A DNA stretch of 64,000 nt, taken from Thermococcus piezophilus (GTDB taxonomy: Archaea > Methanobacteriota_B > Thermococci > Thermococcales > Thermococcaceae). The position numbers were made by a program, and so were the translations under genes. Positions 1 to 64,000 of this stretch are shown here, piece after piece. The stretch lies in the NCBI RefSeq assembly GCF_001647085.1, contig NZ_CP015520.1:558001-622000 (forward strand), written 5' to 3'. Position 1 is the stretch's first letter. The number at the start of each line of letters is the position of its first letter. The notes beneath the pieces are model-generated. The model did no database searches, had not been told where the DNA came from, and was given only the letters and a program-made list of their open reading frames with translations.

Positions 1-678
1 AAACCTGACTTCCCTGATGGCGAACGGGTTGAAGTAAACCTGGTCACCAACGGTGACAATCGGAGCATCCTTGTCTGGGTCATGGTAAGTGTTGAAGGTC
101 AGCTCATTGTAGGAGCTGGCACTCCTGTAGAGATTGAGGTTAGACAGAACGTCAGAATCAAAGTAGTAATACCAGCCTTTAGTAAACCTGAAGAGACCAA
201 AGTCATATATGCCCTGGGAGATAGTGAGAATGGCACCGGTCACGTCCTGGGTGCCATAAAACTCTATTACGTTGGAGTTTCCATCCCTCTGGAGGGAGTC
301 TGTATAAACGGTTCTTGAACCGTTGAACTTCTCAAGCTTGAGGTGGGGGCTATCTAGGGGGTACGTAGCAAGAAGGTACGGACCGTTACTTATGACGAGA
401 TGCCCGCGTTCATTGTAGAATTGCAAATCCGCGTTTATCCTGGCGACCACAGCTGTCCAGTTAATGCCCGGGAAAGTTTCCACAACGTTACCTACAGAGA
501 TAGCATCCATAATTGCAGCCAGATCAGAAGTATGGGTGCCGTTGAGAAGGTCGAGCCAGAGGACTCCCTCTGCACCGCTGCTGAAGGAGTAGGTTCTGTT
601 GATGCCGTACTCCTTGCTCTTAGCGACGAGCTCGCCCATGGCCCAATAGAGCTCCCACGGCATCTGGGAGTAGAAAGG
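1..678 (-). pseudogene. Oligopeptide-binding protein (SBP family 5), internal fragment fused to glgA
   Basis: The minus strand reads open for about 226 codons and is homologous to the binding protein at 36579-39041. The fragment begins at PFYSQMPWELYWAMGELVA, continues through SSGAEGVLWLDLL and a linker of about 50 residues, then HLVISNGPYLL and on to FNPFAIREVR at the window edge. Bases 1-154 match 38469-38622 with 6 mismatches. Its order (N-lobe end, linker, GPY segment) is the ordinary SBP family 5 order, whereas the intact paralogue has these pieces at opposite ends. The 5' part of the gene is lost because the reading frame begins abruptly inside truncated glycogen synthase sequence near 676-684. 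The 3' part continues beyond the window. It has no promoter or start of its own, so I infer a non-functional remnant. Confidence 0.8.
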
Positions 679-1896
679 GTCTCGTCGTCAAGCTCTTTGG
701 CCCATATCATCGCCCTCGCTAGGGCAAAGGCGTCCCTTGGGGGGACGAGCATCCCTGTGGCATGCTCCGGATCGCTGCTGAGGTCTATTATCGTGTCCTT
801 TAATCCCCCAACAGCGAAAGCTATTGGAACGGCACCAAGGCACATTGCCTCGAGCTGAACCAGGCCGAAAGGCTCGAAGTACGATGGGATTACAACAAAG
901 TCCACGGAGCCGTAGAGCTCCCTAACGACCTCCCTGCTGAGAAGTTTGGTAAGTGTCCTCACGTTCTCAGGGAAATGGTTTTCCATGGCCCTTACCCACG
1001 CTCCCAGCTCCGGATCCCCTTGCCGATGATGAACCTCATTTCACTGAAAGAGGGGTCAGTATAGAGGAGCTCTATCCATACAGCAGGGTGTCCACACCCT
1101 TCTGTGCCCTATCAAAACGCCCTATGAACATAAAGACCTTTCCATCGCGCAATCCAATGCCCTCAAGAATCTTCTCCTGCGTTCCTCCCGAGGGAGGCCT
1201 CTCGTCTCTATCGGCTTCTCGTTCCAGAAGGAGCAGTCTATACCATTGAAGACGTGCGTAACTTTGCCCTCGAAGAACCCTAAGAAGTCCCATTCCTCCC
1301 AGAGGTAGCTCCTGCTGACGGTCGTTACTGCGTCGGCTATGTAAGCTGCGGTATGCTCGGGGTCGATGTCCGGATAGGGGACGAGCTCATCGAGGTTGGC
1401 CTCATGGAAGTAGCACGCTGGAACCTTGGCCTTGTTGAGCCTGTGGACGGTGAAGACGCTCCTCAAACCAAAGTATTTTCTGAGAAGACCGAGCGCGAAG
1501 ACCGTGTGCCAGTCATGAGCGTGGAGGACATCGGGCTTGAACTTACCTATCAGTTCGTTCATGATTCCAACACTGGCCTTGCCGAAAAGAACGGCCTTCT
1601 TCAGCAGGCCGTCCCAGCCGGGACCGTAGATGTCAGGACTGTCAAGAACACCACCGCCAAGAGAATAAACCACGACACCATTCTGCTCTCTCTTTTTTAC
1701 AGTTACCCCCATTCTCTCCCCAAGGCCGAAACCCTGAAGGAGGTGAAAGGTTCGCCCACTTCTTCCCCGTGGCTCGGGGTAAAGACCACCACTTCGTGGC
1801 CGAGATTCGAGAGGCCCTCGGCTATGCTGGTTAAGGCCTCGGCAAGCCCCCAACCTTCACGGGCAGGTACTCAAATCCCAATATCAGAATCTGCAT
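679..1896 (-). pseudogene. glgA: Glycogen/starch synthase, multiply frameshifted and 3'-truncated
   Basis: The pieces reconstruct a GT5-type glycogen synthase, which transfers glucose from an NDP-sugar to the growing glucan. In order they are MQILILGFEYLPVKVGG at the start, HAHDWHTVFALGLL, HVFNGIDCSFWNEK, FMFIGRFDRAQKGVDTLL and VIPSYFEPFGLVQLEAMCLG. The ATG at 1896 follows GGAG. The frame breaks near 1853, 1210, 1078 and 1020; the first and last look like single-base losses in G runs. The gene stops without its C-terminal 40 or so residues at about 684, where oligopeptide-binding protein sequence begins in another frame. Four lesions plus a truncating junction make an active product very unlikely. 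The intact TrmB-like regulator lies directly upstream, as expected for a glycan locus. Confidence 0.85.
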
Positions 1897-1936
1897 TGCG
1901 GTCATCTCCTTTTTAAAATAGGGAAAGAGCAAAAAA

Positions 1937-2959
1937 TCACTCCAAAAGTATGAACTTCTCACCCTCAACCTCTTCGAAGTAACTCCCTATTCCGCCGATC
2001 TTCCATTCCTTACCGTTGGCCTTAACCGTAACGTTGGCCATAAGAGGCGTGTACTCGTACCCAACTATCTCCCCATCGAGGGTTATTGGTTTCTTCGTCT
2101 CAACGAGCCTGCCGATGACTTCAGCCCTCCTGGGAAGTTCTGTAAACTTCAGGACAGTTATGAGAGTTCTGATGTTCACAAACGATAGTGGCTTGGGAAG
2201 CTTATTGTAGTTGAGGGGCTTGATGATCTCACTGTTGTCGAGGTATATGGTGTAGAACCAGTGCATGTAGTTCTGGATGATCTTTGGACTCTTAGCCCAG
2301 AAGGAGTAGAACTTCTCGCGCCTCTTGTCCATCGGCAGAGCACCGAAGAAGAGTGCATAGTCAATGTCGCCGATTATCCAGCTCGCCATGAGCCAGGGGG
2401 CGCCGCCGGTTTTCGCCAGGATGATGTTGTCGGCGTTGAGCCACTCCGGAATCTCCTCGAAGTTGCTGATTATAACGAAGATTATATCCTTCCGGCGCTT
2501 TATCTCGTCCCCCAAAAGGCGAAGGAACTCGAATGGGGTGTTTATTAAAACTTCGTGTTTGGCCGTCCTGATGATGTACTCTGCCCTCTCGACGGTGTTC
2601 TCAAAGCCCTGAATCGTCCATATCTCTGGCAGTTCCTCCCCGTGCACTTGGCGGTAGAGCTCGAGAAAGGCTGCCTTCAAGTTCTCTATGTCCTCGATGA
2701 ACTCCTCCTTTATCTTCTCGAGGATGACCTCTGGATTGACGGGCTTGTAGAGCCTTGGGGCACCGTGCATCACGTCAACGAACCCCTTTCTGTGAAGGGA
2801 GCTCAGAACGTCATAGACCCTCGTGTGGGGGATTCCGCTCTCCTTCGTTATGTCCGTGGCCTTGCTGGGACCAAGCTTAAGGAGGGTTATGTAGGCTAAG
2901 CTCTCGTACTTAGTCAAGCCAAGTTTCTGAAGCTTTTCGACGATTTTCTCTTCCTTCAT
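1937..2959 (-). CDS. TrmB-family sugar-responsive transcriptional regulator (TrmBL1/Tgr-like)
   Basis: This 340-residue protein has the TrmB layout: an N-terminal winged helix (about residues 10-75, with GIPHTRVYDVLSSLHRKGFV as recognition region), a short coiled stretch (80-110), then a sugar-binding region ending in a small beta-rich domain. Members of this family in Thermococcus repress maltodextrin uptake genes and activate gluconeogenic genes, releasing DNA when maltose or maltotriose binds. The gene is complete, with GGAGGT before the ATG. It diverges from the broken cyclomaltodextrinase gene across about 60 bp containing a perfect 12-bp palindrome. It is the only undamaged gene in the first 6.8 kb, which fits a regulator that also controls genes elsewhere. 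Confidence 0.85.
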   Translation of the reverse strand: MKEEKIVEKLQKLGLTKYESLAYITLLKLGPSKATDITKESGIPHTRVYDVLSSLHRKGFVDVMHGAPRLYKPVNPEVILEKIKEEFIEDIENLKAAFLELYRQVHGEELPEIWTIQGFENTVERAEYIIRTAKHEVLINTPFEFLRLLGDEIKRRKDIIFVIISNFEEIPEWLNADNIILAKTGGAPWLMASWIIGDIDYALFFGALPMDKRREKFYSFWAKSPKIIQNYMHWFYTIYLDNSEIIKPLNYNKLPKPLSFVNIRTLITVLKFTELPRRAEVIGRLVETKKPITLDGEIVGYEYTPLMANVTVKANGKEWKIGGIGSYFEEVEGEKFILLE

Positions 2960-3003
2960 TTCCAGACCTCCAACTTTTTAAGTTCACTAGCATCAGTTTA
3001 ATC

Positions 3004-3015
3004 ATCACTAGTGAT
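3004..3015. promoter_or_regulatory. Perfect palindrome in the divergent regulator/cyclomaltodextrinase promoter
   Basis: ATCACTAGTGAT is a perfect 12-bp inverted repeat midway between the divergent starts at 2959 and 3022. Its half-sites (TCAC and GTGA) match those of the Thermococcales glycolytic motif bound by TrmBL1-type proteins, but the spacing is 2 bp rather than the usual 5. A partial extra half-site (TTCACTAG) lies about 20 bp to the left. I infer an operator for the adjacent regulator. Candidate TATA sequences lie just left of it. Confidence 0.5.
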
Positions 3016-3021
3016 ACCTGG

Positions 3022-4725
3022 GTGGAGAAGGTGTATAAAATTTTTGGATTTGAGTCAAACGAGTACTTTGGTCGGGTCGCAAAGGTTGAATCTTCAGTCC
3101 CGTCCAGAGGAAGGTACGCCTACCTCGTCGGGAGCTCCAACGCCTTCAATAAAGGCAGCTTTCGGATGAGAAGAGAGGCAGGAAGGTGGAGGATAAGGGT
3201 CGAGCTGCCGGAGGGGGTCTGGTACTACGGCTTCTCAATTGACGGAAAATACGCTCCAGACTCAGAGAATCCAGAGAAGACAACATACAGACGGCTGTCA
3301 TACAAATTCAAGAGGGAAACCAGCGTTGCCAAAATATCCGCCGGAGACGACGTCTATCACGAACCCGCGCTCGCTTACTTGTACTCCTTTGCCGATAGAA
3401 CCCATGTCCTGCCGAGGACTGTGAAGGGAAAAGCAATCTCCACTTACCTCATCACCGATGAGCGTATAGAGATGAGAAAGAAGGCAAGCGACGAGCTCTT
3501 CGACTACTTCGAGGCCGCTCTTCCAAGAACCGAGGAGCTGAGCTACGGCTTCGAGATAGAGACCGGAGAAGGAACAATCGAATACGGTAACTTCACCGCC
3601 GAACCGAGAGAGCTCCAAGTCCCAAGATGAATATTCAATCGGGTGTTCTACCATATAATGCCCGATAGGTTCGAAAGGGGCGTGATCAAAAAGCCAAGAA
3701 GAAGGATAATCGAAACCGGTCTGGGGCACCACGGTGGCGATTTAGCCGGAATCGTGAAGAGGCTCGGCCACCTTGAGGAGCTCGGTGTGAATGCACTCTA
3801 TCTGACCCCAATCTTCGAGTCCATGACGTACCATGGCTATGACATAGTTGATTACTTCAAGGTCGCGGGGAAGTTCGGAAGTAACGAGGCCTTCGGAGAG
3901 CTCGCCCGGGAGCTGAAAAGGAGGGACATAAACTGATTCTCGACGGCGTCTTCCACCACACGATCTTTTTTCACTCATACTTTCAGGACGTCGTGAAGAA
4001 GGGAGGAGAGAGCAGATATCGGGACTTCTACAGAATCTTGAAGTTCCCAGTGGTGTCGGAGGACTTCCTTCGGGTTCTCGACTCGAACGAACCGCCGGAG
4101 CGAAAGTACCAGGGACTGAAGGAGCTCCATCAGAACTATGAGAACTTCTTCTCAGTGTGGCTCATGCCCCGTCTGAACCACGACAATCCACAGGTTAGGG
4201 AGTTCATAGTCAGTGTAATGAAACACTGGCTCGAAGAAGGTGCCGATGGCTGGCGACTGGATGTCCCCACGGCGTCCCGCCAGAGCTGTGGCGCGAGGTC
4301 AGGGAAAGAATGCATGAGGACGCGTATCTGGTAGGAGAAGTGATGGACGACGCAAGACTCTGGCTCTTCGACAAGTTCCACGGAACGATGAACTATCCCC
4401 TGTACGAGGCCATTCTAAGGTTCTTCGTGCGTGGAGAGATAAGTGCCGAAGAGTTCCTCAACTGGCTCGAGCTCCTGAGCACCTATTATGGGCCCGCTGA
4501 TACTCCATGTACAACTTCCTTGACAACCACGACGTTGAGCGCTTCCTCGACCTCGTCGGTGACGAGCGGAGATACCTCTGCGCTCTCGCTTTCCTAATGA
4601 CATATAAGGGGATTCCAGCGCTTTTCTACGGTGACGAAATAGGACTGAGGGAAATAGGTGCTTCTGGGATGGAAAGCTCAAGGACTCCAATGAAATGGGA
4701 GAAAGAGATGTGGAACACCAAGATA
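3022..4725 (+). pseudogene. Cyclomaltodextrinase/neopullulanase (GH13), frameshifted and truncated
   Basis: The pieces reconstruct a GH13 cyclomaltodextrinase-type enzyme, which in this lineage hydrolyses imported cyclodextrins and maltodextrins in the cytoplasm. There is an N-terminal starch-binding-like beta domain (3022-3627), then VFYHIMPDRF, DGVFHHT, EGADGWRLDVP with the nucleophile Asp, YLVGEVMDDARLW with the acid/base Glu, and YNFLDNHDVERF with the third catalytic Asp. Damage: in-frame TGA at 3628-3630 (probably a former Trp codon), single-base losses near 3932, 4268 and 4500, and loss of the 3' end near 4715-4740, where amylopullulanase sequence starts. The start is a GTG at 3022, or at 3031 after GGAG. 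All catalytic residues survive, so the lesions are probably recent. Confidence 0.85.
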
Positions 4726-4732
4726 CTCAGAG

Positions 4733-5663
4733 TGCCAAGGTCAAGAGAGTAACCCTCGTGGATATCGCCGACCCCGAGGGCGATGACTACGGTCCGGGAA
4801 CCTACATATACCCACCCGACAATGTCTTCGTTCCTGGAGCCTTCGACCTCCTAAGGTTCAGGATGCTCGAGCAGAGCGATGCTTACGTAATGGAGTTTCA
4901 CTTCAAGGACCTCGGCGGCAACCCGTGGAACGGGCCAAACGGCTTCAGCCTCCAGATAATCGAGGTTTACTTTTACTTCACCGACGGAGGAAACACCAGC
5001 GCCATCAAGATGTTCCCGAACGACCCAGGAAGCAACGTCCAGCTCGATCCGAGACACCCGTGGGACCTGGCCCTTAGGATAGCGGGCTGGGACTACAGAA
5101 ACCGGATAGTGCTCCCGGACGGAACCGTTTACCAGGGTGAAATGCAGATTTCAGCCGACCCAGTTAAGAACGCTATAATCGTAAAGGCCCCAAAGAAGTA
5201 CCTGAGCATCACCGACTACGGGCTCTACACTGCGGTGCTCGTAGGCTCCCAGGACGGCTACGGCCCGGACAAGTGGAGGCCAGTTGCAGTTGAAGCCGAG
5301 CAGTGGAAGCTCGGTGGAGCAGACCCGCAGGCGGTCATAGACAATCTCGCCCCGAGAGTGGTTGACATGCTCGTCCCATAAGGGCTCAAACCAACCCAGG
5401 AGGAGCAGCTGAGTTCCTACGACCTCGAAAAGAAGACCCTCGCGACGGTTCTCATGATACTGCTCGTCGAGGGAACCGGTGGCGAGGAAGTGATTCCCAC
5501 TGAGACACCCACCGAGACACCGAGCGAAACGACGATCACTCCAAGCGAGACCACAACAACTCCAGCCGAGACCACCACTCCGGGTGAAGAGGGAGGAATC
5601 TGCGGTCCGGCGGTTTTGCTTGGACTGGCTTTGGCTCCGCTCCTGCTCAGGAGGAGAAGGTAG
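4733..5663 (+). pseudogene. Amylopullulanase C-terminal fragment with CGP-CTERM anchor
   Basis: Only the C-terminal portion of a secreted amylopullulanase remains. It is a DOMON/glucodextranase-C-like beta domain starting at DPEGDDYGPGTYIYPPDN and containing FHFKDLGGNPWNGPNGFS, followed by a Thr/Glu/Pro-rich stalk (ETPTETPSETT) and the terminal CGPAVLLGLALAPLLLRRRR. That ending is the CGP-CTERM sorting and anchoring signal of Thermococcus surface proteins. The catalytic region is absent. The left end is joined out of frame to the cyclomaltodextrinase remnant near 4715-4740, and an in-frame TAA at 5379-5381 separates the beta domain from the stalk. MalK follows 29 bp downstream, as in maltodextrin operons of relatives. 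Confidence 0.8.
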
Positions 5664-5692
5664 CTCTCCTTTCAAATTTTTGAGGTGATACC

Positions 5693-6818
5693 ATGGCCGA
5701 AGTAAAGCTCATTGGGGTTTGGAAGCAGTTCGGGGACTTCACAGCCGTCAAGGACATGAACCTTGAGATCAAACACGGCGAGTTTATGATACTCCTCGGG
5801 CCGAGCGGCTGTGGAAAGACAAAGACTCTCAGAATGATAGCCGGCCTTGAGGAGCCCACAAAGGGGCAAATCTACATCGGAGACAAGCTCGTCGCCGACC
5901 CGAAAAAAGGAGTCTTTGTTCCACCAAAGGACAGGGACATTGCAATGGTCTTCCAGAGCTACGCCCTATATCCACACATGACGGTCTACGACAACATAGC
6001 CTTCCCCTCAAGCTCAGGAAAGTTCCCAAGCAGGAAATGGACCAGAGGGTGAGGGAAGTCGCCGAAATGCTCGGACTCACAGAACTCCTCAAGAGGAAGC
6101 CGAGGGAGCTGAGTGGCGGCCAGAGGCAGAGGGTAGCCCTCGGAAGGGCCATTGTGAGAAAGCCCCAGGTTTTCCTCATGGACGAGCCGCTGAGCAACCT
6201 GGATGCAAAGCTAAGGGTAAAGATGCGCGCCGAGCTTAAGAAACTACAGAAACAGCTCGGAGTCACAACGATTTACGTCACCCACGACCAAGTCGAAGCC
6301 ATGACCATGGGCGACAGGATAGCGGTCATAAACCAGGGCATCCTTCATCAGATCGGAACCCTAATGAGGTCTACGACAGGCCAGCAAAAACATTCGTTGG
6401 AGGATTCATAGGCAGCCCGCCGATGAACTTCATCAATGCTTCGATAATCGAGGACGATAGAGGCGTCTGGGCCGACTTCGGAGAGTTCAGGCTCAAACTC
6501 CTCGACGACCAAGCCGAAGTCCTCAGGGAAAAGAATCTGATCGGAAAGGAGGTCATTTTCGGAATTCGCCCAGAAGACATTTACGACGCAATGTTCGCGC
6601 AGGTCAAAATACCTAGAGAAAACATGAACCGGGCCAGGGTTGATATCATCGAAAATCTCGGAAGCAAAAAGATAGTCCACCTCCGCGTTGGTGGGGTCAC
6701 GTTCCTTGGAGCCTTCCGCTCGGAGTCTAAGGTGAAGGAAGGCCAGGAGATAGACATCGCTTTCGACATGAGGAAGGTTCACGTCTTTGACAAGGGAAGC
6801 GGAACGGCCGTCTTCTGA
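5693..6818 (+). pseudogene. malK: Maltodextrin ABC transporter ATPase MalK, two frameshifts
   Basis: The sequence is a MalK-type ABC ATPase that would power maltodextrin import. It has Walker A ([13 protein letters not shown]), Q-loop ([11 protein letters not shown]), signature [14 protein letters not shown], Walker B ([15 protein letters not shown]), switch His ([12 protein letters not shown]) and a C-terminal OB-like regulatory domain ending DIAFDMRKVHVFD. The ATG follows GAGGTGAT. The frame is lost near 6005, where CCCC should be CCCCC to read [10 protein letters not shown], and again near 6355, where CCC should be CCCC to read [10 protein letters not shown]. Both are single-base losses in C runs. 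The cognate binding protein and permeases are absent from the window. Sequencing error is the main alternative to true decay. Confidence 0.85.
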
Positions 6819-6820
6819 AG

Positions 6821-6830
6821 CTTTTTAAAC
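6821..6830 (+). promoter_or_regulatory. TATA box for the UPF0146 gene (leaderless arrangement)
   Basis: CTTTTTAAAC is centred 25 bp before the ATG at 6851. That is the usual TATA-to-transcription-start distance in archaea, so the mRNA probably begins at the start codon. No ribosome binding site precedes this ATG, which agrees. Confidence 0.55.
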
Positions 6831-6850
6831 TCTCTCTCCCATTTTTTACC

Positions 6851-7255
6851 ATGCCAATTGAAGACTTCGCGGAGTTCTTGGCGGAAAAGGTTCCGAAAGG
6901 GAAAATAGTCGAACTCGGTATAGGTTTTCAGTTCAAGGTGGCCCTAAGGCTGAGGGAAAGGGGCTACGATGTTCTCGCAGTTGATTGGAACCCAGCCTCC
7001 GTTGAGAGGGCAAGGGAGCTTGGGATAAACGCCGTCCGAGACGACATCTTCAATCCGAGGCTAAAGCTATACAAGGACGCCAAAGCCATGTACTCCGTAA
7101 GACCAACGCCCGAAATAGTCCAGCAGATTCTCGAGCTCGGGAAAAGGCTTGGCCTCCCTGTTTACATTCTCCCTCTCAGCGGCGACACAATGCCGAGTAA
7201 CCTGAAGCTTATCAACCACAGGAGGTTGGCCATATACATGGCTAAAACTATTTAA
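6851..7255 (+). CDS. UPF0146 family protein (Rossmann-like, function unknown)
   Basis: This 134-residue cytoplasmic protein has the start of a Rossmann-like fold: KIVELGIGFQFKVALRLRERG resembles a SAM-binding glycine loop, followed by the acidic strand end VLAVDWN. It is about the usual length of the archaeal UPF0146 family, whose function is unknown to me. A small methyltransferase-like nucleotide-binding role is only an inference. It stands alone after the decayed maltodextrin locus and 29 bp before the phosphohexomutase gene. The ATG at 6851 lacks a ribosome binding site and is probably leaderless. Confidence 0.75.
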   Translation: MPIEDFAEFLAEKVPKGKIVELGIGFQFKVALRLRERGYDVLAVDWNPASVERARELGINAVRDDIFNPRLKLYKDAKAMYSVRPTPEIVQQILELGKRLGLPVYILPLSGDTMPSNLKLINHRRLAIYMAKTI

Positions 7256-7284
7256 AGCCCCTCCCAAGTAGTCATGGTGGTGCT

Positions 7285-8652
7285 ATGAAGCTCTTCGGAA
7301 CAGCGGGGATTAGAGGCACTCTTTGGGAGAAGGTCACGCCAGATTTGGCGCTGAAGGTCGGAAAAGCGCTAGGAACGTATGTCAGAGAAGGAAAAGTCAC
7401 GATAGCCCGGGACGGCAGAACGTCCAGCATAATGCTTGAAAATGCACTCATTTCTGGTCTTCTGAGCTTGGGCATGGAGGTCATCAAGTTTGGGCTTATA
7501 CCCACGCCTGCCCTCGCGTGGGGAACCAGACGCTACGGCGACACTGGGGTTATGATTACGGCGAGCCATAACCCGCCGACCGACAACGGAATAAAGGTAT
7601 TCAACGGAGACGGAACGGAGTTCTACCTCGAGCAGGAGGAGGAACTGGAGAGAATAATCTTCTCGGAAAATTACAAGAAAGCAGGGTGGGATGAGATAAG
7701 GAAAGTCCATGAGAAGGACATCGTGGACGAGTACATAGGCGAGGTTCTTGATTTCGTCAATCACGAGACGAACCTGAAAGTCCTCTACGACGGTACCAAC
7801 GGTGCCGGAAGCGTTGTTGCCCCATACCTCCTCCGCGAGATGGGGGCGAAAATTATAAGCGTCAACGCCCACATCGACGGCCACTTCCCGGGAAGAAAGC
7901 CCGAGCCAAAGTATGATAACATAGCATATCTCGGCCCGCTCGTGAGGGAGCTCGGCGTTGACCTGGCTATAGCCCAGGACGGCGATGCTGACAGAATAGC
8001 GGTCTTCGATGAGAAAGGCAACTACGTAGATGAGGACACTCTCATAGCGCTCTTCGCTAAGCTCTATGTCGAGGAGCATGGAGGAGGAGTAGTCGTCACC
8101 TCGATAAACACGGGCTCGCGCATAGATGAAGTCGTCGAGAAAGCCGGAGGAAGGGTCTACCGCGTCCCACTCGGCCAGCCCCACGACGGCATAAAGAAGT
8201 ACAACGCGATTTTTGCCGCCGAGCCATGGAAATTCATCCATCCCAAGTTCGGTCTCTGGATAGACAGCTTCGTCACGATGGGTCTGCTTATTAAACTGAT
8301 AGACGAACAGGGCAAGCCGCTGTCGGAAATAATCCACAAGGAGATTCCGACCTACTACCTCACCAAGAAGAACGTGAAGTGCCCCGACCAGTACAAGAAA
8401 ACCGTGCTTGAGGTGGCCAGACACGTCCTTGAAGAGAAGCTCAGGAACGAGATAAAGGAAATACTAACCATCTCCGGCTTCCGCTTCAACCTCAAGGACG
8501 GTTCGTGGGTCCTTGTAAGGCCGAGCGGAACGGAGCCGAAGATAAGGTTAGTCGTGGAAGGCCCGACGGAGAAGAGGCGCGACGAGCTCTTCGAGCTGAC
8601 CTACGGCACCGTCAGAAGGGCTGTGGAAGAGGCAATGAAAAAGAAGAAGTAA
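7285..8652 (+). CDS. Phosphohexomutase (phosphomannomutase/phosphoglucosamine mutase family)
   Basis: This complete 455-residue alpha-D-phosphohexomutase moves phosphate between C6 and C1 of a hexose phosphate. N-terminal FGTAGIRGT binds phosphosugar; VMITASHNPPTDNGIK carries the phosphorylated active-site Ser; QDGDADRIAVFDEKG is the metal-binding loop; VRPSGTEPKIRLVVEG near the C-terminus is the phosphate-binding loop. Substrate preference (mannose, glucose or glucosamine phosphate) cannot be decided from sequence, since archaeal members are often multifunctional. The product would supply nucleotide sugars for glycosylation and compatible solutes. The ATG is preceded by GGTGGTG. Confidence 0.88.
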   Translation: MKLFGTAGIRGTLWEKVTPDLALKVGKALGTYVREGKVTIARDGRTSSIMLENALISGLLSLGMEVIKFGLIPTPALAWGTRRYGDTGVMITASHNPPTDNGIKVFNGDGTEFYLEQEEELERIIFSENYKKAGWDEIRKVHEKDIVDEYIGEVLDFVNHETNLKVLYDGTNGAGSVVAPYLLREMGAKIISVNAHIDGHFPGRKPEPKYDNIAYLGPLVRELGVDLAIAQDGDADRIAVFDEKGNYVDEDTLIALFAKLYVEEHGGGVVVTSINTGSRIDEVVEKAGGRVYRVPLGQPHDGIKKYNAIFAAEPWKFIHPKFGLWIDSFVTMGLLIKLIDEQGKPLSEIIHKEIPTYYLTKKNVKCPDQYKKTVLEVARHVLEEKLRNEIKEILTISGFRFNLKDGSWVLVRPSGTEPKIRLVVEGPTEKRRDELFELTYGTVRRAVEEAMKKKK

Positions 8653-8654
8653 AG

Positions 8655-9470
8655 CTAAACGAACCGCGCGGGCCTCAGCGTCCGCACCGCTATTTCGTTT
8701 TTATCCACCATTACTTTAAAGCCCTCCTTGGCGACGTAGGTCTTCACGCCTGTTACGGTCTCTATGTATTTTGCTTCTTTGTACGGGTTCGCAAAGTGCA
8801 TTTTCATGCCTATGTGGCTCATGACGAGGACTTCGGGCTTTCGCTCCATCCTCTTGAGCATCATGACAACGTCATCAGTGCTGAGGTGGTAGGGAATCCC
8901 CATGTCCCTCGGCCTTGTCACAGCCGCTATGATGAGTCTCGAGCCGTTGTGCCATTCGATGAGCTCGTCGAAGTACTCGGTGTCGGGGATATATGCGATA
9001 TCTCCGTAACGGGTCTTCATTCGGAAGCCTATCGTCGTCGGATCCGAGTGTTTCGTGGGAGTTATTATGAACTCCTCCTCCCCAATGGGTATTTTATTTC
9101 CGGGTTCGGGTGTGTGGATCGACTCGAGGACGTTCATGTGGTACTTAGAGACCGCAGGGGTGTGCGTCTCGTCCCCGTATACAACGCTCTTCGATGCTAT
9201 CAACATGCCTCTCTTCTTGAGTGCACCTCCAGTCATGGCTTCAATCATGACTTCGGTGTCGTTGCAGTGATCAACGTGCCTGTGGGAGACGAATATTGCA
9301 TCGAGCTTCCTGGGGTCGAGTTTGTACCTCCACGAGCGAACGAGTGCCCCCGGCCCGGGATCAACGTAGACGTTCCTGCTCGCCCTTATATGGAATCCTC
9401 CCGTGGAGCGGAACTGGGTTATGGTGATGAACCTGCCGCCGCCGCTGCCGAGGAAGGTAATCTCTATCAA
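8655..9470 (-). CDS. MBL-fold metallohydrolase
   Basis: This is a cytoplasmic metallo-beta-lactamase-fold hydrolase of about 271 residues. It begins MIEITFLGSGGGRF, carries the dinuclear metal motif SHRHVDHC, a downstream His (TKHSD), the bridging Asp region (AYIPDTEY) and a C-terminal His (VMSHIGMKMHF). Substrate is unknown; similar archaeal proteins are annotated as RNase Z-like or L-ascorbate lactonase-like without proof. I chose a TTG start at 9470 because GGGGGTGA lies 6 nt upstream and the protein then begins with the canonical first strand; extension to 9581 would place the TATA box inside the gene. It converges with the phosphohexomutase, 2 bp apart. Confidence 0.8.
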   Translation of the reverse strand: MIEITFLGSGGGRFITITQFRSTGGFHIRASRNVYVDPGPGALVRSWRYKLDPRKLDAIFVSHRHVDHCNDTEVMIEAMTGGALKKRGMLIASKSVVYGDETHTPAVSKYHMNVLESIHTPEPGNKIPIGEEEFIITPTKHSDPTTIGFRMKTRYGDIAYIPDTEYFDELIEWHNGSRLIIAAVTRPRDMGIPYHLSTDDVVMMLKRMERKPEVLVMSHIGMKMHFANPYKEAKYIETVTGVKTYVAKEGFKVMVDKNEIAVRTLRPARFV

Positions 9471-9838
9471 CTCTTCACCCCCGTGTTCTTTTGCAGACGT
9501 ACGGATATCACGCCGAAGGTATATAAGGCATTGCCCCACCCCCAACCAGCAGTACCTCAAGTTATGATCAGGGTAACTCAAGAAATTTGTGAGCCATTAC
9601 TGCAATCCCACGGCATTTTACGATCAAGAGAACACTCCATTGGAGTTGAGATTCGATTTTATAACATTGATGTATAACTACAGTCAAGATTGCTCTAATA
9701 TATACAGGCATTAGCGTAACAAAATGTAATAACATAAGGTGAATGTTAAAATGGTTCGATGTAACTTCCAGAAAAGGGAAACGTTTTTAACATAGAACCA
9801 ACATAATTAATATGCATATACCTTCTGGGGGTGCAAAT
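9471..9838. other. AT-rich intergenic region between divergent genes
   Basis: This 368-bp region holds the leftward hydrolase promoter (9518-9528) and, toward the right end, a likely promoter for the OPT transporter (GTTTTTAAC near 9783-9791). The OPT ribosome binding site GGGGGTG lies at 9827-9833. Between about 9540 and 9770 I see no convincing gene, RNA or repeat. Confidence 0.6.
9518..9528 (-). promoter_or_regulatory. TATA box for the MBL hydrolase
   Basis: On the minus strand this reads CCTTATATACC. A start of transcription about 25 bp downstream, near 9498, leaves a short leader that contains the GGGGGTGA ribosome binding site ahead of the TTG at 9470. Confidence 0.55.
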
Positions 9839-11719
9839 ATGGAACTAAAACCATACATCCCGCCCGAAAAATCACTGCCAGAATACACCCTCAAGGCTTT
9901 TGTTTTGGGTGTTGTTCTGGCAATTATAATGGGTGCAGCAAACGCCTACCTTGGTATGTATGCAGGAATGACCGTTAGCGCCAGCATTCCCGCAGCTGTT
10001 ATATCGATGGCAATTCTCTTCGCGTTTAAGGACAGGAACATCCTGGAGAACAACATGGTTCAGACTGCAGCGTCGGCTGGAGAGTCTCTGGCGGCGGGCA
10101 TAATATTCACCCTGCCTGCCCTGGTGGTTCTCGGTTATTATACCGAGTTCCCATACTACCTCGTGACACTGATAGCAGCCCTCGGTGGTTCCCTCGGTGC
10201 CCTCTTCACAGTGGTTCTGAGGAGGGCTTTTATAGTCGAAGAAAAGCTCCCGTATCCAGAGGGTACCGCCTGTGCTGAGGTCCTCATAGCGGGAGATAGA
10301 GGTGGAAGCCACGCCAAGCCGATATTCTACGGCGGTATCTTCGGTGGACTCTACAAGCTCTTTGGAAGTGCCGGCCTTTGGTCTGGAACTGTTGAAACCG
10401 CCAAGATTGTCGGTTCAAGGGTCCTCTACATAGGAAGTGACCTCTCTGCAGCCCTCATCAGCGTTGGTTACATCGTTGGCCTGAACATTGCATTCCTCGT
10501 GTTCCTCGGTGGTGCCATCGCATGGTTCATTGCAATTCCCATCTATGCCTCCCACATGGGGAACCCCGACAACCTAAGCGCTCTTGACCTCGCCTGGACC
10601 ATATGGAGCACCAAGATCAGATACATGGGAGTTGGAGCGATGGTCGTTGGTGGTCTCTGGAGCCTTATTAAGCTCAGGAGACCAATAATAAGGGGTGTTA
10701 AGACCGGTCTCGAGGTCGCAAGGAGAAAGCAGTCTGGAGAGTCAATACTCAGGACTGACGAGGATCTGCCACTCAACCAAGTCATAATGCTCATAGCAGC
10801 CTTCGTCATTCCGCTGTTCCTGCTCTACTACCACATAATCAACTCGATAGGAATCGCGGCAGTCATGGCAGTTATACTGCTCATCGTCGGATTCCTTGGA
10901 AGCTCCATCGCTGGCTACCTGGCAGGTGTCGTCGGTTCTTCCAACAACCCGGTTTCGGGAATCACCATCATGAGCCTGCTCTTCACGGCCTTTGTCCTTA
11001 AAGCCCTCGGTCTCAGCGGAATGGAGGGCATGGCTGCAACGATACTCGTCGCGGCCGTCATCTGTACAGCGGCGGCGATAGCAGGTGACACCATGCAGGA
11101 CCTCGCCACGGGTTACATCGTTGGTGCAACCCCCAAGAGGCAGCAGGTATTCGAGATAATCGGCACCTTCTTTGCAGCTCTCGTCATGGCCCCCGTGCTT
11201 AACCTTCTGATTCAGGCCTATGGAATAGCAGGAACTCCAACGGCCAAGGAAAATGCCCTTCCCGCTCCACAGGCCTTCCTTATGGCCAAGGTTACCGAGG
11301 GTGTGTTCACCGGAACCCTCGAGTGGACTATGGTCTACATAGGCGCCGGTATAGCCATTGTACTCATAATCCTTGACGAGATGCTTGCCAAGAGAGGCTC
11401 AAAGTTCAGGACCCCAGTTATGCCTGTCGCTGTCGGTATCTACCTGCCGCTCAGCCTTGGCGTACCTATCTTTATCGGTGGAATCACTAGGCACCTTGTC
11501 TCAAAGGCCAGGGGCGGTGGAGAGGAGAGCCCAACCGACCCAGGAGTGCTTGGAGCGGCGGGTCTCATCGCTGGAGAGGCAATAATGGGAATAATCTTCG
11601 CCGCCCTCATAGTGGCGGACGTTGCCCCGTCCATAGGATTCAGCAGCAACCTCCTCGGAATACTGTTCCTCCTCGGCATCTTGGCATGGCTCTACATGAC
11701 CGGAAAGAAGAGGGACTGA
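9839..11719 (+). CDS. OPT-family oligopeptide transporter
   Basis: This 626-residue polytopic membrane protein belongs to the OPT family, proton-coupled importers of oligopeptides or metal chelates. It has about 15 hydrophobic segments from LKAFVLGVVLAIIMGAANAYLGMYAGMTVSASIPAAV at the N-terminus to the last segment SNLLGILFLLGILAWLYM. The family-typical NNMVQTAASAGESLAAGI and PYPEGTACAEVL are both present. I moved the start to the ATG at 9839 because GGGGGTG lies 5 nt upstream and the product then begins MELKPYIPPEKSLPEYTLKA, while the extra nine upstream codons have no signal. A peptide-degrading M20 peptidase gene lies two genes downstream, fitting peptide use. Confidence 0.9.
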   Translation: MELKPYIPPEKSLPEYTLKAFVLGVVLAIIMGAANAYLGMYAGMTVSASIPAAVISMAILFAFKDRNILENNMVQTAASAGESLAAGIIFTLPALVVLGYYTEFPYYLVTLIAALGGSLGALFTVVLRRAFIVEEKLPYPEGTACAEVLIAGDRGGSHAKPIFYGGIFGGLYKLFGSAGLWSGTVETAKIVGSRVLYIGSDLSAALISVGYIVGLNIAFLVFLGGAIAWFIAIPIYASHMGNPDNLSALDLAWTIWSTKIRYMGVGAMVVGGLWSLIKLRRPIIRGVKTGLEVARRKQSGESILRTDEDLPLNQVIMLIAAFVIPLFLLYYHIINSIGIAAVMAVILLIVGFLGSSIAGYLAGVVGSSNNPVSGITIMSLLFTAFVLKALGLSGMEGMAATILVAAVICTAAAIAGDTMQDLATGYIVGATPKRQQVFEIIGTFFAALVMAPVLNLLIQAYGIAGTPTAKENALPAPQAFLMAKVTEGVFTGTLEWTMVYIGAGIAIVLIILDEMLAKRGSKFRTPVMPVAVGIYLPLSLGVPIFIGGITRHLVSKARGGGEESPTDPGVLGAAGLIAGEAIMGIIFAALIVADVAPSIGFSSNLLGILFLLGILAWLYMTGKKRD

Positions 11720-11758
11720 TTTTTCTTTACTCTTTTTAGCTCCTAGGGAGGTTCATGG

Positions 11759-12094
11759 ATGGAGGAATATTTATATCTGATTCCAGAGCGTAACGAAAAC
11801 GTTGAACTGAGAAAAATCGAAGGAAAATACTACCTCCTAGTACCAATGGACTCGCCCCTTGATTTCTTAGCTAGGAGACTCCATGGTGATTACAGGAGAA
11901 TAGAGCTCAACGAGGTCGGAGCCTTCATCTGGGAGTTATGCGACGGTAGGAGAACGGTCGAAGAGATTGGAAAGCTGCTGAGGAACAGGTTTGAAAAAGA
12001 TGTTGAGCCACTTTACGAACGCCTGATAACATTTCTTTTTGAACTTCACAAAAGGAACCTGGTTAGGTTTAAAAGGGTTGGCGAGTTAGAGTAG
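11759..12094 (+). CDS. PqqD-like small protein
   Basis: This 111-residue protein has the PqqD-family core: LARRLHGDYRRIELNEVGAFIWELCDGRRTVEEIGKLL, a winged-helix-like fold that binds peptide substrates of radical SAM enzymes. No radical SAM enzyme or precursor peptide is adjacent, so the partner is unknown; the nearest radical SAM genes in the window are far away (41350, and elp3 at the right end). It could instead be a stand-alone PqqD-like protein of unknown role, which is common in Thermococcales. GGGAGG precedes the ATG at 11759. Its stop codon abuts the ribosome binding site of the M20 peptidase, so the two are probably co-transcribed. Confidence 0.7.
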   Translation: MEEYLYLIPERNENVELRKIEGKYYLLVPMDSPLDFLARRLHGDYRRIELNEVGAFIWELCDGRRTVEEIGKLLRNRFEKDVEPLYERLITFLFELHKRNLVRFKRVGELE

Positions 12095-12106
12095 GTGGTG
12101 ATACTC

Positions 12107-13375
12107 ATGAGCGAAACCCTCGAAAGAGTCTCTCAAGAAATCGAGAACCTGCGCAACGATATGGTAGAAACCCTCGTGGAGCTCATCAAAATCCCAGCCA
12201 TAAGCCCGAACTACGGCTACGAAGGCGAATACGACAAGGCGCAAAAGCTCCTTGAGATAATAAAGGACTGGCCCTTCGATAAGGTTGAGGTCTATAACGC
12301 CCCAGATGAGAGGGCTAAGAACGGCGTGAGGCCGAACATTCTCGCCTATTACTACGGCGAAAATGGGGAAGAGTCACCGAGGCTCTGGATACTCACCCAC
12401 CTCGATGTTGTCCCGCCCGGAGACCCAAGCAAGTGGACAGTCACAGAGCCATTCAAGCCAGTCGTTAAAGAAGGCAAAGTTTATGGAAGGGGAAGTGAGG
12501 ACAACGGGCAGAGCTTGGTTGCTTCGCTTTATGCGGTAAGAGCCATGATGAACCTCGGGATAAGGCCCAAGCGCACAATCGTTCTGGCCTTCGTTAGTGA
12601 CGAGGAGACCGGAAGCAAGTACGGTATCGAGTGGCTTATGAAAGAACACCCCGAACTGTTCAAGGAAAACGACCTCGTTCTCGTTCCGGACGGCGGAAAC
12701 GAGGATGGAACCTTCATCGAGGTGGCAGAGAAGAGCATCCTCTGGTTCAGGGTTAAGGTTAGAGGCAAGCAAGTTCACGCGAGCATGCCCGATAAGGGCC
12801 TAAACGCTCACCGCGTTGCCCTTGATTACGCTTACCACTTGGATAAGCTCCTCCACGAGAGGTATTCCGAGAAGGATGAGCTCTTCGATCCGCCAGAGAG
12901 CACTTTCGAGCCGACAATGGTTAACGGCCCGGCCGATTCGCCGAACATCGCACCCGGAGAGCACGAGATAGTCTTTGACTGCAGAATTCTGCCGAAGTAC
13001 AGCATAGATGAGATACTGAGCGATGCAGAGAAGCTCGCGGAAGAAGTGAAGGTAAAATACAGTAAGGAAATCGGCGGAGAGGTTCTCCCGGAGATAAATG
13101 TCGAAGTTATCCAGCGCCTCGACGCTCCGGAGCCAACCGACCCGAACAGCGAGATAGTGAAACTCCTCCAGACGGCCCTCAAGGAGCTCCGCAGAAAGGA
13201 TGCCAAGGTCGGCGGAATAGGCGGCGGAACCTTCGCGGCCTACTTCAGAAAGCTCGGCATTCCAGCAGTTGTGTGGGCAACACTTGATGAGATGGCTCAC
13301 CAGCCCAACGAGTACGCAAAGATAGACAACATGGTTGAAGATGCCAAGGTTATGGCGGCCTTGGCGCTGCTCTGA
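12107..13375 (+). CDS. M20-family metallopeptidase (ArgE/DapE/carboxypeptidase type)
   Basis: This 422-residue cytoplasmic zinc peptidase of the M20 family has the first metal ligand in LTHLDVVPPGD, the bridging Asp in YGRGSEDNGQS, the catalytic Glu pair in SDEETGSKYG, a ligand near LVPDGG, and the last His in DEMAHQPNE. The dimerisation insert lies around residues 205-320. Members remove C-terminal or N-acyl residues from small peptides or amino acid derivatives; the substrate here is not evident. The ATG at 12107 is chosen because GGTGGTGAT lies immediately upstream, whereas the earlier in-frame GTG overlaps that signal. It is likely translated with the PqqD-like gene. Confidence 0.85.
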   Translation: MSETLERVSQEIENLRNDMVETLVELIKIPAISPNYGYEGEYDKAQKLLEIIKDWPFDKVEVYNAPDERAKNGVRPNILAYYYGENGEESPRLWILTHLDVVPPGDPSKWTVTEPFKPVVKEGKVYGRGSEDNGQSLVASLYAVRAMMNLGIRPKRTIVLAFVSDEETGSKYGIEWLMKEHPELFKENDLVLVPDGGNEDGTFIEVAEKSILWFRVKVRGKQVHASMPDKGLNAHRVALDYAYHLDKLLHERYSEKDELFDPPESTFEPTMVNGPADSPNIAPGEHEIVFDCRILPKYSIDEILSDAEKLAEEVKVKYSKEIGGEVLPEINVEVIQRLDAPEPTDPNSEIVKLLQTALKELRRKDAKVGGIGGGTFAAYFRKLGIPAVVWATLDEMAHQPNEYAKIDNMVEDAKVMAALALL

Positions 13376-13452
13376 TTTTTATCCGTTTCAAGCCGGTTTG
13401 AAGCCATCGCCAGGTATTTATACTTCTCCAGTGTAGTAATTTCGGTGATTCC

Positions 13453-14714
13453 ATAAACGAGCCGTTTTACTGGTCTTGCTCCTCACCGTCATCGTTGCGG
13501 GCTGTCTCGGGCAGGCCGAGAATGTCAGGCCCTCCACGACATCAAGCAGCTCAACATTCACGCCGCCGGGAACGAAATACGACATGCTGGAAGAGGGTCA
13601 TAAAGACCTGGTAGTTGAGGGAATCAACACCTTTGCCAGTGACCTGCATCACAAACTGGCCGAAGAAGACGACAACGTGTTCTTCTCTCCCTACAGCGTT
13701 GAAACGGCGCTAGCAATGACATACGAGGGGGCGAGAGGAGGCACGAGGGAGGAAAGGGGAAAGGTCCTCCACCTACCCCCCGAAAACGACACGAGATGGA
13801 CGGGCTTCAGGTACCTGTTGCTCTCCCTGGAAACCCCATGCGGTTCTCCATACGTCCTCAAAACCGCGAACGCGCTCTGGGTTCAGAGGGACTACCCAAT
13901 CAACGAGAAGTACCTCTGGGTCACGAGGATGTGCTAAATGGGTGAGGTCGAGAAGGTCGACTTCATGAACGACCCGGAGGGAGCTGCCAGGGAAATAAAC
14001 GGCTGGGTGGAGAACCAGACGAACGGCAGGATTAAGGACATCGTCTTGAGGCTCACCCCCTCGACAAAGCTCGTAATAACGAACGCGATTTACTTCAGGG
14101 GGAACTGGTCGAGCAGATTCAAGGTGAGCGAGACAAAGAACGGGACGTTTTACTCGCCATCGGGCCCGGTTACGGTTCCGATGATGCACCAGACCGGGAA
14201 GTTCCCATACTTCGAAAACAATGAGCTCCAGGCACTTAAGCTGCCCTACGAAGGCGGAAGGCTGGGCATGTTGATAATCCTGCCCAGAAGGAGAAGGTTT
14301 GACGAGGTCGAGGCGAGCCTGAGCCTCGGGCTCATAGAGGGCATCCTGAACGACAAAGTGAAGGAGAGCGTGGAGATAACCCTGCCAAAGTTCAGGTTCG
14401 AGAAAGAGTACCACCTGAAGGACACCCTCATGGAGATAGGCATGAGGAGCGCCTTCACCTTGACAGACTTCTCGGGAATCTCGTCCGGAGGTGGCCTGGT
14501 TATAAGCGACATCATCCACAAGATTTTCATAAGCGTTGCCGAGAACGGAACCGAGGCGGCAGCGGCAACAGCCGTCATAATGACCCTAGCTGCCACAGTA
14601 TAACCGGAAGACACGAAAGTATTCAGGGCAGACCACCCGTTCATCTTCCTCATCTACGACAGGGAAACGGGGGCAATACTCTTCATGGGGAGGGTGGTTG
14701 ACCCGAGGGACTGA
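13453..14714 (+). pseudogene. Serpin (serine protease inhibitor lipoprotein), interrupted
   Basis: The reading frame encodes a secreted serpin of about 420 residues. It has a lipoprotein signal peptide (AVLLVLLLTVIVAGCLG with lipobox Cys), NVFFSPYSVETALAMTYEGARGGT, NAIYFRGNWSSRF, the hinge ENGTEAAAATAV and the C-terminal DHPFIFLIYDRETGAILFMGR. Three defects break it: the start codon is AT followed by AAA, a one-base loss of ATG next to a good ribosome binding site; an in-frame TAA at 13935-13937; and an in-frame TAA at 14601-14603 inside the reactive-centre loop. A TATA-like TATTTATAC lies near 13415. T. kodakarensis has a functional serpin that inhibits subtilisin-like proteases. Confidence 0.85.
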
Positions 14715-15734
14715 CCAACCCTATTACATATTTTTTTCTGTTTCTGCACAGCAGGCATGTGATAGCAACAGCAAATAGTATCACAGCTAACAGCCAGAAT
14801 TCATGTTTATCTTGGCGAGGGGAAGTAACGTTAGTTCCTTTCGAATGTGAATATATGGTATTGGCTGAAACGAAAGGAGATGCCATGTTAGAATAGTAAA
14901 AACTCGGACTTACAAAAACAGAAGTGCTGTTGTTCGCGGTAGCAAGAACAGTGGAATATCTAAAATTAATCCTGCCAACTTTAAAGGCTTTAAAAGTTCC
15001 ACTGCAAAAGAAGATATAGATCGGCTTCTTAAGGAGATGCAGGAGTTTGTACTGGCCTATTACATTACTTTTAATTTTTGACTTTTTCCAAGAGGTCTTA
15101 ACGTAGTATGTAATGTTATACTGCTGATCAAGGTATAGCACAGATGCAGGGCTGTTTTGAATAGAACAGTCTTGATACCTAACCCCAGCCCCCCTTATCT
15201 AAATGATTACTTTTGGAAGAAATATCAAGCTCCCATTCATGTTATATCCCCACAGGTGCCGGATCCAGCAGTATCCCAGAGATATGGCAATATTTCTGAA
15301 ACAGGAACTTTGTAGATACTCTCCCCAAAATTAAACAGTATAGAGCCATTTACATGAACTCCCTTAACGAATTTTGTTTTAGTCCTAAATCGTGCCCGAT
15401 TTTCCGAAACGTTCAAATTTAGCCTGGGGCACATTGAGTATGCCCTTGTGTAGCACTCAGTCCCAAGAAAGCGCACCTCAGAGGAGTCCACATAGTAGTA
15501 CCAATCAATTTCCGTGTCGGGATTCACCCATACATCATCGTATGCATCAATCTCTTCGGTGAAGATGAATATTATGTTCGAATTTGGAAGGGTTCCTACG
15601 GACACGTGAATACCCCTGGTTGGAGGTAGTCCTTGGGTTATAATCTTGACATTAGATGACACAAAAGGAAATGTAAAAATAAGGAAACACAATGATACTG
15701 CAATTATTTTAAGGAAGCTAGACATACCTTTCAC
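14683..15734 (-). pseudogene. Secreted, C-terminally membrane-anchored protein, frameshifted
   Basis: I do not recognise the family. The first part (15734-15237) has a signal peptide (FLKIIAVSLCFLIFTFPFVSS) and a beta-rich exported domain. The frame then shifts near 15245, and the new frame is broken by TAG at 15201-15199. It resumes as GVRYQDCSIQNSPASVLYLD and ends with a transmembrane anchor (EFWLLAVILFAVAITCLLC) and a basic tail. Joined, this is one exported protein of about 345 residues with a C-terminal anchor. The region is clearly richer in A+T than its neighbours. Its start overlaps the end of the upstream gene by 17 bp, so the two formed an operon. Acquisition followed by decay is my inference. 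Confidence 0.6.
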
Positions 15735-16715
15735 CTAACGTTTCTTGGCAGTACCCATTCATAAAACTAATGTTATTCAAGTTTGTATCAAAGTAGTATG
15801 CTAGGTTAATAAGCTGCCCAGAACACTCGACGTATTTACATGCCCTATCTTTGTATTCAGTGGAGGGATGCCAAATCCCACTGCAATTATCATCACCGCC
15901 TGTCAAAATTCTGCCATCACATTCAAATTCGACGAAGACGTTGCTGGTATTTTTGGAACGATTTATGTCAGTTAGCATATCCACCCATTCACCCAAAGAA
16001 AGGCCAGTCCTCACTTTTCTTTCCTCATCTGTCCACTGCACATTTTTATACCAATCCCTGCATTGATAATAATTTGATTGAACGAAGACCAGATCAAAAA
16101 ATTCTGAACCTCCTGGAATTGACCAATCCTTTCCGCACACTGGATAATCACGGGGCCAGATATCGGTATTTTGGAGGGCATATGTCCTGGCGTAGGGAAT
16201 CCATATAAACTCAAGGCCTCTGTTGTGGATTTCTTCACTTAAAATGTCAATAGTTTGGGGGTTCACGTAAGGCATTTATCCATGATTGCAAAGAACATCT
16301 TTATAGTAATTTATAAACATCCAAACACTTTCAAGACTCCAATAAAATCCCCTGAGGTTGGAAGAATTTACACTCAGTACTCCGTTTAGCCAATCAAGCC
16401 AGTACTTGTTCCCTCCTTTTGGATTCTCTCGTGGGTCTGGAATATAGCTCTTCCAGTAAGGAATTGCCACATATACCGGGATACTTTTTATTATCGAGAA
16501 GATATCTTCAGCGAATTTTCTTCCATCATTGAAGCCATTTCCAGTGTATACAGCAAGTTCTTTGACACCACTATCTACCCTTTCCTAGCTGGAAGAGCCA
16601 CTGCATAGTCAAAGAATCTCCCAAACTCATTTTCAGCATTGCCCAGCGTGGAGATGTTCTCTTCGCCATTCCACCTAAAATACCACAGTCCAAATGTTAC
16701 CATCAACGATCATCA
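15718..16715 (-). pseudogene. DUF4855-like putative glycoside hydrolase, interrupted
   Basis: Reassembled pieces read FGLWYFRWNGEENISTLG, VKELAVYTGNGFNDGRKFAEDIF, VAIPYWKSYIPDPRENPKGG, GFYWSLESVWMFI, then IDILSEEIHNRGLEFIWIPYA and FFDLVFVQSNYYQ. The alternation of short strands ending in aromatic and acidic residues (GFYWSLES, FIWIPYA, LVFVQSNYY) resembles a TIM-barrel glycosidase of the DUF4855 type; this assignment is tentative. Disruptions are a frameshift near 16588 and an in-frame TAA at 16278-16276. The true start, near 16715-16740, is unclear. The gene is AT-rich and overlaps the following exported-protein remnant. Confidence 0.5.
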
Positions 16716-16780
16716 ATAGTATTTTAATGACGATATTATTTAAATCTTTCTATGACTTCTAAACAAAATAACTCATAAAG

Positions 16781-17554
16781 TTGAAAAACCTCCTTGTTGA
16801 TTGTATTCCCATGCCAACATGGAAGGACGGAAAGCTCGGACTGCTTATCAGTGAGGCCGTTAAGATCTTCCCGGAGCTGGAGAGACACCTCGACAAGAAA
16901 GGCAGGCTGGACTTCTCGAACAGGGAGGCAAGGATACTCTACAACCAGGCTATCGCGAAGGCCGTTTTCGGTCTCGACATAGAATACCACCCGCGCGGAC
17001 TTGTTACTACCCCCATTTCACGATACATCTTTCTGAAAACCTTCCTCCGCGGCGGCGAGAGAGTTCTTGAGATAGGAACCGGGCATACTGCCATGATGGC
17101 GCTCATGGCGGCGAAGCTTTTCAACTGCGACGTTACCGCGACGGAGATTGATGAGGAGTTTTTCGCCTATGCCAAGGCCAACATCGAGAGGAACAATGCC
17201 AGAGTCAGACTAATCAAAAGCGACGGCGGGATAATCCGGGGTGTAATCCCTGAGGGGGAGAAGTTAGACGTTATCTTCTCTGCCCCACCCTACTACGAGA
17301 GGCCTACGAGGGGAGTTCTGACGGAGAGGGAAGGTGTCGGTGGAGGAAAATATGGAGAGGGCTTCTCAGTGAGGCTTATAAAAGAGGCGCGCGATTACCT
17401 CCCGTCCCGCGGAAAGGTTGCCCTCTTCCTGCCAGATAAAAAGCCGCTTATCGAGGCAATAAAGGAGAAGGGGGAAGAGCTAGATTATAAAACCAGAGAT
17501 GTGAGATTCAAAGCCGGGACCCGCTGGAGGCACAGCCTGATTTTAGAGACATGA
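16781..17554 (+). CDS. RlmF-like class I SAM-dependent methyltransferase
   Basis: This 257-residue protein has a SAM-binding loop RVLEIGTGHTAMMALMAAKL, an acidic strand end VTATEIDEEFFAYA, and SAPPYYERP, a variant of the (N/D/S)PPY motif of N6-adenine methyltransferases. It resembles the RlmF/METTL16-type group that methylates a single adenosine in structured RNA. The exact RNA target cannot be read from sequence. The start is a TTG at 16781; no ribosome binding site is seen, but a TATA-like ATTTAAATC near 16737-16745 would give a nearly leaderless mRNA. A second RNA methyltransferase gene converges from the right, with a possible C/D box RNA between. Confidence 0.75.
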   Translation: MKNLLVDCIPMPTWKDGKLGLLISEAVKIFPELERHLDKKGRLDFSNREARILYNQAIAKAVFGLDIEYHPRGLVTTPISRYIFLKTFLRGGERVLEIGTGHTAMMALMAAKLFNCDVTATEIDEEFFAYAKANIERNNARVRLIKSDGGIIRGVIPEGEKLDVIFSAPPYYERPTRGVLTEREGVGGGKYGEGFSVRLIKEARDYLPSRGKVALFLPDKKPLIEAIKEKGEELDYKTRDVRFKAGTRWRHSLILET

Positions 17555-17626
17555 GGGACTCGGGCCCGTGGGCATCTCATCACTCACGCCGGAATCAGAG
17601 GAGGTGCTTTCTCCTCATCGTCCCTC
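17553..17626 (-). ncRNA. Candidate C/D box sRNA between two methyltransferase genes
   Basis: On the minus strand, perfect 7-bp arms (GAGGGAC at the 5' end, GTCCCTC at the 3' end) enclose box C-like ACGATGA (17621-17615), a perfect box D' CTGA (17598-17595), a perfect box C' GTGATGA (17583-17577) and box D-like CCGA (17563-17560). Box C and box D each differ from consensus at one base, a U-to-C change at the pair of positions facing each other in the kink-turn. Spacers are 16, 11 and 13 nt, the first two longer than usual. It exactly fills the gap between the two convergent stop codons. It could instead be a chance inverted repeat or a terminator. Confidence 0.35.
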
Positions 17627-17630
17627 AGGT

Positions 17631-18823
17631 TCACTTCATGTCCTCCACATAGAGGAAGAGCGCCTTGAGGTATTCCGTATCTTTGGAGGCCATAAGTATC
17701 GGATGGTCTGGCGCCTGGGTTCTGTAGGGCTCAATCATTTTGAGGAACTTGCCAGCCTTTGCTGCTGCAGCTATCACCATGTCCTTGAAGGTCTGCATGT
17801 CAACGTGCTGGGAGCACGAGGCAGTAACGAGTATTCCTCCCTCCTTGACGAGCTGTAAACCTGCGTAGTTCACGTTGAAGTAAGCTCTAAGACCTCGCTT
17901 TAGGTCCTTTTCATGCTGGACGAAGGCGGGTGGATCGAGGATCACTATGTCGAACTTCTCGCCGCGCTTTATCATCTCCTCCATGACAGGGAAGGCGGAG
18001 CCGACGATAAATTCCATTCTATCCTCGACGCCGTTGAGCTTTGCATTTTCTTTGGCCATCTCGATGGCCCTCGGTGACTTGTCAACGGCAACTACTTTTT
18101 CGGCACCGGCGACGGCCGCGTGGATAGCGAAACCGCCGGTGTACGTGAAGACATCTAGAACATTCATCCCAGGCTTGACATACTTTTCCAGGGCTATCCT
18201 GTTCTCCCTCTGGTCGAGGAAGAAGCCGGTCTTCTGCCCGCGCATGTCCACCATAAACTTTGCCCTTCCTTCCTCTATTATCGTGCGATACTTCTCCTTG
18301 CCGAGGAGGACGCACTCTATCTCGGGCAGGCCTTCCCTCCTGCGCGACGACCGGTGTTCTTTTCGAAGACGGTCTCTATCTCAGGCTCGGCCTCCATTAT
18401 GGCCTCGGCCAGATCAAGCTTGAAGCGCTCCATTCCAACACTCGAAATCTGGAGAGAGGCTATCTCGTTGAACCTGTCGACGATTAGACCGGGCAGATAG
18501 TCAGCCTCGCCGTAGACCATGCGGTAGGCCTTATCATAACCTAAAACCTTCTTCCGATACTCATTGGCCTTCTTAATCCTCTCGCGGAAGAGCTCCTTGT
18601 TTATCTCAGTATCTTTGTCCTTCGTGACGAGACGAACCATTATGTTGGAGTTCGGATTGACGAAGCCTTTTCCGAGGAACTTCTTTCCGCGTGTGTAGAC
18701 CTCCGCTATGTCGCCTGGCTTAACCTTGCCCTCAACGCGGATCACGCCCTTTTTAAAGACTATCATCGCGCCTTTACCTATAGCTCTCGCAGCTTGAGCG
18801 TCAACGTAAACCTTTGCCACCAT
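17631..18823 (-). pseudogene. RlmI-like rRNA cytosine-C5 methyltransferase with PUA domain, frameshifted
   Basis: The two pieces make one protein of about 396 residues: an N-terminal PUA domain (MVAKVYVDAQAARAIGKGAMIVF), a linker domain (GLIVDRFNEIASLQISSVGMERF) and a Rossmann methyltransferase (GMNVLDVFTYTGGFAIHAA, KVVAVDKS, IVILDPPAFVQ, TASCSQHVD). This architecture is the RlmI/COG1092 family, which makes 5-methylcytosine in 23S rRNA. The ATG at 18823 follows GGTGGTGAG. Around 18330-18345 the frame shifts, so EKNTGR is followed by a premature TAG instead of REGLPEIECVLLGKE. Apart from this one lesion the gene is intact, so a sequencing error is quite possible here. Confidence 0.8.
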
Positions 18824-18893
18824 TCTCACCACCTTTAGGAGTTCGACGATAGGTATATAACCCTTAGCGTCCCTAATATTTAATGGTGGTTCT

Positions 18894-19202
18894 ATGAACT
18901 TCGATGTAGTGAAAGAGTTTCTGGAAGAAATTGGGGCGGATTGGACAGAGATAGATGGCGAAATCCACCTCGACCCCAAAATTTTCTACGAAGTTTGGAA
19001 ATACATGGGGGAGCCTGACCTCGAGACGTACGTTATAGAGTACGAGGTCGTAGAGCCTGGTTCATATAATCCGCCAGAGAAGAAGTACGTCAGCGCTAAG
19101 ACCGTTAAACTCAAAAAAGCCTATTTCACTACCCTCGACGGCAAGAGGATAGTTACCGATTACCCGGAACTCCAGAAGATCCTGGGGGAGAAATCCGCCT
19201 AA
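18894..19202 (+). CDS. Hypothetical conserved small protein
   Basis: This 102-residue, acidic, soluble protein begins MNFDVVKEFLEEIGADWTEIDG. I do not recognise a family. Predicted features are an N-terminal helix, a central strand-rich region (ETYVIEYEVVEPGS, KYVSAKTVKLKKAYFTTLDG) and a C-terminal helix. GGTGGTTCT precedes the ATG, and the gene diverges from the RlmI-like gene across about 70 bp that also hold an AT-rich promoter-like stretch. No membrane segment or metal motif is seen. Confidence 0.6.
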   Translation: MNFDVVKEFLEEIGADWTEIDGEIHLDPKIFYEVWKYMGEPDLETYVIEYEVVEPGSYNPPEKKYVSAKTVKLKKAYFTTLDGKRIVTDYPELQKILGEKSA

Positions 19203-19215
19203 TACCTTTTCCCTT

Positions 19216-20343
19216 CTATCCGATTATTATCGGAAGCATGAGAACACCCATGCAGTTCGTCCTTTTGACGCCGAGATTCGAGGCAAGCAGGCCAATCATA
19301 GATGCCCCAATCAGGACAAGAACACCAAGAGGGCCGTCAAAAAGGTAGGACAGGTCAAACAGGAAAAGAATCACGGCTAGGTTGAGCATTCTGTAAGGAA
19401 CGCGTGAGACGACCCTCAGAATCAGGCCCGCAAGGGTCTCACCATAGATTAGGACGACCATAGATATGAAAAGCGCCGCAAGGAGATAGAAAGTTAGGGC
19501 CCCGCTTCCAGCAGGAGTCATCAGCGCAACGATTCCGTTTCTGACTCTACCAGTCGCCAAGAAGTTCGCAAAGGAAAAGAGGAAGTTCGAGGTGTTCACC
19601 GAAAAGACAACAGTGAGGAAGGAGCGCTCATCCCGGGAAAAGAACGAGCCGAGTAGGGCAGCCTGAGAGGCCGTGAAAGCAGGGACAAGGGAGGCAATCA
19701 TACCAAGGAGTGTCCCCAGGAGTGAAAACCCAATGAACCTTTCCCCACTCATTTCAATTTCCGAGCTTTTCGTTTCCATGGGAGGGTTTTTAGAACGGAG
19801 TGCTTCGATAAGCACCGGGAGACCAAAGAGGCCAGTGAAGAGATGATAATATGGCTGTCTCAAAGAAAGTCTGAAAGTCAAAATTCCCAGGATCCCCGAG
19901 AGCAGGAACACAATGAGCGCAAAAGACTTTCTCCAGCCGCTCTCGGTGAGAATCAGAAAGGTCGCGAGAAAAAGGACGAATATTCTGCCGAACGTGGGGC
20001 GATAGAGATGCACAAGCGAGATGTATAATGGCATCAGTGGGATGACGATAATAACTGCCAGAAAGCTAGCCCAGAGGGCTATTCTAACCACTTCCATCGC
20101 CCTTCCCTGAAGAACGAGCCTGTGCGCAGGAAGAACTCCCAGAGAAGTTCCTTCATCTGGCACACCAAAGAAAGCGGATGGAACGACGTCTAGGAAGGTG
20201 TGGGTTAGCCCCATTGAGAAAAGGAGTAGGTTATCCGCAACCCCAGTTTTAGAGAGGAAAGCGGCCAGGGTGTTCACGTGGATTCCGGGGGAAATGCCGC
20301 TCAGCGTTCCGCCGAGGATCCCTGCTAGCATCTCCCTGAGCAA
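19216..20343 (-). CDS. TctA/DUF112-family polytopic membrane protein
   Basis: This 375-residue membrane protein has about ten hydrophobic segments. The N-terminal GILGGTLSGISPGIHVNTLAAFL and the central repeat GTLLGMIASLVPAFTASQAALLG match the paired G-rich hairpins of the TctA (DUF112) family, the large permease of tripartite tricarboxylate carriers. No binding protein or small TctB subunit is nearby, so substrate and mechanism are unknown; archaeal members are often stand-alone. The start is TTG at 20343, with GGTGATG a few bases upstream; an ATG at 20331 is the alternative. It overlaps the end of the upstream exported-protein gene by 19 bp, implying translational coupling. Confidence 0.75.
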   Translation of the reverse strand: MLREMLAGILGGTLSGISPGIHVNTLAAFLSKTGVADNLLLFSMGLTHTFLDVVPSAFFGVPDEGTSLGVLPAHRLVLQGRAMEVVRIALWASFLAVIIVIPLMPLYISLVHLYRPTFGRIFVLFLATFLILTESGWRKSFALIVFLLSGILGILTFRLSLRQPYYHLFTGLFGLPVLIEALRSKNPPMETKSSEIEMSGERFIGFSLLGTLLGMIASLVPAFTASQAALLGSFFSRDERSFLTVVFSVNTSNFLFSFANFLATGRVRNGIVALMTPAGSGALTFYLLAALFISMVVLIYGETLAGLILRVVSRVPYRMLNLAVILFLFDLSYLFDGPLGVLVLIGASMIGLLASNLGVKRTNCMGVLMLPIIIG

Positions 20344-21491
20344 AGGTCATCACCCAAGGCTATTTCAAGGGCGGGCATGTCTCGGTAAGTTGTGAAGACC
20401 CCGTAGGCCGTAACCGTCTGATTCTTCTCCAGCGAAATTCCAAGAGATTTCCTGAGCTTGAGGAGAACCCAACAGTTTCCGTCTGTAACGTTCGCAAGCC
20501 CAAAGCCGTTTTTGTATACCTTAACCCACTCGACCACTCCGCTCATTCTGACAAGTTTACCTTCCTCGAAGTCGCAGATGGCGTTGGAGAGCTTCTCCCT
20601 GGGCTTGACAACTTCACAGCTAAGGCAGTACAGAGATGACTTCCTTCTGAGGGCCTCAAATGAGACGGTGTCTCCAACCCGGGCCGAGAAGCCGTAGAGC
20701 CTCAACTCCGTGCAGTTAAGCCTAAGAGAACGGCCAACATCCATGACAATGCAGGTACCAAAGGCTATATCCCCAACACGCGCCAGAGAGACGTTTTTAC
20801 GATCTGCATCTCCCACAACATCAACGTCATCAGGGGAATCAACGATGAGCGAAAGCCTGGAATAGAACTTCGCTATCCCAAGAACGTGGATTTTCTTGCC
20901 GAGTTCGAGCTCTGTTCCGTAGGGCAAATATAGAACGATCTCTTCACTTCCGTTCCAGATAACAGTTCTCGAGCCCGTATAGAGCACAACTCCCTCAACA
21001 CTCCACGGCATCCCATCCCGGGGTGTTTCTGGAATACCAAAACCTCGATATCTCAGGACGTAGAACTTTCTCCCATACCACAGTCCTTCAGCCTCTACAA
21101 CCTCACCCTTCGATGCATTAAGGCAGCTCCCGAGCCTAATCCTGTCTGGTGTTAGAAGATAGCAGCCGTCAGTGGGCCAGTAAGCGCCCGTGATCTTTTC
21201 CAGTGGAAAATCGAGCTCGGCGGGTTCAATCATTACCGGCTTTATCCTTAACTCGCCTGAGGAGTTCATAAGCCTGCCAGTTATCTTGTAAACTCTTCCT
21301 TCCTCAAGGGGAGCATAAACCCCAACGCTCGTTTTTCCGTTGTTCAAAACTGAAAAAGAAGCCGAGGAGTACACACATAACCCCGTGAACTCATCTAGCT
21401 TCTCGTTCTGCTCCCCAAAAGTAGCCATGGCGCTTAAAACTATTATGGAGCCGACAATTAAAACCACTGTTAACCTTTTGTTTCTGACCAT
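20325..21491 (-). CDS. Exported protein with repeated OB-like beta domains
   Basis: This 388-residue protein has an N-terminal hydrophobic anchor or signal (LTVVLIVGSIIVLSAMATFG) followed by an extracytoplasmic region built of short beta modules. Recurring phrases such as EGRVYKITGRLMN, GEVVEAEGLWYG, GKKIHVLGIAKF, VGDTVSFEALRR and EGKLVRMSGVVEWV look like OB-fold strands. It holds about a dozen Cys residues, possibly forming disulfides (GTCIVMDVGRSLRLNCTEL, YCLSCEV). I do not recognise a named family, and a nucleic-acid role should not be assumed for an exported protein. It is coupled to the downstream TctA-like permease, so a shared envelope function is likely. Confidence 0.6.
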   Translation of the reverse strand: MVRNKRLTVVLIVGSIIVLSAMATFGEQNEKLDEFTGLCVYSSASFSVLNNGKTSVGVYAPLEEGRVYKITGRLMNSSGELRIKPVMIEPAELDFPLEKITGAYWPTDGCYLLTPDRIRLGSCLNASKGEVVEAEGLWYGRKFYVLRYRGFGIPETPRDGMPWSVEGVVLYTGSRTVIWNGSEEIVLYLPYGTELELGKKIHVLGIAKFYSRLSLIVDSPDDVDVVGDADRKNVSLARVGDIAFGTCIVMDVGRSLRLNCTELRLYGFSARVGDTVSFEALRRKSSLYCLSCEVVKPREKLSNAICDFEEGKLVRMSGVVEWVKVYKNGFGLANVTDGNCWVLLKLRKSLGISLEKNQTVTAYGVFTTYRDMPALEIALGDDLCSGRC

Positions 21492-21558
21492 GGTTTATAG
21501 TAACAATGAAGACTTAAAAAGTTTACCCCACTAGAATAAGAATACAGAAAGGAGAGAA

Positions 21559-22308
21559 TCAATAAACCTCACCGCTTGGATAAACGACAATACCTTCCTC
21601 AGTTATCTCGAAGGGGTATTTCTTCATAGAATGTTTGGTCTCACGCATCTTTCTGATGAGGAGATAACGTTTCAGCTCCACGCCCTTCTCCACGAAGTCC
21701 AGTAGGACAACACCCCTTGCAATATACTCTTCCACGCAGTACTTGCTTATCCTGCCCCTGCTAGGATCGGGAGCTTCAGTGGTTAAAATTGAAGTAACAC
21801 CAATCTCAAGGAGTATCGTGTTAAGCTGCAGAAGAACTTCCCTTATTCTGGATTCTTCCCTAAGTCTAAAGGCTATTGAGGGGATGGAGTCTATAACAAG
21901 TCGCTTCGCGTTTATTGATTTAACCACGCGGTAGATGTAACGGAGAAAGTCCTCCGCGTTGATGTTCCCCTCAAGAACGAACGGCTCCTCAGAGGGGATA
22001 CCAACAACAGCACTGACACCATCAACTATAGCTATCATCCTTTTCTTCTCATATTCCTCAAGATCCCATCCGAAAGCCTTCATTTCTCTCCTTAGATCCT
22101 GTGCTCTCTCCTCTAGGGTAACTATAACTCCCGGCTCATTGTACATCTCGGCACCTTTATAAACAAACTGAACAGCAAACGTGGTCTTACCGCTCCCTGT
22201 TGGACCAGTGACAAGAACAGTAGTCCCCTTTGGGAATCCCCCCTGAATTAAATCATCAAAACCTGGAATACCACTTTCCACCCTCTCAATCTCATATTTT
22301 CCGATCAT
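21559..22308 (-). CDS. KaiC-like RecA-superfamily ATPase
   Basis: This cytoplasmic protein of about 249 residues is a single-domain KaiC-like ATPase. It has ESGIPGFDDLIQGGFPKGT, Walker A TGPTGSGKTTFA, a catalytic Glu region (VIVTLEERAQDLRREM), Walker B RLVIDSIPSIAF and the C-terminal RYLLIRKMRETKHSMKKYPFEIT. Archaeal relatives are thought to act in signalling, often regulating motility or metabolism; no specific target is visible. The second ATG (22308) is preferred because GGTGATT sits 4 nt upstream. A paralogue lies at 59821-60567, sharing the MR(E/G)T(K/S)HSM(K/R) motif. It diverges from the primase operon. Confidence 0.8.
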   Translation of the reverse strand: MIGKYEIERVESGIPGFDDLIQGGFPKGTTVLVTGPTGSGKTTFAVQFVYKGAEMYNEPGVIVTLEERAQDLRREMKAFGWDLEEYEKKRMIAIVDGVSAVVGIPSEEPFVLEGNINAEDFLRYIYRVVKSINAKRLVIDSIPSIAFRLREESRIREVLLQLNTILLEIGVTSILTTEAPDPSRGRISKYCVEEYIARGVVLLDFVEKGVELKRYLLIRKMRETKHSMKKYPFEITEEGIVVYPSGEVY

Positions 22309-22395
22309 CCGAATCACCTTCGGGGTGTTCACTACGAACCAATATCTCCATCTAATATAACTTGTGGACTTAAATGGATATAAAACTTTTGGGAT

Positions 22396-22412
22396 GCATA
22401 AGAGTTTTATGC
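22396..22412. promoter_or_regulatory. Inverted repeat upstream of the primase operon
   Basis: GCATAA-GAGTT-TTATGC has 6-bp perfect arms and lies between the divergent KaiC-like and primase genes, about 30 bp before the primase ATG. A TATA-like GGATATAAAAC lies just to the left (22376-22386). The repeat would fall close to the transcription start, a position that suits a repressor site. Function is inferred from position only. Confidence 0.35.
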
Positions 22413-22443
22413 CCCTACCAAAATAAAGATGAGTGGTGAGGCC

Positions 22444-23646
22444 ATGTTAGACCCCTTTGGACATGAAGCAAGGGAGCTCGTCAAAGAACTCGGCGATATC
22501 ACTGACCTGCTCACGAAAATTCCCTCTTACGTTGGAATAGAACAAGCTCTGGAGAGAGTAGTTTGGGTAAAATCTGGTGAGATTCCGGGAGATATCCTAT
22601 GTCTCAGTGAGCTCCAGGACCTTATGACATTTTACGCCCTCCTTGGAGCCCTTGCGTTTTCACCGTATGGTATAGAAATGGAGCTGGTGAAGGAGGCAAA
22701 CCTCAAAATCTACTCTGAAAGGATAAAGCAAGCAAGAGATATAAAGGGAATCGCAGTTCCGCTGGAGAACGCTGGAGAAGGAGAGATCCCCAATAAGGAT
22801 AGGGTCATACTGGAGCGAACCCATCACACCGAACTATCCCAAGGCGACAGAGAGAGGCTGAGACTCAAATACAAAATTGAGCTGAAAAAATTCCTAGATC
22901 TATGGGATGGAAACCTGAAGGAAGTCTACATAAGGGGAGGTTATGCATTCCTAACCCAAAAGCAGATCTTGAGACTGTGGAGAAACGCCTTCGAGAAGAA
23001 CCTTGAGAGGGTAGCAAACCTTCTCTATGAAATAAGGGATGAACTTCCAAGCTATTACCTTCAACTCTACGAAAGACTACGTGAACTTGCCAGGGAGTAC
23101 TTTAAAGAACGGCTTGAGAGAATGGGCTCTGCAGAAGCCCAACCCCTGCGCTTCGACCTTTTCCCACCTTGTGTTAGGATAGCCCTCGGCGGTGTTCCTT
23201 CTGGCCTGAGGAATTATGCAATAACCGTTTTGCTCACCTCCTTCCTGAGCTACGCAAGGATATGTCCAAATCCTCCAAGGAGAGACGTGAGGGTCAGGGA
23301 TTGCATTCAAGAGTTGGGCATAATTGAGAAGGAGATACTCCCCATCATCATAGAGGCAGGAAACCGCTGCTCGCCGCCCCTCTTTGAGGATCAGCCCCAT
23401 GAAATTAAGAACATCTGGTACCACCTCGGTTTCGGCCTAACTGATAGGCCAACGCTGGAAGACAGCGGTAACTCCACCTGGTATTTCCCTCCAAACTGTG
23501 CAAAGATTAGGGCTAACGCGCCCCAGCTCTGCAAGCCAGACCGAGACTGCAAGAATATCAAGAACCCACTGACCTATTACCTCAGAAAACTATACTTTGA
23601 GAGCAGAAAAGCTGAAAGGACTGGAGAAGGTGATGAGAATGGCTGA
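22444..23646 (+). CDS. priL: DNA primase large subunit PriL
   Basis: This 400-residue regulatory subunit of archaeal primase stabilises the catalytic subunit and is required for primer initiation and length control. The N-terminal half is helical; the C-terminal Fe-S domain contains FPPCVRIALGGVPSGLRNYAIT with the first Cys, GNRCSPPLF, FPPNCAKI and DRDCKN, giving the four Cys ligands of a [4Fe-4S] cluster. The ATG at 22444 is preferred because GGTGAG lies 4 nt upstream, while the ATG at 22429 lacks such a signal. The gene overlaps priS, the normal arrangement in Thermococcales. Confidence 0.92.
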   Translation: MLDPFGHEARELVKELGDITDLLTKIPSYVGIEQALERVVWVKSGEIPGDILCLSELQDLMTFYALLGALAFSPYGIEMELVKEANLKIYSERIKQARDIKGIAVPLENAGEGEIPNKDRVILERTHHTELSQGDRERLRLKYKIELKKFLDLWDGNLKEVYIRGGYAFLTQKQILRLWRNAFEKNLERVANLLYEIRDELPSYYLQLYERLRELAREYFKERLERMGSAEAQPLRFDLFPPCVRIALGGVPSGLRNYAITVLLTSFLSYARICPNPPRRDVRVRDCIQELGIIEKEILPIIIEAGNRCSPPLFEDQPHEIKNIWYHLGFGLTDRPTLEDSGNSTWYFPPNCAKIRANAPQLCKPDRDCKNIKNPLTYYLRKLYFESRKAERTGEGDENG

Positions 23647-24673
23647 ACTTTTCCGAGAGGTGAGCAAAGAGGAGAGGATTCTCTACTACCACACCGAATG
23701 GGACGCGAAAAAGTTGCCAGAGTTCATAATCGAAACCCTTGAAAACAAGGAGTTTGGCTTTGACCACACCGGGGAAGGGCCCAGCGACAGGAAGAACGTC
23801 TTCATGGATATTAGAGACCTAGAGGACTACGTGAAGGCCACAGCCCCCTACGCGATTTACTCAAGCGTTGCACTGTACGAAGAACCAAAAGGCATGAGCG
23901 GCTGGCTCGGAGCGGAGCTGGTGTTCGACATAGACGCGAAGGACTTACCCCTCAGAAGGTGCAATCATGAGCCTGGGAAAGTCTGCCCAATCTGTCTGGA
24001 GGATGCCAAAGAGCTGGCCAAAGACACTCTCATTATTCTCAAGGAAGACTTTGGATTTGAAGATGTGCACGTGGTCTACTCTGGAAGGGGATACCACCTC
24101 CGCGTTCTCGACGACTGGGCGCTCCAGCTTGACTCAAAGGCGAGGGAAAAGATTCTCTCGTACATATCGGCGGCAGAGGAAATAACGTTCGAAGACGTGC
24201 AGAGCAGAAAGGTAATGTTATCCTCGGGTTACTTTAGGGTCTTCCGCCTCCGTTTTGGGTACTTCATAAGGAGGATTAACGAGAACCATCTACTCAACAT
24301 CGGTCTAAGAAAGGGGCAAGTTAGGAGGATAATCGAAAAAAGGGAGGAAATCTATGAGGGCTTCGTGAGAAAGGGACTCCTAACAGCTTTTCCGCAGGGG
24401 ACGGGCTACAAAACCCTTATAAGGCTCTTCGCCCTCTCAAGCACGTTCTCAAAGGCATACTTCGACGGGCGCGTTACCGTTGACGTTAAGAGGATTTTGC
24501 GCCTTCCATCAAGCCTACACTCCAAGGTGGGACTAATAGCGACGTACATAGGCTCCGAGGAGAGGAAGCTGGAGAAGTTTAACCCCCTTCGCGACGCCGT
24601 CCCGGAGTTCAGAAGGGAAGAAGTCGATGAAGCCCACGAGGAGTGGATTGAACTCCACGGGGATGAGCTGTGA
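23633..24673 (+). CDS. priS: DNA primase catalytic subunit PriS
   Basis: This 346-residue archaeo-eukaryotic primase synthesises RNA (and in Thermococcales also DNA) primers. The metal-binding acidic motif is LVFDIDAKDLPL, and the zinc-binding stem RRCNHEPGKVCPICLEDA follows. The catalytic motif continues VVYSGRGYHLRVLD, and the late motif is FDGRVTVDVKRILRLPSSLHSK. Start at ATG 23633 with GGAG 6 nt upstream, overlapping priL by 14 bp; ATG 23639 is a near alternative. All catalytic motifs are intact. The stop codon TGA overlaps the GTG of the broken EamA gene that follows. Confidence 0.93.
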   Translation: MRMAELFREVSKEERILYYHTEWDAKKLPEFIIETLENKEFGFDHTGEGPSDRKNVFMDIRDLEDYVKATAPYAIYSSVALYEEPKGMSGWLGAELVFDIDAKDLPLRRCNHEPGKVCPICLEDAKELAKDTLIILKEDFGFEDVHVVYSGRGYHLRVLDDWALQLDSKAREKILSYISAAEEITFEDVQSRKVMLSSGYFRVFRLRFGYFIRRINENHLLNIGLRKGQVRRIIEKREEIYEGFVRKGLLTAFPQGTGYKTLIRLFALSSTFSKAYFDGRVTVDVKRILRLPSSLHSKVGLIATYIGSEERKLEKFNPLRDAVPEFRREEVDEAHEEWIELHGDEL

Positions 24674-25519
24674 ACGGGAGGATAAAAATCATAGTCTCAA
24701 TGCTCATCTAGGGAAGTGTGGGCATTTTTGCACGCTTTTCCAACCTCTCAGGGTTAGGTGTGGCCTTCTTCAGGGTTTCCCTGGGCGCACTGGTGCTCTT
24801 CTTGGTCTGTGGGGCTGGGAAAAAGACATGGATCATAAACATTAGGAAATCCCTAAAGGAGAAGCAGAAAGCCCTCGTCGCGCTAGGAATTGCTCTGGCC
24901 CTCAACTGGGTCTTCCTATTCACGGCCTTCAACTACACGACCATAGCGAAGGCAGTTCTCGTTTACTACCTTGCACCAGTTATAGCAACGCTCATTTCAT
25001 GGCGCTTCCTGGGGGAGAGGCTAACTGTAAAAAGGTGGGCCCTAGTGGGTCTGGCCTTCTTCGGCCTCCTCCTCATAATGAGTGGATAAAAGATGAACTT
25101 CAACGACAGAGGCTTTCTGGGGATAATCTTCGCACTAACGGCAGCATTTTTCTACGCCCTCATCCCGAACCTCGGAAGGTTCATGAGGAACGTTGACAGC
25201 TAGTTCTAACTTTCCTCCAGCTGGCGATAGCATCACTGGTTCTAGCGCCATTCATAGTGGTTTCCGGCGTTGGAAATCCTGTATGGTGGGCGGTTACAGT
25301 GCTCGTCATCGTCCACACAGCCTTTGCATTGCTCATCTATATGGACGGCCTGAAGGAGGTCGAAGTGAATGAAGCGGCATATTGAGCTATTTAAACCCAC
25401 TGAGCGCTGTGGTTTACGCATTTATAGTTTTCAGTGAGGTGCCGGAGCTCAGAACAGTCATCGGCGGTGCGCTGATTCTTCTCGCTTCACTGCTGGACAT
25501 TTGGGCGAGGGGGTCGTAG
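24670..25519 (+). pseudogene. EamA/DMT-family transporter, interrupted by several stops
   Basis: The sequence encodes most of a ten-helix EamA-family exporter. Starting at the GTG overlapping the priS stop, it reads IKIIVSMLI, stop TAG (24709-24711), GSVGIFARFSNLSGLGVAFFRVSLGALVLFL, LNWVFLFTAFNYTTIAKAVLVYYLAPV, stop TAA (25087-25089), LGIIFALTAAFFYALIPN, stop TAG (25201-25203), then ASLVLAPFIVV, LLIYMDGLKEVEVNEAA and LSYLNPLSAVVYAF in shifting frames. Several independent nonsense and frame lesions mark a genuine pseudogene. An intact paralogue of the family lies at 29750-30619. Its last codons overlap the 3' end of RNase P RNA on the other strand. Confidence 0.85.
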
Positions 25520-25828
25520 CCCGCCTTCTGTATCAAGGGGGCATTCGACTAAGCGGCCTACCACGGGGCTCCCACCGGGAACTCATCGCCCCTTCCTCGG
25601 CCTTGCACCCCGCGGGACGGCCGTTTCACCGGTCCCCGACGGGTCGTCTGCGGGTTAACTCGGGCGCCGTCGCCGGGCCCTTCGCCGCTTTCATACCCAT
25701 CTCCGCCGGGACGTGTCGTTTCTGCGCCGTTGCCCTCCCTCTCAGGAGGTGCCTTGCGGCACCGCGGCCCCGGTGCGGTGGGCGGAACTTCCTCAGGAGC
25801 ACCCCGAGAGCCCCCGACCCCCTCGCCA
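25503..25828 (-). ncRNA. rnpB: RNase P RNA
   Basis: This is a markedly GC-rich minus-strand block without a believable gene. Its ends pair perfectly as helix P1: GGCGAGGGGGTCG at the 5' end (25827-25815) with CGACCCCCTCGCC at the 3' end (25516-25504). Conserved RNase P core sequences are present in order: GAGGAAGTTCCGCCCACC near the 5' end, AGAAACGACACGTC in the middle, GGTGAAACGGCCGTCC, and ACAGAAGGCGGGCTACGAC just before P1 closes, the universally conserved CR-V-like ending. Length of about 325 nt suits a type A archaeal RNA. It is the catalytic RNA that removes tRNA 5' leaders. A TATA box sits 26 bp upstream. Confidence 0.9.
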
Positions 25829-25848
25829 AGGGAAAGTTGTAGAAAAGG

Positions 25849-25859
25849 TAATAAAAAGG
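25849..25859 (-). promoter_or_regulatory. TATA box for RNase P RNA
   Basis: Minus-strand CCTTTTTATTA is centred about 26 bp before the P1 helix of rnpB, the distance expected for archaeal transcription initiation at the first base of the RNA. It lies just beyond the end of the exported-protein gene on the same strand. Confidence 0.6.
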
Positions 25860-25873
25860 TTTGGTATTGAATG

Positions 25874-27478
25874 TTACTTCTTTGGGAGCTCCCTGTTCTC
25901 ACTGAATCTTGGCTCTTTCGGCCTTTGGAACCTGCCCAACGGTGAGCGTCTTTTTGGCTTTGGTCTGAAGTGCTTCTTTGTTTTCCCCTCAGTTTTTGTG
26001 TAGTAGAATGCGCCAGCAACAAAAAGCAGGATGACTACGACGAGAAAGGCCATCCACCATACAGAGGATCCGCCGCCTTCAGTAGTCGTTGTTATGGTGC
26101 TGTTCGTACTACTCGTTGCCGTTGTCTTTGTAGTTACTAGTGGCTGGAGGTAGACTTCCCCTTTCTTACTGCTGTCCTCATCCATTGAGGATAGCGTAAA
26201 TTCGTATTCAACGACCTTCCCTACAGGAAGTTTGAGCTCAAGGGTTATCTCGTTGATACCCTGCTTCAGTGTCTCCGAAATGGACTCCCTGTAGAGCACG
26301 TTGCCTTCACTGATTATCCTGTACGTGAGGGTACCATCAACGTTACCCCCGTTGGGGTTAAGGATACTAATGGTAAAAACAACCCCATCCTCTGATAGCC
26401 GCTCATACGTTACGTTCCTAATCACGGGCGGAGCCAGAACAGTATAAGATACGTTGCCCTCACCAATCAGTCTGCCGTTAAAGGTCAGCTTTATGAACGC
26501 CCTAAGGAAACCAGGAACGTCTGTCGGGAGAGACACATCCAAAACATCGGTACCTCCACTAACAGTTATCGGAGTAGTCATGTTTGAGATGAGGCTTCCT
26601 CCTTTGTAAGTCTCCACGGTGAGGTTCAGCCCTATTGACCTCTCAGAGATGAGTGTCAGGTAAGCCCTGTTATCCTCACCAAGTTTCACCTCGCTCGACT
26701 GAAGGGATAAACCTACAAGCTTGACCCCAAACTTGACTGGAAACTCCCTGGAGTATCTATAGCTCCCATCACTGTACTGTAGGATGTAGTCAAGTTTGTA
26801 AGTGCCCTCCGGAATCTCATAGCCTACAGGAATTTCAAACTTAACGAAGTTGTCACCAGGAACCATCTCAAGCGTCCTGTTCTCGAAGAAGTAGACATTT
26901 CCATTCCCCGTGAACAACACTGCCGCAGATATACTGACGTTGGAGTGTCCTATGTTAATGACATGAGAGAAGACAACTAAGGTCTCCCCATTGAGGATAT
27001 ACGGAGAACCGAGCCTTTCCTTGACGTAGGCCTCTGCAACCTCAAAGCGAAGGGGTTCGGCTATAACCCTGAGAGGAACCTCAGCATGAACAATATACAT
27101 CGAACCTTCACTGGTGAAGGCCCAGAACTTTAGATAAAGAGTGTAAGTTCCTCCCTCCACACTCGCATTGCAAGAGATGTTATAGAGAAGAGAGTAAGTT
27201 TTCTGGGGTGACCAGTCGCTGAATATTCCGGGGTGGATAGTTAAATCGAATCCAGAAACCCTGTTTCCGTTTGAGTCCTCAACCCAGAAATCTTGATAGC
27301 TGACCACCTTAAAGCTGAGGCCACCAGCGTTGGTAAGTTGGATCGTTCCTGTACTGTAGTCTCCGCGGAGAACGGTTATTATATCATTCGTTGTGAAGCT
27401 CACGAACTGGGCGGAAGAGCCAGGCAGGGTCGAGATAACCAATAGTAAAGCGATCAACGTGACCATTGCCCTTCTCAT
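25874..27478 (-). CDS. Cell-surface protein with Thr-rich stalk and C-terminal membrane anchor
   Basis: This 534-residue protein has a signal peptide (MVTLIALLLVISTLPGSSA) and an extracellular region of repeated Ig-like/NEW-type beta domains with many N-glycosylation sequons. A Thr/Ser stalk (TTKTTATSSTNSTITTTT), one transmembrane helix (MAFLVVVILLFVAGAFYY) and a highly basic cytoplasmic tail follow. It would sit in the membrane facing outward. No enzyme motif is seen; this may be a subunit of a surface complex, as in conserved archaeal membrane proteins next to transporters. It is followed on the same strand by rnpB and preceded by two small genes, with about 42 bp to the upstream gene. Confidence 0.7.
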   Translation of the reverse strand: MRRAMVTLIALLLVISTLPGSSAQFVSFTTNDIITVLRGDYSTGTIQLTNAGGLSFKVVSYQDFWVEDSNGNRVSGFDLTIHPGIFSDWSPQKTYSLLYNISCNASVEGGTYTLYLKFWAFTSEGSMYIVHAEVPLRVIAEPLRFEVAEAYVKERLGSPYILNGETLVVFSHVINIGHSNVSISAAVLFTGNGNVYFFENRTLEMVPGDNFVKFEIPVGYEIPEGTYKLDYILQYSDGSYRYSREFPVKFGVKLVGLSLQSSEVKLGEDNRAYLTLISERSIGLNLTVETYKGGSLISNMTTPITVSGGTDVLDVSLPTDVPGFLRAFIKLTFNGRLIGEGNVSYTVLAPPVIRNVTYERLSEDGVVFTISILNPNGGNVDGTLTYRIISEGNVLYRESISETLKQGINEITLELKLPVGKVVEYEFTLSSMDEDSSKKGEVYLQPLVTTKTTATSSTNSTITTTTEGGGSSVWWMAFLVVVILLFVAGAFYYTKTEGKTKKHFRPKPKRRSPLGRFQRPKEPRFSENRELPKK

Positions 27479-27520
27479 GCGTTCCCACCATTGGTAGTTG
27501 TGACTTTGTCCATATAAAGG

Positions 27521-27796
27521 CTACTCTCCATAGAACAGGAGCAAGACACCCATAAGAATCAAACCCACAAAAAAAGCCACCGCAACTTTGTAGATGGTCA
27601 GCTTGGAAAAGTGGGGTCTTATCACAAGAGCCAGAATGAGCAGCATGAAACCGTAGAAGGCCGTAAAAATCCCGAGGGCAACGTTTGGTCTAACACCCAG
27701 GAGAAGAAGAACACCAAGTACCGCACCGGCTAACATCGTCACATGGGGGACAGTGAAAATGAGATAGTCTCTTAAAACCCGTGTATTTTCGTCCAT
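27521..27796 (-). CDS. Small three-helix membrane protein
   Basis: This 91-residue hydrophobic protein has three predicted membrane helices: YLIFTVPHVTMLAGAVLGVLLLLGV, VALGIFTAFYGFMLLILALVI and VAVAFFVGLILMGVLLLFY. No family is recognised. It lies 6 bp downstream of the UPF0216 gene and 42 bp before the surface-protein gene on the same strand, so the three may be one transcript. The ATG is preceded by GGAGTGATG. Confidence 0.6.
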   Translation of the reverse strand: MDENTRVLRDYLIFTVPHVTMLAGAVLGVLLLLGVRPNVALGIFTAFYGFMLLILALVIRPHFSKLTIYKVAVAFFVGLILMGVLLLFYGE

Positions 27797-27802
27797 TGGG
27801 CA

Positions 27803-28210
27803 TCACTCCGCTATGAAGGCGTATGTTGTTGTGGTTGGAAGGGTTTTTCTGATTTTCGGCAGAAGATACCGGAGATATAGCTCCTCGCTTTTCTCATCCA
27901 GTACGGTATAGGTGCCAAGAATCTTGTCTATGACCTTGACTTCAATCCTGCCCCTAACCCTGAAATAGCCCCTGTAGATGGTGCTTATCTCCAGGACTAT
28001 GGGAACCCTGAGCTTATCCTCTTCACCGTCATCGAGAAGGGAGCGGAGGTACTCGAGCTCCGAGCGCCTGAAGTAGTGGTAGCTTCCGTCACGGAGGCGA
28101 ACTTTAGGCTCCTCAACATCGATGAGTTGGCGCAGGGTAGGTCTCACAACCGGCAGATGGAGGTTCACCCTGGCTATTTCCCTGTTCAGAATATCCTCGG
28201 CAGTTGGCAT
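27803..28210 (-). CDS. UPF0216 family protein
   Basis: This soluble protein of about 135 residues matches the archaeal UPF0216 family: MPTAEDILNREIARVNLHLPVVRPTLRQLI at the N-terminus and the central LRDGSYHYFRRSELEYLRSLLDDGE. Function is unknown. The start at 28210 is chosen because family members begin with this MPT(A/P)EDIL sequence; the longer version starting at 28234 adds MLRVVCKT without support. Divergent from glutamine synthetase, a linkage I recall from other Thermococcales. Confidence 0.75.
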   Translation of the reverse strand: MPTAEDILNREIARVNLHLPVVRPTLRQLIDVEEPKVRLRDGSYHYFRRSELEYLRSLLDDGEEDKLRVPIVLEISTIYRGYFRVRGRIEVKVIDKILGTYTVLDEKSEELYLRYLLPKIRKTLPTTTTYAFIAE

Positions 28211-28345
28211 GGTTTTGCATACAACCCGAAGCACAAAAACCTTTGTTCAACATTAATTTGTAAATTTAGTGCAGAGAAGATAACTAAATGTGCAAAATTT
28301 TGTCAACACATGTTCCCAATGGGGGATACCTCGTCATAATGACAA

Positions 28346-28428
28346 AAACACAATAAAAAGGCTTTTATTATAGTGTTTGTTCAAAAACTTAGCGAAAAAC
28401 TGAACATAGTAACATTAAGTGGTGATAA
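28346..28428 (+). promoter_or_regulatory. Glutamine synthetase promoter with two nested inverted repeats
   Basis: An imperfect palindrome, AACACAATAAAA (28347-28358) against TTTTATTATAGTGTT (28363-28377), surrounds a TATA-like CTTTTATTA (28362-28370). Just downstream, TGTTCA (28378-28383) and TGAACA (28401-28406) form a second inverted repeat spanning the expected transcription start near 28393. The position suggests a repressor operator for nitrogen control. The ribosome binding site GGTGAT lies at 28420-28425. Confidence 0.4.
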
Positions 28429-28430
28429 AA

Positions 28431-29753
28431 ATGAACGAAATAGCCAAAGCTGGAACATTCCCAAGTGAGTCCCAGAGGTTCATTCAGCTGATATTCGTGG
28501 ACATCAATGGAGTTCCAAAGGGAATGGAGATACCGGCGAGCAGGTACGAAGAGGCAATAACTGAGGGCATAACCTTCGATGGATCTTCAATCCCAGGCTT
28601 TCAGGGAATAGAGGACAGCGACCTAGTCTTTAAGGCGGATCCAGAGACCTACGCTGAAGTGCCGTGGGAGGGAATAGCGAGGGTCTATGGTTACATATAC
28701 AAGGACGGAAAGCCATACCATGCCGATCCAAGAGGAGTTCTCAGGGAAGCCCTAAAAAGGCTCAAAGAGGAGGGGTTCAAGGCCTACATCGGCCCAGAGC
28801 CGGAGTTCTACTTATTTAAAAAGAACGGTTCGTGGGAACTCCACATACCAGACAGTGGAGGTTACTTTGACCTCGTTACACTCGATAAGGCAAGAGCCCT
28901 CAGGAGGGAAATAGCACTCTACATGCCCTCCTTCGGCCTAACTCCCGAAGTTCTTCACCACGAGGTTGGGAAAGCTCAGCACGAGATAGACTTCAGATTT
29001 GACGAGGCACTGAAGACGGCAGACAACATCGTGAGCTTCAAGTATATCGTCAAATCCATAGCAGAGATGCGCGGACTCTACGCGACCTTCATGCCCAAAC
29101 CGCTCTACGGAATGCCTGGCAACGGAATGCACCTTCACATAAGCCTCTGGAGGGACGGCGAGAACGCCTTCATAGGAGAGGATGGTCTGAGCGAGACCGC
29201 GCTCCACGTCCTCGGTGGAATACTCAAGCATGCGAAGGCTCTAGCTGCAATCACGAACCCCACAGTGAACAGCTATAAGCGCCTCGTTCCTGGCTACGAG
29301 GCACCGGTCTACATAAGCTGGGGGTACAGGAATAGGAGTGCTCTCATCAGGGTACCGGCCTTCTGGGGCAACGGTGCACGCATTGAATATCGCTGTCCCG
29401 ACCCGAGCGCCAACATATACTTCGCCTTTGCCGCGATATTAACCGCGGGTCTGGACGGCATCAAGCACAAAACCGAACCATCGGCCTACGTTGAGGAGAA
29501 CGTGTACGAGATGAGCGACGCAAAGAGGAGCAACCTGGGGATAGAGACCCTTCCAGAAAGCCTTGGTGAAGCCCTTGAAGAGCTAAAGAAGGACAGGATC
29601 GTAAGAGAAGCCCTCGGGGATGCATACAAGAACTTCATAAGATATAAGGAGCGCGAGTGGGAGGACTACATTTCCTACCTCGAGGCCAGAGAACTGTCAC
29701 TCGAGACGAAAAAGGTGACAGAGTGGGAGCTGGAAAGGTACTTCTACATCTAA
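28431..29753 (+). CDS. glnA: Glutamine synthetase type I
   Basis: This complete 440-residue GlnA makes glutamine from glutamate, ammonia and ATP in the cytoplasm, as a dodecamer. It has IQLIFVDINGVPKGMEI, FDGSSIPGFQGIEDSDLVF, the metal and glutamate site GPEPEFYLF, EVGKAQHEIDF, MPKPLYGMPGNGMHLHISLW, the ATP/glutamate loop NSYKRLVPGYEAPVYISW and NRSALIRVPAF. The C-terminal adenylylation-type Tyr region of bacterial enzymes is not evident. The ATG at 28431 follows GGTGATAAAA; the upstream in-frame GTG is part of that signal. The promoter contains inverted repeats that suggest nitrogen-dependent control. Confidence 0.93.
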   Translation: MNEIAKAGTFPSESQRFIQLIFVDINGVPKGMEIPASRYEEAITEGITFDGSSIPGFQGIEDSDLVFKADPETYAEVPWEGIARVYGYIYKDGKPYHADPRGVLREALKRLKEEGFKAYIGPEPEFYLFKKNGSWELHIPDSGGYFDLVTLDKARALRREIALYMPSFGLTPEVLHHEVGKAQHEIDFRFDEALKTADNIVSFKYIVKSIAEMRGLYATFMPKPLYGMPGNGMHLHISLWRDGENAFIGEDGLSETALHVLGGILKHAKALAAITNPTVNSYKRLVPGYEAPVYISWGYRNRSALIRVPAFWGNGARIEYRCPDPSANIYFAFAAILTAGLDGIKHKTEPSAYVEENVYEMSDAKRSNLGIETLPESLGEALEELKKDRIVREALGDAYKNFIRYKEREWEDYISYLEARELSLETKKVTEWELERYFYI

Positions 29754-30619
29754 TGAACCTCATCAAGAGTCGCTTCCCCGAGTTTTTCATTTTCTCTTGC
29801 GTGCACGAGCATCGAGCCGCCTATGATGAGCACTGCCCCAACGAGCTGCTTCAAAGTGAGGGTTTCTCCAAAGAGGATGAAAGCAAGGACAATAGCCACC
29901 ACGGGTTCTATGGTAGCCACTATTGAAGCCCTGCTGACCTCAACTTCTTTGAGGGCGTGGTTGTAAAGGATGTATCCAAGAAACGTCGGAAAAAAGGCTA
30001 GGGCGAAGAGATAGGGAAACGCACCAGCCGGGACACTGAAGTCAGTGAACGGGAACAGATAGATGAAACCGAACAGGAGGGTGTAGAAGAGGGCCTTCTC
30101 TGGCTCTTCCTTTCTAATGGCGAACTTCGCTAATACGCCATAGAGAGCATATGTAAAGCCCGTCAGCAGGCCAAAGATGAGCGCTTTGGTGGAAAACTGA
30201 ACCTTTCCCCAGTTAACGAGAAGAACGCCAGACATCACCATAGCCAGGGCGGCGACCTTCTCCCTGCTGAGAGCCTCCTTGAATATTACCCTTCCCAGCA
30301 CTATTGAGTAAACGGGAGCCGTGTAGAGGAGCAAAACGGCAAAGGAAACGGAGGATATGGTGACCGTGTAGAAGTAGAGGGTGTAGAATAGGAAGATGCT
30401 GAAGAAGCCATAGAGGGCGTAGAACTTCAGTCGAGAGCGCTCTATCGAAAAGCCACATCTGAAATAAAGATAAACCGCGAGGAGCATCAGGGCAAAGAGA
30501 ACCCTGTAAAAGACCATTGTGAAGGGGCTCAGTCCAAAGCTGTCCAAGTACTTAGCAAAGATGCCCAGAGTTCCCCACATTGAGGCAGCAAGAAAAACGA
30601 AAAGGTAGCCTTTTTTCAT
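29750..30619 (-). CDS. EamA/DMT-family transporter
   Basis: This 289-residue inner-membrane protein has ten predicted helices in two EamA repeats. Repeat 1 starts YLFVFLAASMWGTLGIFAKYL with FYRVLFALMLL, and repeat 2 starts LIFGLLTGFTYALYGVLAKFA. Conserved PVYSIVLGRVIFKEALS and EPVVAIVLAFILFGETLT end each half. The family exports amino acids, metabolites or drugs; the substrate is unknown. It converges on glutamine synthetase with a 4-bp overlap and lies 9 bp downstream of NAD synthase on the same strand. The paralogue after the primase genes is broken. Confidence 0.8.
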   Translation of the reverse strand: MKKGYLFVFLAASMWGTLGIFAKYLDSFGLSPFTMVFYRVLFALMLLAVYLYFRCGFSIERSRLKFYALYGFFSIFLFYTLYFYTVTISSVSFAVLLLYTAPVYSIVLGRVIFKEALSREKVAALAMVMSGVLLVNWGKVQFSTKALIFGLLTGFTYALYGVLAKFAIRKEEPEKALFYTLLFGFIYLFPFTDFSVPAGAFPYLFALAFFPTFLGYILYNHALKEVEVSRASIVATIEPVVAIVLAFILFGETLTLKQLVGAVLIIGGSMLVHARENEKLGEATLDEVH

Positions 30620-30628
30620 GGACTCACC

Positions 30629-31390
30629 TCAGAATTCGGGGCCCAATGAAAGTCTTCTTTTGTGCTCGCTTCTTTTGACGAGTGATTCAACGTATTCAAC
30701 TTTCTCCAACGGGATTCCAAGCTCCCCAGCAGTATCCTCTTTGGGCATCTTGAGGTCGACTAGTCTCCACAGGATTTCGTCGAGCAGTTTATAGCTTATT
30801 CCCAGCTCATCCTCGTCAGTCTGGCCCTCCCAGAGGCCAGCAGTCGGCTTCTTCTGAATAATTTTCTCTGGGACGCCTAGCCTTTTAGCCAGCTCCCAAA
30901 CTTCAGTCTTGTAAAGGTTAATCAGTGGGGCATAATCACTTGCTCCATCACCCCATTTGGTAAAGTATCCAGTTAAAAGCTCGCTCCTGTTGCTGGTTCC
31001 AAGGACGAGACGATTCATGGAGTTAGCGTGAGCATAGAGAAGAATCATCCTGGTCCTAGCCATGATGTTCCCCTTGCTTTTAACGTCAAGTTCGCTAACT
31101 GCATTTTCGAATTCGTCCACGATGGGTTTTATGTTTATGAGTTTGTACTCGATTCCGAGGTTCTTGCAGACGAGTTTTGCGTCTTCAACGTCGCCGTTCT
31201 CGTAGTAGGGCATTATTAGACCAAGAACCTTCTCCTTCCCGAGAGCGTTGACTGCCAAATAAGCAGTGGTAGCACTGTCTATACCACCACTGATGCCTAT
31301 AACGACGCCCGTGGCACTGGCTTCCTTGACCTTCTCTCGGATAAACGAAACGATTCTCTCAATCACAACATCATAATCCAAACTCCTCAT
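30629..31390 (-). CDS. nadE: NH3-dependent NAD+ synthetase
   Basis: This 253-residue NadE converts deamido-NAD to NAD with ATP and ammonia. The PP-loop [18 protein letters not shown] binds ATP, and [25 protein letters not shown] is the family-specific NaAD/ATP site, with [17 protein letters not shown] near the C-terminus. The glutaminase domain of longer NadE proteins is absent, so it uses free ammonia. It overlaps the upstream small membrane-protein gene by 4 bp, indicating co-translation. Confidence 0.92.
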
Positions 31391-31863
31391 CTCTTACCCT
31401 CCTTAATGTCCCTCAGGAATTGGGTGTAACCTATAAAGGCCATAACCGTTCCCACGAGCATAAGAACGAAGGCGAGGAGAGAATAAATCGCGTAAGGGTA
31501 GTCCTTCGCGCTGACGGTGTAGGTATAATTGATAGTTCCATTAAAAACGTCTATCACAGGCCGAGTCGTGGGTATTATCTCTACGGTTCCGTTTAACAGG
31601 GCGTATTTTTCTGTAACGTTTCCTTGGACTACAGAGAAGGTTGCGTTGGATGAAGAGATAACAAGAGTGCGGTTATAATAAACATAGCTCTTTTCAAAGT
31701 CTTCATCTCCGAGAAGATACCTACCCTCGCCAAGGGTGCCATTGGATGAGTAGGACTTATCGACCCCATAAAGCCCCATAGCTGAGATTACCAGGGCTAG
31801 AACAAGCATTATCAGACCGACCTTCAGAAACGGATACTCAAGTGCTTCCCTCAGTGTGCCCAT
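31387..31863 (-). CDS. Two-helix membrane protein of unknown function
   Basis: This 158-residue protein has an N-terminal membrane helix ([23 protein letters not shown]), an extracytoplasmic domain of about 80 residues with several Asn-X-Ser/Thr sequons, and a second helix ([25 protein letters not shown]). No family is recognised. The ATG at 31863 is preferred since GGTGAG lies 4 nt upstream. It sits 32 bp after the oligopeptide transporter ATPase gene on the same strand and overlaps nadE, so it may be transcribed with either. Confidence 0.55.
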
Positions 31864-31895
31864 GAGTCTCACCTAAAAGAAAAGTTGAAAGGAGG

Positions 31896-32903
31896 TCAGT
31901 ACTTACCGACCAGGTGGCACTCCGCAAAGTGGTTGTGCTCATACTCGACGAGCTGCGGGTGCTTGGTATCACAGAGTCCCTTCTGGGCGTAGATACACCT
32001 CGGGTGGAACCTGCATCCCGGTGGAACCTCGGCGGCGTTTGGAACTTCACCCTTGATGGGCAGCTCCTTGATGACGTTCCTCCTCTCTGGCTTCGGCTCT
32101 GGAACGGCAGCGAGAAGTGCCCTCGTGTAAGGGTGAAGTGGGTTGTCTATGACTTTCTCTGCAGGACCCATCTCGACTATCCTTCCAAGGTACATGACCG
32201 CAATGTAGTCGGCGAAGTATCTGGCCGTTGAGAGGTCGTGGGTAATGTAAAGGTAGGTGACGCCCATCTTCTGCTTGAGCTCCTTCATCAGCTCGAGGAT
32301 CTCAGCCCTAATGGAAACGTCGAGCATCGAGACCGGCTCATCGGCAACTATGAACGTCGGGTTCAATATGAGAGCCCTAGCGATAGCGACACGCTGTCTC
32401 TGACCGCCGGAGAGCATGTGCGGGAACCTTCCGATGTAGTCCTCGGGCGGGGTTATCTTGACCATCTCAAGGGCCTTGTAGATGAGCTCCTCACGCTCGG
32501 CCTTGGTTTCGCCGATGCCGTGTATGAGGAGCGGCTCCTCGAGGATGTCAAATATCCTAAAGCGCGGGTTCATGGAGGAGAATGGATCCTGGAAGATTAT
32601 CTGAACACGCCTTCTGTACTCAAGGATCTCCTCCTTGGTTTTGACGTCGGTAACGTCCTTACCCTCGAGATATATTCTACCATCCGTAGGCTCGAGGAGC
32701 TTGACTATGAGTTTACCAGTGGTGGACTTACCACAACCGCTCTCACCGACTAGGGCAAAGACCTCCTGCTTCCCAATCTCGAAGCTTATGCCATCAACGG
32801 CCCTAACGTACTTCTGGGGTTCACCCTTGAGGGCGCTGACCAGTCCCCTCTTGATCGGGAAGTACTTCTTAAGTTTTTCAACTTTTAGTACCGGCTCCGC
32901 CAT
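31896..32903 (-). CDS. oppF: Oligopeptide ABC transporter ATPase, OppF type
   Basis: This 335-residue cytoplasmic ABC ATPase has Walker A GESGCGKSTTGK, Q-loop QIIFQDPFSSMNPRFR, signature [17 protein letters not shown], Walker B FIVADEPVSMLDVS and switch His YITHDLSTA. The C-terminal oligopeptide-transporter extension HPYTRALLAA is followed by PPGCRFHPRCIYAQKGLCDTKH and HFAECHLV. Those Cys residues resemble the Fe-S site reported in Dpp/Opp ATPases. It pairs with the OppD-type subunit 10 bp upstream to drive peptide or oligosaccharide import through OppB and OppC. It is the last gene of the transporter operon. Confidence 0.9.
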   Translation of the reverse strand: MAEPVLKVEKLKKYFPIKRGLVSALKGEPQKYVRAVDGISFEIGKQEVFALVGESGCGKSTTGKLIVKLLEPTDGRIYLEGKDVTDVKTKEEILEYRRRVQIIFQDPFSSMNPRFRIFDILEEPLLIHGIGETKAEREELIYKALEMVKITPPEDYIGRFPHMLSGGQRQRVAIARALILNPTFIVADEPVSMLDVSIRAEILELMKELKQKMGVTYLYITHDLSTARYFADYIAVMYLGRIVEMGPAEKVIDNPLHPYTRALLAAVPEPKPERRNVIKELPIKGEVPNAAEVPPGCRFHPRCIYAQKGLCDTKHPQLVEYEHNHFAECHLVGKY

Positions 32904-32913
32904 CTCTCACACC

Positions 32914-33873
32914 TCACAACAGCCAGCATGCGGCGTAGTGATCCCTATCAATTTCCTTCAGCTCGGGCTCCTGCTCCTTACAAACCTGCATCGCGTACGG
33001 GCACCTCGGGTGGAAGCGGCATCCCTTGGGCGGGGTGATCAGGTTGGGCGGCTGTCCAGGGATGAACTCGAGCTTCTCAATGTCTTCGTGGAGCCTCGGT
33101 ATTGCCGCAAGGAGCTTCTGGGTGTACGGGTGGGCCGGCTCGTAGTAGATCTTCTCGCTGTCGCCTATCTCAATGATCTTACCGGCGTACATTATCGCAA
33201 CGCGGTCGCTAATCTCAGCGAGGATGCTGAGGTCGTGGGTGATGAATATCATCGAAAGGCCGAGCTCCTTCTTGAGCTTCTTCATGAGGTTGATAATCTG
33301 GGCCTGAACAACGACGTCCAGAGCGGTTGTCGGCTCATCGGCGATAACCACATCAGGCTCGAGGAGCAGGGCAGTTGCGATGATGACACGCTGCTTCATA
33401 CCACCTGAAAGCTCATGCGGATAACGGTAGACGATGTCGGGCGGAAGACCAACGAGTTCGAGGTACTTCTGCGCCCTGTCGAGGGCGTCCTCCTTGTCCA
33501 TGTCCTTGTGGAGCAAGAGGGGTTCTATCATCTGATAGCCAACGGTGTAAACTGGGTTAAGGGCGTTCATTGCACCTTGGAATATCATGGATATCCTCTG
33601 CCAGCGTATCTCCTTCCTCAGAACGTCCTCTGGGAGACCAACGATCTCCCTACCATCGATTTTAACGCTACCACCAACGATCTTTCCTGGCGGGGTAGGC
33701 ATTCCCATTAAAGTAAAACCAAGGGATGACTTGCCACAACCGCTCTCGCCGGCAAGTCCCAGCACTTCACCCTTCTTGAGGTTGAAGGTGATGTTGTCGA
33801 CGGCCTTGACGACACCTTTGCTGGTGAAGTAATACATCTTGAGATCTTTAACTTCAAGCACATTCTTAGCCAT
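32914..33873 (-). CDS. oppD: Oligopeptide ABC transporter ATPase, OppD type
   Basis: This 319-residue ABC ATPase has Walker A GESGCGKSSLGFT, Q-loop SMIFQGAMNALNPVYT, signature ELSGGMKQRVIIATALL, Walker B VVIADEPTTALDVVV and switch FITHDLSILAEISDR. The C-terminal extension is HPYTQKLLAAIP, then PPKGCRFHPRCPYAMQVCKEQ and YAACWLL, again with the conserved Cys set. The GGGMKQ-type signature and ALDV are typical of the OppD partner. The gene lies between oppC and oppF with gaps of about 10 bp, a single transcription unit. Intact. Confidence 0.9.
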   Translation of the reverse strand: MAKNVLEVKDLKMYYFTSKGVVKAVDNITFNLKKGEVLGLAGESGCGKSSLGFTLMGMPTPPGKIVGGSVKIDGREIVGLPEDVLRKEIRWQRISMIFQGAMNALNPVYTVGYQMIEPLLLHKDMDKEDALDRAQKYLELVGLPPDIVYRYPHELSGGMKQRVIIATALLLEPDVVIADEPTTALDVVVQAQIINLMKKLKKELGLSMIFITHDLSILAEISDRVAIMYAGKIIEIGDSEKIYYEPAHPYTQKLLAAIPRLHEDIEKLEFIPGQPPNLITPPKGCRFHPRCPYAMQVCKEQEPELKEIDRDHYAACWLL

Positions 33874-33883
33874 TTATACCACC

Positions 33884-35344
33884 TCACAGCCTCCTGAGCC
33901 TCGGGTTGAGTATTTTATCGAGGGCCGTACCTATAAGCACGAAGGTTAGACCAACGACGGCAATTCCAAGTCCAGGCGGAATGACCCACCACCAGTATCC
34001 CTTGGTAGTTGCTGCCTGTGCCTGTGCAGCGTTGAGTATCTGACCCCAAGTAACGGCCGTCGGATCACCTATACCGAGGAAGCTCAGCGATGCCTCAGCG
34101 ATAACCGCACCGGGAACGCTGAGGGCTATGACGGAGAATGCGTACGGGAGCAGCTGCGGAAGGATGTGCTTGAAGATTATCCTGCCGTTGCCGGCGCCAA
34201 GGGCCTTCGCTGCCTCAATGTAGGTCTGCTCCTTGATCTGGAGTGCCATACTTCTAGCAATCCTCGCGATTCCCATCCATCCGAAGATGACCAACAGCAC
34301 CACTATGAACCACAGGGTAATGTGTCCGGCAGTAGCACCTATGAGGATAAGTATCGGCAGACTCGGAATTGAGGCGAATATTTCGTTGATACGCATCATG
34401 AACTCGTCGGCGTTTCCACCGAGGTAGGCACTGGTAACTCCGTAGATGAGACCGATGATCGTGCTTAGCACGGCGACAAGGATACCGATTGTGAGCGAGA
34501 CCCTGCTACCCCAGATGAGACCAGCCCAGATATCCCTGCCAAGGTAATCGGTACCCATGGTTCCATAGGTCCTTCCAAGGAAGGTGACCTTTATGTCATC
34601 GTATATGACCTTGTTCTCGTCCGGGGCAGGGTTGTCAATCTTGAGTATGAGCTTGTAGGTTCCAGGGAGTGGCTGCGGGTTCTCAATGATGTCGTCCACG
34701 TTCATTCCCGGCTCGACCTTGGCAAATAATGGGGCGACCATGTCGCTGATAAGGATGGTCTCAAGTGGAACCTCGAACATAGTTATTTCTCTACCCTCGG
34801 TTACATTGACAAGCCAGATGTATATGTTGGAGGATATAGTGCTGTCCCTACCTACAGCAACGGTCAGTGAAGAGCTGAGCTGCTTATTGATAAGGAGTGG
34901 AACGGTCTTACCATCTGGCCTCTCTAAATACACACTTATAGTCGGAACCTCATACGGGGAATTCAGCGTCACGTTAATATTCTTGACTATGATGCCCTGC
35001 GGTCCAAAGTAGTAGTTCTCGGGTAGGACGTAGTCAACCTCGATTATAGTGGTGTTCTTGTTAAGTTGGGTTATCTTCAATTCGTCCTTATAGTAAATCT
35101 CCTGCGGAACGAGCTTCTTGGAGGTAAACATGTTATACCAGGTCGGTGGAACGTTCTTCGGGTTGTCCTCCCAGTACTGGGAGTTCCTCCACTTTTCGGG
35201 GAGGTTTGGAATGGTAGTATACGGTGCGGTTAGTGCAACGAGCACAAGGATGATAAGGAGAATCACACCGGCTATACCGGTCTTCTCCTTCTTGAATTCA
35301 TCAAGGAACTCTTTAAACCCCTCTTTGATGTCAACCCATCTCAT
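33884..35344 (-). CDS. oppC: Oligopeptide ABC transporter permease, OppC type, with large external insertion
   Basis: This 486-residue permease has TM1 (TGIAGVILLIILVLVALTAPY), then about 230 residues of extracytoplasmic beta-rich sequence, then the usual five-helix core beginning GTDYLGRDIWAGLIWGSRVSLTIG. The EAA coupling loop QTYIEAAKALGAGNGRIIFKHILPQL contacts the ATPases. Bacterial OppC proteins are about 300 residues; the extra external domain between TM1 and TM2 may dock the unusually large binding protein. It lies 11 bp after oppB on the same strand. Intact. Confidence 0.88.
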   Translation of the reverse strand: MRWVDIKEGFKEFLDEFKKEKTGIAGVILLIILVLVALTAPYTTIPNLPEKWRNSQYWEDNPKNVPPTWYNMFTSKKLVPQEIYYKDELKITQLNKNTTIIEVDYVLPENYYFGPQGIIVKNINVTLNSPYEVPTISVYLERPDGKTVPLLINKQLSSSLTVAVGRDSTISSNIYIWLVNVTEGREITMFEVPLETILISDMVAPLFAKVEPGMNVDDIIENPQPLPGTYKLILKIDNPAPDENKVIYDDIKVTFLGRTYGTMGTDYLGRDIWAGLIWGSRVSLTIGILVAVLSTIIGLIYGVTSAYLGGNADEFMMRINEIFASIPSLPILILIGATAGHITLWFIVVLLVIFGWMGIARIARSMALQIKEQTYIEAAKALGAGNGRIIFKHILPQLLPYAFSVIALSVPGAVIAEASLSFLGIGDPTAVTWGQILNAAQAQAATTKGYWWWVIPPGLGIAVVGLTFVLIGTALDKILNPRLRRL

Positions 35345-35355
35345 CGTGAATCACC

Positions 35356-36411
35356 TCACATCCTGGCAGAGGCACCGACCTTGACACGCGGGTCGAGGAA
35401 TCCGTATATCATGTCCGCAAGGACGACGCTGGCAAGGTAGAGCACCGTGAAGAAGTACGTGAGTCCTATGAGAAGGTTGGTCTCGTTCTGCTGGAGGGCG
35501 ACCCAGTAGAGCCTGCCCATTCCTGGGTAGTTGAAGACAAGCTCACTGATGATTGCACCACCGAGCGAACCAAGGAGGGCGAAGATGATCATGGTGACTA
35601 TCGGCGGAGCGGCAGCGCGGAGTGCGTGGCCGTAGATTATCTTGTGTTCGGGGATACCCTTTGCCCTGGCCGCCATGATGAAGTCCTCCTGGAGGGTACC
35701 TATCATGATGTTCCTCGTAGTCCAAGCCCAGCCACCGAAGACAACGAAGACGTAGGTGAAGACCGGAAGGACGAGCCTCCAGATGACATCCTTAATGTGG
35801 GCCCAGCCGGTGAGCTGTGGGTCAAACATCGAGCTCAAGGGGAACCAGCCGAGCTTGTAGGCGAAGATGAGCAGGAACATCATTCCCGTCCACCACATCG
35901 GCAGACTGTAAGTGACCAGCGCAAAGATGGACAACGCCCTGTCAAATACGCTTCCGGCGTGTCTGGCGGCCCTAACACCAAGGAAAATACCCAGGATAAT
36001 AACGATTATCGTAGCAGTCGTGAAGAGGAGTATGCTCCTCGGAACCGCGACTTTAATGATGTCCGAAACGTTGTTGGTACCGAAGATAGGCATGCTCGTC
36101 GTTCCAAAATCAAGCTTTAACGTACGCACCGCCTTATTGTAAACCTTCTGCCAGTAGGGGACGTTCAGCTCATACTTCTCCTCGAGGGATGCCTGTTTGG
36201 CAGCCTTGGCCTGTTCAAAAGCTTCAAGTCCCTGACTCTGCTTGATTTTGGCACCCTCGGATCTTTCCCATAGCATCAGCTCCTCATACATCTTTGATTT
36301 ATTGCTCTCCTCCGCGACTTTAACGAAGAGTGCCGAAATAATAAAAGTCACTATCAACAGAACAATAATGGCGTTCACGATTCTAAACGCAAGGTACTTG
36401 AGATACCCCAT
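35356..36411 (-). CDS. oppB: Oligopeptide ABC transporter permease, OppB type
   Basis: This 351-residue permease has an N-terminal helix (FRIVNAIIVLLIVTFIISALFV), an external stretch rich in charged helices, and the core with TTSMPIFGTNNVSDIIKVAVPRS and WWTGMMFLLIFAYKLGWFPL. The EAA loop is EDFIMAARAKGIPEHKIIYGHALR. It forms the channel with OppC. It is the first gene of oppBCDF and has its own promoter 60 bp upstream, with GGGGGTG before the ATG. The binding protein gene lies 167 bp further upstream and is probably expressed at a higher level from a separate promoter. Confidence 0.9.
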   Translation of the reverse strand: MGYLKYLAFRIVNAIIVLLIVTFIISALFVKVAEESNKSKMYEELMLWERSEGAKIKQSQGLEAFEQAKAAKQASLEEKYELNVPYWQKVYNKAVRTLKLDFGTTSMPIFGTNNVSDIIKVAVPRSILLFTTATIIVIILGIFLGVRAARHAGSVFDRALSIFALVTYSLPMWWTGMMFLLIFAYKLGWFPLSSMFDPQLTGWAHIKDVIWRLVLPVFTYVFVVFGGWAWTTRNIMIGTLQEDFIMAARAKGIPEHKIIYGHALRAAAPPIVTMIIFALLGSLGGAIISELVFNYPGMGRLYWVALQQNETNLLIGLTYFFTVLYLASVVLADMIYGFLDPRVKVGASARM

Positions 36412-36472
36412 CTTTTCACCCCCAAGTAGATTGCTCGTGTTTAATGTATCTTTTTCAGCATTGTAAAACTGA

Positions 36473-36485
36473 CCTTATATATCTT
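36473..36485 (-). promoter_or_regulatory. TATA box for oppBCDF
   Basis: Minus-strand AAGATATATAAGG lies in the 167-bp gap between the binding-protein gene and oppB. A start of transcription near 36453 would leave a leader of about 42 nt carrying GGGGGTG. This allows the permease/ATPase genes to be transcribed independently of the binding protein. Confidence 0.55.
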
Positions 36486-36578
36486 ACTGCTTAAATGTAC
36501 ACATTTCATAGAAGCGTAGGGTTGAGAAGGGTGAAGCACATCAAGGTAAAATTCCAAAAAAGAAGGAAAAGAACGAAA

Positions 36579-39041
36579 TCACTTCTTCTTGGTGAAGTAC
36601 CAGGCCGCGCCGGCGATGATGATTATCACAAGGCCGATGACGACGTAGGTGGTGGTGCTGGTTCCGCTCGGAGTAGTTGTGGTGGTCTCGGCTGGAGTTG
36701 TTGTGGTCTCGCTTGGAGTGGTCGTCGTTGGCTGGGTGGTCGTGGTCTTGGTGAGGTCCTTAAGGCTTATACCGGACATCTTCTGGATGACGATGGCGAG
36801 GTCATCGACGTGGTCCTTGGTGAGGAGGTCGAGCCAGAGGACTCCCTCTGCACCGCTGCTGAAGGAGTAAGTCTTGTCGATGCCATACTTCTTGCTATTA
36901 GCGACGAGCTCACCCATGGCCCAGTACATCTCCCATGGCATCTGCGGGTAGAAGATGTAGAATTCTGCAGTCATGTCGTCGGCGAGCGGGTGCTCGTAAG
37001 TACCGTAGACGACGTAACCATCATCAGTCCACTGCCAGCCGAGGATGTTGCTGAGAGCACTGGCAGTTCCACCAAGACTCTCGTCGTAGTATGGGTCGTC
37101 AGCACCATCCTTGTAAGCCCAAGTGTAGAGGAAGGCCACATAGTACTTAATGTCGTCAACACTGCCCTTCACGCCATTATGCCAGGTGCCAATGTCACAC
37201 TTGACGGTAGCCTTAACGGAGGCGTCCTCGCCGGCGTGAGCGGCAATCCATCCCTGGGTTTGGTTGTAGATAACCGCATCATCTGGAACCTTGAAGTCTC
37301 CCCTCTCAATGGTCCAAGTACACCTGTACGGAGTGAAGATACCGTCGAAGTTGTTGGTTCCACCGTAGTCCCTTATGAGATTCCAGACCCTGGTGGAGTA
37401 AACGTCACTGAGACCTCCAACCGGGTTAAAGGCGCTCATGAACATGGCACCGGTTGAAGCGAGCTGGGCAATCTTGAGGTGCTTGTCTGGGGTCTCGGCA
37501 CTCATGACGCTCCAGCGGCTGCTTATACCAGTGCTGGCCTCGGCGTTGATCTTGGTGACCCTCTGCTTGTTGGCCGGGTAGAAATTCCAAGTCTCAATGA
37601 GGAAGACCCTCTCGCTCTCCATGATACCTATGAGCATGCTTATCTTCTGGAGGTCCCAGTACTGGCCAGCAGTGGTTATCTTAATCGGCTCCTTGGGGAT
37701 GAGGTCAGCGTTGATGTGCGGAGTGCCCTCAGCACCTGCAGTGGTGAAGTATGTCAGCAGGTAAGTGAGCTCCTCCTCAGTCCAGTTGAGGATCGGACCG
37801 AGGCTGTCAGTGGTCTTGTAGTACTCGGTACCAAGCTTCTGGAGGCCAGCGTTGGCGTCACCGTTGCCGATGTACTTGAGGGCCTCTTCAACAGTCACAG
37901 TGTTCTGGTGCTTCGGCTCAACTGCACCTGGGACGTATCCATACCAGGCAGAATAGAACCAGGCAGTGTAGTCATCAATCCAGACGCTCGGAAGTCCACT
38001 GGCACCCCAACCGCCGGTATAGATGTTCCACTCGTAGTTGCTCGGCGGCTTGGCGAAGACGACCTGACCGGCCTTCTGCCTGTCCCAGAGGAGCCTGTCA
38101 ACGGTAAATCCGACCTTCTTCTCGAGGAGGTCGGCAACGTAGAGACCAATCTCCTTCCTATTGTCCTCGATGCGGATGATGAACTTGATGGTAACCGGCT
38201 GACCGTCGAAGTACCACTTACCGTCGCCACCCTTCTCAAGAGTGTGATTGTACTGGGCAACCTGCTGGGCGGCCTCGTTCAGAGCGTCGTTTATTATCTT
38301 GAGGGCGAAGTCCTCGTTGCCGCTAGTGCTCATTCCAAGGGCCTCGTAAACGGGCACGAAGTACTTGTTGGCCGGGTGGCTCGGCCTGATACAGCCGAAC
38401 ATCGGAGCACCGCTTCCTTGGTAGATGTTCTGGACGATGTAGTCCCTGTTGATGAGCCAGTTCATGGCAAACCTGACTTCCCTGATGGCGAACGGGTTGA
38501 AGTAAACCTGGTCACCAACGGTGACAATCGGAGCATCCTTGTCCGGGTCATGATAAGTGTTGAAGGTCAACTCGTTGTAGGAACTGGCACTCTTGTAGAG
38601 ATTGAGGTTAGACAGAACGTCAGCACCAAGACCCTGGTACTTACCAGCCGGGAAGGCGAACAGACCGAGGTCGTACTCGCCCTTGGCGATCTGGAGGATG
38701 ACGTTCTCAGGGTTCTGGACACCCTGGTACTCAATAACATCAGCGTAACCGTCCTTCAGGAGGTTCGGGTCGTTGGTGAATATATTCCTGTCCCCAGTGT
38801 ACTTCTCCAGCTTGAGGTAGAGGTTCTCCGGAGAGTACATGGCGAGAATGTACGGACCGTTGCTGATAACGAAGTGGCCGTGCTGGAGGTACCACTGGAG
38901 GTCAGCAGTGAACCTAGCCTTGGCCTCGTCGCTGTTAAGCGGTATGTCCTTGGGGGTGTAATCTACTGCACCCACTGGGTTCACAAAAAACAAACTAAAC
39001 AGCATCAAACCCATAACAAACAATCCCAAAGCTTTTTTCAT
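36579..39041 (-). CDS. Oligopeptide-binding protein (SBP family 5), apparently circularly permuted
   Basis: This 820-residue surface receptor feeds OppBCDF. A signal peptide (ALGLFVMGLMLFSLFFVNPVGA) is followed directly by HFVISNGPYILAMYSPENLYLKL and AIREVRFAMNWLINRDYIVQNIYQGSGAP, which in DppA/OppA-type proteins lie in the middle and second half. The family's usual N-terminal half comes afterwards: FMSAFNPVGGLSDVYSTRVWNLI, KCDIGTWHNGVKGSVDDIKYY, DDGYVVYGTYEHPLADD and MPWEMYWAMGELV. The end is a Thr-rich stalk (TTTTTPSGTSTTT), one membrane helix and KKK, so it is C-terminally anchored. The fragment at 1-678 shows the ordinary order. The frame is intact, with GGAGG before the ATG. The permutation is my inference from motif order. 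Confidence 0.88.
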   Translation of the reverse strand: MKKALGLFVMGLMLFSLFFVNPVGAVDYTPKDIPLNSDEAKARFTADLQWYLQHGHFVISNGPYILAMYSPENLYLKLEKYTGDRNIFTNDPNLLKDGYADVIEYQGVQNPENVILQIAKGEYDLGLFAFPAGKYQGLGADVLSNLNLYKSASSYNELTFNTYHDPDKDAPIVTVGDQVYFNPFAIREVRFAMNWLINRDYIVQNIYQGSGAPMFGCIRPSHPANKYFVPVYEALGMSTSGNEDFALKIINDALNEAAQQVAQYNHTLEKGGDGKWYFDGQPVTIKFIIRIEDNRKEIGLYVADLLEKKVGFTVDRLLWDRQKAGQVVFAKPPSNYEWNIYTGGWGASGLPSVWIDDYTAWFYSAWYGYVPGAVEPKHQNTVTVEEALKYIGNGDANAGLQKLGTEYYKTTDSLGPILNWTEEELTYLLTYFTTAGAEGTPHINADLIPKEPIKITTAGQYWDLQKISMLIGIMESERVFLIETWNFYPANKQRVTKINAEASTGISSRWSVMSAETPDKHLKIAQLASTGAMFMSAFNPVGGLSDVYSTRVWNLIRDYGGTNNFDGIFTPYRCTWTIERGDFKVPDDAVIYNQTQGWIAAHAGEDASVKATVKCDIGTWHNGVKGSVDDIKYYVAFLYTWAYKDGADDPYYDESLGGTASALSNILGWQWTDDGYVVYGTYEHPLADDMTAEFYIFYPQMPWEMYWAMGELVANSKKYGIDKTYSFSSGAEGVLWLDLLTKDHVDDLAIVIQKMSGISLKDLTKTTTTQPTTTTPSETTTTPAETTTTTPSGTSTTTYVVIGLVIIIIAGAAWYFTKKK

Positions 39042-39399
39042 ATTCCACTGCCTCCTTCACTTTTTGGCAATGTCGCCATATGTGGTGTATAATGGCATGA
39101 TAGTATACATTGAAAGCCTATTTAAGGGTTACGTTCTTGTAAAAGTATCTTCGATGAAAAAATGCAGACATGACAGTGATCACCGATAATAACTCTTATA
39201 TTTCCCTATTCAAGATTTGCGTTCTTCATAAGTCCTAGTATACTGTTTCAAACGTCAGAAGAAGGTTAGATCAATTAAAAAGACACCATAGTTATGGGGA
39301 AACCCGAAAAAATCGTTAGCCGTCTTTTAGATATTTAAGCAACCATTAAAAGAAGCAAAAAACTTAAAATCTGAAAGATGCCACCATCGTGCGGGTACT
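39042..39399. other. Intergenic region between the binding-protein gene and dihydroorotase
   Basis: This AT-rich 358-bp region contains the leftward binding-protein promoter (minus-strand CCCTTAAATAGG at 39117-39128, putting transcription start near 39097 and a leader of about 55 nt). A candidate rightward promoter for the pyrimidine genes is TTTTAGATATTTAAG near 39329-39343. The central part (39140-39320) shows no gene, RNA or clear repeat that I can support. Confidence 0.5.
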
Positions 39400-40625
39400 A
39401 TGTACGACCTAGTCCTAAATGGAAAGTTTCTGAAGGATGGGAAACTAATAGAAGGAAGCATAGGGATTCTCAATGGCAAAATTTCCCGAATTTCTCTCGG
39501 AGAGTTGAAAGGAGAAGAAACCCTGAAGATTGGTCGCGGACAGGTTATCCTTCCGGGAATGATAGACATCCACGTCCACCTTAGAGACTTCAGACAGAAA
39601 CCAAAAGAGACAATAAAAACTGGAACGATGGCGGCCCTCCATGGGGGAATAACAACTGTTTTTGACATGCCCAACACAGACCCGCCCATAAGAAGCGCAG
39701 AAACGTTCAGGCTCAGGGAGGAAGCCTTCGAAAGAAAAGCCTACTCCGACTACGCGCTGAGTTTTCTCATCGCTGGAAACTGCGACGAGGCAAAACAGTC
39801 CTGGCTGACTTCTACAAAATATTCATGGGAGCCTCAACAGGTGGGATATACTCGAAGGACTTTGAGGAAGACTTCGAGTGCGCACCGGATATAGTCAGCA
39901 TCCACGCCGAAGACGCGGGTACAATAATGAAAAGTCCCGAAAGGCCGCCGGAGGCGGAGATACTGGCGATAAGCCAAGCTTTGGACGTCTCCGAAAGATT
40001 GAAAAAGCCCCTAAACATCTGCCATGTCTCAACAGCCGGGGGTATGAAGCTAATCATGAAGAAAAACCTTCCGTGGGTGAGTTTTGAAGTGACACCACAT
40101 CACCTCTTCCTGACAAGGAAAGACTACGAAGGGAACACCTTCCTCAAGGTTTACCCTCCCCTGAGATATGCGGGCGATAGGGCTTTCCTATGGAGAAACT
40201 TCGATGAAATCCCAATCATAGCGAGCGATCACGCCCCACACACACTCGAGGACAAGGAAAATGGGGCCGCAGGGATTCCAGGACTTGAAACTGAAGTTGC
40301 CTTGCTTCTCGATGCTGCGAACAGAGGGGTGATCAGTCTTAAGGACATCGTCGAGAAGATGCACACGAATCCTATTAGAATATTTGAAATAAGAAACAAA
40401 GGTCTGGATGTCGGGAAGGACGCGGATTTTACTATCATTGATATGAAACAGGAGTGGGTCGTAAAGCCAGAGGAGTTCTACACCAAGTCCAAATGGAGCC
40501 CTTGGAAAGGCAGAAAGCTTAGGGGTAAGGTTGTAATGACCCTGCTTCGTGGGCAGATCGTTATGGAGGATGATGAGATCATAGGAAAGCCGCAGGGGGT
40601 TAGGATTGATGCTGGAAAGAGTTGA
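39400..40625 (+). pseudogene. pyrC: Dihydroorotase, single frameshift
   Basis: Joined, the two frames encode a full class I dihydroorotase, which closes carbamoyl aspartate to dihydroorotate in pyrimidine synthesis. It has the metal motif [57 protein letters not shown] and GIPGLETEVALLL. The frame changes near 39795: AAAACAGTCCTGGCTG would need one more A to read [14 protein letters not shown] single one-base lesion in an A run in a biosynthetic gene could be a sequencing error. If real, the cell would lack this enzyme unless another copy exists. It overlaps pyrK at its 3' end. Confidence 0.85.
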
Positions 40626-41310
40626 GCTGAGAGAGGTTTGGGACGTCGTCAGGGACGTTAAAGCCTTCAGGTTCGAGAAAAAAATTGACTTTAAAGCTGG
40701 CCAGTTCATGATGGCCTGGCTTCCGGGAGTCGGGGAGAAGCCGTTCAGCCTGGCCGATGAAGACATCATAGTAGTCAAGCGCGTTGGACCGTTCACGGAC
40801 AGGCTCTTTGAACTCCAACCCGGGGACTATCTCTGGCTCCGCGGACCCTACGGGAATGGATTCGAGCCGAAGGGGAGAAATATAGCCCTTATTGGCGGCG
40901 GAATAGGAATTCCACCCCTCTATGCCTTCGCCAAGCAGAACGCCGGAAGGTTCGAGAAGGTCACCCTTATCTATGGAGCCAGAACAAAGGAAGAGCTCGC
41001 ACTTATGGATATCGAGAACTACGTAGACGAGCTGATAATAACCACCGACAATGGCTCTGCCGGTAGGAGAGGCTTTTCCACCGATGTTCTGGCCGAAAGG
41101 AAGGAGGAGTTTGACCAGGTCTATACCTGCGGCCCAGAACCCATGCTAAAAGCAGTATTGCGTATTATGAACTACAGAAACGTCCAGGTTTCCGCGGAGA
41201 GATACATGAAGTGCGGCATCGGGGTGTGCGGCAGTTGCAATCTTGGCCCATATCTAGTGTGCAAGGACGGTCCGGTCTTTGATGGTTCCAAGCTCATAGG
41301 ACTCCTTTGA
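40609..41310 (+). CDS. pyrK: Dihydroorotate dehydrogenase electron-transfer subunit PyrK
   Basis: This 233-residue iron-sulfur flavoprotein has the FAD-binding KAGQFMMAWLPGVGEKPFSLA, the nucleotide-binding IALIGGGIGIPPLYAFA, YTCGPEPMLKAVL and a C-terminal [2Fe-2S] site, KCGIGVCGSCNLGPYLVC. It passes electrons between the PyrD flavoprotein and NAD in the class 1B enzyme; pyrD is not in the window. The ATG at 40609 is inside the end of the dihydroorotase gene, so translation is coupled. The gene itself is intact, which argues that the pyrimidine pathway is or was recently in use. Confidence 0.9.
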   Translation: MLERVELREVWDVVRDVKAFRFEKKIDFKAGQFMMAWLPGVGEKPFSLADEDIIVVKRVGPFTDRLFELQPGDYLWLRGPYGNGFEPKGRNIALIGGGIGIPPLYAFAKQNAGRFEKVTLIYGARTKEELALMDIENYVDELIITTDNGSAGRRGFSTDVLAERKEEFDQVYTCGPEPMLKAVLRIMNYRNVQVSAERYMKCGIGVCGSCNLGPYLVCKDGPVFDGSKLIGLL

Positions 41311-41318
41311 CCAATCAT

Positions 41319-41328
41319 ATTTTTAAAC
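41319..41328 (+). promoter_or_regulatory. TATA box for the radical SAM gene
   Basis: ATTTTTAAAC is centred about 26 bp before the GTG at 41350, so the transcript may begin at that codon. The same arrangement precedes the genes at 6851 and 43019. Confidence 0.5.
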
Positions 41329-41349
41329 TCCTTTTCTCCTTCGCCCTCG

Positions 41350-42282
41350 GTGAGAACCGTGAAGTATTCGTGGGAAGAATTCGCGAGAAAAATGGGCGTT
41401 GAGCCTCAGATTCTGGAGAACGAAGAGGCTAGGCTTTTAAAGAAGTTTGTGGACGATTTGGCTTATCCCTCTCACTGTCGGTTCTGTCAGGGACTAGATT
41501 TGAGCAATCCAAACCCTATCCACCATCCAAGTTACGAATTAACTCCAGCGTGCAACCACGACTGCATCTTCTGTTATTCAAATGTAGCCGTAAAACTCGG
41601 GAAAGCTCCTAAACCAGGCTATTACGGCTGGGATAACCCCAATGCAATAACGGTTTCGCAGTACGGTGAGCCTCTGATATCACCAAGGATCATAGAAGTC
41701 AATAGAATTCTCCGCAAGAGGTTTCCAGAGGCAAGGCTCGACCTCCAGACTAATGGCTCGCTTCTGACCGAAGAGCTCTGGGAAAAGCTGGACTTTGACC
41801 TGGTGATGATAAGCCTAGATGCGGCGAGCAGAGAGAAGCACCTCGAGATAACCAACGCTGATACTTTCGATAACGTCGTCAACGCGCTCAGAATAGTTGG
41901 GAGAGATAAATCCGTCCGCTCCATCGTTAGGACGATATTCATGCCAGGAATAAACGACGAGGACATACCAAAGATAGCCGAATTAGCAGCTTCACTTGGC
42001 GTGGACGAGATGATGCTCCAGCCTTTAACAATTCATAAACTCAATGGAGAGCGGCTTAGAGAAGCAGGCCTGGATTTTGAGAGAGCTGAAAGTGTTAGAG
42101 AGTTACTCAAGGTAGCAATGGAAGCTAAAAAATACATAGATGTGAGAATAAGCGGCTGTTTGCTAGTTCAGCTCAAGAGAATGGATGCCCTAACGCTGTA
42201 TAATGTGTATAAAGTTTCAAGAGAAGTCTCACCTTTGGTTAAAAGAAAGAAGCTTGATGAAATTGAAAAGAGTAATACATAA
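41350..42282 (+). CDS. Radical SAM protein of unknown substrate
   Basis: This 310-residue protein has a radical SAM core. ELTPACNHDCIFCYSN holds the three Cys ligands of the [4Fe-4S] cluster (spacing C-X3-C-X2-C), followed by ITVSQYGEPLIS (the GE motif region), LDLQTNGSLLTEELW and VMISLDAASREKHLEIT. Two more Cys before the core (HCRFCQG) may add a metal site. The substrate is not evident; it resembles archaeal radical SAM proteins of the MoaA/NifB-like group. The first GTG (41350) fits a leaderless transcript; a second GTG at 41359 follows GGTGAG and is the alternative start. A more AT-rich stretch of genes begins here. Confidence 0.75.
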   Translation: MRTVKYSWEEFARKMGVEPQILENEEARLLKKFVDDLAYPSHCRFCQGLDLSNPNPIHHPSYELTPACNHDCIFCYSNVAVKLGKAPKPGYYGWDNPNAITVSQYGEPLISPRIIEVNRILRKRFPEARLDLQTNGSLLTEELWEKLDFDLVMISLDAASREKHLEITNADTFDNVVNALRIVGRDKSVRSIVRTIFMPGINDEDIPKIAELAASLGVDEMMLQPLTIHKLNGERLREAGLDFERAESVRELLKVAMEAKKYIDVRISGCLLVQLKRMDALTLYNVYKVSREVSPLVKRKKLDEIEKSNT

Positions 42283-42307
42283 GTTGGCTCTCTAAGTGGT
42301 GATGATT

Positions 42308-42988
42308 ATGGATTTAGCCCTTTTGTTTGTATACTTCCTTTTGATACCATTTATTCTAATGAACATAATGATTTCAGCAACTGGATTCCTCTTTTCAACT
42401 GGTGGAAAGCTTATAGCAAAGCTCCTCAAACCCCAAATCCCCAAAAATGAAAAAAGATGTTATGAAATTCTCTTTACAATTGCATGGCTATTGGCTGGAA
42501 TCTATGCTCTGAAAAGGCTTGAAAATACAAATATGCTTTTAGCGGCTTTAACGTTCCTGACATTTAGAAATGGAGCAACTATAACCAAAAGGTTCATCTA
42601 TGGTATCCATGACGCTAAAATAGTTAAAGAAAGCACAAAAGATAGAAAGCTCACAGGATTGGTAAGCAAGGCAGTGGTACTTGGTATATTAGCCGAGGTT
42701 TTATTTTTGTTTATCTGGGCCCTCTCCTACAAGGCCATAACAGCAGGAGTGACAACTCTTCTAAGAGTAGAACTTAATAGGCTTGTACTGTATCTATGGG
42801 TTGCTGGAGCAGTTTTTGGAGCGGCATTTGGAGCATTTATCTCACATAACAATCGAGGAATTCTTTTGCAGAATGAGCTTGCACTTATGCTTTTGTTCAC
42901 TGGAAAGCGAAGTCCCGAGGTCTCTGTAAAGCTGAAAAATAAAGCAGGAAAGAAAACCAAGCACATTTTTCAACAGCTTAGAAGATAA
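42308..42988 (+). CDS. Polytopic membrane protein of unknown function
   Basis: This 226-residue protein has about six hydrophobic segments: LALLFVYFLLIPFILMNIMI, YEILFTIAWLLAGIYAL, LLAALTFLTF, AVVLGILAEVLFLFIWALSY and LYLWVAGAVFGAAFGAFI. The tail is basic. No family is recognised. The ATG at 42308 follows GGTGATG, so the earlier GTG codons are discarded. A+T content is visibly higher than in the flanking operons. It stands 25 bp after the radical SAM gene and may be co-transcribed with it. Confidence 0.6.
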   Translation: MDLALLFVYFLLIPFILMNIMISATGFLFSTGGKLIAKLLKPQIPKNEKRCYEILFTIAWLLAGIYALKRLENTNMLLAALTFLTFRNGATITKRFIYGIHDAKIVKESTKDRKLTGLVSKAVVLGILAEVLFLFIWALSYKAITAGVTTLLRVELNRLVLYLWVAGAVFGAAFGAFISHNNRGILLQNELALMLLFTGKRSPEVSVKLKNKAGKKTKHIFQQLRR

Positions 42989-43018
42989 CCTTTTAAACTC
43001 CCTTTCTTTCTTCCCATC

Positions 43019-43849
43019 ATGCTTACATGCTCACTCTGCATAAACAACGAAAAAACCTCAAAAATTGAAATTGTTGACAGAAAGCCCATCTGCAAAGAAT
43101 GCGTAGTTTACCTCAAGCACAAGCCGGATAGAGGTAAAATTAGGGCCGAGCTAGATGAGCTTATGAAAAGTGTTGATAAAGCTGTTGTAGCATTTTCAGG
43201 CGGTAAAGACAGCACAGTTGCACTGTATTTGGCCAAGGAATACTATAAAGTGCCAGAGCTTGAGGCCATTATGATTGATCACGGATTTATGGCAAAGGAA
43301 GCAATTGAAAATGCCAAAAGAATAGCAGAATATTTGGATGCCCCTTTCACAATTCTGCGTTACGATTATTCCGATATATTCCGTGAAGCTCTCTTAAAGG
43401 CCCAATCTCCATGCAGGAGATGTTCAAAGAGAACCATGGAAAAACTTAGGAAGCACGCTTTGAGTAAGGGAATTAAATACATAATCACGGGTCATGAGTT
43501 ACCCTTTGGCCATCATCCCTACCGTCTGATGTCCGGTGGAATAATCCAAATCAGGCTTTTAAGCTTGATGAGTGAAAAAGAGCGCTTTGAAATTCTGAAA
43601 AAGCTACCTTTTGAGTTTCCCAAGCTAGCGGGATATACAACGAACTGCCTCATCTTAGGTCCAGCCTTGGAGAGGTACTATGAAAAACACGGACTCAGCT
43701 TTGAGCATAGGAGAATAGCAGCTTTGGTTAGGTATGGACTCTTAGACAAGGAAAAAGCTTTGGAAAAAGTGAAAAAGCCGGAGATTCCAGAGGAGATAAA
43801 GAGAGATGTTTATGAGCGTTTAAACTTAAACTTAAAGGAAATGCTTTAA
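43019..43849 (+). CDS. TtuA/TtcA-like tRNA-modifying ATP pyrophosphatase
   Basis: This 276-residue PP-loop ATPase has an N-terminal zinc ribbon (TCSLC and ICKEC pairs), ATP-binding VVAFSGGKDSTVALYLA, a second motif EAIMIDHGFM and the active-site Cys pair SPCRRCSKRTMEKL. These are features of the family that adenylates a tRNA base and inserts sulfur. The second zinc ribbon normally at the C-terminus of TtuA is absent, so it may be a divergent paralogue with a different target. TATA-like CCTTTTAAAC lies about 26 bp before the ATG with no ribosome binding site, suggesting a leaderless mRNA. The 3' end overlaps the convergent AlaX gene by 18 bp. Confidence 0.75.
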   Translation: MLTCSLCINNEKTSKIEIVDRKPICKECVVYLKHKPDRGKIRAELDELMKSVDKAVVAFSGGKDSTVALYLAKEYYKVPELEAIMIDHGFMAKEAIENAKRIAEYLDAPFTILRYDYSDIFREALLKAQSPCRRCSKRTMEKLRKHALSKGIKYIITGHELPFGHHPYRLMSGGIIQIRLLSLMSEKERFEILKKLPFEFPKLAGYTTNCLILGPALERYYEKHGLSFEHRRIAALVRYGLLDKEKALEKVKKPEIPEEIKRDVYERLNLNLKEML

Positions 43850-45052
43850 CTTTTTCTGAGCAATCTCAAGCACTTTCTCCGGTTCAACCTTAAATCCTCC
43901 CCCTTTAGCTAAAACTTCACTGCCCCCTCCACCGCCGCCCGTCTCCTCGAGGACTTCTCTCAAAAGCGCCCTCATTGAAACACCTTTAACACCTCTGTTC
44001 TTTGCAAATATCACGTAGTTTTTCCCTACAACCAAAGCAATGCTGTTTGGATTCTTATCAACCAAATATACCACAAAAGCCTGCGCATCTTTCATATCAA
44101 GCTCTTCAACATGAGAGATCACCCTAATTCCCCCAACTTCTTCAGCTTTACTGAGCAGGACTTTAGCCTTCCACTCCCATACTTCAAGCCTTAAAGCTTT
44201 CCTTTCCTCTTCAAGCTTCTCAATCTCGTTTTTAAGCTCTTTAACTCTCTCGACTAATGGTCTGTTCTTATTTGGCATCTCATCTAAGCTTCCCCAGTAA
44301 TCCTTCAAAAGTTCGTCCAAGTAATTCAACACCCTATTCCCACAAGCAAACTCAACACGCCAGATGTTTTTGCTTTTCTTGTAGAAGTTCACCACTTTAA
44401 TAAAGCCAACCTCTCTCGTGCTTTTTACATGAGTTCCGCCGCATGGAATTACATCAACGCCTGGAATCCTAACAATCCTTATCGGCGGCTTAACTTTATC
44501 TGAAAGCTCTTTTCGGAGCTGCTTCCTTAAGTGCTCTGTTAACTCCTCATAGAACTCAATTTCGACGGGCAAATCCTTCTGAACAATTTCATTAGCTCTA
44601 ATCTCAGCTCTCAAAATGTGCTCCCAAGTAAGCTTTCCCTCGAAATCAATCTCAATCTTGTTGTAATTCTCAAAAATCTGGAAGCCTGTTGTGTTGCTGT
44701 CATATAGATCTTTGAGGACTGCAGAAAGGATATGCTGACCTGTGTGCTGTTTCATGTTTTCATATCTCCACTCCCAGTCGAGCTTAAGCTTAACCTCCTC
44801 CCCAGCTTGGGGAAGGCGACCCTCAATCTTCCCTTCATGCCAGATCTCATCTCTGCCATATACTCTTTCCACTTTAATTTCAAAGCCCTCCCCTCTGATA
44901 ATCCCTTTATCACTTGGCTGACCACCTCCTTCCGGATAAAAAATCGTCCTGTCAAGGGTGAGCCTTACTATACTCTTTCCCTGCTCAACAGCCTGAACAA
45001 TTGCTATAGATTCTTTCAAATAAGGGTCCGTGTAAAAAAGACGCTTCGTCAT
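43832..45052 (-). CDS. alaX: Alanyl-tRNA editing protein AlaX (long form)
   Basis: This protein of about 406 residues is a stand-alone alanyl-tRNA synthetase editing domain that hydrolyses Ser- or Gly-tRNA(Ala). Zinc ligands are HTGQH and CGGTH; FYPEGGGQPSDKG is the family N-terminal motif. A coiled coil (about residues 245-300) and a C-terminal DHH-associated C-Ala-like domain with GGGGGGSEVLAKGG make this the long AlaX-L type. The ATG at 45052 is chosen since GGTGGTC lies a few bases upstream and the protein then begins MTKRLFYTDPYLK. Base composition is AT-rich like its three neighbours. Confidence 0.85.
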   Translation of the reverse strand: MTKRLFYTDPYLKESIAIVQAVEQGKSIVRLTLDRTIFYPEGGGQPSDKGIIRGEGFEIKVERVYGRDEIWHEGKIEGRLPQAGEEVKLKLDWEWRYENMKQHTGQHILSAVLKDLYDSNTTGFQIFENYNKIEIDFEGKLTWEHILRAEIRANEIVQKDLPVEIEFYEELTEHLRKQLRKELSDKVKPPIRIVRIPGVDVIPCGGTHVKSTREVGFIKVVNFYKKSKNIWRVEFACGNRVLNYLDELLKDYWGSLDEMPNKNRPLVERVKELKNEIEKLEEERKALRLEVWEWKAKVLLSKAEEVGGIRVISHVEELDMKDAQAFVVYLVDKNPNSIALVVGKNYVIFAKNRGVKGVSMRALLREVLEETGGGGGGSEVLAKGGGFKVEPEKVLEIAQKKLKHFL

Positions 45053-45065
45053 TACTGACCACCGG

Positions 45066-45830
45066 TCAAACTTTATTGGAGAGCTCCATCTGTTCCTTTG
45101 CATACTCGCTGACCAGCATTCTGATCAGGGAAGCGAGTTCTTTATTGTATCTATCTTGCATGTCCGCGAATTTCTTCAGCGCAAGAGCGATGCCATTGAG
45201 GCGTTTGATGTCGTTTACAATCTCCTCCTGCTCGCGGGAAATCTCATCAAGGACGGAGCTTATCTCCACTATGGTTTCAATATCCCTGCCGAGTATCTCG
45301 GTGCCCTCCTTGATCCGGTCCATCACGGAGAGTGCATCGCGAAGCGTGTCAAGCTGACCCATGACACGAGTATTGAAATCCTTTATTTCCTTAGCGAGAT
45401 CCATGGTCTGAACAGCCATCTTTCTTATCTCATCAGCAACCACTGCAAAGCCCCTACCAGCTTCTCCTGCCCTCGCGGCTTCAATCGAAGCATTCAGGGC
45501 CACCAAATTGGTCTGCTTTGCAACGCTTGCTATCGAATCACTTATACGAGAAATATATTCAAGATTCTCAACAAGGGTATTAAATTCCTTAGCAAACACC
45601 TCAAAGCGCTGGAAGAATGGTAAAAACTCCATTTGAAAGCGTTTAAGCTCTTTCATAACCTGAGAGAGTTTTTCTATATTCTCGATAATCATCATGTTGT
45701 TCTCAAGAAACTGTCCACTAATCTGATCCGCAAGCTCGCTGATAATCTTGCTGGATTCTCTGCTGGAGGTTTTTATCCTAACCGATTGAGCCAGTGCACT
45801 TGATGCCTTCTCGATGTTCCTAATGTTCAT
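45066..45830 (-). CDS. Soluble methyl-accepting chemotaxis-type signalling protein
   Basis: This 254-residue protein consists of a long helical hairpin without membrane segment or recognisable N-terminal sensor domain. The hairpin tip, [20 protein letters not shown] followed by [13 protein letters not shown], is the conserved CheA/CheW-contact region of chemoreceptors. Such soluble receptors signal from the cytoplasm. It starts at ATG 45830 with GAGGTGG upstream, 10 bp after the ODP-like MBL gene on the same strand, suggesting that the latter supplies sensing. No cheA, cheW or methylation genes are in the window. Confidence 0.8.
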
Positions 45831-45840
45831 GGTAACCACC

Positions 45841-46608
45841 TCAACGCATCGTATCAACGCCTACTTTAAGGTTCTCAAGGAAATCAAAGAATCTCTTGAC
45901 ATGCTGTCTGGGTATAATGGCCCCGTGTTGGGGCAGTATAGCCTCTATATCCAAATACCGAACGCGGTTGAGCCAGAGCTTTATCGCGGCGCTGGTGGGC
46001 ATAAGGCGCTCATGTATCGGCCTCATAGCTTGAATGTGCCTCTCCATGTTTTCAACCACTATATATGGCTCATCCAAGATGGCTATGCCGATATCACCAG
46101 TGAACAGGAACCTACTCCTGTGGTCGTATATCGTGAAGTGACCCGGACTGTGAAGGAAATGGGCGGGAATGAATTCGAGGGTTGTAGCCCCAAAATGAAT
46201 GGTCTCACCATCATCCGATAACTGATGTGTTATTGAATTGGCATCTTCGAAACCAAAATGAGGGAGAAATCTTGTCCAGAGCCAATGGACGATTATCTTG
46301 GAATTGGTAACTTCCTTCCAAAGCGGAAGACTTCCCGCTACATCCGGATCCTGGTGGCAGATATACACATATTCTATGTCCCTGGGATCAATGTACTTCG
46401 AAACATTAGCGAGAACCTTTGAGAATATCTTGTACCCACCGGGATCTATAAGCATACCCCTACCTCCGCTAACAATGAGGTAACTGTTGACATCTACATC
46501 TTCACCGCCTTCCTGAGTCCCAAGATAAACCACCAAGTGCTCCTCATCCCTATAGAGAACGTGATCTTTCCTCGGGTCAAGGCTCGGCTCTATAAAGTAT
46601 TCACCCAT
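45841..46608 (-). CDS. ODP-like diiron MBL-fold protein (oxygen/redox sensor candidate)
   Basis: This 255-residue MBL-fold protein is related to the diiron domain of flavodiiron proteins but lacks the flavodoxin domain. Iron ligands can be placed as HQDPD, the His-rich [15 protein letters not shown] with the bridging Asp, and LPQHGAI. The usual HxExD is HxDxD here. Stand-alone proteins of this type (ODP) bind oxygen and act with chemoreceptors in some bacteria. The gene directly precedes a soluble receptor gene, supporting a sensory role. The ATG at 46608 is favoured, with GGTGGTGAT 7 nt upstream; 46614 is possible. Confidence 0.7.
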
Positions 46609-46714
46609 ACCCATTATCACCACCAAAAAACTTTATGATAAAAATCTATTTAAGTCATTTGCATACACAATTACCTACACAAACCCAAAGAGAGGGAAAA
46701 AGTCCAAACGATGG

Positions 46715-47359
46715 TTAACTACCGGCTTTAGCCTCAATGAGGGCCTTAACGCGCTTGAGCCTGAAGAAGTTCTCACGCTCCATCTCGTCGAGGCGCTGCT
46801 TGATGAACTTCACCGTTGCCTCCATCCTCGGGATGATAATGTATTCCAACGCGTTGACGCGCCTCTTGGTGACCTCTATCTCCCTAGCGAGCCTCTTGAG
46901 GGTCTCCTCGACTTCAGCAAGACGGACGGCAAGATCGAGCACTTCCTCGAACTTCTCCGCGGCCAAGTCGACCCTTGGCGAGCTGGAAACAAAGGCGTAG
47001 CCCCTATCTTTGGCGCTCCTCCTAAAGCCTTTGGCCTCTATGAGTGGAACCGGAACACCCATGACGTTCCTCTTCCTTATCTCCACCTCTTTGTTGGGCT
47101 CGACGCTGAGGCTTATCTCCTTGAGGCGGAGCATTCCGACGTCAATCTCTGCCATCTGAAGGGCCTTAAATGCCTCCTCCATCTTCTGGCTAAGCTCCTG
47201 CCTTAAGCTTAGGGCCTCCTCGTAGATAGTGAAGAACTCCATGATTAGTGCATCCTGCTTGTCCTTGAGGAGCTTGTGGCCCTTTTTGGCTAACTTAATG
47301 CGCCTCTTGAGGTTGAGGAGCTCCATACGGGTGGGCTTGACGTTGAGCAACTCTGCCAT
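46715..47359 (-). CDS. atpD: A-type ATP synthase subunit D
   Basis: This 214-residue central-stalk subunit couples rotation of the membrane ring to the A3B3 head. It is almost entirely helical: [33 protein letters not shown] at the N-terminus and [22 protein letters not shown] near the C-terminus form the long coiled coil. The ATG at 47359 is preferred, with AGGTGGT upstream. It is the last gene of the nine-gene operon, 30 bp after atpB. Intact. Confidence 0.92.
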
Positions 47360-47388
47360 CTCGACCACCTAAGGGATAAAATGGGGAG

Positions 47389-48780
47389 TCAAGCCTCCCT
47401 CTTCCTGTACTTGGGGTGGTACTTGAGGATGTACTCCTTCCTGACACGCTTGAGCTCGCTCTCCGGAAGCTCAGCGAGGAGCTCCCAGCCGAGGTCGAGA
47501 GTCTCCTCGATGCTCCTGTCCTCGTCGTAGCGCTGGGCGACGAACTCCCTCTCGAACCTGTCCGCGAACTTGAGGTACTTTCTGTCAGTCTCGCTGAGTG
47601 CCTCCTCACCGACGACTGCGACGAGATCCCTCAGGCTTCTTCCCTCGGCATAAGCAGCGTAGAGCTGCTGGCTGAGCTGCGGGTGGTCCTCCCTGGTTCT
47701 TCCCTTACCGATACCATCTTTCATCAGACGGCTGAGGCTCGGGAGAACGTCGATGGGCGGGTAGATACCCTTCCTGTGCAGCTCCCTGCTGAGGACTATC
47801 TGGCCCTCGGTGATGTATCCAGTGAGGTCTGGAATCGGGTGGGTGATGTCGTCGTCGGGCATGGTGAGGATGGGCATCTGGGTTATGCTTCCCTTCCTGC
47901 CCCTGACCCTTCCAGCACGCTCGTAGATGGTAGCAAGGTCGGTGTACATATAACCTGGGTAGCCACGCCTTCCTGGGACCTCCTCACGGGCGGCGCTGAT
48001 CTCACGCAGGGCCTCGGCGTAGTTGGTCATGTCCGTGAGGATGACGAGGACCTGCATGTCGTACTCGAAGGCGAGATATTCAGCCACTGTCAGAGCCATA
48101 CGTGGGGTGATGATTCTCTCGATTGCCGGGTCGTCAGCAAGGTTGAGGAAGAGGACAGCCCTCTCAATGGCTCCAGTCTCTTCAAAGCTCTTCTTGAAGA
48201 AGTTGGCTTCTTCATAGGTGATACCCATCGCAGCAAAGACGACGGCGAACTGTTCCTCCTCACCGAGGACCTTCGCCTGCCTGGCTATCTGCGCAGCCAG
48301 CATGTTGTGGGGCAGACCGCTACCACTGAAGATTGGGAGCTTCTGACCCCTAACGAGGGTGTTCATTCCATCAATGGCCGAAACACCGGTCTGGATGAAG
48401 TCCCTCGGGTAAGCTCTAGCGACCGGGTTAAGGGGAGCGCCGTGGACGTCGCGCCTGTCCTCGGGGATGATTTCTGGGCCTCCATCTATGGGCCGACCGA
48501 TACCGTTGAATATCCTGCCGAGCATGTCCATGGAAACGGGAACCTTGAGCGTTTCGCCAGTGAAGCGGACGCGAGTGGTTTTAATGTCCAAGTCACGGGT
48601 TCCCTCGAAGACCTGGACGATGGCCATGTCCTGCCTTGCCTCAAGGACCTGACCCTTCCTCTTCTCGCCGCTTTCCGTCTCTATCTCAACGACCTCACCA
48701 TAGGCGACTCCCTTGATGCCCTGGACTATCATCAGCGGGCCGTAAATCTTGCTAACGGTGGAGTACTCCATTCCAGGCAT
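47389..48780 (-). CDS. atpB: A-type ATP synthase subunit B (non-catalytic)
   Basis: This 463-residue regulatory subunit alternates with A in the A3B3 head. It begins [21 protein letters not shown], contains [23 protein letters not shown] in place of a functional P-loop, and has [39 protein letters not shown], characteristic of subunit B. The ATG at 48780 matches the usual N-terminus; earlier in-frame starts overlap the atpA stop codon. Start and stop overlap tightly with atpA. Intact. Confidence 0.93.
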
Positions 48781-48785
48781 CAGCA

Positions 48786-50543
48786 TCACGCTCCGTACTT
48801 CTTAAAGAGCTCCTCAAACTGCTGGTTGGTTTCATCTATGAGCGCAGCGACCTTCTCTATCTCAGGCTCGAACTTCATACGACCGATCTTCTCCCTGACG
48901 GGGAGCTTGGCTATCTCGTCAACTGGAACGCCCCTGTCAACGGCCTCCATAGTCTTCTCGTAGAAGTTGAGGATAACCCTCATCATAGTGACCTGCTTCT
49001 TGGGCGGGCAGTATGTGTCGACCTCATCGAAGGCATCCTGCTGGAGGTAGTCCTCACGGAGCATCCTGGTGACTATGAGGACGGCCTTCTCCCTGTCGGG
49101 CAAAGCGTCTGGACCGACGATTCTAACTATCTCCTGGAGCTCGGCCTCCTTCTGGAGGAGCCCCATGGCCTTATCACGCATCTTCCTCCACTCTGGGTCA
49201 ACGTTCTCGTGCCACCAGCCCTGGATGGAGTCTATGTAAAGGGAGTAGCTCCTGAGCCAGTTTATAGCCGGGAAGTGCCTCCTCCTGGCCAGGTCAGCAT
49301 CGAGGGCCCAGAAGACCTTGACGACACGAAGGGTGTTCTGAACGACGGGCTCGCTGAAGTCTCCACCCGGGGGTGAGACTGCACCGATGACGGAAACGCT
49401 TCCAATCCTCTCGTCGCTTCCAAGGGTAATCACACGACCGGCACGCTCGTAGAATTCAGCTATCCTGCTCGCGAGGTAGGCAGGGTAGCCTTCCTCACCG
49501 GGCATCTCCTCAAGCCTTCCAGAAATCTCACGGAGCGCCTCAGCCCACCTGCTCGTCGAGTCGGCCATCAGAGCGACGTCGTAGCCCATGTCTCTGAAGT
49601 ACTCGGCTATGGTGATTCCGGTGTAGATGGAGGCCTCACGCGCAGCGACGGGCATGTTCGAAGTGTTGGCTATGAGGACAGTTCTCTCCATGAGTGGCTT
49701 TCCGGTCTTCGGGTCTTTGAGCTTGGGGAACTCCTCGAGAACATCAGTCATCTCGTTTCCGCGCTCACCGCAGCCTATGTAAACGACAATCTGGGCGTCA
49801 CTCCACTTGGCGAGCTGGTGCTGGGTAACGGTCTTTCCTGAACCGAACGGTCCAGGGATGGCTGCAGTTCCACCCTTGGCCTGGGAGAAGAAGGTATCTA
49901 TCGTCCTCTGTCCGGTGATGAGCGGAACCTCGGGCGGGAGCTTCATCTTGTAGGGCCTCTTGACACGAACTGGCCAGCGGTGGTACATCTTGAGCTCCTC
50001 TATCTCACCGTTGGGTTTCTTGACCTTGGCTATGACCTCTTCAACCGTGTAGTCGCCCTCCTCTGCAATCTCCACTATCTCGCCCTCGACCCATGGAGGA
50101 ACGAGAATCCTGTGCTCGATGATGCTAGTCTCTGGAACAACACCGAGGATGTCGCCACCGACGACCTTGTCGCCAACCTTGACCTTCGGAGTGAAGTGCC
50201 ACTTCTTGTCCCTCGGCAATGCAGGAGTGGTGAGACCTCTCGCTATGAAGTCGCCGCTGAGCTCCCTGAGAACCTCAAGCGGCCTCTGAATACCGTCGTA
50301 CATCGCAGTGAGTAGACCCGGACCAAGCTCGACGCTGAGCGATGCACCGGTTCCCGTGACCGGCTCACTTGGCCTTACACCGGCCGTTTCCTCGTAGACC
50401 TGTATGACGGCCTTGTCGCCCTCGAGGCGAATGATTTCTCCAATGAGTCCCATTTCGCCTACTCTGACTACCTCGTACATCTTTGAGCCCTTCATTCCTT
50501 CGGCGACGACAAGTGGACCGGTAACCCTAACTATCCTTCCCAT
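48786..50543 (-). CDS. atpA: A-type ATP synthase catalytic subunit A
   Basis: This 585-residue catalytic subunit has Walker [19 protein letters not shown], the family insertion domain (about residues 115-190), [16 protein letters not shown], and [44 protein letters not shown] with the catalytic core residues. The P-loop variant GPFGSGKT is typical of A/V-type A subunits. No intein is present. The ATG at 50543 follows GAGGTGA. Adjacent genes overlap or nearly touch, so the operon is translated as one block. Confidence 0.95.
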
Positions 50544-50548
50544 TTTCT

Positions 50549-50857
50549 TCACCTCTTCAACTCAACACCTATCGCCCTTCTAACTATCTCCTTAATCTGC
50601 TCTTCACCAAACCTCGAACCCGACTTGTCAGGCACCTGAAGAATGATCGGAAATGTAACCTCTGAAAGCTCAACCTTCTGGGCGAATCTCTCCGTTATCA
50701 GGATTATTCCAACATCGCCCCTTTCGATGAGTTCGTTGAGCTTGTTCCTGAGCCTCTCCATTTCGAGGGGCGTGTCCTCGAAGGAATAAACCTCATGGGC
50801 CCCGGCGAGCTTAAAGCCAAGGGCCGTGTCCCTGTCGCCGAGGACGGCTATCTTCAT
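50549..50857 (-). CDS. atpF: A-type ATP synthase subunit F
   Basis: This 102-residue Rossmann-like stalk subunit begins [26 protein letters not shown], the family N-terminus, with [14 protein letters not shown] and [29 protein letters not shown]. It binds to the central stalk and to subunit B and influences catalysis. It overlaps atpC by 4 bp and lies 5 bp before atpA. Intact. Confidence 0.92.
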
Positions 50858-51960
50858 GCGACATCACCCACTATCTCCTTTATCATCTCTGGCTTGAGAC
50901 CATCGTCGATGAGCTTGGCTATCGCCCTGAGCTTCTTGACCTCACTCTCCTTCTGCAGTATGTAGCTGAGCGGCGTTGCCACGCTGAGCGGGTAGAACCG
51001 GGTCAGCTCGTTCATCCTTTCCCTGATGTGCCTCTCCAGAGTCCTCTCGAGGACGCTCAAGTCTTTCTCAACCTCATCCCTGACGTCCCTGATGACCTTG
51101 CCGTAGCTCGTGGAGTCGAGCTCGGCCAAAGCCATGCTCAAGTCGTCCACGTGGAGTATGGCCTCAAGGCTTCTACCGAGCCTTCCCCCAGGTATGAGGA
51201 GAGGCTTTATCTCCTCGGCGCTCATCTTTGCCGCTTTAGCCCTCATGACGGTCATTATGTTGGTCTTGTCTATCTTGAGCCTCACGAACTCTTTGAGGAT
51301 TATCCTCTCGTCGTCCTTCCTGGAGAGCGCGTATTCAAGGAGCTTGGCGTAGTACATCTTGTAAAGTTCGGTCTCGAACTCCTTGAGGCTTATCTCCCCC
51401 AACAGAAGCTTCTGGTAAGGCTCTTCGTAGGGGGTGCCTTCAAGGATGACGAGTATCTCCTCGAGCGTCTTTGCTTCAGCCATGGCCTTGACCTTGGGGA
51501 CCATAGTTCCAATCTCGCTAACGTAGTCGCTCGCGGGTTCGCCGACCTTCTTGGCCTTGACGGTGCTGGTTACATTCCTGACATCCCACTCCTCGAGCAG
51601 GAGCCTGAAGAAGGGGCCGACCCTCTTCGGAAGAATCTTAACCATGAGCTCGTAGGTTCCGGCCAAGGCCTTATCCAGGGCCCTCTCTATCTCCTCCACG
51701 GTGTAGCTTGAAACTCCCGCGAGGTAGCCCTTATAATCAGTGTCCTCCAGGCTGACCACGAAGTTGTTAAGAGTTCTGCTCTCCGCCAGCTCGTTGAACC
51801 TCTGCTCGGTCAGGAGCTTGGCCTCCATAGCCTTTATCCTCGCGTTAGGGTAGGAGTAGGGAGTGTACTTCCAGATTATCTTGGACGTCTTGTACCCCAT
51901 CCAAACGAAGACCACCGCCAATGTTGTGTTGAGGATTCCAGTTACCGCTCCTGCTTCCAT
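50854..51960 (-). CDS. atpC: A-type ATP synthase subunit C
   Basis: This 368-residue funnel-shaped subunit connects the central stalk to the c ring (homologous to V-ATPase subunit d). It has three repeats of helical bundle, with an unusual N-terminal hydrophobic helix ([20 protein letters not shown]) and [25 protein letters not shown]. Key repeats include [18 protein letters not shown] and [19 protein letters not shown], the conserved D-N pattern. The ATG at 51960 follows GGGTGAGG. It overlaps atpF and nearly touches atpE. Intact. Confidence 0.9.
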
Positions 51961-51965
51961 TCGCC

Positions 51966-52577
51966 TCACCCGAAGAGAGCCTTGGCAATCTCTGCCCTCA
52001 AGTCACTCTCAAACCTCTCTATCCTTGACTCAAAACGATTGTCCACCCTAACGCTCCTATCTATGGTTTCGACGATGACGCCGCCTATAGTGCTTATTGG
52101 CTCACCAAGGGTTATCTCAACGTTCTTCCCGAGCTTCTCCTCAAGGACCTTTTTGAACTCCTCAAACCTTCCGCGGAGCAGCTCAAGGGTTCTCTCATTG
52201 GAATTAATGACAACGCTCTCGCTTCCGAGCTCCTCGACGGCCTGGACCGTCAAATCCACAAGCATCGAGAAGTATTCCTCGGCGGATAGTTCAGCCAGCC
52301 TCTCGCGCAGGGCTGCAATGACCTCCTGGATGAGCGCCTCCTGAACGGCTAGCCTCTTCTTCCTCACCTCAAGCTTGGCGTTGGCTATGATCCTCTGCTT
52401 CTCTATCTCGGCCTGAGTGTGGGCCTTCCTGAGTATCCACTCTGCCCTGGCCTCGGCCCTCTTGCAAGCCTCCTCCTTAATCTTCTCCGCCTCCTTCTGG
52501 GCCTCGTTGAGTATGTACTGTATCTTCTGCTCCGCTTCCCTGTTTATCTCCTGAATTATCAGCTCTGCTCCATTCAT
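51966..52577 (-). CDS. atpE: A-type ATP synthase subunit E
   Basis: This 203-residue peripheral-stalk subunit has an N-terminal long coiled coil (residues about 1-95, rich in Glu, Lys and Ala: NEAQKEAEKIKEEACKRAEA) and a C-terminal globular head (STIGGVIVETIDRSVRVDNRFESR) that attaches to the A3B3 top. It pairs with subunit H to form the stator. GGAAG precedes the ATG. It lies 5 bp before atpC and 44 bp after atpK. Intact. Confidence 0.92.
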   Translation of the reverse strand: MNGAELIIQEINREAEQKIQYILNEAQKEAEKIKEEACKRAEARAEWILRKAHTQAEIEKQRIIANAKLEVRKKRLAVQEALIQEVIAALRERLAELSAEEYFSMLVDLTVQAVEELGSESVVINSNERTLELLRGRFEEFKKVLEEKLGKNVEITLGEPISTIGGVIVETIDRSVRVDNRFESRIERFESDLRAEIAKALFG

Positions 52578-52621
52578 CTTCCTTCCTCCGTCGGGCTATA
52601 TATAAAGAAAGTTTGGAGGGC

Positions 52622-53113
<492 letters not shown>

Positions 53114-53125
53114 TCAAACACCTCC

Positions 53126-55105
53126 TTAAGCTTCAAACTCTAACTTTGAGACCTCCCTTTTTGCCCTGAAGGGCTCGAAGCGCTTACCTTCGCCAGAGTA
53201 AAAGGTTCCGAAAAATTCAACGTACTGCAGACGGAGCGAGTGGACGAACGCTCCGAGGGCGTTGATGGCGACCGAAAACAGCTGGCCGCCGACAAACAGT
53301 ATGAGGCCAATGACTATGCCTATTGGAACGGGGCCGATGCTGATGCCCCAGACCATCTGGACAAGGATGTTGACGACCATGGCTATTCCAGCGGTTGCCA
53401 AAGCCAGTGCCATCAGACGGGCGTAGCTGAGCCAGCTGCCGACGAAGCCGAAGAAGTCCGATATCGTCAGCAGTATTGCCAGTGCACCGTTCCTGAACTC
53501 GCTGAGGATGAAGAGCACTAGGCCAGCCCCGAAGAGAGCCTTTCCAGGCAGGGTAAAGCCTGGCTGACCCATGGCTCCCAGGCCAAGGAGCGAGACGCCG
53601 AGTATTATGAGCATCCAGGAGAGCTGGTCGAAGATTGCGTCTTTGACTTCGCCGTTCTTCATCTTGGCTATGAAGCCTACGGTATATCCGGTGAATAGGT
53701 GGGCGAGGCCTATGGCCAATGCCATCTGGAGGACTACCAGCGCGTCTGTCATGCTGTCCCACTTGCGCCAGACGTTGAAGCCAGCCAAATCGAGGGCGTT
53801 GCCGAAGTAGCTGCCGAAGAGGACGCCCATGATCATAGTGAAGGCGGCGCTGATGAGCAAGGTGTAGGCAAACTTGTAGGTGCCGTCGTTGAACTTCTTG
53901 TGACCCTTGATGAGCAGTGCAGCGACTATGGCTATTATGAGGCCGTACATGAAGTCCGTGAGCATGAAGCCGAAGAAGAACGAGTAGGTGAAGGTTATTA
54001 TCGGCGTTGGGTCTATCTCATTGTACTTCGGGACACCGTACATCTCGGTGAGCATCTCAAAGGGTCTGAAGAAGCTCGGGTTCTTGAGCTTGATTGGGAT
54101 GTCATCGAGCTCCTCCTTGCTCGGCTCCTTGATGTTGATGTAGGCCTTTTCCTCAGTTATCCTCTTGATTCCCTCAAGAACATTCGGAACCTCGCTCCTC
54201 GGGAGCCAGCCCGTCATGGCGAAAGTCATGTTTGTCCTCGCGAGCATCGGCAGGACTGTGGCCTTGTCCCTCTCGTTCTCCATCAGCTCCTGGTAGAAAA
54301 CCACGTCGTCGTAGTACTTCTCGGCGAGCATCTCGGCGTCCTTCTTCGCGCTTTCAAGCTCCTTCTCCTTGATCCTGAGCTTCTCCTCATAGACTTTTAT
54401 AAGTTCCCTTGGAGTCCCCTCACCCTCTGGGACTTCCAGCCTCTCGAGAGAGTACTTTGCCAGTATCGGATTGGCCTTCTCGTAGTCCCTCTTGATGAAT
54501 GCGAAAACCACCAGAACCTTATCTTTGAACTCCTTGGAAACAAAAGCCACTCTCCCCTCGGTGGCCTTTTTGACCTCCTCGATGAGGGGTGGGAACTTGT
54601 TTCTATCGATGGTTCCGACCACTATCTCGACTATGTCGGTGGACCTGAGATAGGAGACATCAAGGTTGAACGAGGAGAGGAGCTCAAGAATTGAGATGTC
54701 GGCCTTTATCCTCTCAATTTCCGTCTGGGTCGCGGTTATTTTACCCTCAACGGCCTTTATCTCTGGTTCAACAACCTCAAGAAAGCTCTCAACGTCCTTT
54801 ATGAGCTTCTCGATTCCTCCATATTTGTAGGTCTTCTTCTCCCTCTCGGGGGGAAAGATGAACTCCTTTATACCGCCGCCCTTGGTCTTTCTGTAATCCT
54901 TGAGGAAATCAACGAGTCTTGAGATTGTTATGCTGTATGAGGCAGCCTTTCTGTGGAACTCGTTGGGAGAATCCTTCTGGGCGATTTTAATGTCTATCTC
55001 CCTGATCTCCACGACACCCTGCTCGTGGAGATAAGTCAAGAGAGAATCCTTGTACCTGTTGAGGGCCATTACCTCGATTTTAACCATCTCTTCTGGCCTG
55101 AACAT
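53126..55105 (-). CDS. atpI: A-type ATP synthase subunit I (stator a subunit)
   Basis: This 659-residue protein has a cytoplasmic N-terminal half (about 1-350) with two alpha/beta lobes joined by coiled coils (KVYEEKLRIKEKELESAKKDAEMLAEKYYDD). A membrane half of about eight helices begins PTPIITFTYSFFFGFMLTDFMYG and includes SWLSYARLMALALATAGIAMVVNILVQM, which carries the conserved Arg of the ion path. It forms the half-channels facing the K ring and holds the E/H stalks. It is 1 bp from atpH and 15 bp from atpK. Intact. Confidence 0.93.
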   Translation of the reverse strand: MFRPEEMVKIEVMALNRYKDSLLTYLHEQGVVEIREIDIKIAQKDSPNEFHRKAASYSITISRLVDFLKDYRKTKGGGIKEFIFPPEREKKTYKYGGIEKLIKDVESFLEVVEPEIKAVEGKITATQTEIERIKADISILELLSSFNLDVSYLRSTDIVEIVVGTIDRNKFPPLIEEVKKATEGRVAFVSKEFKDKVLVVFAFIKRDYEKANPILAKYSLERLEVPEGEGTPRELIKVYEEKLRIKEKELESAKKDAEMLAEKYYDDVVFYQELMENERDKATVLPMLARTNMTFAMTGWLPRSEVPNVLEGIKRITEEKAYINIKEPSKEELDDIPIKLKNPSFFRPFEMLTEMYGVPKYNEIDPTPIITFTYSFFFGFMLTDFMYGLIIAIVAALLIKGHKKFNDGTYKFAYTLLISAAFTMIMGVLFGSYFGNALDLAGFNVWRKWDSMTDALVVLQMALAIGLAHLFTGYTVGFIAKMKNGEVKDAIFDQLSWMLIILGVSLLGLGAMGQPGFTLPGKALFGAGLVLFILSEFRNGALAILLTISDFFGFVGSWLSYARLMALALATAGIAMVVNILVQMVWGISIGPVPIGIVIGLILFVGGQLFSVAINALGAFVHSLRLQYVEFFGTFYSGEGKRFEPFRAKREVSKLEFEA

Positions 55106-55106
55106 C

Positions 55107-55418
55107 TCAGCCCCCTCTTATGAGCTCTATGCCGGCAGATATGGCCTTCTCGAAGTTGTTGATGGCCTTAATCTTCAGCTCTTCGACTTCCTTCTCGCCC
55201 TCCTCAAGGATTTTCTTCGCCTCCTCCTCGCCTTCCAGGCGGGCCTTCTCAACGAGGGCCTTGGCCTTTTCCTCAGCTTCCTGGATTATCTCCTTCTCTA
55301 TTAGCTTCGCATCTTCCTTGGCTTTAAGGACTATGACCTTAGCGTCTTCCTTCGCCTTTTCAATCCTTTTCTCAGCCTGCTTCTCGGCATCGACAATCTC
55401 TTTGATGACCTCCTCCAT
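55107..55418 (-). CDS. atpH: A-type ATP synthase subunit H
   Basis: This 103-residue, entirely coiled-coil peripheral-stalk subunit (VDAEKQAEKRIEKAKEDAKVI and following) forms a heterodimer with subunit E. It is the first gene of the operon, with GGGGGGCTC immediately before the ATG. The Ala/Glu/Lys-rich 11-residue-like repeats extend almost to the C-terminus, which ends ISAGIELIRGG. Intact. Confidence 0.9.
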   Translation of the reverse strand: MEEVIKEIVDAEKQAEKRIEKAKEDAKVIVLKAKEDAKLIEKEIIQEAEEKAKALVEKARLEGEEEAKKILEEGEKEVEELKIKAINNFEKAISAGIELIRGG

Positions 55419-55480
55419 GATGAGCCCCCCAATGACCCTGAAAACAGGTTCTCTCTACGCCACCTTTGGCTTCCCTAATT

Positions 55481-55493
55481 GGTTTAAATAGTT
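55481..55493 (-). promoter_or_regulatory. TATA box of the ATP synthase operon
   Basis: Minus-strand AACTATTTAAACC lies about 70 bp before the atpH ATG, followed by a leader of about 40 nt ending in GGGGGG. It is the only good promoter found for the nine genes 55418-46715, so they are probably one transcript. Confidence 0.55.
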
Positions 55494-55521
55494 TATGGTG
55501 AAAGAAAAGGAAGGAGCAAAC

Positions 55522-56217
55522 TTACTCCTGCGTCTCCTCAGGCTTCTTCTTCTCGAGGAGTTCTTTGACATTGTCAAGAACGTTGTTCTTGGCAAAGACA
55601 ATTATCTGGCCCCCCTCTGGCAGCTTCGTGTCGCCGGAGGGTATCAGCAGGTTGCCTTTTTCGTCATAGACGGCTATTATGAGAGCGTCTTTTGGTATCC
55701 TGAGATCCTTAACGAGCTTTCCTGCTATCTCACTGTCCTTGTCTATAGTGAAGCGCACAATCTCAGCACCCTCCTTGGGGAAGAGGACACGGTCAAAGCC
55801 CGGCGTAACGATGTTCCTGCTGATGTACTCCGCTGCTATCTCCTCCGGCGAGATGACGAAGTCAAAGTACCTCCGGAGGTCCCCCACCTCTTCGAAGATG
55901 CGCCTGTTTTTCGGGTTGCCTATCCTGAGTGAGGTCTTTATCTTCGGGTTGAGGTGCTTTGCCAGTATGCACGCCAGCAGGTTGGCGTCGTCCTTGCCGG
56001 TTAAAGCCGCGAATGCATTCGCCTGCTTTATGTTTGCCTCCTCGAGCGTCTTCGGGTCGGTGGCATCGCCCTCAATGACGAGACCGTTGATACGGAGGGA
56101 GAGCTCCTTGGCCCTCTCCTTGTCCATCTCGATTATGGTCACGTCGTGGCCCTCTTCCTCGAGCATCTTGGCAACGAGATAGCCAACCCTTCCGGCGCCC
56201 ATTATCACGACGAACAT
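55522..56217 (-). CDS. TrkA-type potassium channel/transporter regulatory protein
   Basis: This 231-residue protein has an RCK_N Rossmann domain (FVVIMGAGRVGYLVAKMLEEEGHDVTIIEMD, with NAD/ATP-binding glycines) and an RCK_C domain (about 140-220; EIAGKLVKDLRIPKDALIIAVYDEKGNLLIPSGDT). Such cytoplasmic subunits gate Trk/Ktr potassium uptake or other cation transporters. No channel subunit is adjacent. The start codon overlaps the last base of secD. It has an acidic, lysine-rich tail (LLEKKKPEETQE). Confidence 0.85.
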   Translation of the reverse strand: MFVVIMGAGRVGYLVAKMLEEEGHDVTIIEMDKERAKELSLRINGLVIEGDATDPKTLEEANIKQANAFAALTGKDDANLLACILAKHLNPKIKTSLRIGNPKNRRIFEEVGDLRRYFDFVISPEEIAAEYISRNIVTPGFDRVLFPKEGAEIVRFTIDKDSEIAGKLVKDLRIPKDALIIAVYDEKGNLLIPSGDTKLPEGGQIIVFAKNNVLDNVKELLEKKKPEETQE

Positions 56218-57740
56218 TAGTCCTCACCGAGCAGGTACTTGGCTATTTCAGCATAGGCAGGCCTCGTAACGAGGATTCCTATGACCACGCCCAGTATTGT
56301 CGTGAAAGCGAAGCCCTTGAGTGTTCCGACGAAGTATATGAGCAGGAAGCTCATGGCCACTATCGTCGTCGCTGCCGAGGCGAAGATAACGAAGAACGCC
56401 CTTCCCATCCTTTTGAGAACGTTCGAGCGCCTGGTTATCCTAGTCTCCTTAGTCCCACCGAGAAGTTCGTCGGTTATTACTATCTGCTGATCAACGCCAG
56501 TACCGATGGCGGCTATGATACCCGCTATGCTCGGCAGGTCGAGGTTCCACTGGATGAGTGCGGCGAATCCAAGGATGATTATTGCCTCGAAGAAGCTGGT
56601 CGAGGCAACTGGTATGGCTATCTTCCAGTTCCTGTAGTGGAAGTAGACTATGGCAAAGACCGCTATAAGCGCTCCGATACCGGCGAGCAGGGCCTGGTAC
56701 TTGAAGTTCTCACCGAGTCTGGGGGAGATAAATTCCATTCCAACGACGTTGAGCTTGACTGGAAGCGAACCGCTCTTGAGGACGGTGTAGATCTGCCTGG
56801 CTTCCTGCTCAGCAGTGAGCCTGTCCGAGGCGGTTCCAGTTATCTGAACATCCTGCTGCGGCTGGCCGGTGGCGAGGCCTTCGCCCACTGAGTACGGGCC
56901 GTAGAGACCAAGGGTCCTAATGATGAGTGCGTGGTCGCTCTCGCCTGGGCCCCTCTGGACGAGTCTGACGGTAACGTTCATGTTCTCAAGCTCACTCTGG
57001 AGGCCCTGGTTGAGGTCAACGAGGACTATCTTCTCCCTGCCCTCGGCCATATCTGCCAGCTCATCGGCGGTCTGATTGGCATAAGCAACGACGGTTATGT
57101 TAAAGGCCTTGGTTATCCTCTGAAGCAGGGTCGGGGCTTCAGGAACCTGGGCGTTGAACTCCGAGCTGTTCATGAGATTATATACACTGTCAGGAACTAC
57201 GAGAAGTGAGTTAACGGGTGGGTCAAGGAACATGTCGACCGGCCATCCCGTCTTGCCCTTCGCCAGCTCGGCGAACTTCTCGGCGGCACTCTTGGATATC
57301 CTGAAGGGGACGCTCCATGTGTTGTCGGGCTTTATCTGATAGATGCCGACGTACTCAACGTCCTGACCCGTTCCAAAGATTACTCCATCAAACTCCATGT
57401 AGAATACACCCTGGCTTTCAATGACGTTTTTAATGGCATCGGCTTCTTCAGCGGTGGTGACGTTGGCGACCTTGACGAGCACTATCTGGTCCCCCTGGGC
57501 CTCAACAGTTATGTCCCTCAATCCCAGGGTGTTGAGCCTCTTCTGGAGCGAATCAACAACGAGCTGCATCGTGTCGGCATCAACGGGGTGCTCAGTCTGA
57601 GCGACGAGCGCAACACCGCCGCTTATATCTATTCCAAAGGTGAGCGGCCTAACAGCAAGAGTCACAACCGAGCCTATGAGAAACACGGTGAGAAGGATGA
57701 TCCTCCAGTTCAGGAGGAGCTTTTTAGTTCTCCTTTTCAT
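56217..57740 (-). CDS. secD: Protein-export membrane protein SecD
   Basis: This 507-residue protein has six membrane helices: the first (WRIILLTVFLIGSVVTLAV), then FGIDISGGVALVAQTEHPVDADTM starting the large P1 external domain, and five C-terminal helices beginning FKYQALLAGIGALIAVFAIVYFHY, with IAAIGTGVDQQIVITDELL in the RND-type core. With SecF it helps pull exported proteins through SecYEG using the ion gradient. It overlaps secF by 4 bp; the order F before D is the archaeal norm. Intact. Confidence 0.92.
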   Translation of the reverse strand: MKRRTKKLLLNWRIILLTVFLIGSVVTLAVRPLTFGIDISGGVALVAQTEHPVDADTMQLVVDSLQKRLNTLGLRDITVEAQGDQIVLVKVANVTTAEEADAIKNVIESQGVFYMEFDGVIFGTGQDVEYVGIYQIKPDNTWSVPFRISKSAAEKFAELAKGKTGWPVDMFLDPPVNSLLVVPDSVYNLMNSSEFNAQVPEAPTLLQRITKAFNITVVAYANQTADELADMAEGREKIVLVDLNQGLQSELENMNVTVRLVQRGPGESDHALIIRTLGLYGPYSVGEGLATGQPQQDVQITGTASDRLTAEQEARQIYTVLKSGSLPVKLNVVGMEFISPRLGENFKYQALLAGIGALIAVFAIVYFHYRNWKIAIPVASTSFFEAIIILGFAALIQWNLDLPSIAGIIAAIGTGVDQQIVITDELLGGTKETRITRRSNVLKRMGRAFFVIFASAATTIVAMSFLLIYFVGTLKGFAFTTILGVVIGILVTRPAYAEIAKYLLGED

Positions 57741-58654
57741 GCCTTACCACCCCTAGTAGAGCCTCTGGCCAAGTACCACTTCAGCACCCCTGCATTGAGC
57801 AGCCAGGTGTTCATGAAGTCCGCGAGGAGACCGAAGATGAGCACCACTGCGATGTTGTCTATAGTCTGAGAGGTCGAGATGAGCCAGAGCACAAAGAGGG
57901 CACCGAGAGTGGTGGTGCTCATGGTGAATCCAGTCGAAACCGCCGAGAGGTAGGCATCCTCGATGGTGTCCTCCTTACGCTTCAGGAGCCTCGTGGTCAG
58001 GAGAATGTTGCTGTCCACGGTGTAACCGATGAGCATCAGCAGGGCCGCTATGGTTGCGGTTGTTAGCTGGATGCCGAAGATCCCCATTATTGCGACGGCT
58101 ATCACCATGTCCGAAAGGGCAGAGAACATTATGGTGAGCGACGGGACTAAGTTCCTGAAGAAGAGGAACACGACTACGGCCATTCCGATGAACGCCAGTA
58201 TAAGAGCCCTGATACCCTGCTGCTGGGAAATCTCACCGAAGGTCGGCTGCACCTCGCTGTGAGTATACTCCGCGTCAGGATACTTGGTCTTCATGACATT
58301 GATTATCTCAAGCGGGTCTGTTCCAGTGGGCGCGTAAACCCTCACACCCTTGGTGTCTACACCGCTAAAGCTCTCAACTCTCACATCAACGCCAATCTGG
58401 TCGCTGATGTATTTGGCAAGTTCATCCGGGTTAGTATCGACACCATAAGCAGTGATAACCACACCTCCCTGGAGGTCTATTCCAAGGTGCGGAAAGTGAA
58501 CCGCGAGTAGAATCAGGGCAACTATAAAGACCGCCAGAGGGTAGGTAATCATTTTCTTATAATCCATCCTGGCGAGAACACTCAGTTTCTTCTGTTTTTT
58601 CATTCGGACGGCTTCCCAAGCATCGGGCTCGCCCTTGGTTTTAGGTTTCGACAT
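57737..58654 (-). CDS. secF: Protein-export membrane protein SecF
   Basis: This 305-residue protein has six membrane helices: TYPLAVFIVALILLAVHF, external IDLQGGVVITAYGV (the SecD/F signature), then ALILAFIGMAVVVFLFF, LSDMVIAVAIMGIFG, AALLMLIGYTVDSNILLTTRLL and the last pair. The conserved Asp in YTVDSN lies in the ion path. The N-terminal 40 residues are basic and cytoplasmic, slightly longer than usual. GGTGAAGG precedes the ATG. It is first gene of the secFD pair. Intact. Confidence 0.92.
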   Translation of the reverse strand: MSKPKTKGEPDAWEAVRMKKQKKLSVLARMDYKKMITYPLAVFIVALILLAVHFPHLGIDLQGGVVITAYGVDTNPDELAKYISDQIGVDVRVESFSGVDTKGVRVYAPTGTDPLEIINVMKTKYPDAEYTHSEVQPTFGEISQQQGIRALILAFIGMAVVVFLFFRNLVPSLTIMFSALSDMVIAVAIMGIFGIQLTTATIAALLMLIGYTVDSNILLTTRLLKRKEDTIEDAYLSAVSTGFTMSTTTLGALFVLWLISTSQTIDNIAVVLIFGLLADFMNTWLLNAGVLKWYLARGSTRGGKA

Positions 58655-58772
58655 ACCTTCACCCCTTCTTGAGTTTTTGCAAAACTTATCGTTAGTTGGT
58701 CCGGACGAGTTTTAAAATTAGTGGTTCAATGATTAAAGATGGCTAGTGTTCATCGGATAATGCGAGGCTTAA

Positions 58773-58783
58773 CTTTAAAAAGG
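58773..58783 (+). promoter_or_regulatory. TATA box for speD
   Basis: CTTTAAAAAGG is centred about 38 bp before the ATG at 58816, giving a short leader that contains AGGTGAG. It lies in the 161-bp gap between the divergent secF and speD genes. Confidence 0.5.
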
Positions 58784-58815
58784 GAAGGCCAAACCCCTCA
58801 CTTAGGTGAGAGGCC

Positions 58816-59241
58816 ATGGAGACGATAGGGTTTCACTATGTGGTTGAGGCTGCTGGCTGCGATCCGGAAACCCTTGGTAACGCTGACAAAATAAGGGAAA
58901 TATTCCTAGAGGCAGCAAAAGTAGGTAAAATGGAGGTCAAAGCAAGCTATTTCTTTAAGTTCTCACCAACCGGTGTGAGTGGTGTAGTCATAGTGGCTGA
59001 ATCCCATATCTCGATACACACCTGGCCGGAGAAGGGCTACGCGGCCCTGGACGTTTACACCTGCGGCACCACGGCAGACCCAGAAAAGGCCGTTGATTAC
59101 ATCCTCGACAAGATAAAGGCCCAATACGCCCACGTTTCCGAGATAAAGCGCGGTATTGAAGAGGACGACGGAACCTTCACCCACATGATACTGACCTGGG
59201 AAGAAAAGCTCGAAAGAAAGAACGGGAACGGGCAGGGCTAA
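58816..59241 (+). CDS. speD: S-adenosylmethionine decarboxylase proenzyme (SpeD)
   Basis: This 141-residue pyruvoyl-dependent decarboxylase of the class 1B (Thermotoga/archaeal) type works in polyamine synthesis. The proenzyme cleaves itself at Glu62-Ser63 in VVIVAESHISIHTWPEKG, Ser63 becoming the pyruvoyl group; His68 and Cys83 (YTCGTT) are the processing and catalytic residues. Some archaeal homologues decarboxylate arginine instead; sequence alone does not decide. AGGTGAG precedes the ATG. The gene stands alone and converges with the HTH gene. Intact. Confidence 0.9.
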   Translation: METIGFHYVVEAAGCDPETLGNADKIREIFLEAAKVGKMEVKASYFFKFSPTGVSGVVIVAESHISIHTWPEKGYAALDVYTCGTTADPEKAVDYILDKIKAQYAHVSEIKRGIEEDDGTFTHMILTWEEKLERKNGNGQG

Positions 59242-59274
59242 GAGGTCCCTTTTCCCTTCTCCACTTTTGAAACG

Positions 59275-59799
59275 TCAGAGCAGGTTCTTTATCTCCCCGA
59301 GTTTTTGCTCAATAGTTGCTATTGTCTCTCTGGCCTTCTCAAGCTTGCCTTTGAGTTCTTTGTTTTCCTTTCTGAGCTCATCAAGCTGGGCATTAAGCTC
59401 AGCCAGGCTCCTCTTGAGCTTCTCGTACTCCTCGAGTGCTACCAGTTGGCCGCCTTTAGCTAAAACCTCGACGTTCCTGACGAGCTCATCGAGCCTTCCA
59501 GCCTTTATGAGCTCGTAGGTCTCCCTGACGAGCTGGCCGGCCTTAGTCTCGCCCTTGAGATGCTTCCTTATAGTAGCCTCGGCTCTTCCAAGTTCATCCG
59601 CTATCTCCCTCACCGCCATACCTGCCTTCTCCCTGGCTATCGCTCCAGCAGCGACTGCCAGACTGTCAACCCAGGTGAGCCTCTCTGCCGGATCCTTGAT
59701 GAGCTCTATCACTTCGGGCCTGAAGAGGGTTGCGAAGAGCAGGATGCTTTCGAGCCTGTGTATTTCTTTCCTTCCAAGGGGATTCAGCGGAATCTCCAT
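59275..59799 (-). CDS. HTH regulatory protein paired with a KaiC-like ATPase
   Basis: This 174-residue protein has an HTH-like helical segment (GMAVREIADELGRAEATIRKHLKGET, residues about 60-85) after an N-terminal domain (LESILLFATLFRPEVIELIKD), and a C-terminal coiled coil (LKRSLAELNAQLDELRKENKELKGKL). It fits the archaeal family of probable regulators found next to KaiC-domain proteins (near_KaiC_dom type). It lies 21 bp downstream of the KaiC-like gene on the same strand. GGGAGGTGG precedes the ATG at 59799. Confidence 0.75.
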   Translation of the reverse strand: MEIPLNPLGRKEIHRLESILLFATLFRPEVIELIKDPAERLTWVDSLAVAAGAIAREKAGMAVREIADELGRAEATIRKHLKGETKAGQLVRETYELIKAGRLDELVRNVEVLAKGGQLVALEEYEKLKRSLAELNAQLDELRKENKELKGKLEKARETIATIEQKLGEIKNLL

Positions 59800-59820
59800 C
59801 GCTACCACCTCCCCCAGCTT

Positions 59821-60567
59821 TCACTCGAGCCCGACGACAGTCCCCCTCTTGAGAACTTTGTCTGGGTGGACGACTATTCCATTGTTAGTTATCTCGAAGG
59901 GGTGCCTCCTCATGGAGTGGCTTGTCCCACGCATTTTCCACACTATCAGCGAGCGCTTGAGCTCGCCGTCGATTTCGTCCAAATCAAGCCTTATTATTCC
60001 GTCAACGCCGTGCTCAACTCCCGGTCCACCGAAGCCACGCTCGCCGACGCTTATCTGACTCACAAGGATACTCGTAACCCCAAGACCGGCCAGAACACGC
60101 TTAAGCTGCATCACTATGCTCCTTGCCATTGCCGGTTTGTTGATGTACAGCGTCGTAACCGAGTCAATAACCACGCGCTTGGCCCCAATGTCCTTAATAG
60201 CTCCTCTGACCACGTCAATGAACTCCCTGATATCTGTCAGGTCGTGTACAATGTATCTCTCGTACTCCTTGCTCTTACCTATTCCAGCCGTGAAGGCGTC
60301 GACCATAGCAAAGAGGCCTTCCTCCTCGTACTTCCTGACGTCCCAGCCGAAGTTGGCCATGTGCTGCCTAACCTGAACAGGATGTTCTTCTAAAGCCACG
60401 TATATTCCAGGCTCGCCGTTCTGGAGACCGTTCCAGAGAAACTGCTGGCTGAATATGGACTTTCCCGTTCCGGGCCCACCGCTCAGCAAAACCACGTTTC
60501 GCTCCGGGATTCCCCCGTGAAGAACCTCGTCCATACCCGGGATGCCTGTCTTTACCCTCTTCATCAT
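59821..60567 (-). CDS. KaiC-like RecA-superfamily ATPase (second copy)
   Basis: This 248-residue single KaiC domain has [24 protein letters not shown], Walker [16 protein letters not shown], the catalytic Glu in [17 protein letters not shown], Walker [13 protein letters not shown], and the C-terminal [23 protein letters not shown]. Members hydrolyse ATP as hexamers and interact with signalling partners. Its operon partner is the HTH protein downstream. GGGGTGAT lies 5 nt before the ATG at 60567. It is paralogous to the ATPase at 21559-22308. Confidence 0.82.
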
Positions 60568-60720
60568 CGGGTATCACCCCGAAAGTTTTAGTCACTAATA
60601 GTTAATTTAACATTTCAGTTTAAAAGCGTTACGTCAGAGTCAGAACCCTTAAGGACAATCTCCAGACAGTTACAGAAGACAACCGAGTATTCACCACGGC
60701 CAGTCAAAGAAAGCTGAATA

Positions 60721-61230
60721 TCAGCGCCTCCTCCTGATGAACTCCCCTATGTCAGTCACATTTAGAATGAACTTGTTTCTGCTTTTGGGATTTATACGTC
60801 CTATACCGAGTATGATGCCATTTTCGTCATATACCACAAGCTTCTTCGTTCCTTGCCAGTCGTACTTCCTGACGCCGCTCCTGGGGACATCTTTTCCCGT
60901 AGTGAAGAGGAAGCCCGCCCTGGGGCTTAGGATTGCGTAGTTTTTCTTAACATCCACAAAGTAGAAGAACTCGACATTTGGATAGAACTTCTCGACAAGG
61001 TTTTTGTCCACCTTAATCGTGCCAACGAAGGTTCCGTAGGCATAGGGCTTAACTTTCAGGTTTTCAAGTTCTTTCCAAACGCGCTCGTTCACAGCATAGA
61101 CGTCTCTAAACCTGCCCTCAACGACCGCAAAGGTATGGTGACTAAGCTCACCGTACTTCTCTGCCTCGCGAAGGATGAGGTCGTACTCCCACGCAGAGGC
61201 CCGTCTATAGCGGAGTTCATTCATCGACAT
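60721..61230 (-). CDS. PUA-domain protein, Nip7-like
   Basis: This 169-residue soluble protein has an N-terminal alpha/beta pre-PUA region (residues 1-90: [20 protein letters not shown] and [15 protein letters not shown]) and a C-terminal PUA domain ([37 protein letters not shown]). This matches archaeal Nip7-like proteins that bind pre-rRNA during large-subunit assembly; an RNA-binding role is likely, the target not proven. The start could be 61230 or the second Met at 61224. About 150 bp separate it from the KaiC-like gene on its left, with nothing notable between. Confidence 0.6.
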
Positions 61231-61271
61231 CGGTCATGAGTTGGGGAAGCCGTTTATAAGGATTAATCTTC

Positions 61272-61993
61272 TCAGTCGAGTTCCTCAAGTAGTTTGAGGA
61301 AACCGTCCATATCCGTCTTCTCTAATTCCCGCTCAAACTCAAGGCCAAGCTCAGCTATCTCCTCTGGGGTTATGACCGCCTCAGGCTCCTCCGGGTTTAT
61401 TCCCGGGCAGGACTCGTCGTAGTAGAGCCACAGGTTCTCCCCTTTATACTCGAAGGGCTCCTCCCCCTCAACTCCCAGGGGCTTTCTGGAGACCATGAAT
61501 GGGTAGATGCGGCATATTATCGGGTTTTGGTCATGAATCCTGCACTTGCCTGTTTCCGGGTCGTGGAAGACGCAACCGAGATCCCACTCACGGTAGGCCA
61601 TGACAAAGCGAACCTTCCCGCCGTCAAGGGTCAGCATTACGGAGTCCTGTGGATCGTGGCCGGCCTTTACTATTTCTCTAATATCATTTAAAGTTAAATA
61701 TATCATTTAAAGTTAAATATATCATTTAAAGTTAAATATATCATTTAAAGTTAAATATATCATTTAAAGTTAAATATATCATTTAAAGTTAAATATATCA
61801 TTTAAAGTTAAATATATCATTTAAAGTTAAATATATCATTTAAAGTTAAATATATCATTTAAAGTTAAATATATCATTTAAAGTTAAATATATCATTTAA
61901 AGTTAAATAGATGAACCTCCCCCTACAGCAGTCAAGGCAGAACTTGCACTTGAAGTGGACGTCTTCTCGAAAAGATTTCGGCTTGAACCTCAT
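61272..61993 (-). pseudogene. YkgJ-family Cys-cluster protein split by a 19-bp tandem repeat
   Basis: The gene encodes a YkgJ/UPF0153-type zinc or iron Cys-cluster protein: N-terminal MRFKPKSFREDVHFKCKFCLDCCRGRFIYL, then LTLNDIREIVKAGHD, GCVFHDPETGKCRIHDQNPIICRIYPFM and DESCPGINPE. The codons for YLTLNDI are expanded to twelve perfect 19-bp copies (61681-61908), putting stops in all continuations and the two halves out of frame. With a single copy the frame would be restored exactly. The last copy contains an ATG that could start a 144-residue product lacking the first Cys cluster. I infer a recent expansion that inactivates or switches the gene. Confidence 0.8.
61681..61908. repeat. Minisatellite, 12 perfect copies of a 19-bp unit
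   Basis: The plus-strand unit ATATCATTTAAAGTTAAAT is repeated twelve times without a single mismatch (228 bp). It lies inside the YkgJ-family gene; read on the minus strand one unit encodes most of YLTLNDI. The unit is very AT-rich and contains TTTAAA- and ATATTTAA-like sequences that resemble archaeal TATA boxes on either strand. Units are contiguous, without spacers, so this is not a CRISPR array. Perfect identity indicates a recent origin, probably by replication slippage. Confidence 0.97.
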
Positions 61994-62028
61994 AAAAAAC
62001 GTTAAAGAGAAGTCTCAAAAGAGTTCCG

Positions 62029-62559
62029 TTAGCTTTCCTTAGGGTAGGCTACTTTGAACGCTCCCCAGTCAGTTTCTTCTCCGTAGGTTACCGTGAAGTT
62101 GACCAGCTCATAATTCTCCGGGGCCGAATCCCTTTTGTATGCAATCAGATGGTAGCCGCTCTCCACGTACCAGTAGAAGGCACTGCTTATCATGAACAGA
62201 TATTTTGGTATGACCAGCTTCCTAACACACTCCTTGCTCCTCACGTATTTCTGTCCATCCCAGAAGAGGACGTCGAGGCACCAGTCAGGATTCTGGATAT
62301 TCAGCACCACGGAGTTTCCATAATCCTCGCTTCCCTTCAGAATGAGGTGCTTCTGAAGGTCAACTGCGTTGCTCCAAGTGTAATTTCCGAGGGTTATGTT
62401 CTCCAGCAGAATTATCCGGCCCTTGGGAGACGCAACACCGTAGGGAACGAGCTTGTGAGTGATTATCGGCACGAGGAGGTAGTAGAGAACTACTATCGCA
62501 ATGATTGCGACGACAACAAGAATCTTAAGGACTGACTCAGTCTCATAAGAGATTCTCAT
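62029..62559 (-). CDS. Membrane-anchored exported protein, paralogue of the next gene
   Basis: This 176-residue protein has a short cytoplasmic start (MRISYETESVLK), one membrane helix (ILVVVAIIAIVVLYYLLVPII) and an extracytoplasmic beta domain with NPDWCLDVLFWDGQ, KECVRK, FYWYVESGYHLIAYKRD and NYELVNFTVTYGEET. Two Cys may form a disulfide. The gene upstream encodes a related protein (PGWCLDLWVWGG, LYWYLEPGYALVLHK, NYELVNLTVTYGG), so this is a tandem duplication. No known family is recognised. GGTGATT precedes the ATG. Intact. Confidence 0.7.
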   Translation of the reverse strand: MRISYETESVLKILVVVAIIAIVVLYYLLVPIITHKLVPYGVASPKGRIILLENITLGNYTWSNAVDLQKHLILKGSEDYGNSVVLNIQNPDWCLDVLFWDGQKYVRSKECVRKLVIPKYLFMISSAFYWYVESGYHLIAYKRDSAPENYELVNFTVTYGEETDWGAFKVAYPKES

Positions 62560-62603
62560 ACAATCACCTCTCGGACTTACTAAGATTTTGAATAATAAAA
62601 AGG

Positions 62604-63179
62604 TTATGACTTCTTTATCGCCACTTTCAGGGAGCCTTCTCCTGTAATTCCTCCGTAGGTAACGGTCAGGTTCACGAGTTCGTAGTTCTGAACGGGTTCA
62701 GTTTTGTGGAGAACCAGCGCGTAGCCAGGCTCGAGGTACCAGTAAAGTATCTCCTTGGCATCATGGGTGGGCACTCTCCTGAAGGCGTACTGACTCATTT
62801 GGATTTCATTGGAGCAGTTGTACTTCAACTGCCAGCCGTTGTTCGAACCGCCCCAGACCCAGAGATCGAGGCACCACCCCGGGCTTGTTACGCTTATTGT
62901 CAAGCTATCACCCATGTTGTCATTGCCCTTCAGGACGAGAAGGTTGTTCTGAGAAGTTATAGGCACGGCGTTGGTGTAGTTGATGGAACCCATAGTGAAG
63001 TTCTGAGCGAGGACTATCTAGCCCTTAGGAGCCGCAACATCGAAGGGATTTGGGTTATGGGAGAGGATAGGATAAATAACCGCGAAAAGGACGACCACAC
63101 CTACTACGAAGACAATTAAGAGAACCTTGATTATGAATGAAGTCTCGTAGGAGAGACCCTTCTTGGATTCCTCTTTCAC
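62604..63179 (-). pseudogene. Membrane-anchored exported protein, paralogue, interrupted by TAG
   Basis: Starting at a GTG (63179) with GGTGATT upstream, the frame reads KKGLSYETSFIIKVLLIVFV, a membrane helix, then SHNPNPFDVAAPKG, a TAG at 63020-63018, and continues in frame as IVLAQNFTMGSINYTNAV to KVAIKKS. The intact paralogue has PKGRIILLENITLGN here, so the stop replaces one residue. It might be a single nonsense mutation or a read error. A shorter start at the later ATG (62993) would lack the membrane anchor and be of doubtful use. Confidence 0.7.
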
Positions 63180-63253
63180 TCGGAATCACCTAACTAATCC
63201 CGAGGAGTAAGAAGTACTTAAGATTTACTGTCAGAAAAGTCGAGGAACAAAAA

Positions 63254-63346
63254 TTTTTAAATACAAAAAGTTATTTTAAGTGTCAGCGGAGGTGATGATA
63301 AAGGCGGCGAAATCCACCGGAGAAGGGGCCCCTACTTGAGGCCCTT
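63254..63346 (+). other. Strong promoter followed by ribosome-binding-like sequence and a stable hairpin
   Basis: TTTTTAAATAC (63254-63264) is a near-ideal TATA box, and GGAGGTGAT follows at 63288-63296, near the predicted transcription start. The next 14 codons from ATG 63295 end at TGA 63337-63339, but the ATG touches the GGAGG sequence, so translation is doubtful. GAGAAGGG and CCCTTCTC (about 63320-63350) form an 8-bp stem around CCTACTTGA. The element points into the 3' end of elp3 on the other strand. It may be a small RNA, a leader of a lost gene or a tiny peptide gene; I cannot tell. Confidence 0.35.
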
Positions 63347-63347
63347 C

Positions 63348-64000
63348 TCATGTGTTTAAGTGGGCATCAAATTTCCCACTCTTTTCAAAGTTTGCATAAC
63401 CCCTATCGAGCCTCTTGGCAACATACGGACCGTTCTTGCGATAGTCAAACTTACGGTAATACTCCCTCACGCCGACGCCGCTTATGATGAGCATCTTCTT
63501 GACGTCAAACTCCTCGCGGGCTATCCTCTCGGCCTCCGCTAAAAGTTCCCTTCCATAGCCGCGATGCTGCCACTCATACTTCGGCTTCCCACCTATTGGC
63601 ACTAGAGGACCGTAGACATGGAGCTCCCTGACAATGGCCGAAGGACAGCAGTTTATCTCCTTCCGATGGGCTTTTTCGCTCGGAATCCTCAGGCGGAGAA
63701 AGCCTATGAGGATGTCATTCTTCGTGTCCTCGAAGCTGAGGAATATCTCCTTCCCACCGGCTGCGTCGTAGTCCTCTCTTAAGAGCTCGATGTGCTCTAT
63801 TTCAGGCTCTATTCCGAACTTCTGCATCATATGGCCGACTTCCCTAAAGCGAATCTCCCTCGGGCGAATTCCTCTTTTAATCAGCTCGTTGAAGACGAGC
63901 TGTCCAAGATTAGAGTGCTTGACGCCGTCGACGATGAGCTTCGCCGGGATGTCGCGCTGTATGCGCATAACGCGAACCCACTTGGGGAAGAGCTTGTATG
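63348..64000 (-). CDS. elp3: Elp3, C-terminal part (tRNA wobble-uridine modification), cut by window edge
   Basis: The C-terminal 217 or so residues of Elp3 are visible. [30 protein letters not shown] follows the radical SAM region, then a zinc-ligand stretch, and the acetyltransferase (GNAT) domain with [32 protein letters not shown] and the acetyl-CoA loop [21 protein letters not shown]. The end is [19 protein letters not shown]. Archaeal Elp3 alone makes the carboxymethyl group at uridine 34 of tRNA. The radical SAM core lies beyond position 64000. The first in-frame Met at 63968 is internal, not the start. Confidence 0.9.

Follow-up and report, generated by a model that had tools for sequence, protein, structure and literature searches.

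An OppA-like gene with a rearranged core

The window, a stretch of 64,000 nucleotides of the Thermococcus piezophilus genome, carries on its minus strand an oppA-like gene followed by the other genes of an Opp-type operon, and a remnant of a paralogous gene at its edge. Below, the letters a to d denote the four blocks of the binding-protein core, and types I to IV denote their cyclic orders (I, canonical, dabc; II, abcd; III, bcda; IV, cdab). The evidence for each feature is given in brackets.

36579..39041, minus strand: oppA-like gene, circularly permuted SBP family 5, order a-b-c-d (type II), 820 aa (ORF, 7fi3 alignment, block HMM)
38964..39041, minus strand: signal peptide, residues 1-26 (sequence; N-termini of L047, L098 and L104)
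38748..38927, minus strand: block a, residues 39-98, NGPYILAMY region (7fi3 alignment, block HMM)
37866..38747, minus strand: block b, residues 99-392, containing VRFAMNWLINRDYIVQNIYQG (7fi3 alignment, block HMM, Pfam PF00496 at 58-351)
37494..37865, minus strand: block c, residues 393-516, C-terminal part in canonical OppA (7fi3 alignment, block HMM)
37473..37517, minus strand: c-d seam, residues 509-523, RWSVMSAETPDKHLK, joining the former C-terminus to the former N-terminus (anchor distances)
36771..37493, minus strand: block d, residues 517-757, N-terminal in canonical OppA, here at the C-end (7fi3 alignment, block HMM)
36657..36758, minus strand: Thr-rich stalk, residues 762-795 (sequence)
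36582..36656, minus strand: C-terminal membrane helix and KKK, residues 796-820 (sequence)
35356..36411, minus strand: OppB-like permease, following the oppA-like gene in the operon and conserved downstream of all four types (ORF)
33884..35344, minus strand: OppC-like permease (ORF, locus comparison)
32914..33873, minus strand: OppD-like ATPase (ORF, locus comparison)
31896..32903, minus strand: OppF-like ATPase (ORF, locus comparison)
1..678, minus strand: permuted SBP paralogue, remnant with pieces q696-756 and q36-199 (sequence comparison)

Along the 820-residue protein, the open reading frame and its translation place the motifs NGPYILAMY (~61), VRFAMNWLINRDYIVQNIYQG (189-209), FNPVGGLSDVYSTRVWNLI (~538), WHNGVKGSVDDIKYY (~620) and DDGYVVYG (~673) in the very order reported by an earlier sequence-only reading of this DNA. 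Block a, located mid-protein in canonical OppA, forms the new N-terminus of the core. Both a signal peptide, resembling that of type I and type IV homologues of the same locus, and a membrane tether can be read from the sequence; the C-terminal stalk and helix that the same reading took for a tether are indeed there, a Thr-rich stalk and then a helix occupying residues 762-820. Based on homology and the operon, we infer that the protein is the binding protein of an Opp/Dpp-type (OppABCDF) importer and serves in transport. Archaeal members of SBP family 5 can bind sugars as well as peptides.

The sole strong PDB match of the protein found with phmmer is 7fi3 (E 2.3e-143), an archaeal OppA described as an ABC-type dipeptide/oligopeptide protein, which is homologous to the window core over its whole length. 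Positions q39-518 correspond to 261-724 of the 7fi3 chain (i-E 2e-104) and q519-746 to 4-233 (i-E 3e-38); the two stretches of 7fi3 do not overlap, appear in swapped order and cover the core once. Upon in silico rotation (d, then a-b-c), they merge into one collinear match (3-720 to 4-721, E 1.8e-144). Thus 7fi3 has the order dabc, whereas the window protein has abcd and its tether follows a different block. The printed 7fi3 sequence matches L098, which occupies the same operon position upstream of OppB. The proposal that this is a natural circular permutation of SBP family 5 is therefore supported: linear correspondence with the canonical protein fails at the sequence level, and the alternative of an unrelated second half is excluded.

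The Pfam model PF00496 (SBP_bac_5; OppA/DppA) scores 57.4 bits in the window protein (cut-off 32.4). Only its positions 115-352 are matched collinearly, compared with 28-351 in canonical L098, and the N-terminal part of the domain sits at the C-end of the window protein; in type III proteins the matched part of the profile begins at 146-148. Homology to SBP family 5 extends over the whole core, but the canonical N-to-C order of the fold is absent: all core parts are present once, their cyclic order is altered and the old termini are joined at 509-523. At the sequence level, the protein is a single SBP family 5 core whose ends are new, with no duplicated or foreign domain, and we class it among circular permutants of the family rather than as an ordinary member. 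AlphaFold gave a pLDDT of 47 for the window protein and 45 for a type III protein, values too low to rely on, with alignments of only 9-11 sequences; homology to 7fi3 suggests that the permuted fold closes.

It might be asked whether the permuted order is an artefact of assembly or gene calling, for which we found no support. The type II order is kept in ~26 genomes, several of them closed, and the permuted proteins are single open frames in many independent genomes, again including closed ones. The seam is conserved, and dN/dS values of 0.13-0.34 for both core and seam point to purifying selection. Chance does not account for the order, and we regard an artefact as practically excluded.

Four cyclic orders at a shared locus

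Relatives were searched for in 94 genomes of Thermococcales, 88 of which yielded matches. Open reading frames were placed on a tripled core and by HMMs of the four blocks (a, q40-98; b, q101-388; c, q398-512; d, q520-745). According to the block HMMs, the canonical order dabc (I) is found in 28 frames, abcd (II) in 25, bcda (III) in 31 and cdab (IV) in 11, in addition to one fused double, bcdabcda (L032), and fragments; these counts refer to distinct frames in the loci fetched and do not represent a census. On the tripled core nearly every complete protein spans ~1.0 turn. Type II spans above 1.05 turns (start at q703) turned out to be chance alignments of signal peptides, and the longer type IV spans were due to the alignment running into the Thr-rich stalk. 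A further family of the class has type III as well (L125). A scan of genome contigs returned only five loci, all in Thermococcus MAGs. Permutation is therefore common in Thermococcales, and the order in the window is just one of four. The earlier suggestion that this order may be general in Thermococcales does not hold, since canonical type I and the rotations III and IV fill the same locus elsewhere.

In species representing each of the four orders the gene is flanked upstream by pyrC, pyrK and a radical SAM gene, and downstream by OppB-OppC-OppD-OppF, usually followed by nadE. Examples are L135, L136, L138 and L140 for type I, the window, L142 and L143 for type II, L139 and L144 for type III, and L128 and L141 for type IV. 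The closest case is genome G026: identity to the window is 73-89% for the flanking genes and 95-96% for OppD/F, yet the type IV core is rotated by about half relative to the window protein. Its signal peptide, MKKALGLFVMGLMLFSLFFVNPVSA, nearly equals that of the window protein, and both proteins have the Thr-rich stalk and the end helix; in type IV L047 the signal peptide is almost that of the window protein and the stalk is of the same sort. In other words, it is the core that rotates, with signal peptide and stalk remaining at the ends of the gene.

Not all genes of the locus are equally conserved. OppA, B and C of type I or III loci are 35-63% identical to those of the window, whereas OppD/F (82-96%) and most flanking genes (mostly 54-94%) are conserved at the same locus. 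More generally, across L135-L144, L127 and L128, divergence between species is much greater in OppA/B/C than in OppD, OppF and most flanks. It looks as if OppA-B-C were either a module being exchanged or fast evolving.

Other architectures were also observed. In type IV cores outside the operon (L043-L046, L090), an S-layer-like C-terminal domain replaces the Thr-rich stalk, and the distant type IV proteins L066/L067 end right at the opening, without a stalk. L034 (3315-7097, plus strand) combines a type III SBP core with a Ser/Thr protein kinase domain in one protein, and L042 (2973-7307, plus strand) a type I SBP core with PEGA domains and a Ser/Thr protein kinase domain; both are receptor-kinase-like proteins in Thermococcales. 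L032 (3412-9633, plus strand; 2074 aa) has two complete type III cores in tandem and Ig/PKD-like domains. This III-III double has an Ig-like linker, and a truncated double is seen in L033.

Seams, openings and a possible origin

We measured anchor-to-anchor distances across each of the four junctions. The c/d junction, which corresponds to both ends of the canonical protein, is closed in all type II, III and IV proteins; the resulting seam is 48 residues long in nearly all of them (range 44-48) and has a common motif, RW..M.AETPDK.LK. The other junctions are near type I length, except for each type's own opening. Each permuted order is therefore defined by one shared seam and one private opening. 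Types III and IV keep a continuous, native-like d/a linker, which is cut in type II, and each order has its C-terminal tether on another block. The new termini may lie at another face of the fold, as the sequence-only reading proposed. In L047 we suspected a relic of duplication at the two ends of the type IV protein, but the other members lack it and the idea was dropped.

A c-d seam common to the three permuted orders points to their descent from one sealed ancestor. We consider it probable (about 0.78) that the window protein is a functional tethered OppA with a single permuted core, one of a series of four orders which arose via in-frame duplication and trimming. According to this scheme, an in-frame duplication of a canonical core would have shed the internal stalk and signal peptide, creating the c-d seam once; the doubled core would then have been trimmed at different loops in different lineages. 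In the window protein, residues 509-523 join the old C- and N-termini as the c-d seam, and the new opening lies in the linker that used to connect blocks d and a. The signal peptide, the Thr-rich stalk and the helix have stayed at the gene ends, leaving the tether to hang from a different loop. We infer both this route and the single origin of the seam. The sequence-only reading had proposed a tandem duplication followed by loss of the outer halves, which remains plausible in outline, but not simply as one duplication of this gene, since the c-d seam is common to all three permuted orders. A sealed, untrimmed double core with one signal peptide and one stalk was not found among the relatives.

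Sequential re-permutation, from I to III to II to IV or along another chain, each step with its own duplication and trimming, might also be envisaged. With the root on type I, type III forms a basal grade of the core tree with II and IV inside it, and IV is nested in II in the OppB tree. In addition, both halves of the a/b loop persist in the type III protein L034, so that resealing could be scarless. However, there is no second visible seam: apart from the c-d seam and the types' own openings, junctions are near-native in length and motif, and the continuous native-like d/a linker of IV and III is cut in II. We regard such a chain as possible, though rather doubtful.

Permutation by duplication is the standard model, and fission and fusion the classic alternative (PMC3320104). 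The latter would mean that the core was split into two genes which were later fused in the opposite order. It might seem to be favored by the type II gene occurring in two overlapping frames in three genomes (L059/L028, L060/L027 and L061). Nevertheless, the three split points differ (q223, q402 and q555) and mark no common fission, no separate half genes, each bearing a signal peptide, turned up, and three orders with one seam would demand repeated fission at different loops. As to the split genes being relics of fission, L061 (2540-5031, plus strand; q402), the one split gene examined at the DNA level, comes from a draft genome and seems to result from a frameshift of one base. Fission and fusion thus appear very improbable, and duplication with trimming is our preferred route.

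How many permutations, and what they mean

How often the order has changed is harder to establish. In the core tree, built from sequences unrolled to a common order, type I falls on one side (100), type III forms a grade, and types II and IV intermingle; the order must have changed at least 6 times on this tree. AU tests reject a single clade both for IV (p 0.0004) and for II (p 9e-59). Separate trees of b, d and a+c need 6-8 changes. In contrast, in the OppB tree of 66 operons the types fall into clades, with IV nested in II, and 3 changes suffice. Gene conversion or cassette exchange could explain this conflict, in which case the mixing of II, III and IV in the core trees need not reflect the history of the order.

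The window itself provides a direct sign of recombination. The paralogous remnant at its edge runs left of the window into a type-IV-like protein end with an S-layer-like C-terminal domain (L064, 4424-5688) and is joined to a truncated glycogen-synthase-like frame, forming a chimeric pseudogene. The remnant and the intact type II gene share ~90 bp at 100% identity, up to a deletion junction, and such near-identical tracts suggest gene conversion. Because the trees disagree and recombination has left its sign in the window, we put the number of permutations at at least three, possibly more.

There is roughly an even chance that permutations were few, as few as three, and spread by exchange of OppA-B-C cassettes together with gene conversion between paralogues; whether the intermixed core tree overstates their number is a matter of the same even odds. 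The low identity of OppA/B/C relative to OppD/F and flanks at the same locus, the OppB tree and the identical tract of ~90 bp in the window genome all speak for this reading. The AU tests and the block trees b, d and a+c speak against it, as the mixing goes beyond one converted tract. At the other extreme, it is tempting to speculate that peptide-receptor genes of Thermococcales have been rotated repeatedly by recombination between paralogous cores, making the order a recurrently changing property rather than the outcome of three old accidents. This seems unlikely to us; if true, the tether point, and perhaps the docking to OppBC, would change along with the cyclic order.

Natural circular permutants are mostly known as isolated pairs. 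Four cyclic orders at one orthologous locus are a notable result, and the series has apparently not been described before. The claim of novelty is provisional: no earlier report of natural permutation in this family was found in the literature searched, which covered only a minority of subscription journals. Saposin/swaposin and DNA methyltransferases likewise show a rotated order, with a tandem double expected as the intermediate of permutation by duplication (PMC3320104); here one fused double (L032) exists. Unlike in those cases, a single order of archaea has four rotations at the same syntenic locus, and the signal peptide and the anchor keep their places.

One orthologous locus thus offers all four rotations of a ~700-residue core, constant ends and a crystal structure for the canonical form. 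With such a series, one can ask directly at which points a large two-lobed protein tolerates cuts and by what path permutations originate and spread. One can also ask if delivery to the transporter depends on where a tethered receptor is attached. Models assuming one order, such as Pfam and collinear trees, misread these proteins.

Follow-up and report, generated by a model that had tools for sequence, protein, structure and literature searches.

The stretch of Thermococcus piezophilus DNA analysed here, 64,000 nucleotides in length and referred to as the window, contains a minus-strand gene of the CxxCxxCC or YkgJ-like family (PF03692) that is interrupted by a tandem array. The gene occupies positions 61272–61993, its ATG beginning at 61993 and its original stop codon ending at 61272. 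The initial annotation had placed the array inside a YkgJ-like gene, an assignment borne out by the PF03692 match and by the intact gene in relatives. PF03692 matches both the part of the gene downstream of the array and the intact protein of the nearest relative, a sibling species (G028). The sibling protein scores 47.3 bits against a curated cut-off of 23, and the interrupted ORF of the window, which is without the N-terminal cysteine cluster, scores 30.7 bits. C16, C19, C22, C23, C71, C81, C91 and C126 are invariant among the 28 sequences aligned; the domain score above the curated cut-off and the conserved cysteines together place the protein in the family. A sequence search for a relative in the PDB found none. 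Just one further family member was found in the genome, a paralog of 35% identity at 1,187,037, and thus no second intact copy of the gene turned up there.

The next gene downstream (60721–61230, minus strand) encodes a NIP7/UPF0113 PUA-domain protein (Pfam PF03657 and PF17833) and starts 41 bp past the original stop codon of the CxxCxxCC gene. It is a possible target of polarity from the array; a TATA-like CTTATAAAC precedes it, which suggests that it may have its own promoter. The gene on the upstream side (62029–62559, minus strand) has no Pfam match, and 35 bp separate its stop from the start codon of the CxxCxxCC gene. This ORF and the one at 62604–62993 are similar (for example, NYELVNFTVTYGEET and NYELVNLTVTYGGIT), an apparent tandem gene duplication that is present in the sibling species too.

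Read on the coding strand, the array is composed of twelve tandem 19-bp units, ATATTTAACTTTAAATGAT, at 61683–61910 (minus strand), and the codons for YLTLNDI fall inside the repeated unit. The array had been described as twelve perfect copies. Its presence was confirmed and eleven of the units are identical, but the first unit (CTATTTAACTTTAAATGAT, 61892–61910) opens with C instead of A, its sole difference from ATATTTAACTTTAAATGAT. TRF reported one array at this site, 61681–61909, with a period of 19, 12.1 copies, 100% matches and a score of 458, which was the highest in a TRF run over the entire closed genome (1.93 Mb; 1,928,800 bp). With these values the array qualifies as a minisatellite, in the sense of head-to-tail units of 10–100 bp present in several copies of high identity. 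The genome-wide runners-up were CRISPR-like arrays or a 21-bp repeat with 4.9 perfect copies, which scored 204 and was the best non-CRISPR array after the one described here.

The maximum TRF score was 52–57 in three first-order Markov genomes of equal size, and no further copy of the ATATTTAACTTTAAATGAT unit was found in the rest of the genome at up to two mismatches. Given the Markov-genome maxima and the uniqueness of the unit, the array is beyond chance. Sampling 400 kb of the sibling genome gave a best score of 70; in the same length of sequence from another relative (G014), each of the eight top arrays listed was CRISPR-like. The possibility that the unit is a mobile or shared element was rejected, with no further copies found in the genome, the family or viral contigs.

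Effect of unit number on the coding output

Translation was computed for each copy number n from 1 to 16. When the array is collapsed to one unit, the 170-codon frame is recovered exactly, in agreement with the initial annotation, and a 170-aa protein is encoded. All copy numbers from n = 2 to n = 16 yield an identical 39-aa peptide, because no frame across the repeat stays open for more than three units. In the assembled sequence, the truncated upstream ORF (MRFKPKSFREDVHFKCKFCLDCCRGRFIYLTLNDIFNFK, 61874–61993, minus strand) ends at a stop codon in unit 2. Stops had been predicted between the N-terminal cysteine cluster and the remainder of the protein, and they do lie just beyond the cluster. 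The downstream ORF of 144 aa (61272–61706, minus strand) begins with an ATG in unit 11 and is without the N-terminal CxxCxxCC cluster. The 39-aa peptide keeps C16, C19, C22 and C23 and the 144-aa ORF keeps C71, C81, C91 and C126; judged from this partition of the cysteines, neither the peptide nor the fragment is likely to work alone.

Two further points on the array had to be corrected. A useful start codon had been assigned to the last unit, but the ATG of the 144-aa ORF (61706) belongs to the last-but-one unit, and the ATG of the last unit leads to MILEK followed by a stop. Repeated TATA-like sequences had also been noted in the array. They occur once per unit per strand, 24 matches in total, and composition-matched shuffled units reach 24 matches in 11% of trials; the matches are therefore not evidence for a promoter, and the array was rejected as one.

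The locus in relatives and the origin of the array

Of 94 Thermococcales genomes subjected to a protein search, 91 contain the gene, among them all 74 of good quality (good completeness and low contamination); both counts include the genome of the window, in which the copy is broken. No internal stop was found in the gene in the other Thermococcales genomes searched; where the ortholog match is short, as in a few fragmented assemblies, it may have run into the end of a contig. Two adjacent units, with up to three mismatches allowed, were found in none of the 93 other Thermococcales genomes. The sibling species, 96.5% identical to the window genome over the compared DNA, carries the unit precisely once (CTATTTAACTTTAAAGGATATTAG, with AAAGGAT); its gene is collinear in all other respects and encodes an intact 170-aa protein. 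A single in-frame copy of the segment is present in all 26 further readable orthologs aligned. Because the sibling has one copy and no other genome carries the tandem unit, the array is a derived and recent expansion, and the recency claimed for it from the outset is upheld by its absence from the sibling and from every other relative.

Comparison of the one-copy form of the window gene with that of the sibling gave a dN of 0.015 and a dS of 0.091 (dN/dS about 0.16), indicating purifying selection on the gene until recently. Apart from the array, the alignment with the sibling (∼9 kb) contains just four indels, each of a single base and each intergenic, which speaks against both general decay and a poor local assembly.

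The age of the expansion relative to other changes can be read at codon 33, which is a lysine codon (AAG) in the sibling and in the outgroups G026 and G014, and AAT in the window in all twelve units. N33 is derived, since both outgroups have K33, and the K33N change preceded the expansion, since AAT stands in every unit; the same AAG to AAT change created an ATGA in each of them. An array dating back to the split from the sibling would be expected to contain about 4 substitutions, and 0 separate the eleven units (P about 0.02 when homogenisation is ignored), an age estimate that is weakened by the ability of repeat homogenisation to erase substitutions.

The duplicated segment is TATTTAACTTTAAATGATA. 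Its breakpoints share only 1 nt of perfect homology, and the first duplication was thus no textbook direct-repeat slip. An origin by slippage at flanking TATT repeats was rejected, the TATT copies being 17 bp apart and not 19. Hairpin-driven slippage was rejected as well: K33N gives a weak 5-bp stem (−1.3 kcal/mol at 37 C, z −0.6) that is not convincing as a driver of slippage in a hyperthermophile, and the three-unit fold beats shuffles (z −2.6), yet weakly.

Interpretation of the expansion

The array is probably (at roughly 70%) a recent loss-of-function mutation that arose through tandem expansion, and not an evolved on/off switch. K33N would have arisen after the lineage split from the sibling, and a single duplication of the 19-bp TATTTAACTTTAAATGATA would then already have broken the frame. 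Growth to twelve units may have followed via slippage or unequal recombination between the identical units. This growth from 2 to 12 units looks neutral because two copies already stop translation at 39 aa, and the copy number would continue to drift neutrally, the encoded product being unchanged by gains and losses. The loss should be reversible in principle, as the gene would be restored exactly by a collapse that leaves one unit. Speaking against an accidental loss, it is somewhat surprising to find a knockout of a gene that every good-quality relative keeps, since a gene so retained is expected to matter. The locus suggests that such a gene can nevertheless be lost in an isolate.

Two known classes of sequence change resemble the expansion in part. 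With minisatellites or VNTRs the array shares perfect head-to-tail units of more than 10 bp and an expected instability of length; unlike them, it sits in, and breaks, a conserved coding sequence. Mutant spectra of Sulfolobus acidocaldarius contain intragenic tandem duplication that likewise shifts the frame and inactivates the gene, but the available text of that report lists tandem duplications, not arrays (PMC7785828), whereas the Thermococcus array has twelve units. With a one-copy sibling and a perfect twelve-unit derived state, the locus offers a clean natural case of minisatellite birth in a hyperthermophilic archaeon, in which the order of events is partly resolved. The growth, stability and reversion of the array are directly measurable in Thermococcus by PCR, and if a reversion rate can be measured, the gene would be a simple natural slippage reporter for these organisms.

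This account presupposes that the array is real and not an artefact, which is highly probable. On the alternative reading, the chromosome truly has one or a few copies and the array was introduced by assembly or sequencing. In this respect it is suspicious that the broken gene is one that all good-quality relatives retain. In addition, 228-bp arrays are hard for short reads, and assembly errors are known to arise at tandem repeats; yet the errors described, in the available text of that source, are mostly collapses to fewer copies (PMC6868369), whereas the array is long, perfect and contained in a single closed contig. No other coding indel separates the flanking 9 kb from the sibling, and the lineage-specific substitution is carried by every copy of the unit. 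An artefact is therefore considered rather unlikely.

A contingency locus toggles as its repeat grows or shrinks by one unit or a few. The initial annotation had seen in the array a possible on/off switch, by which cells would toggle the CxxCxxCC protein through changes in unit number. Such a reading is invited by an intragenic, perfectly repeated array whose unit of 19 bp is not a multiple of 3 and of which one copy is exactly in frame, and by a reading frame that is undamaged apart from the array. Bacterial SSR contingency loci, such as those of Neisseria, Haemophilus and Campylobacter, are also intragenic, with perfect copies, units that are not multiples of 3 and stops in the shifted frames. 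They toggle, however, in steps of one short unit or a few, and act for the most part on surface structures or restriction systems (PMC11868660). Here only n = 1 is on; single-unit steps between n = 2 and n = 16 leave the coding output at 39 aa, against 170 aa at n = 1, and the gene would be re-enabled only if the eleven extra units were lost together, so that the proposed switch fails on this point. The locus is also not maintained across relatives: an array at this site was found in none of the 93 other Thermococcales genomes searched, where orthologs are without internal stops. TRF found no second frame-breaking array of many perfect units in the genome, and the gene is conserved order-wide, unlike the surface and restriction proteins that are usually switched. 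Taken with these observations, toggling by unit number is improbable. No intragenic minisatellite switch described in Thermococcales was found in the literature searched, and a 2025 review leaves the archaeal distribution of contingency loci to future work (PMC11868660).

A more elaborate form of switching is conceivable from the way in which the stops and starts overlap. The truncated ORF terminates at a TGA that shares bases with an ATG (ATGA), and each later stop reached from such an ATG overlaps a start codon in the same way. Ribosomes might thus terminate and reinitiate two units per step, and the array would act as a parity switch, odd n giving the C-terminal fragment, even n none, and a rare full collapse the whole protein. 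When the chain was computed for n = 1–15, the 144-aa ORF was reached only at odd n of at least 3, and even n led to MILEK and a stop; n = 12 corresponds to six links. In Haloferax volcanii, overlapping stop and start codons have been shown to support reinitiation, which mutation of the SD motif abolished in no case tested (PMC6728339). The chained short frames resemble archaeal ATGA termination-reinitiation in that each TGA ending them overlaps an ATG, but the archaeal cases couple two adjacent genes (PMC6728339), whereas the predicted chain consists of identical mini-ORFs. Both the stepwise reinitiation and the parity switch built on it are very unlikely, since the six-link chain would run through an AT-rich unit without any Shine-Dalgarno-like sequence, with efficiency expected to drop at each of five or six links; moreover, the 144-aa fragment is without the invariant C16, C19, C22 and C23, and the assembled copy number of 12 is even, that is, off.

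Other tandem repeats in the genome

A second perfect minisatellite (21 bp × 4.9) lies outside the window at G000:C1:1239646-1239747, in frame within a minus-strand ORF in which KHKRFND is repeated. Its 21-bp unit is absent from G028, G026 and G014, and the ORF matches no Pfam family above that family's own cut-off. A perfect 19-bp repeat of 2.1 copies is located at the end of a small ORF (G000:C1:1723231-1723270, outside the window). The CRISPR-like repeat GTTTCAATTCTCCTAGAGTCTTATTGCAAC occurs at G000:C1:1383732-1384427, and a CRISPR-like repeat of the GTTTCA type, different from GTTTCAATTCTCCTAGAGTCTTATTGCAAC, at G000:C1:1927325-1927485, both likewise outside the window. Within the window, positions 36655–36748 hold two overlapping imperfect tandem repeats with units of 24 and 21 bp, which are multiples of 3 and possibly coding.
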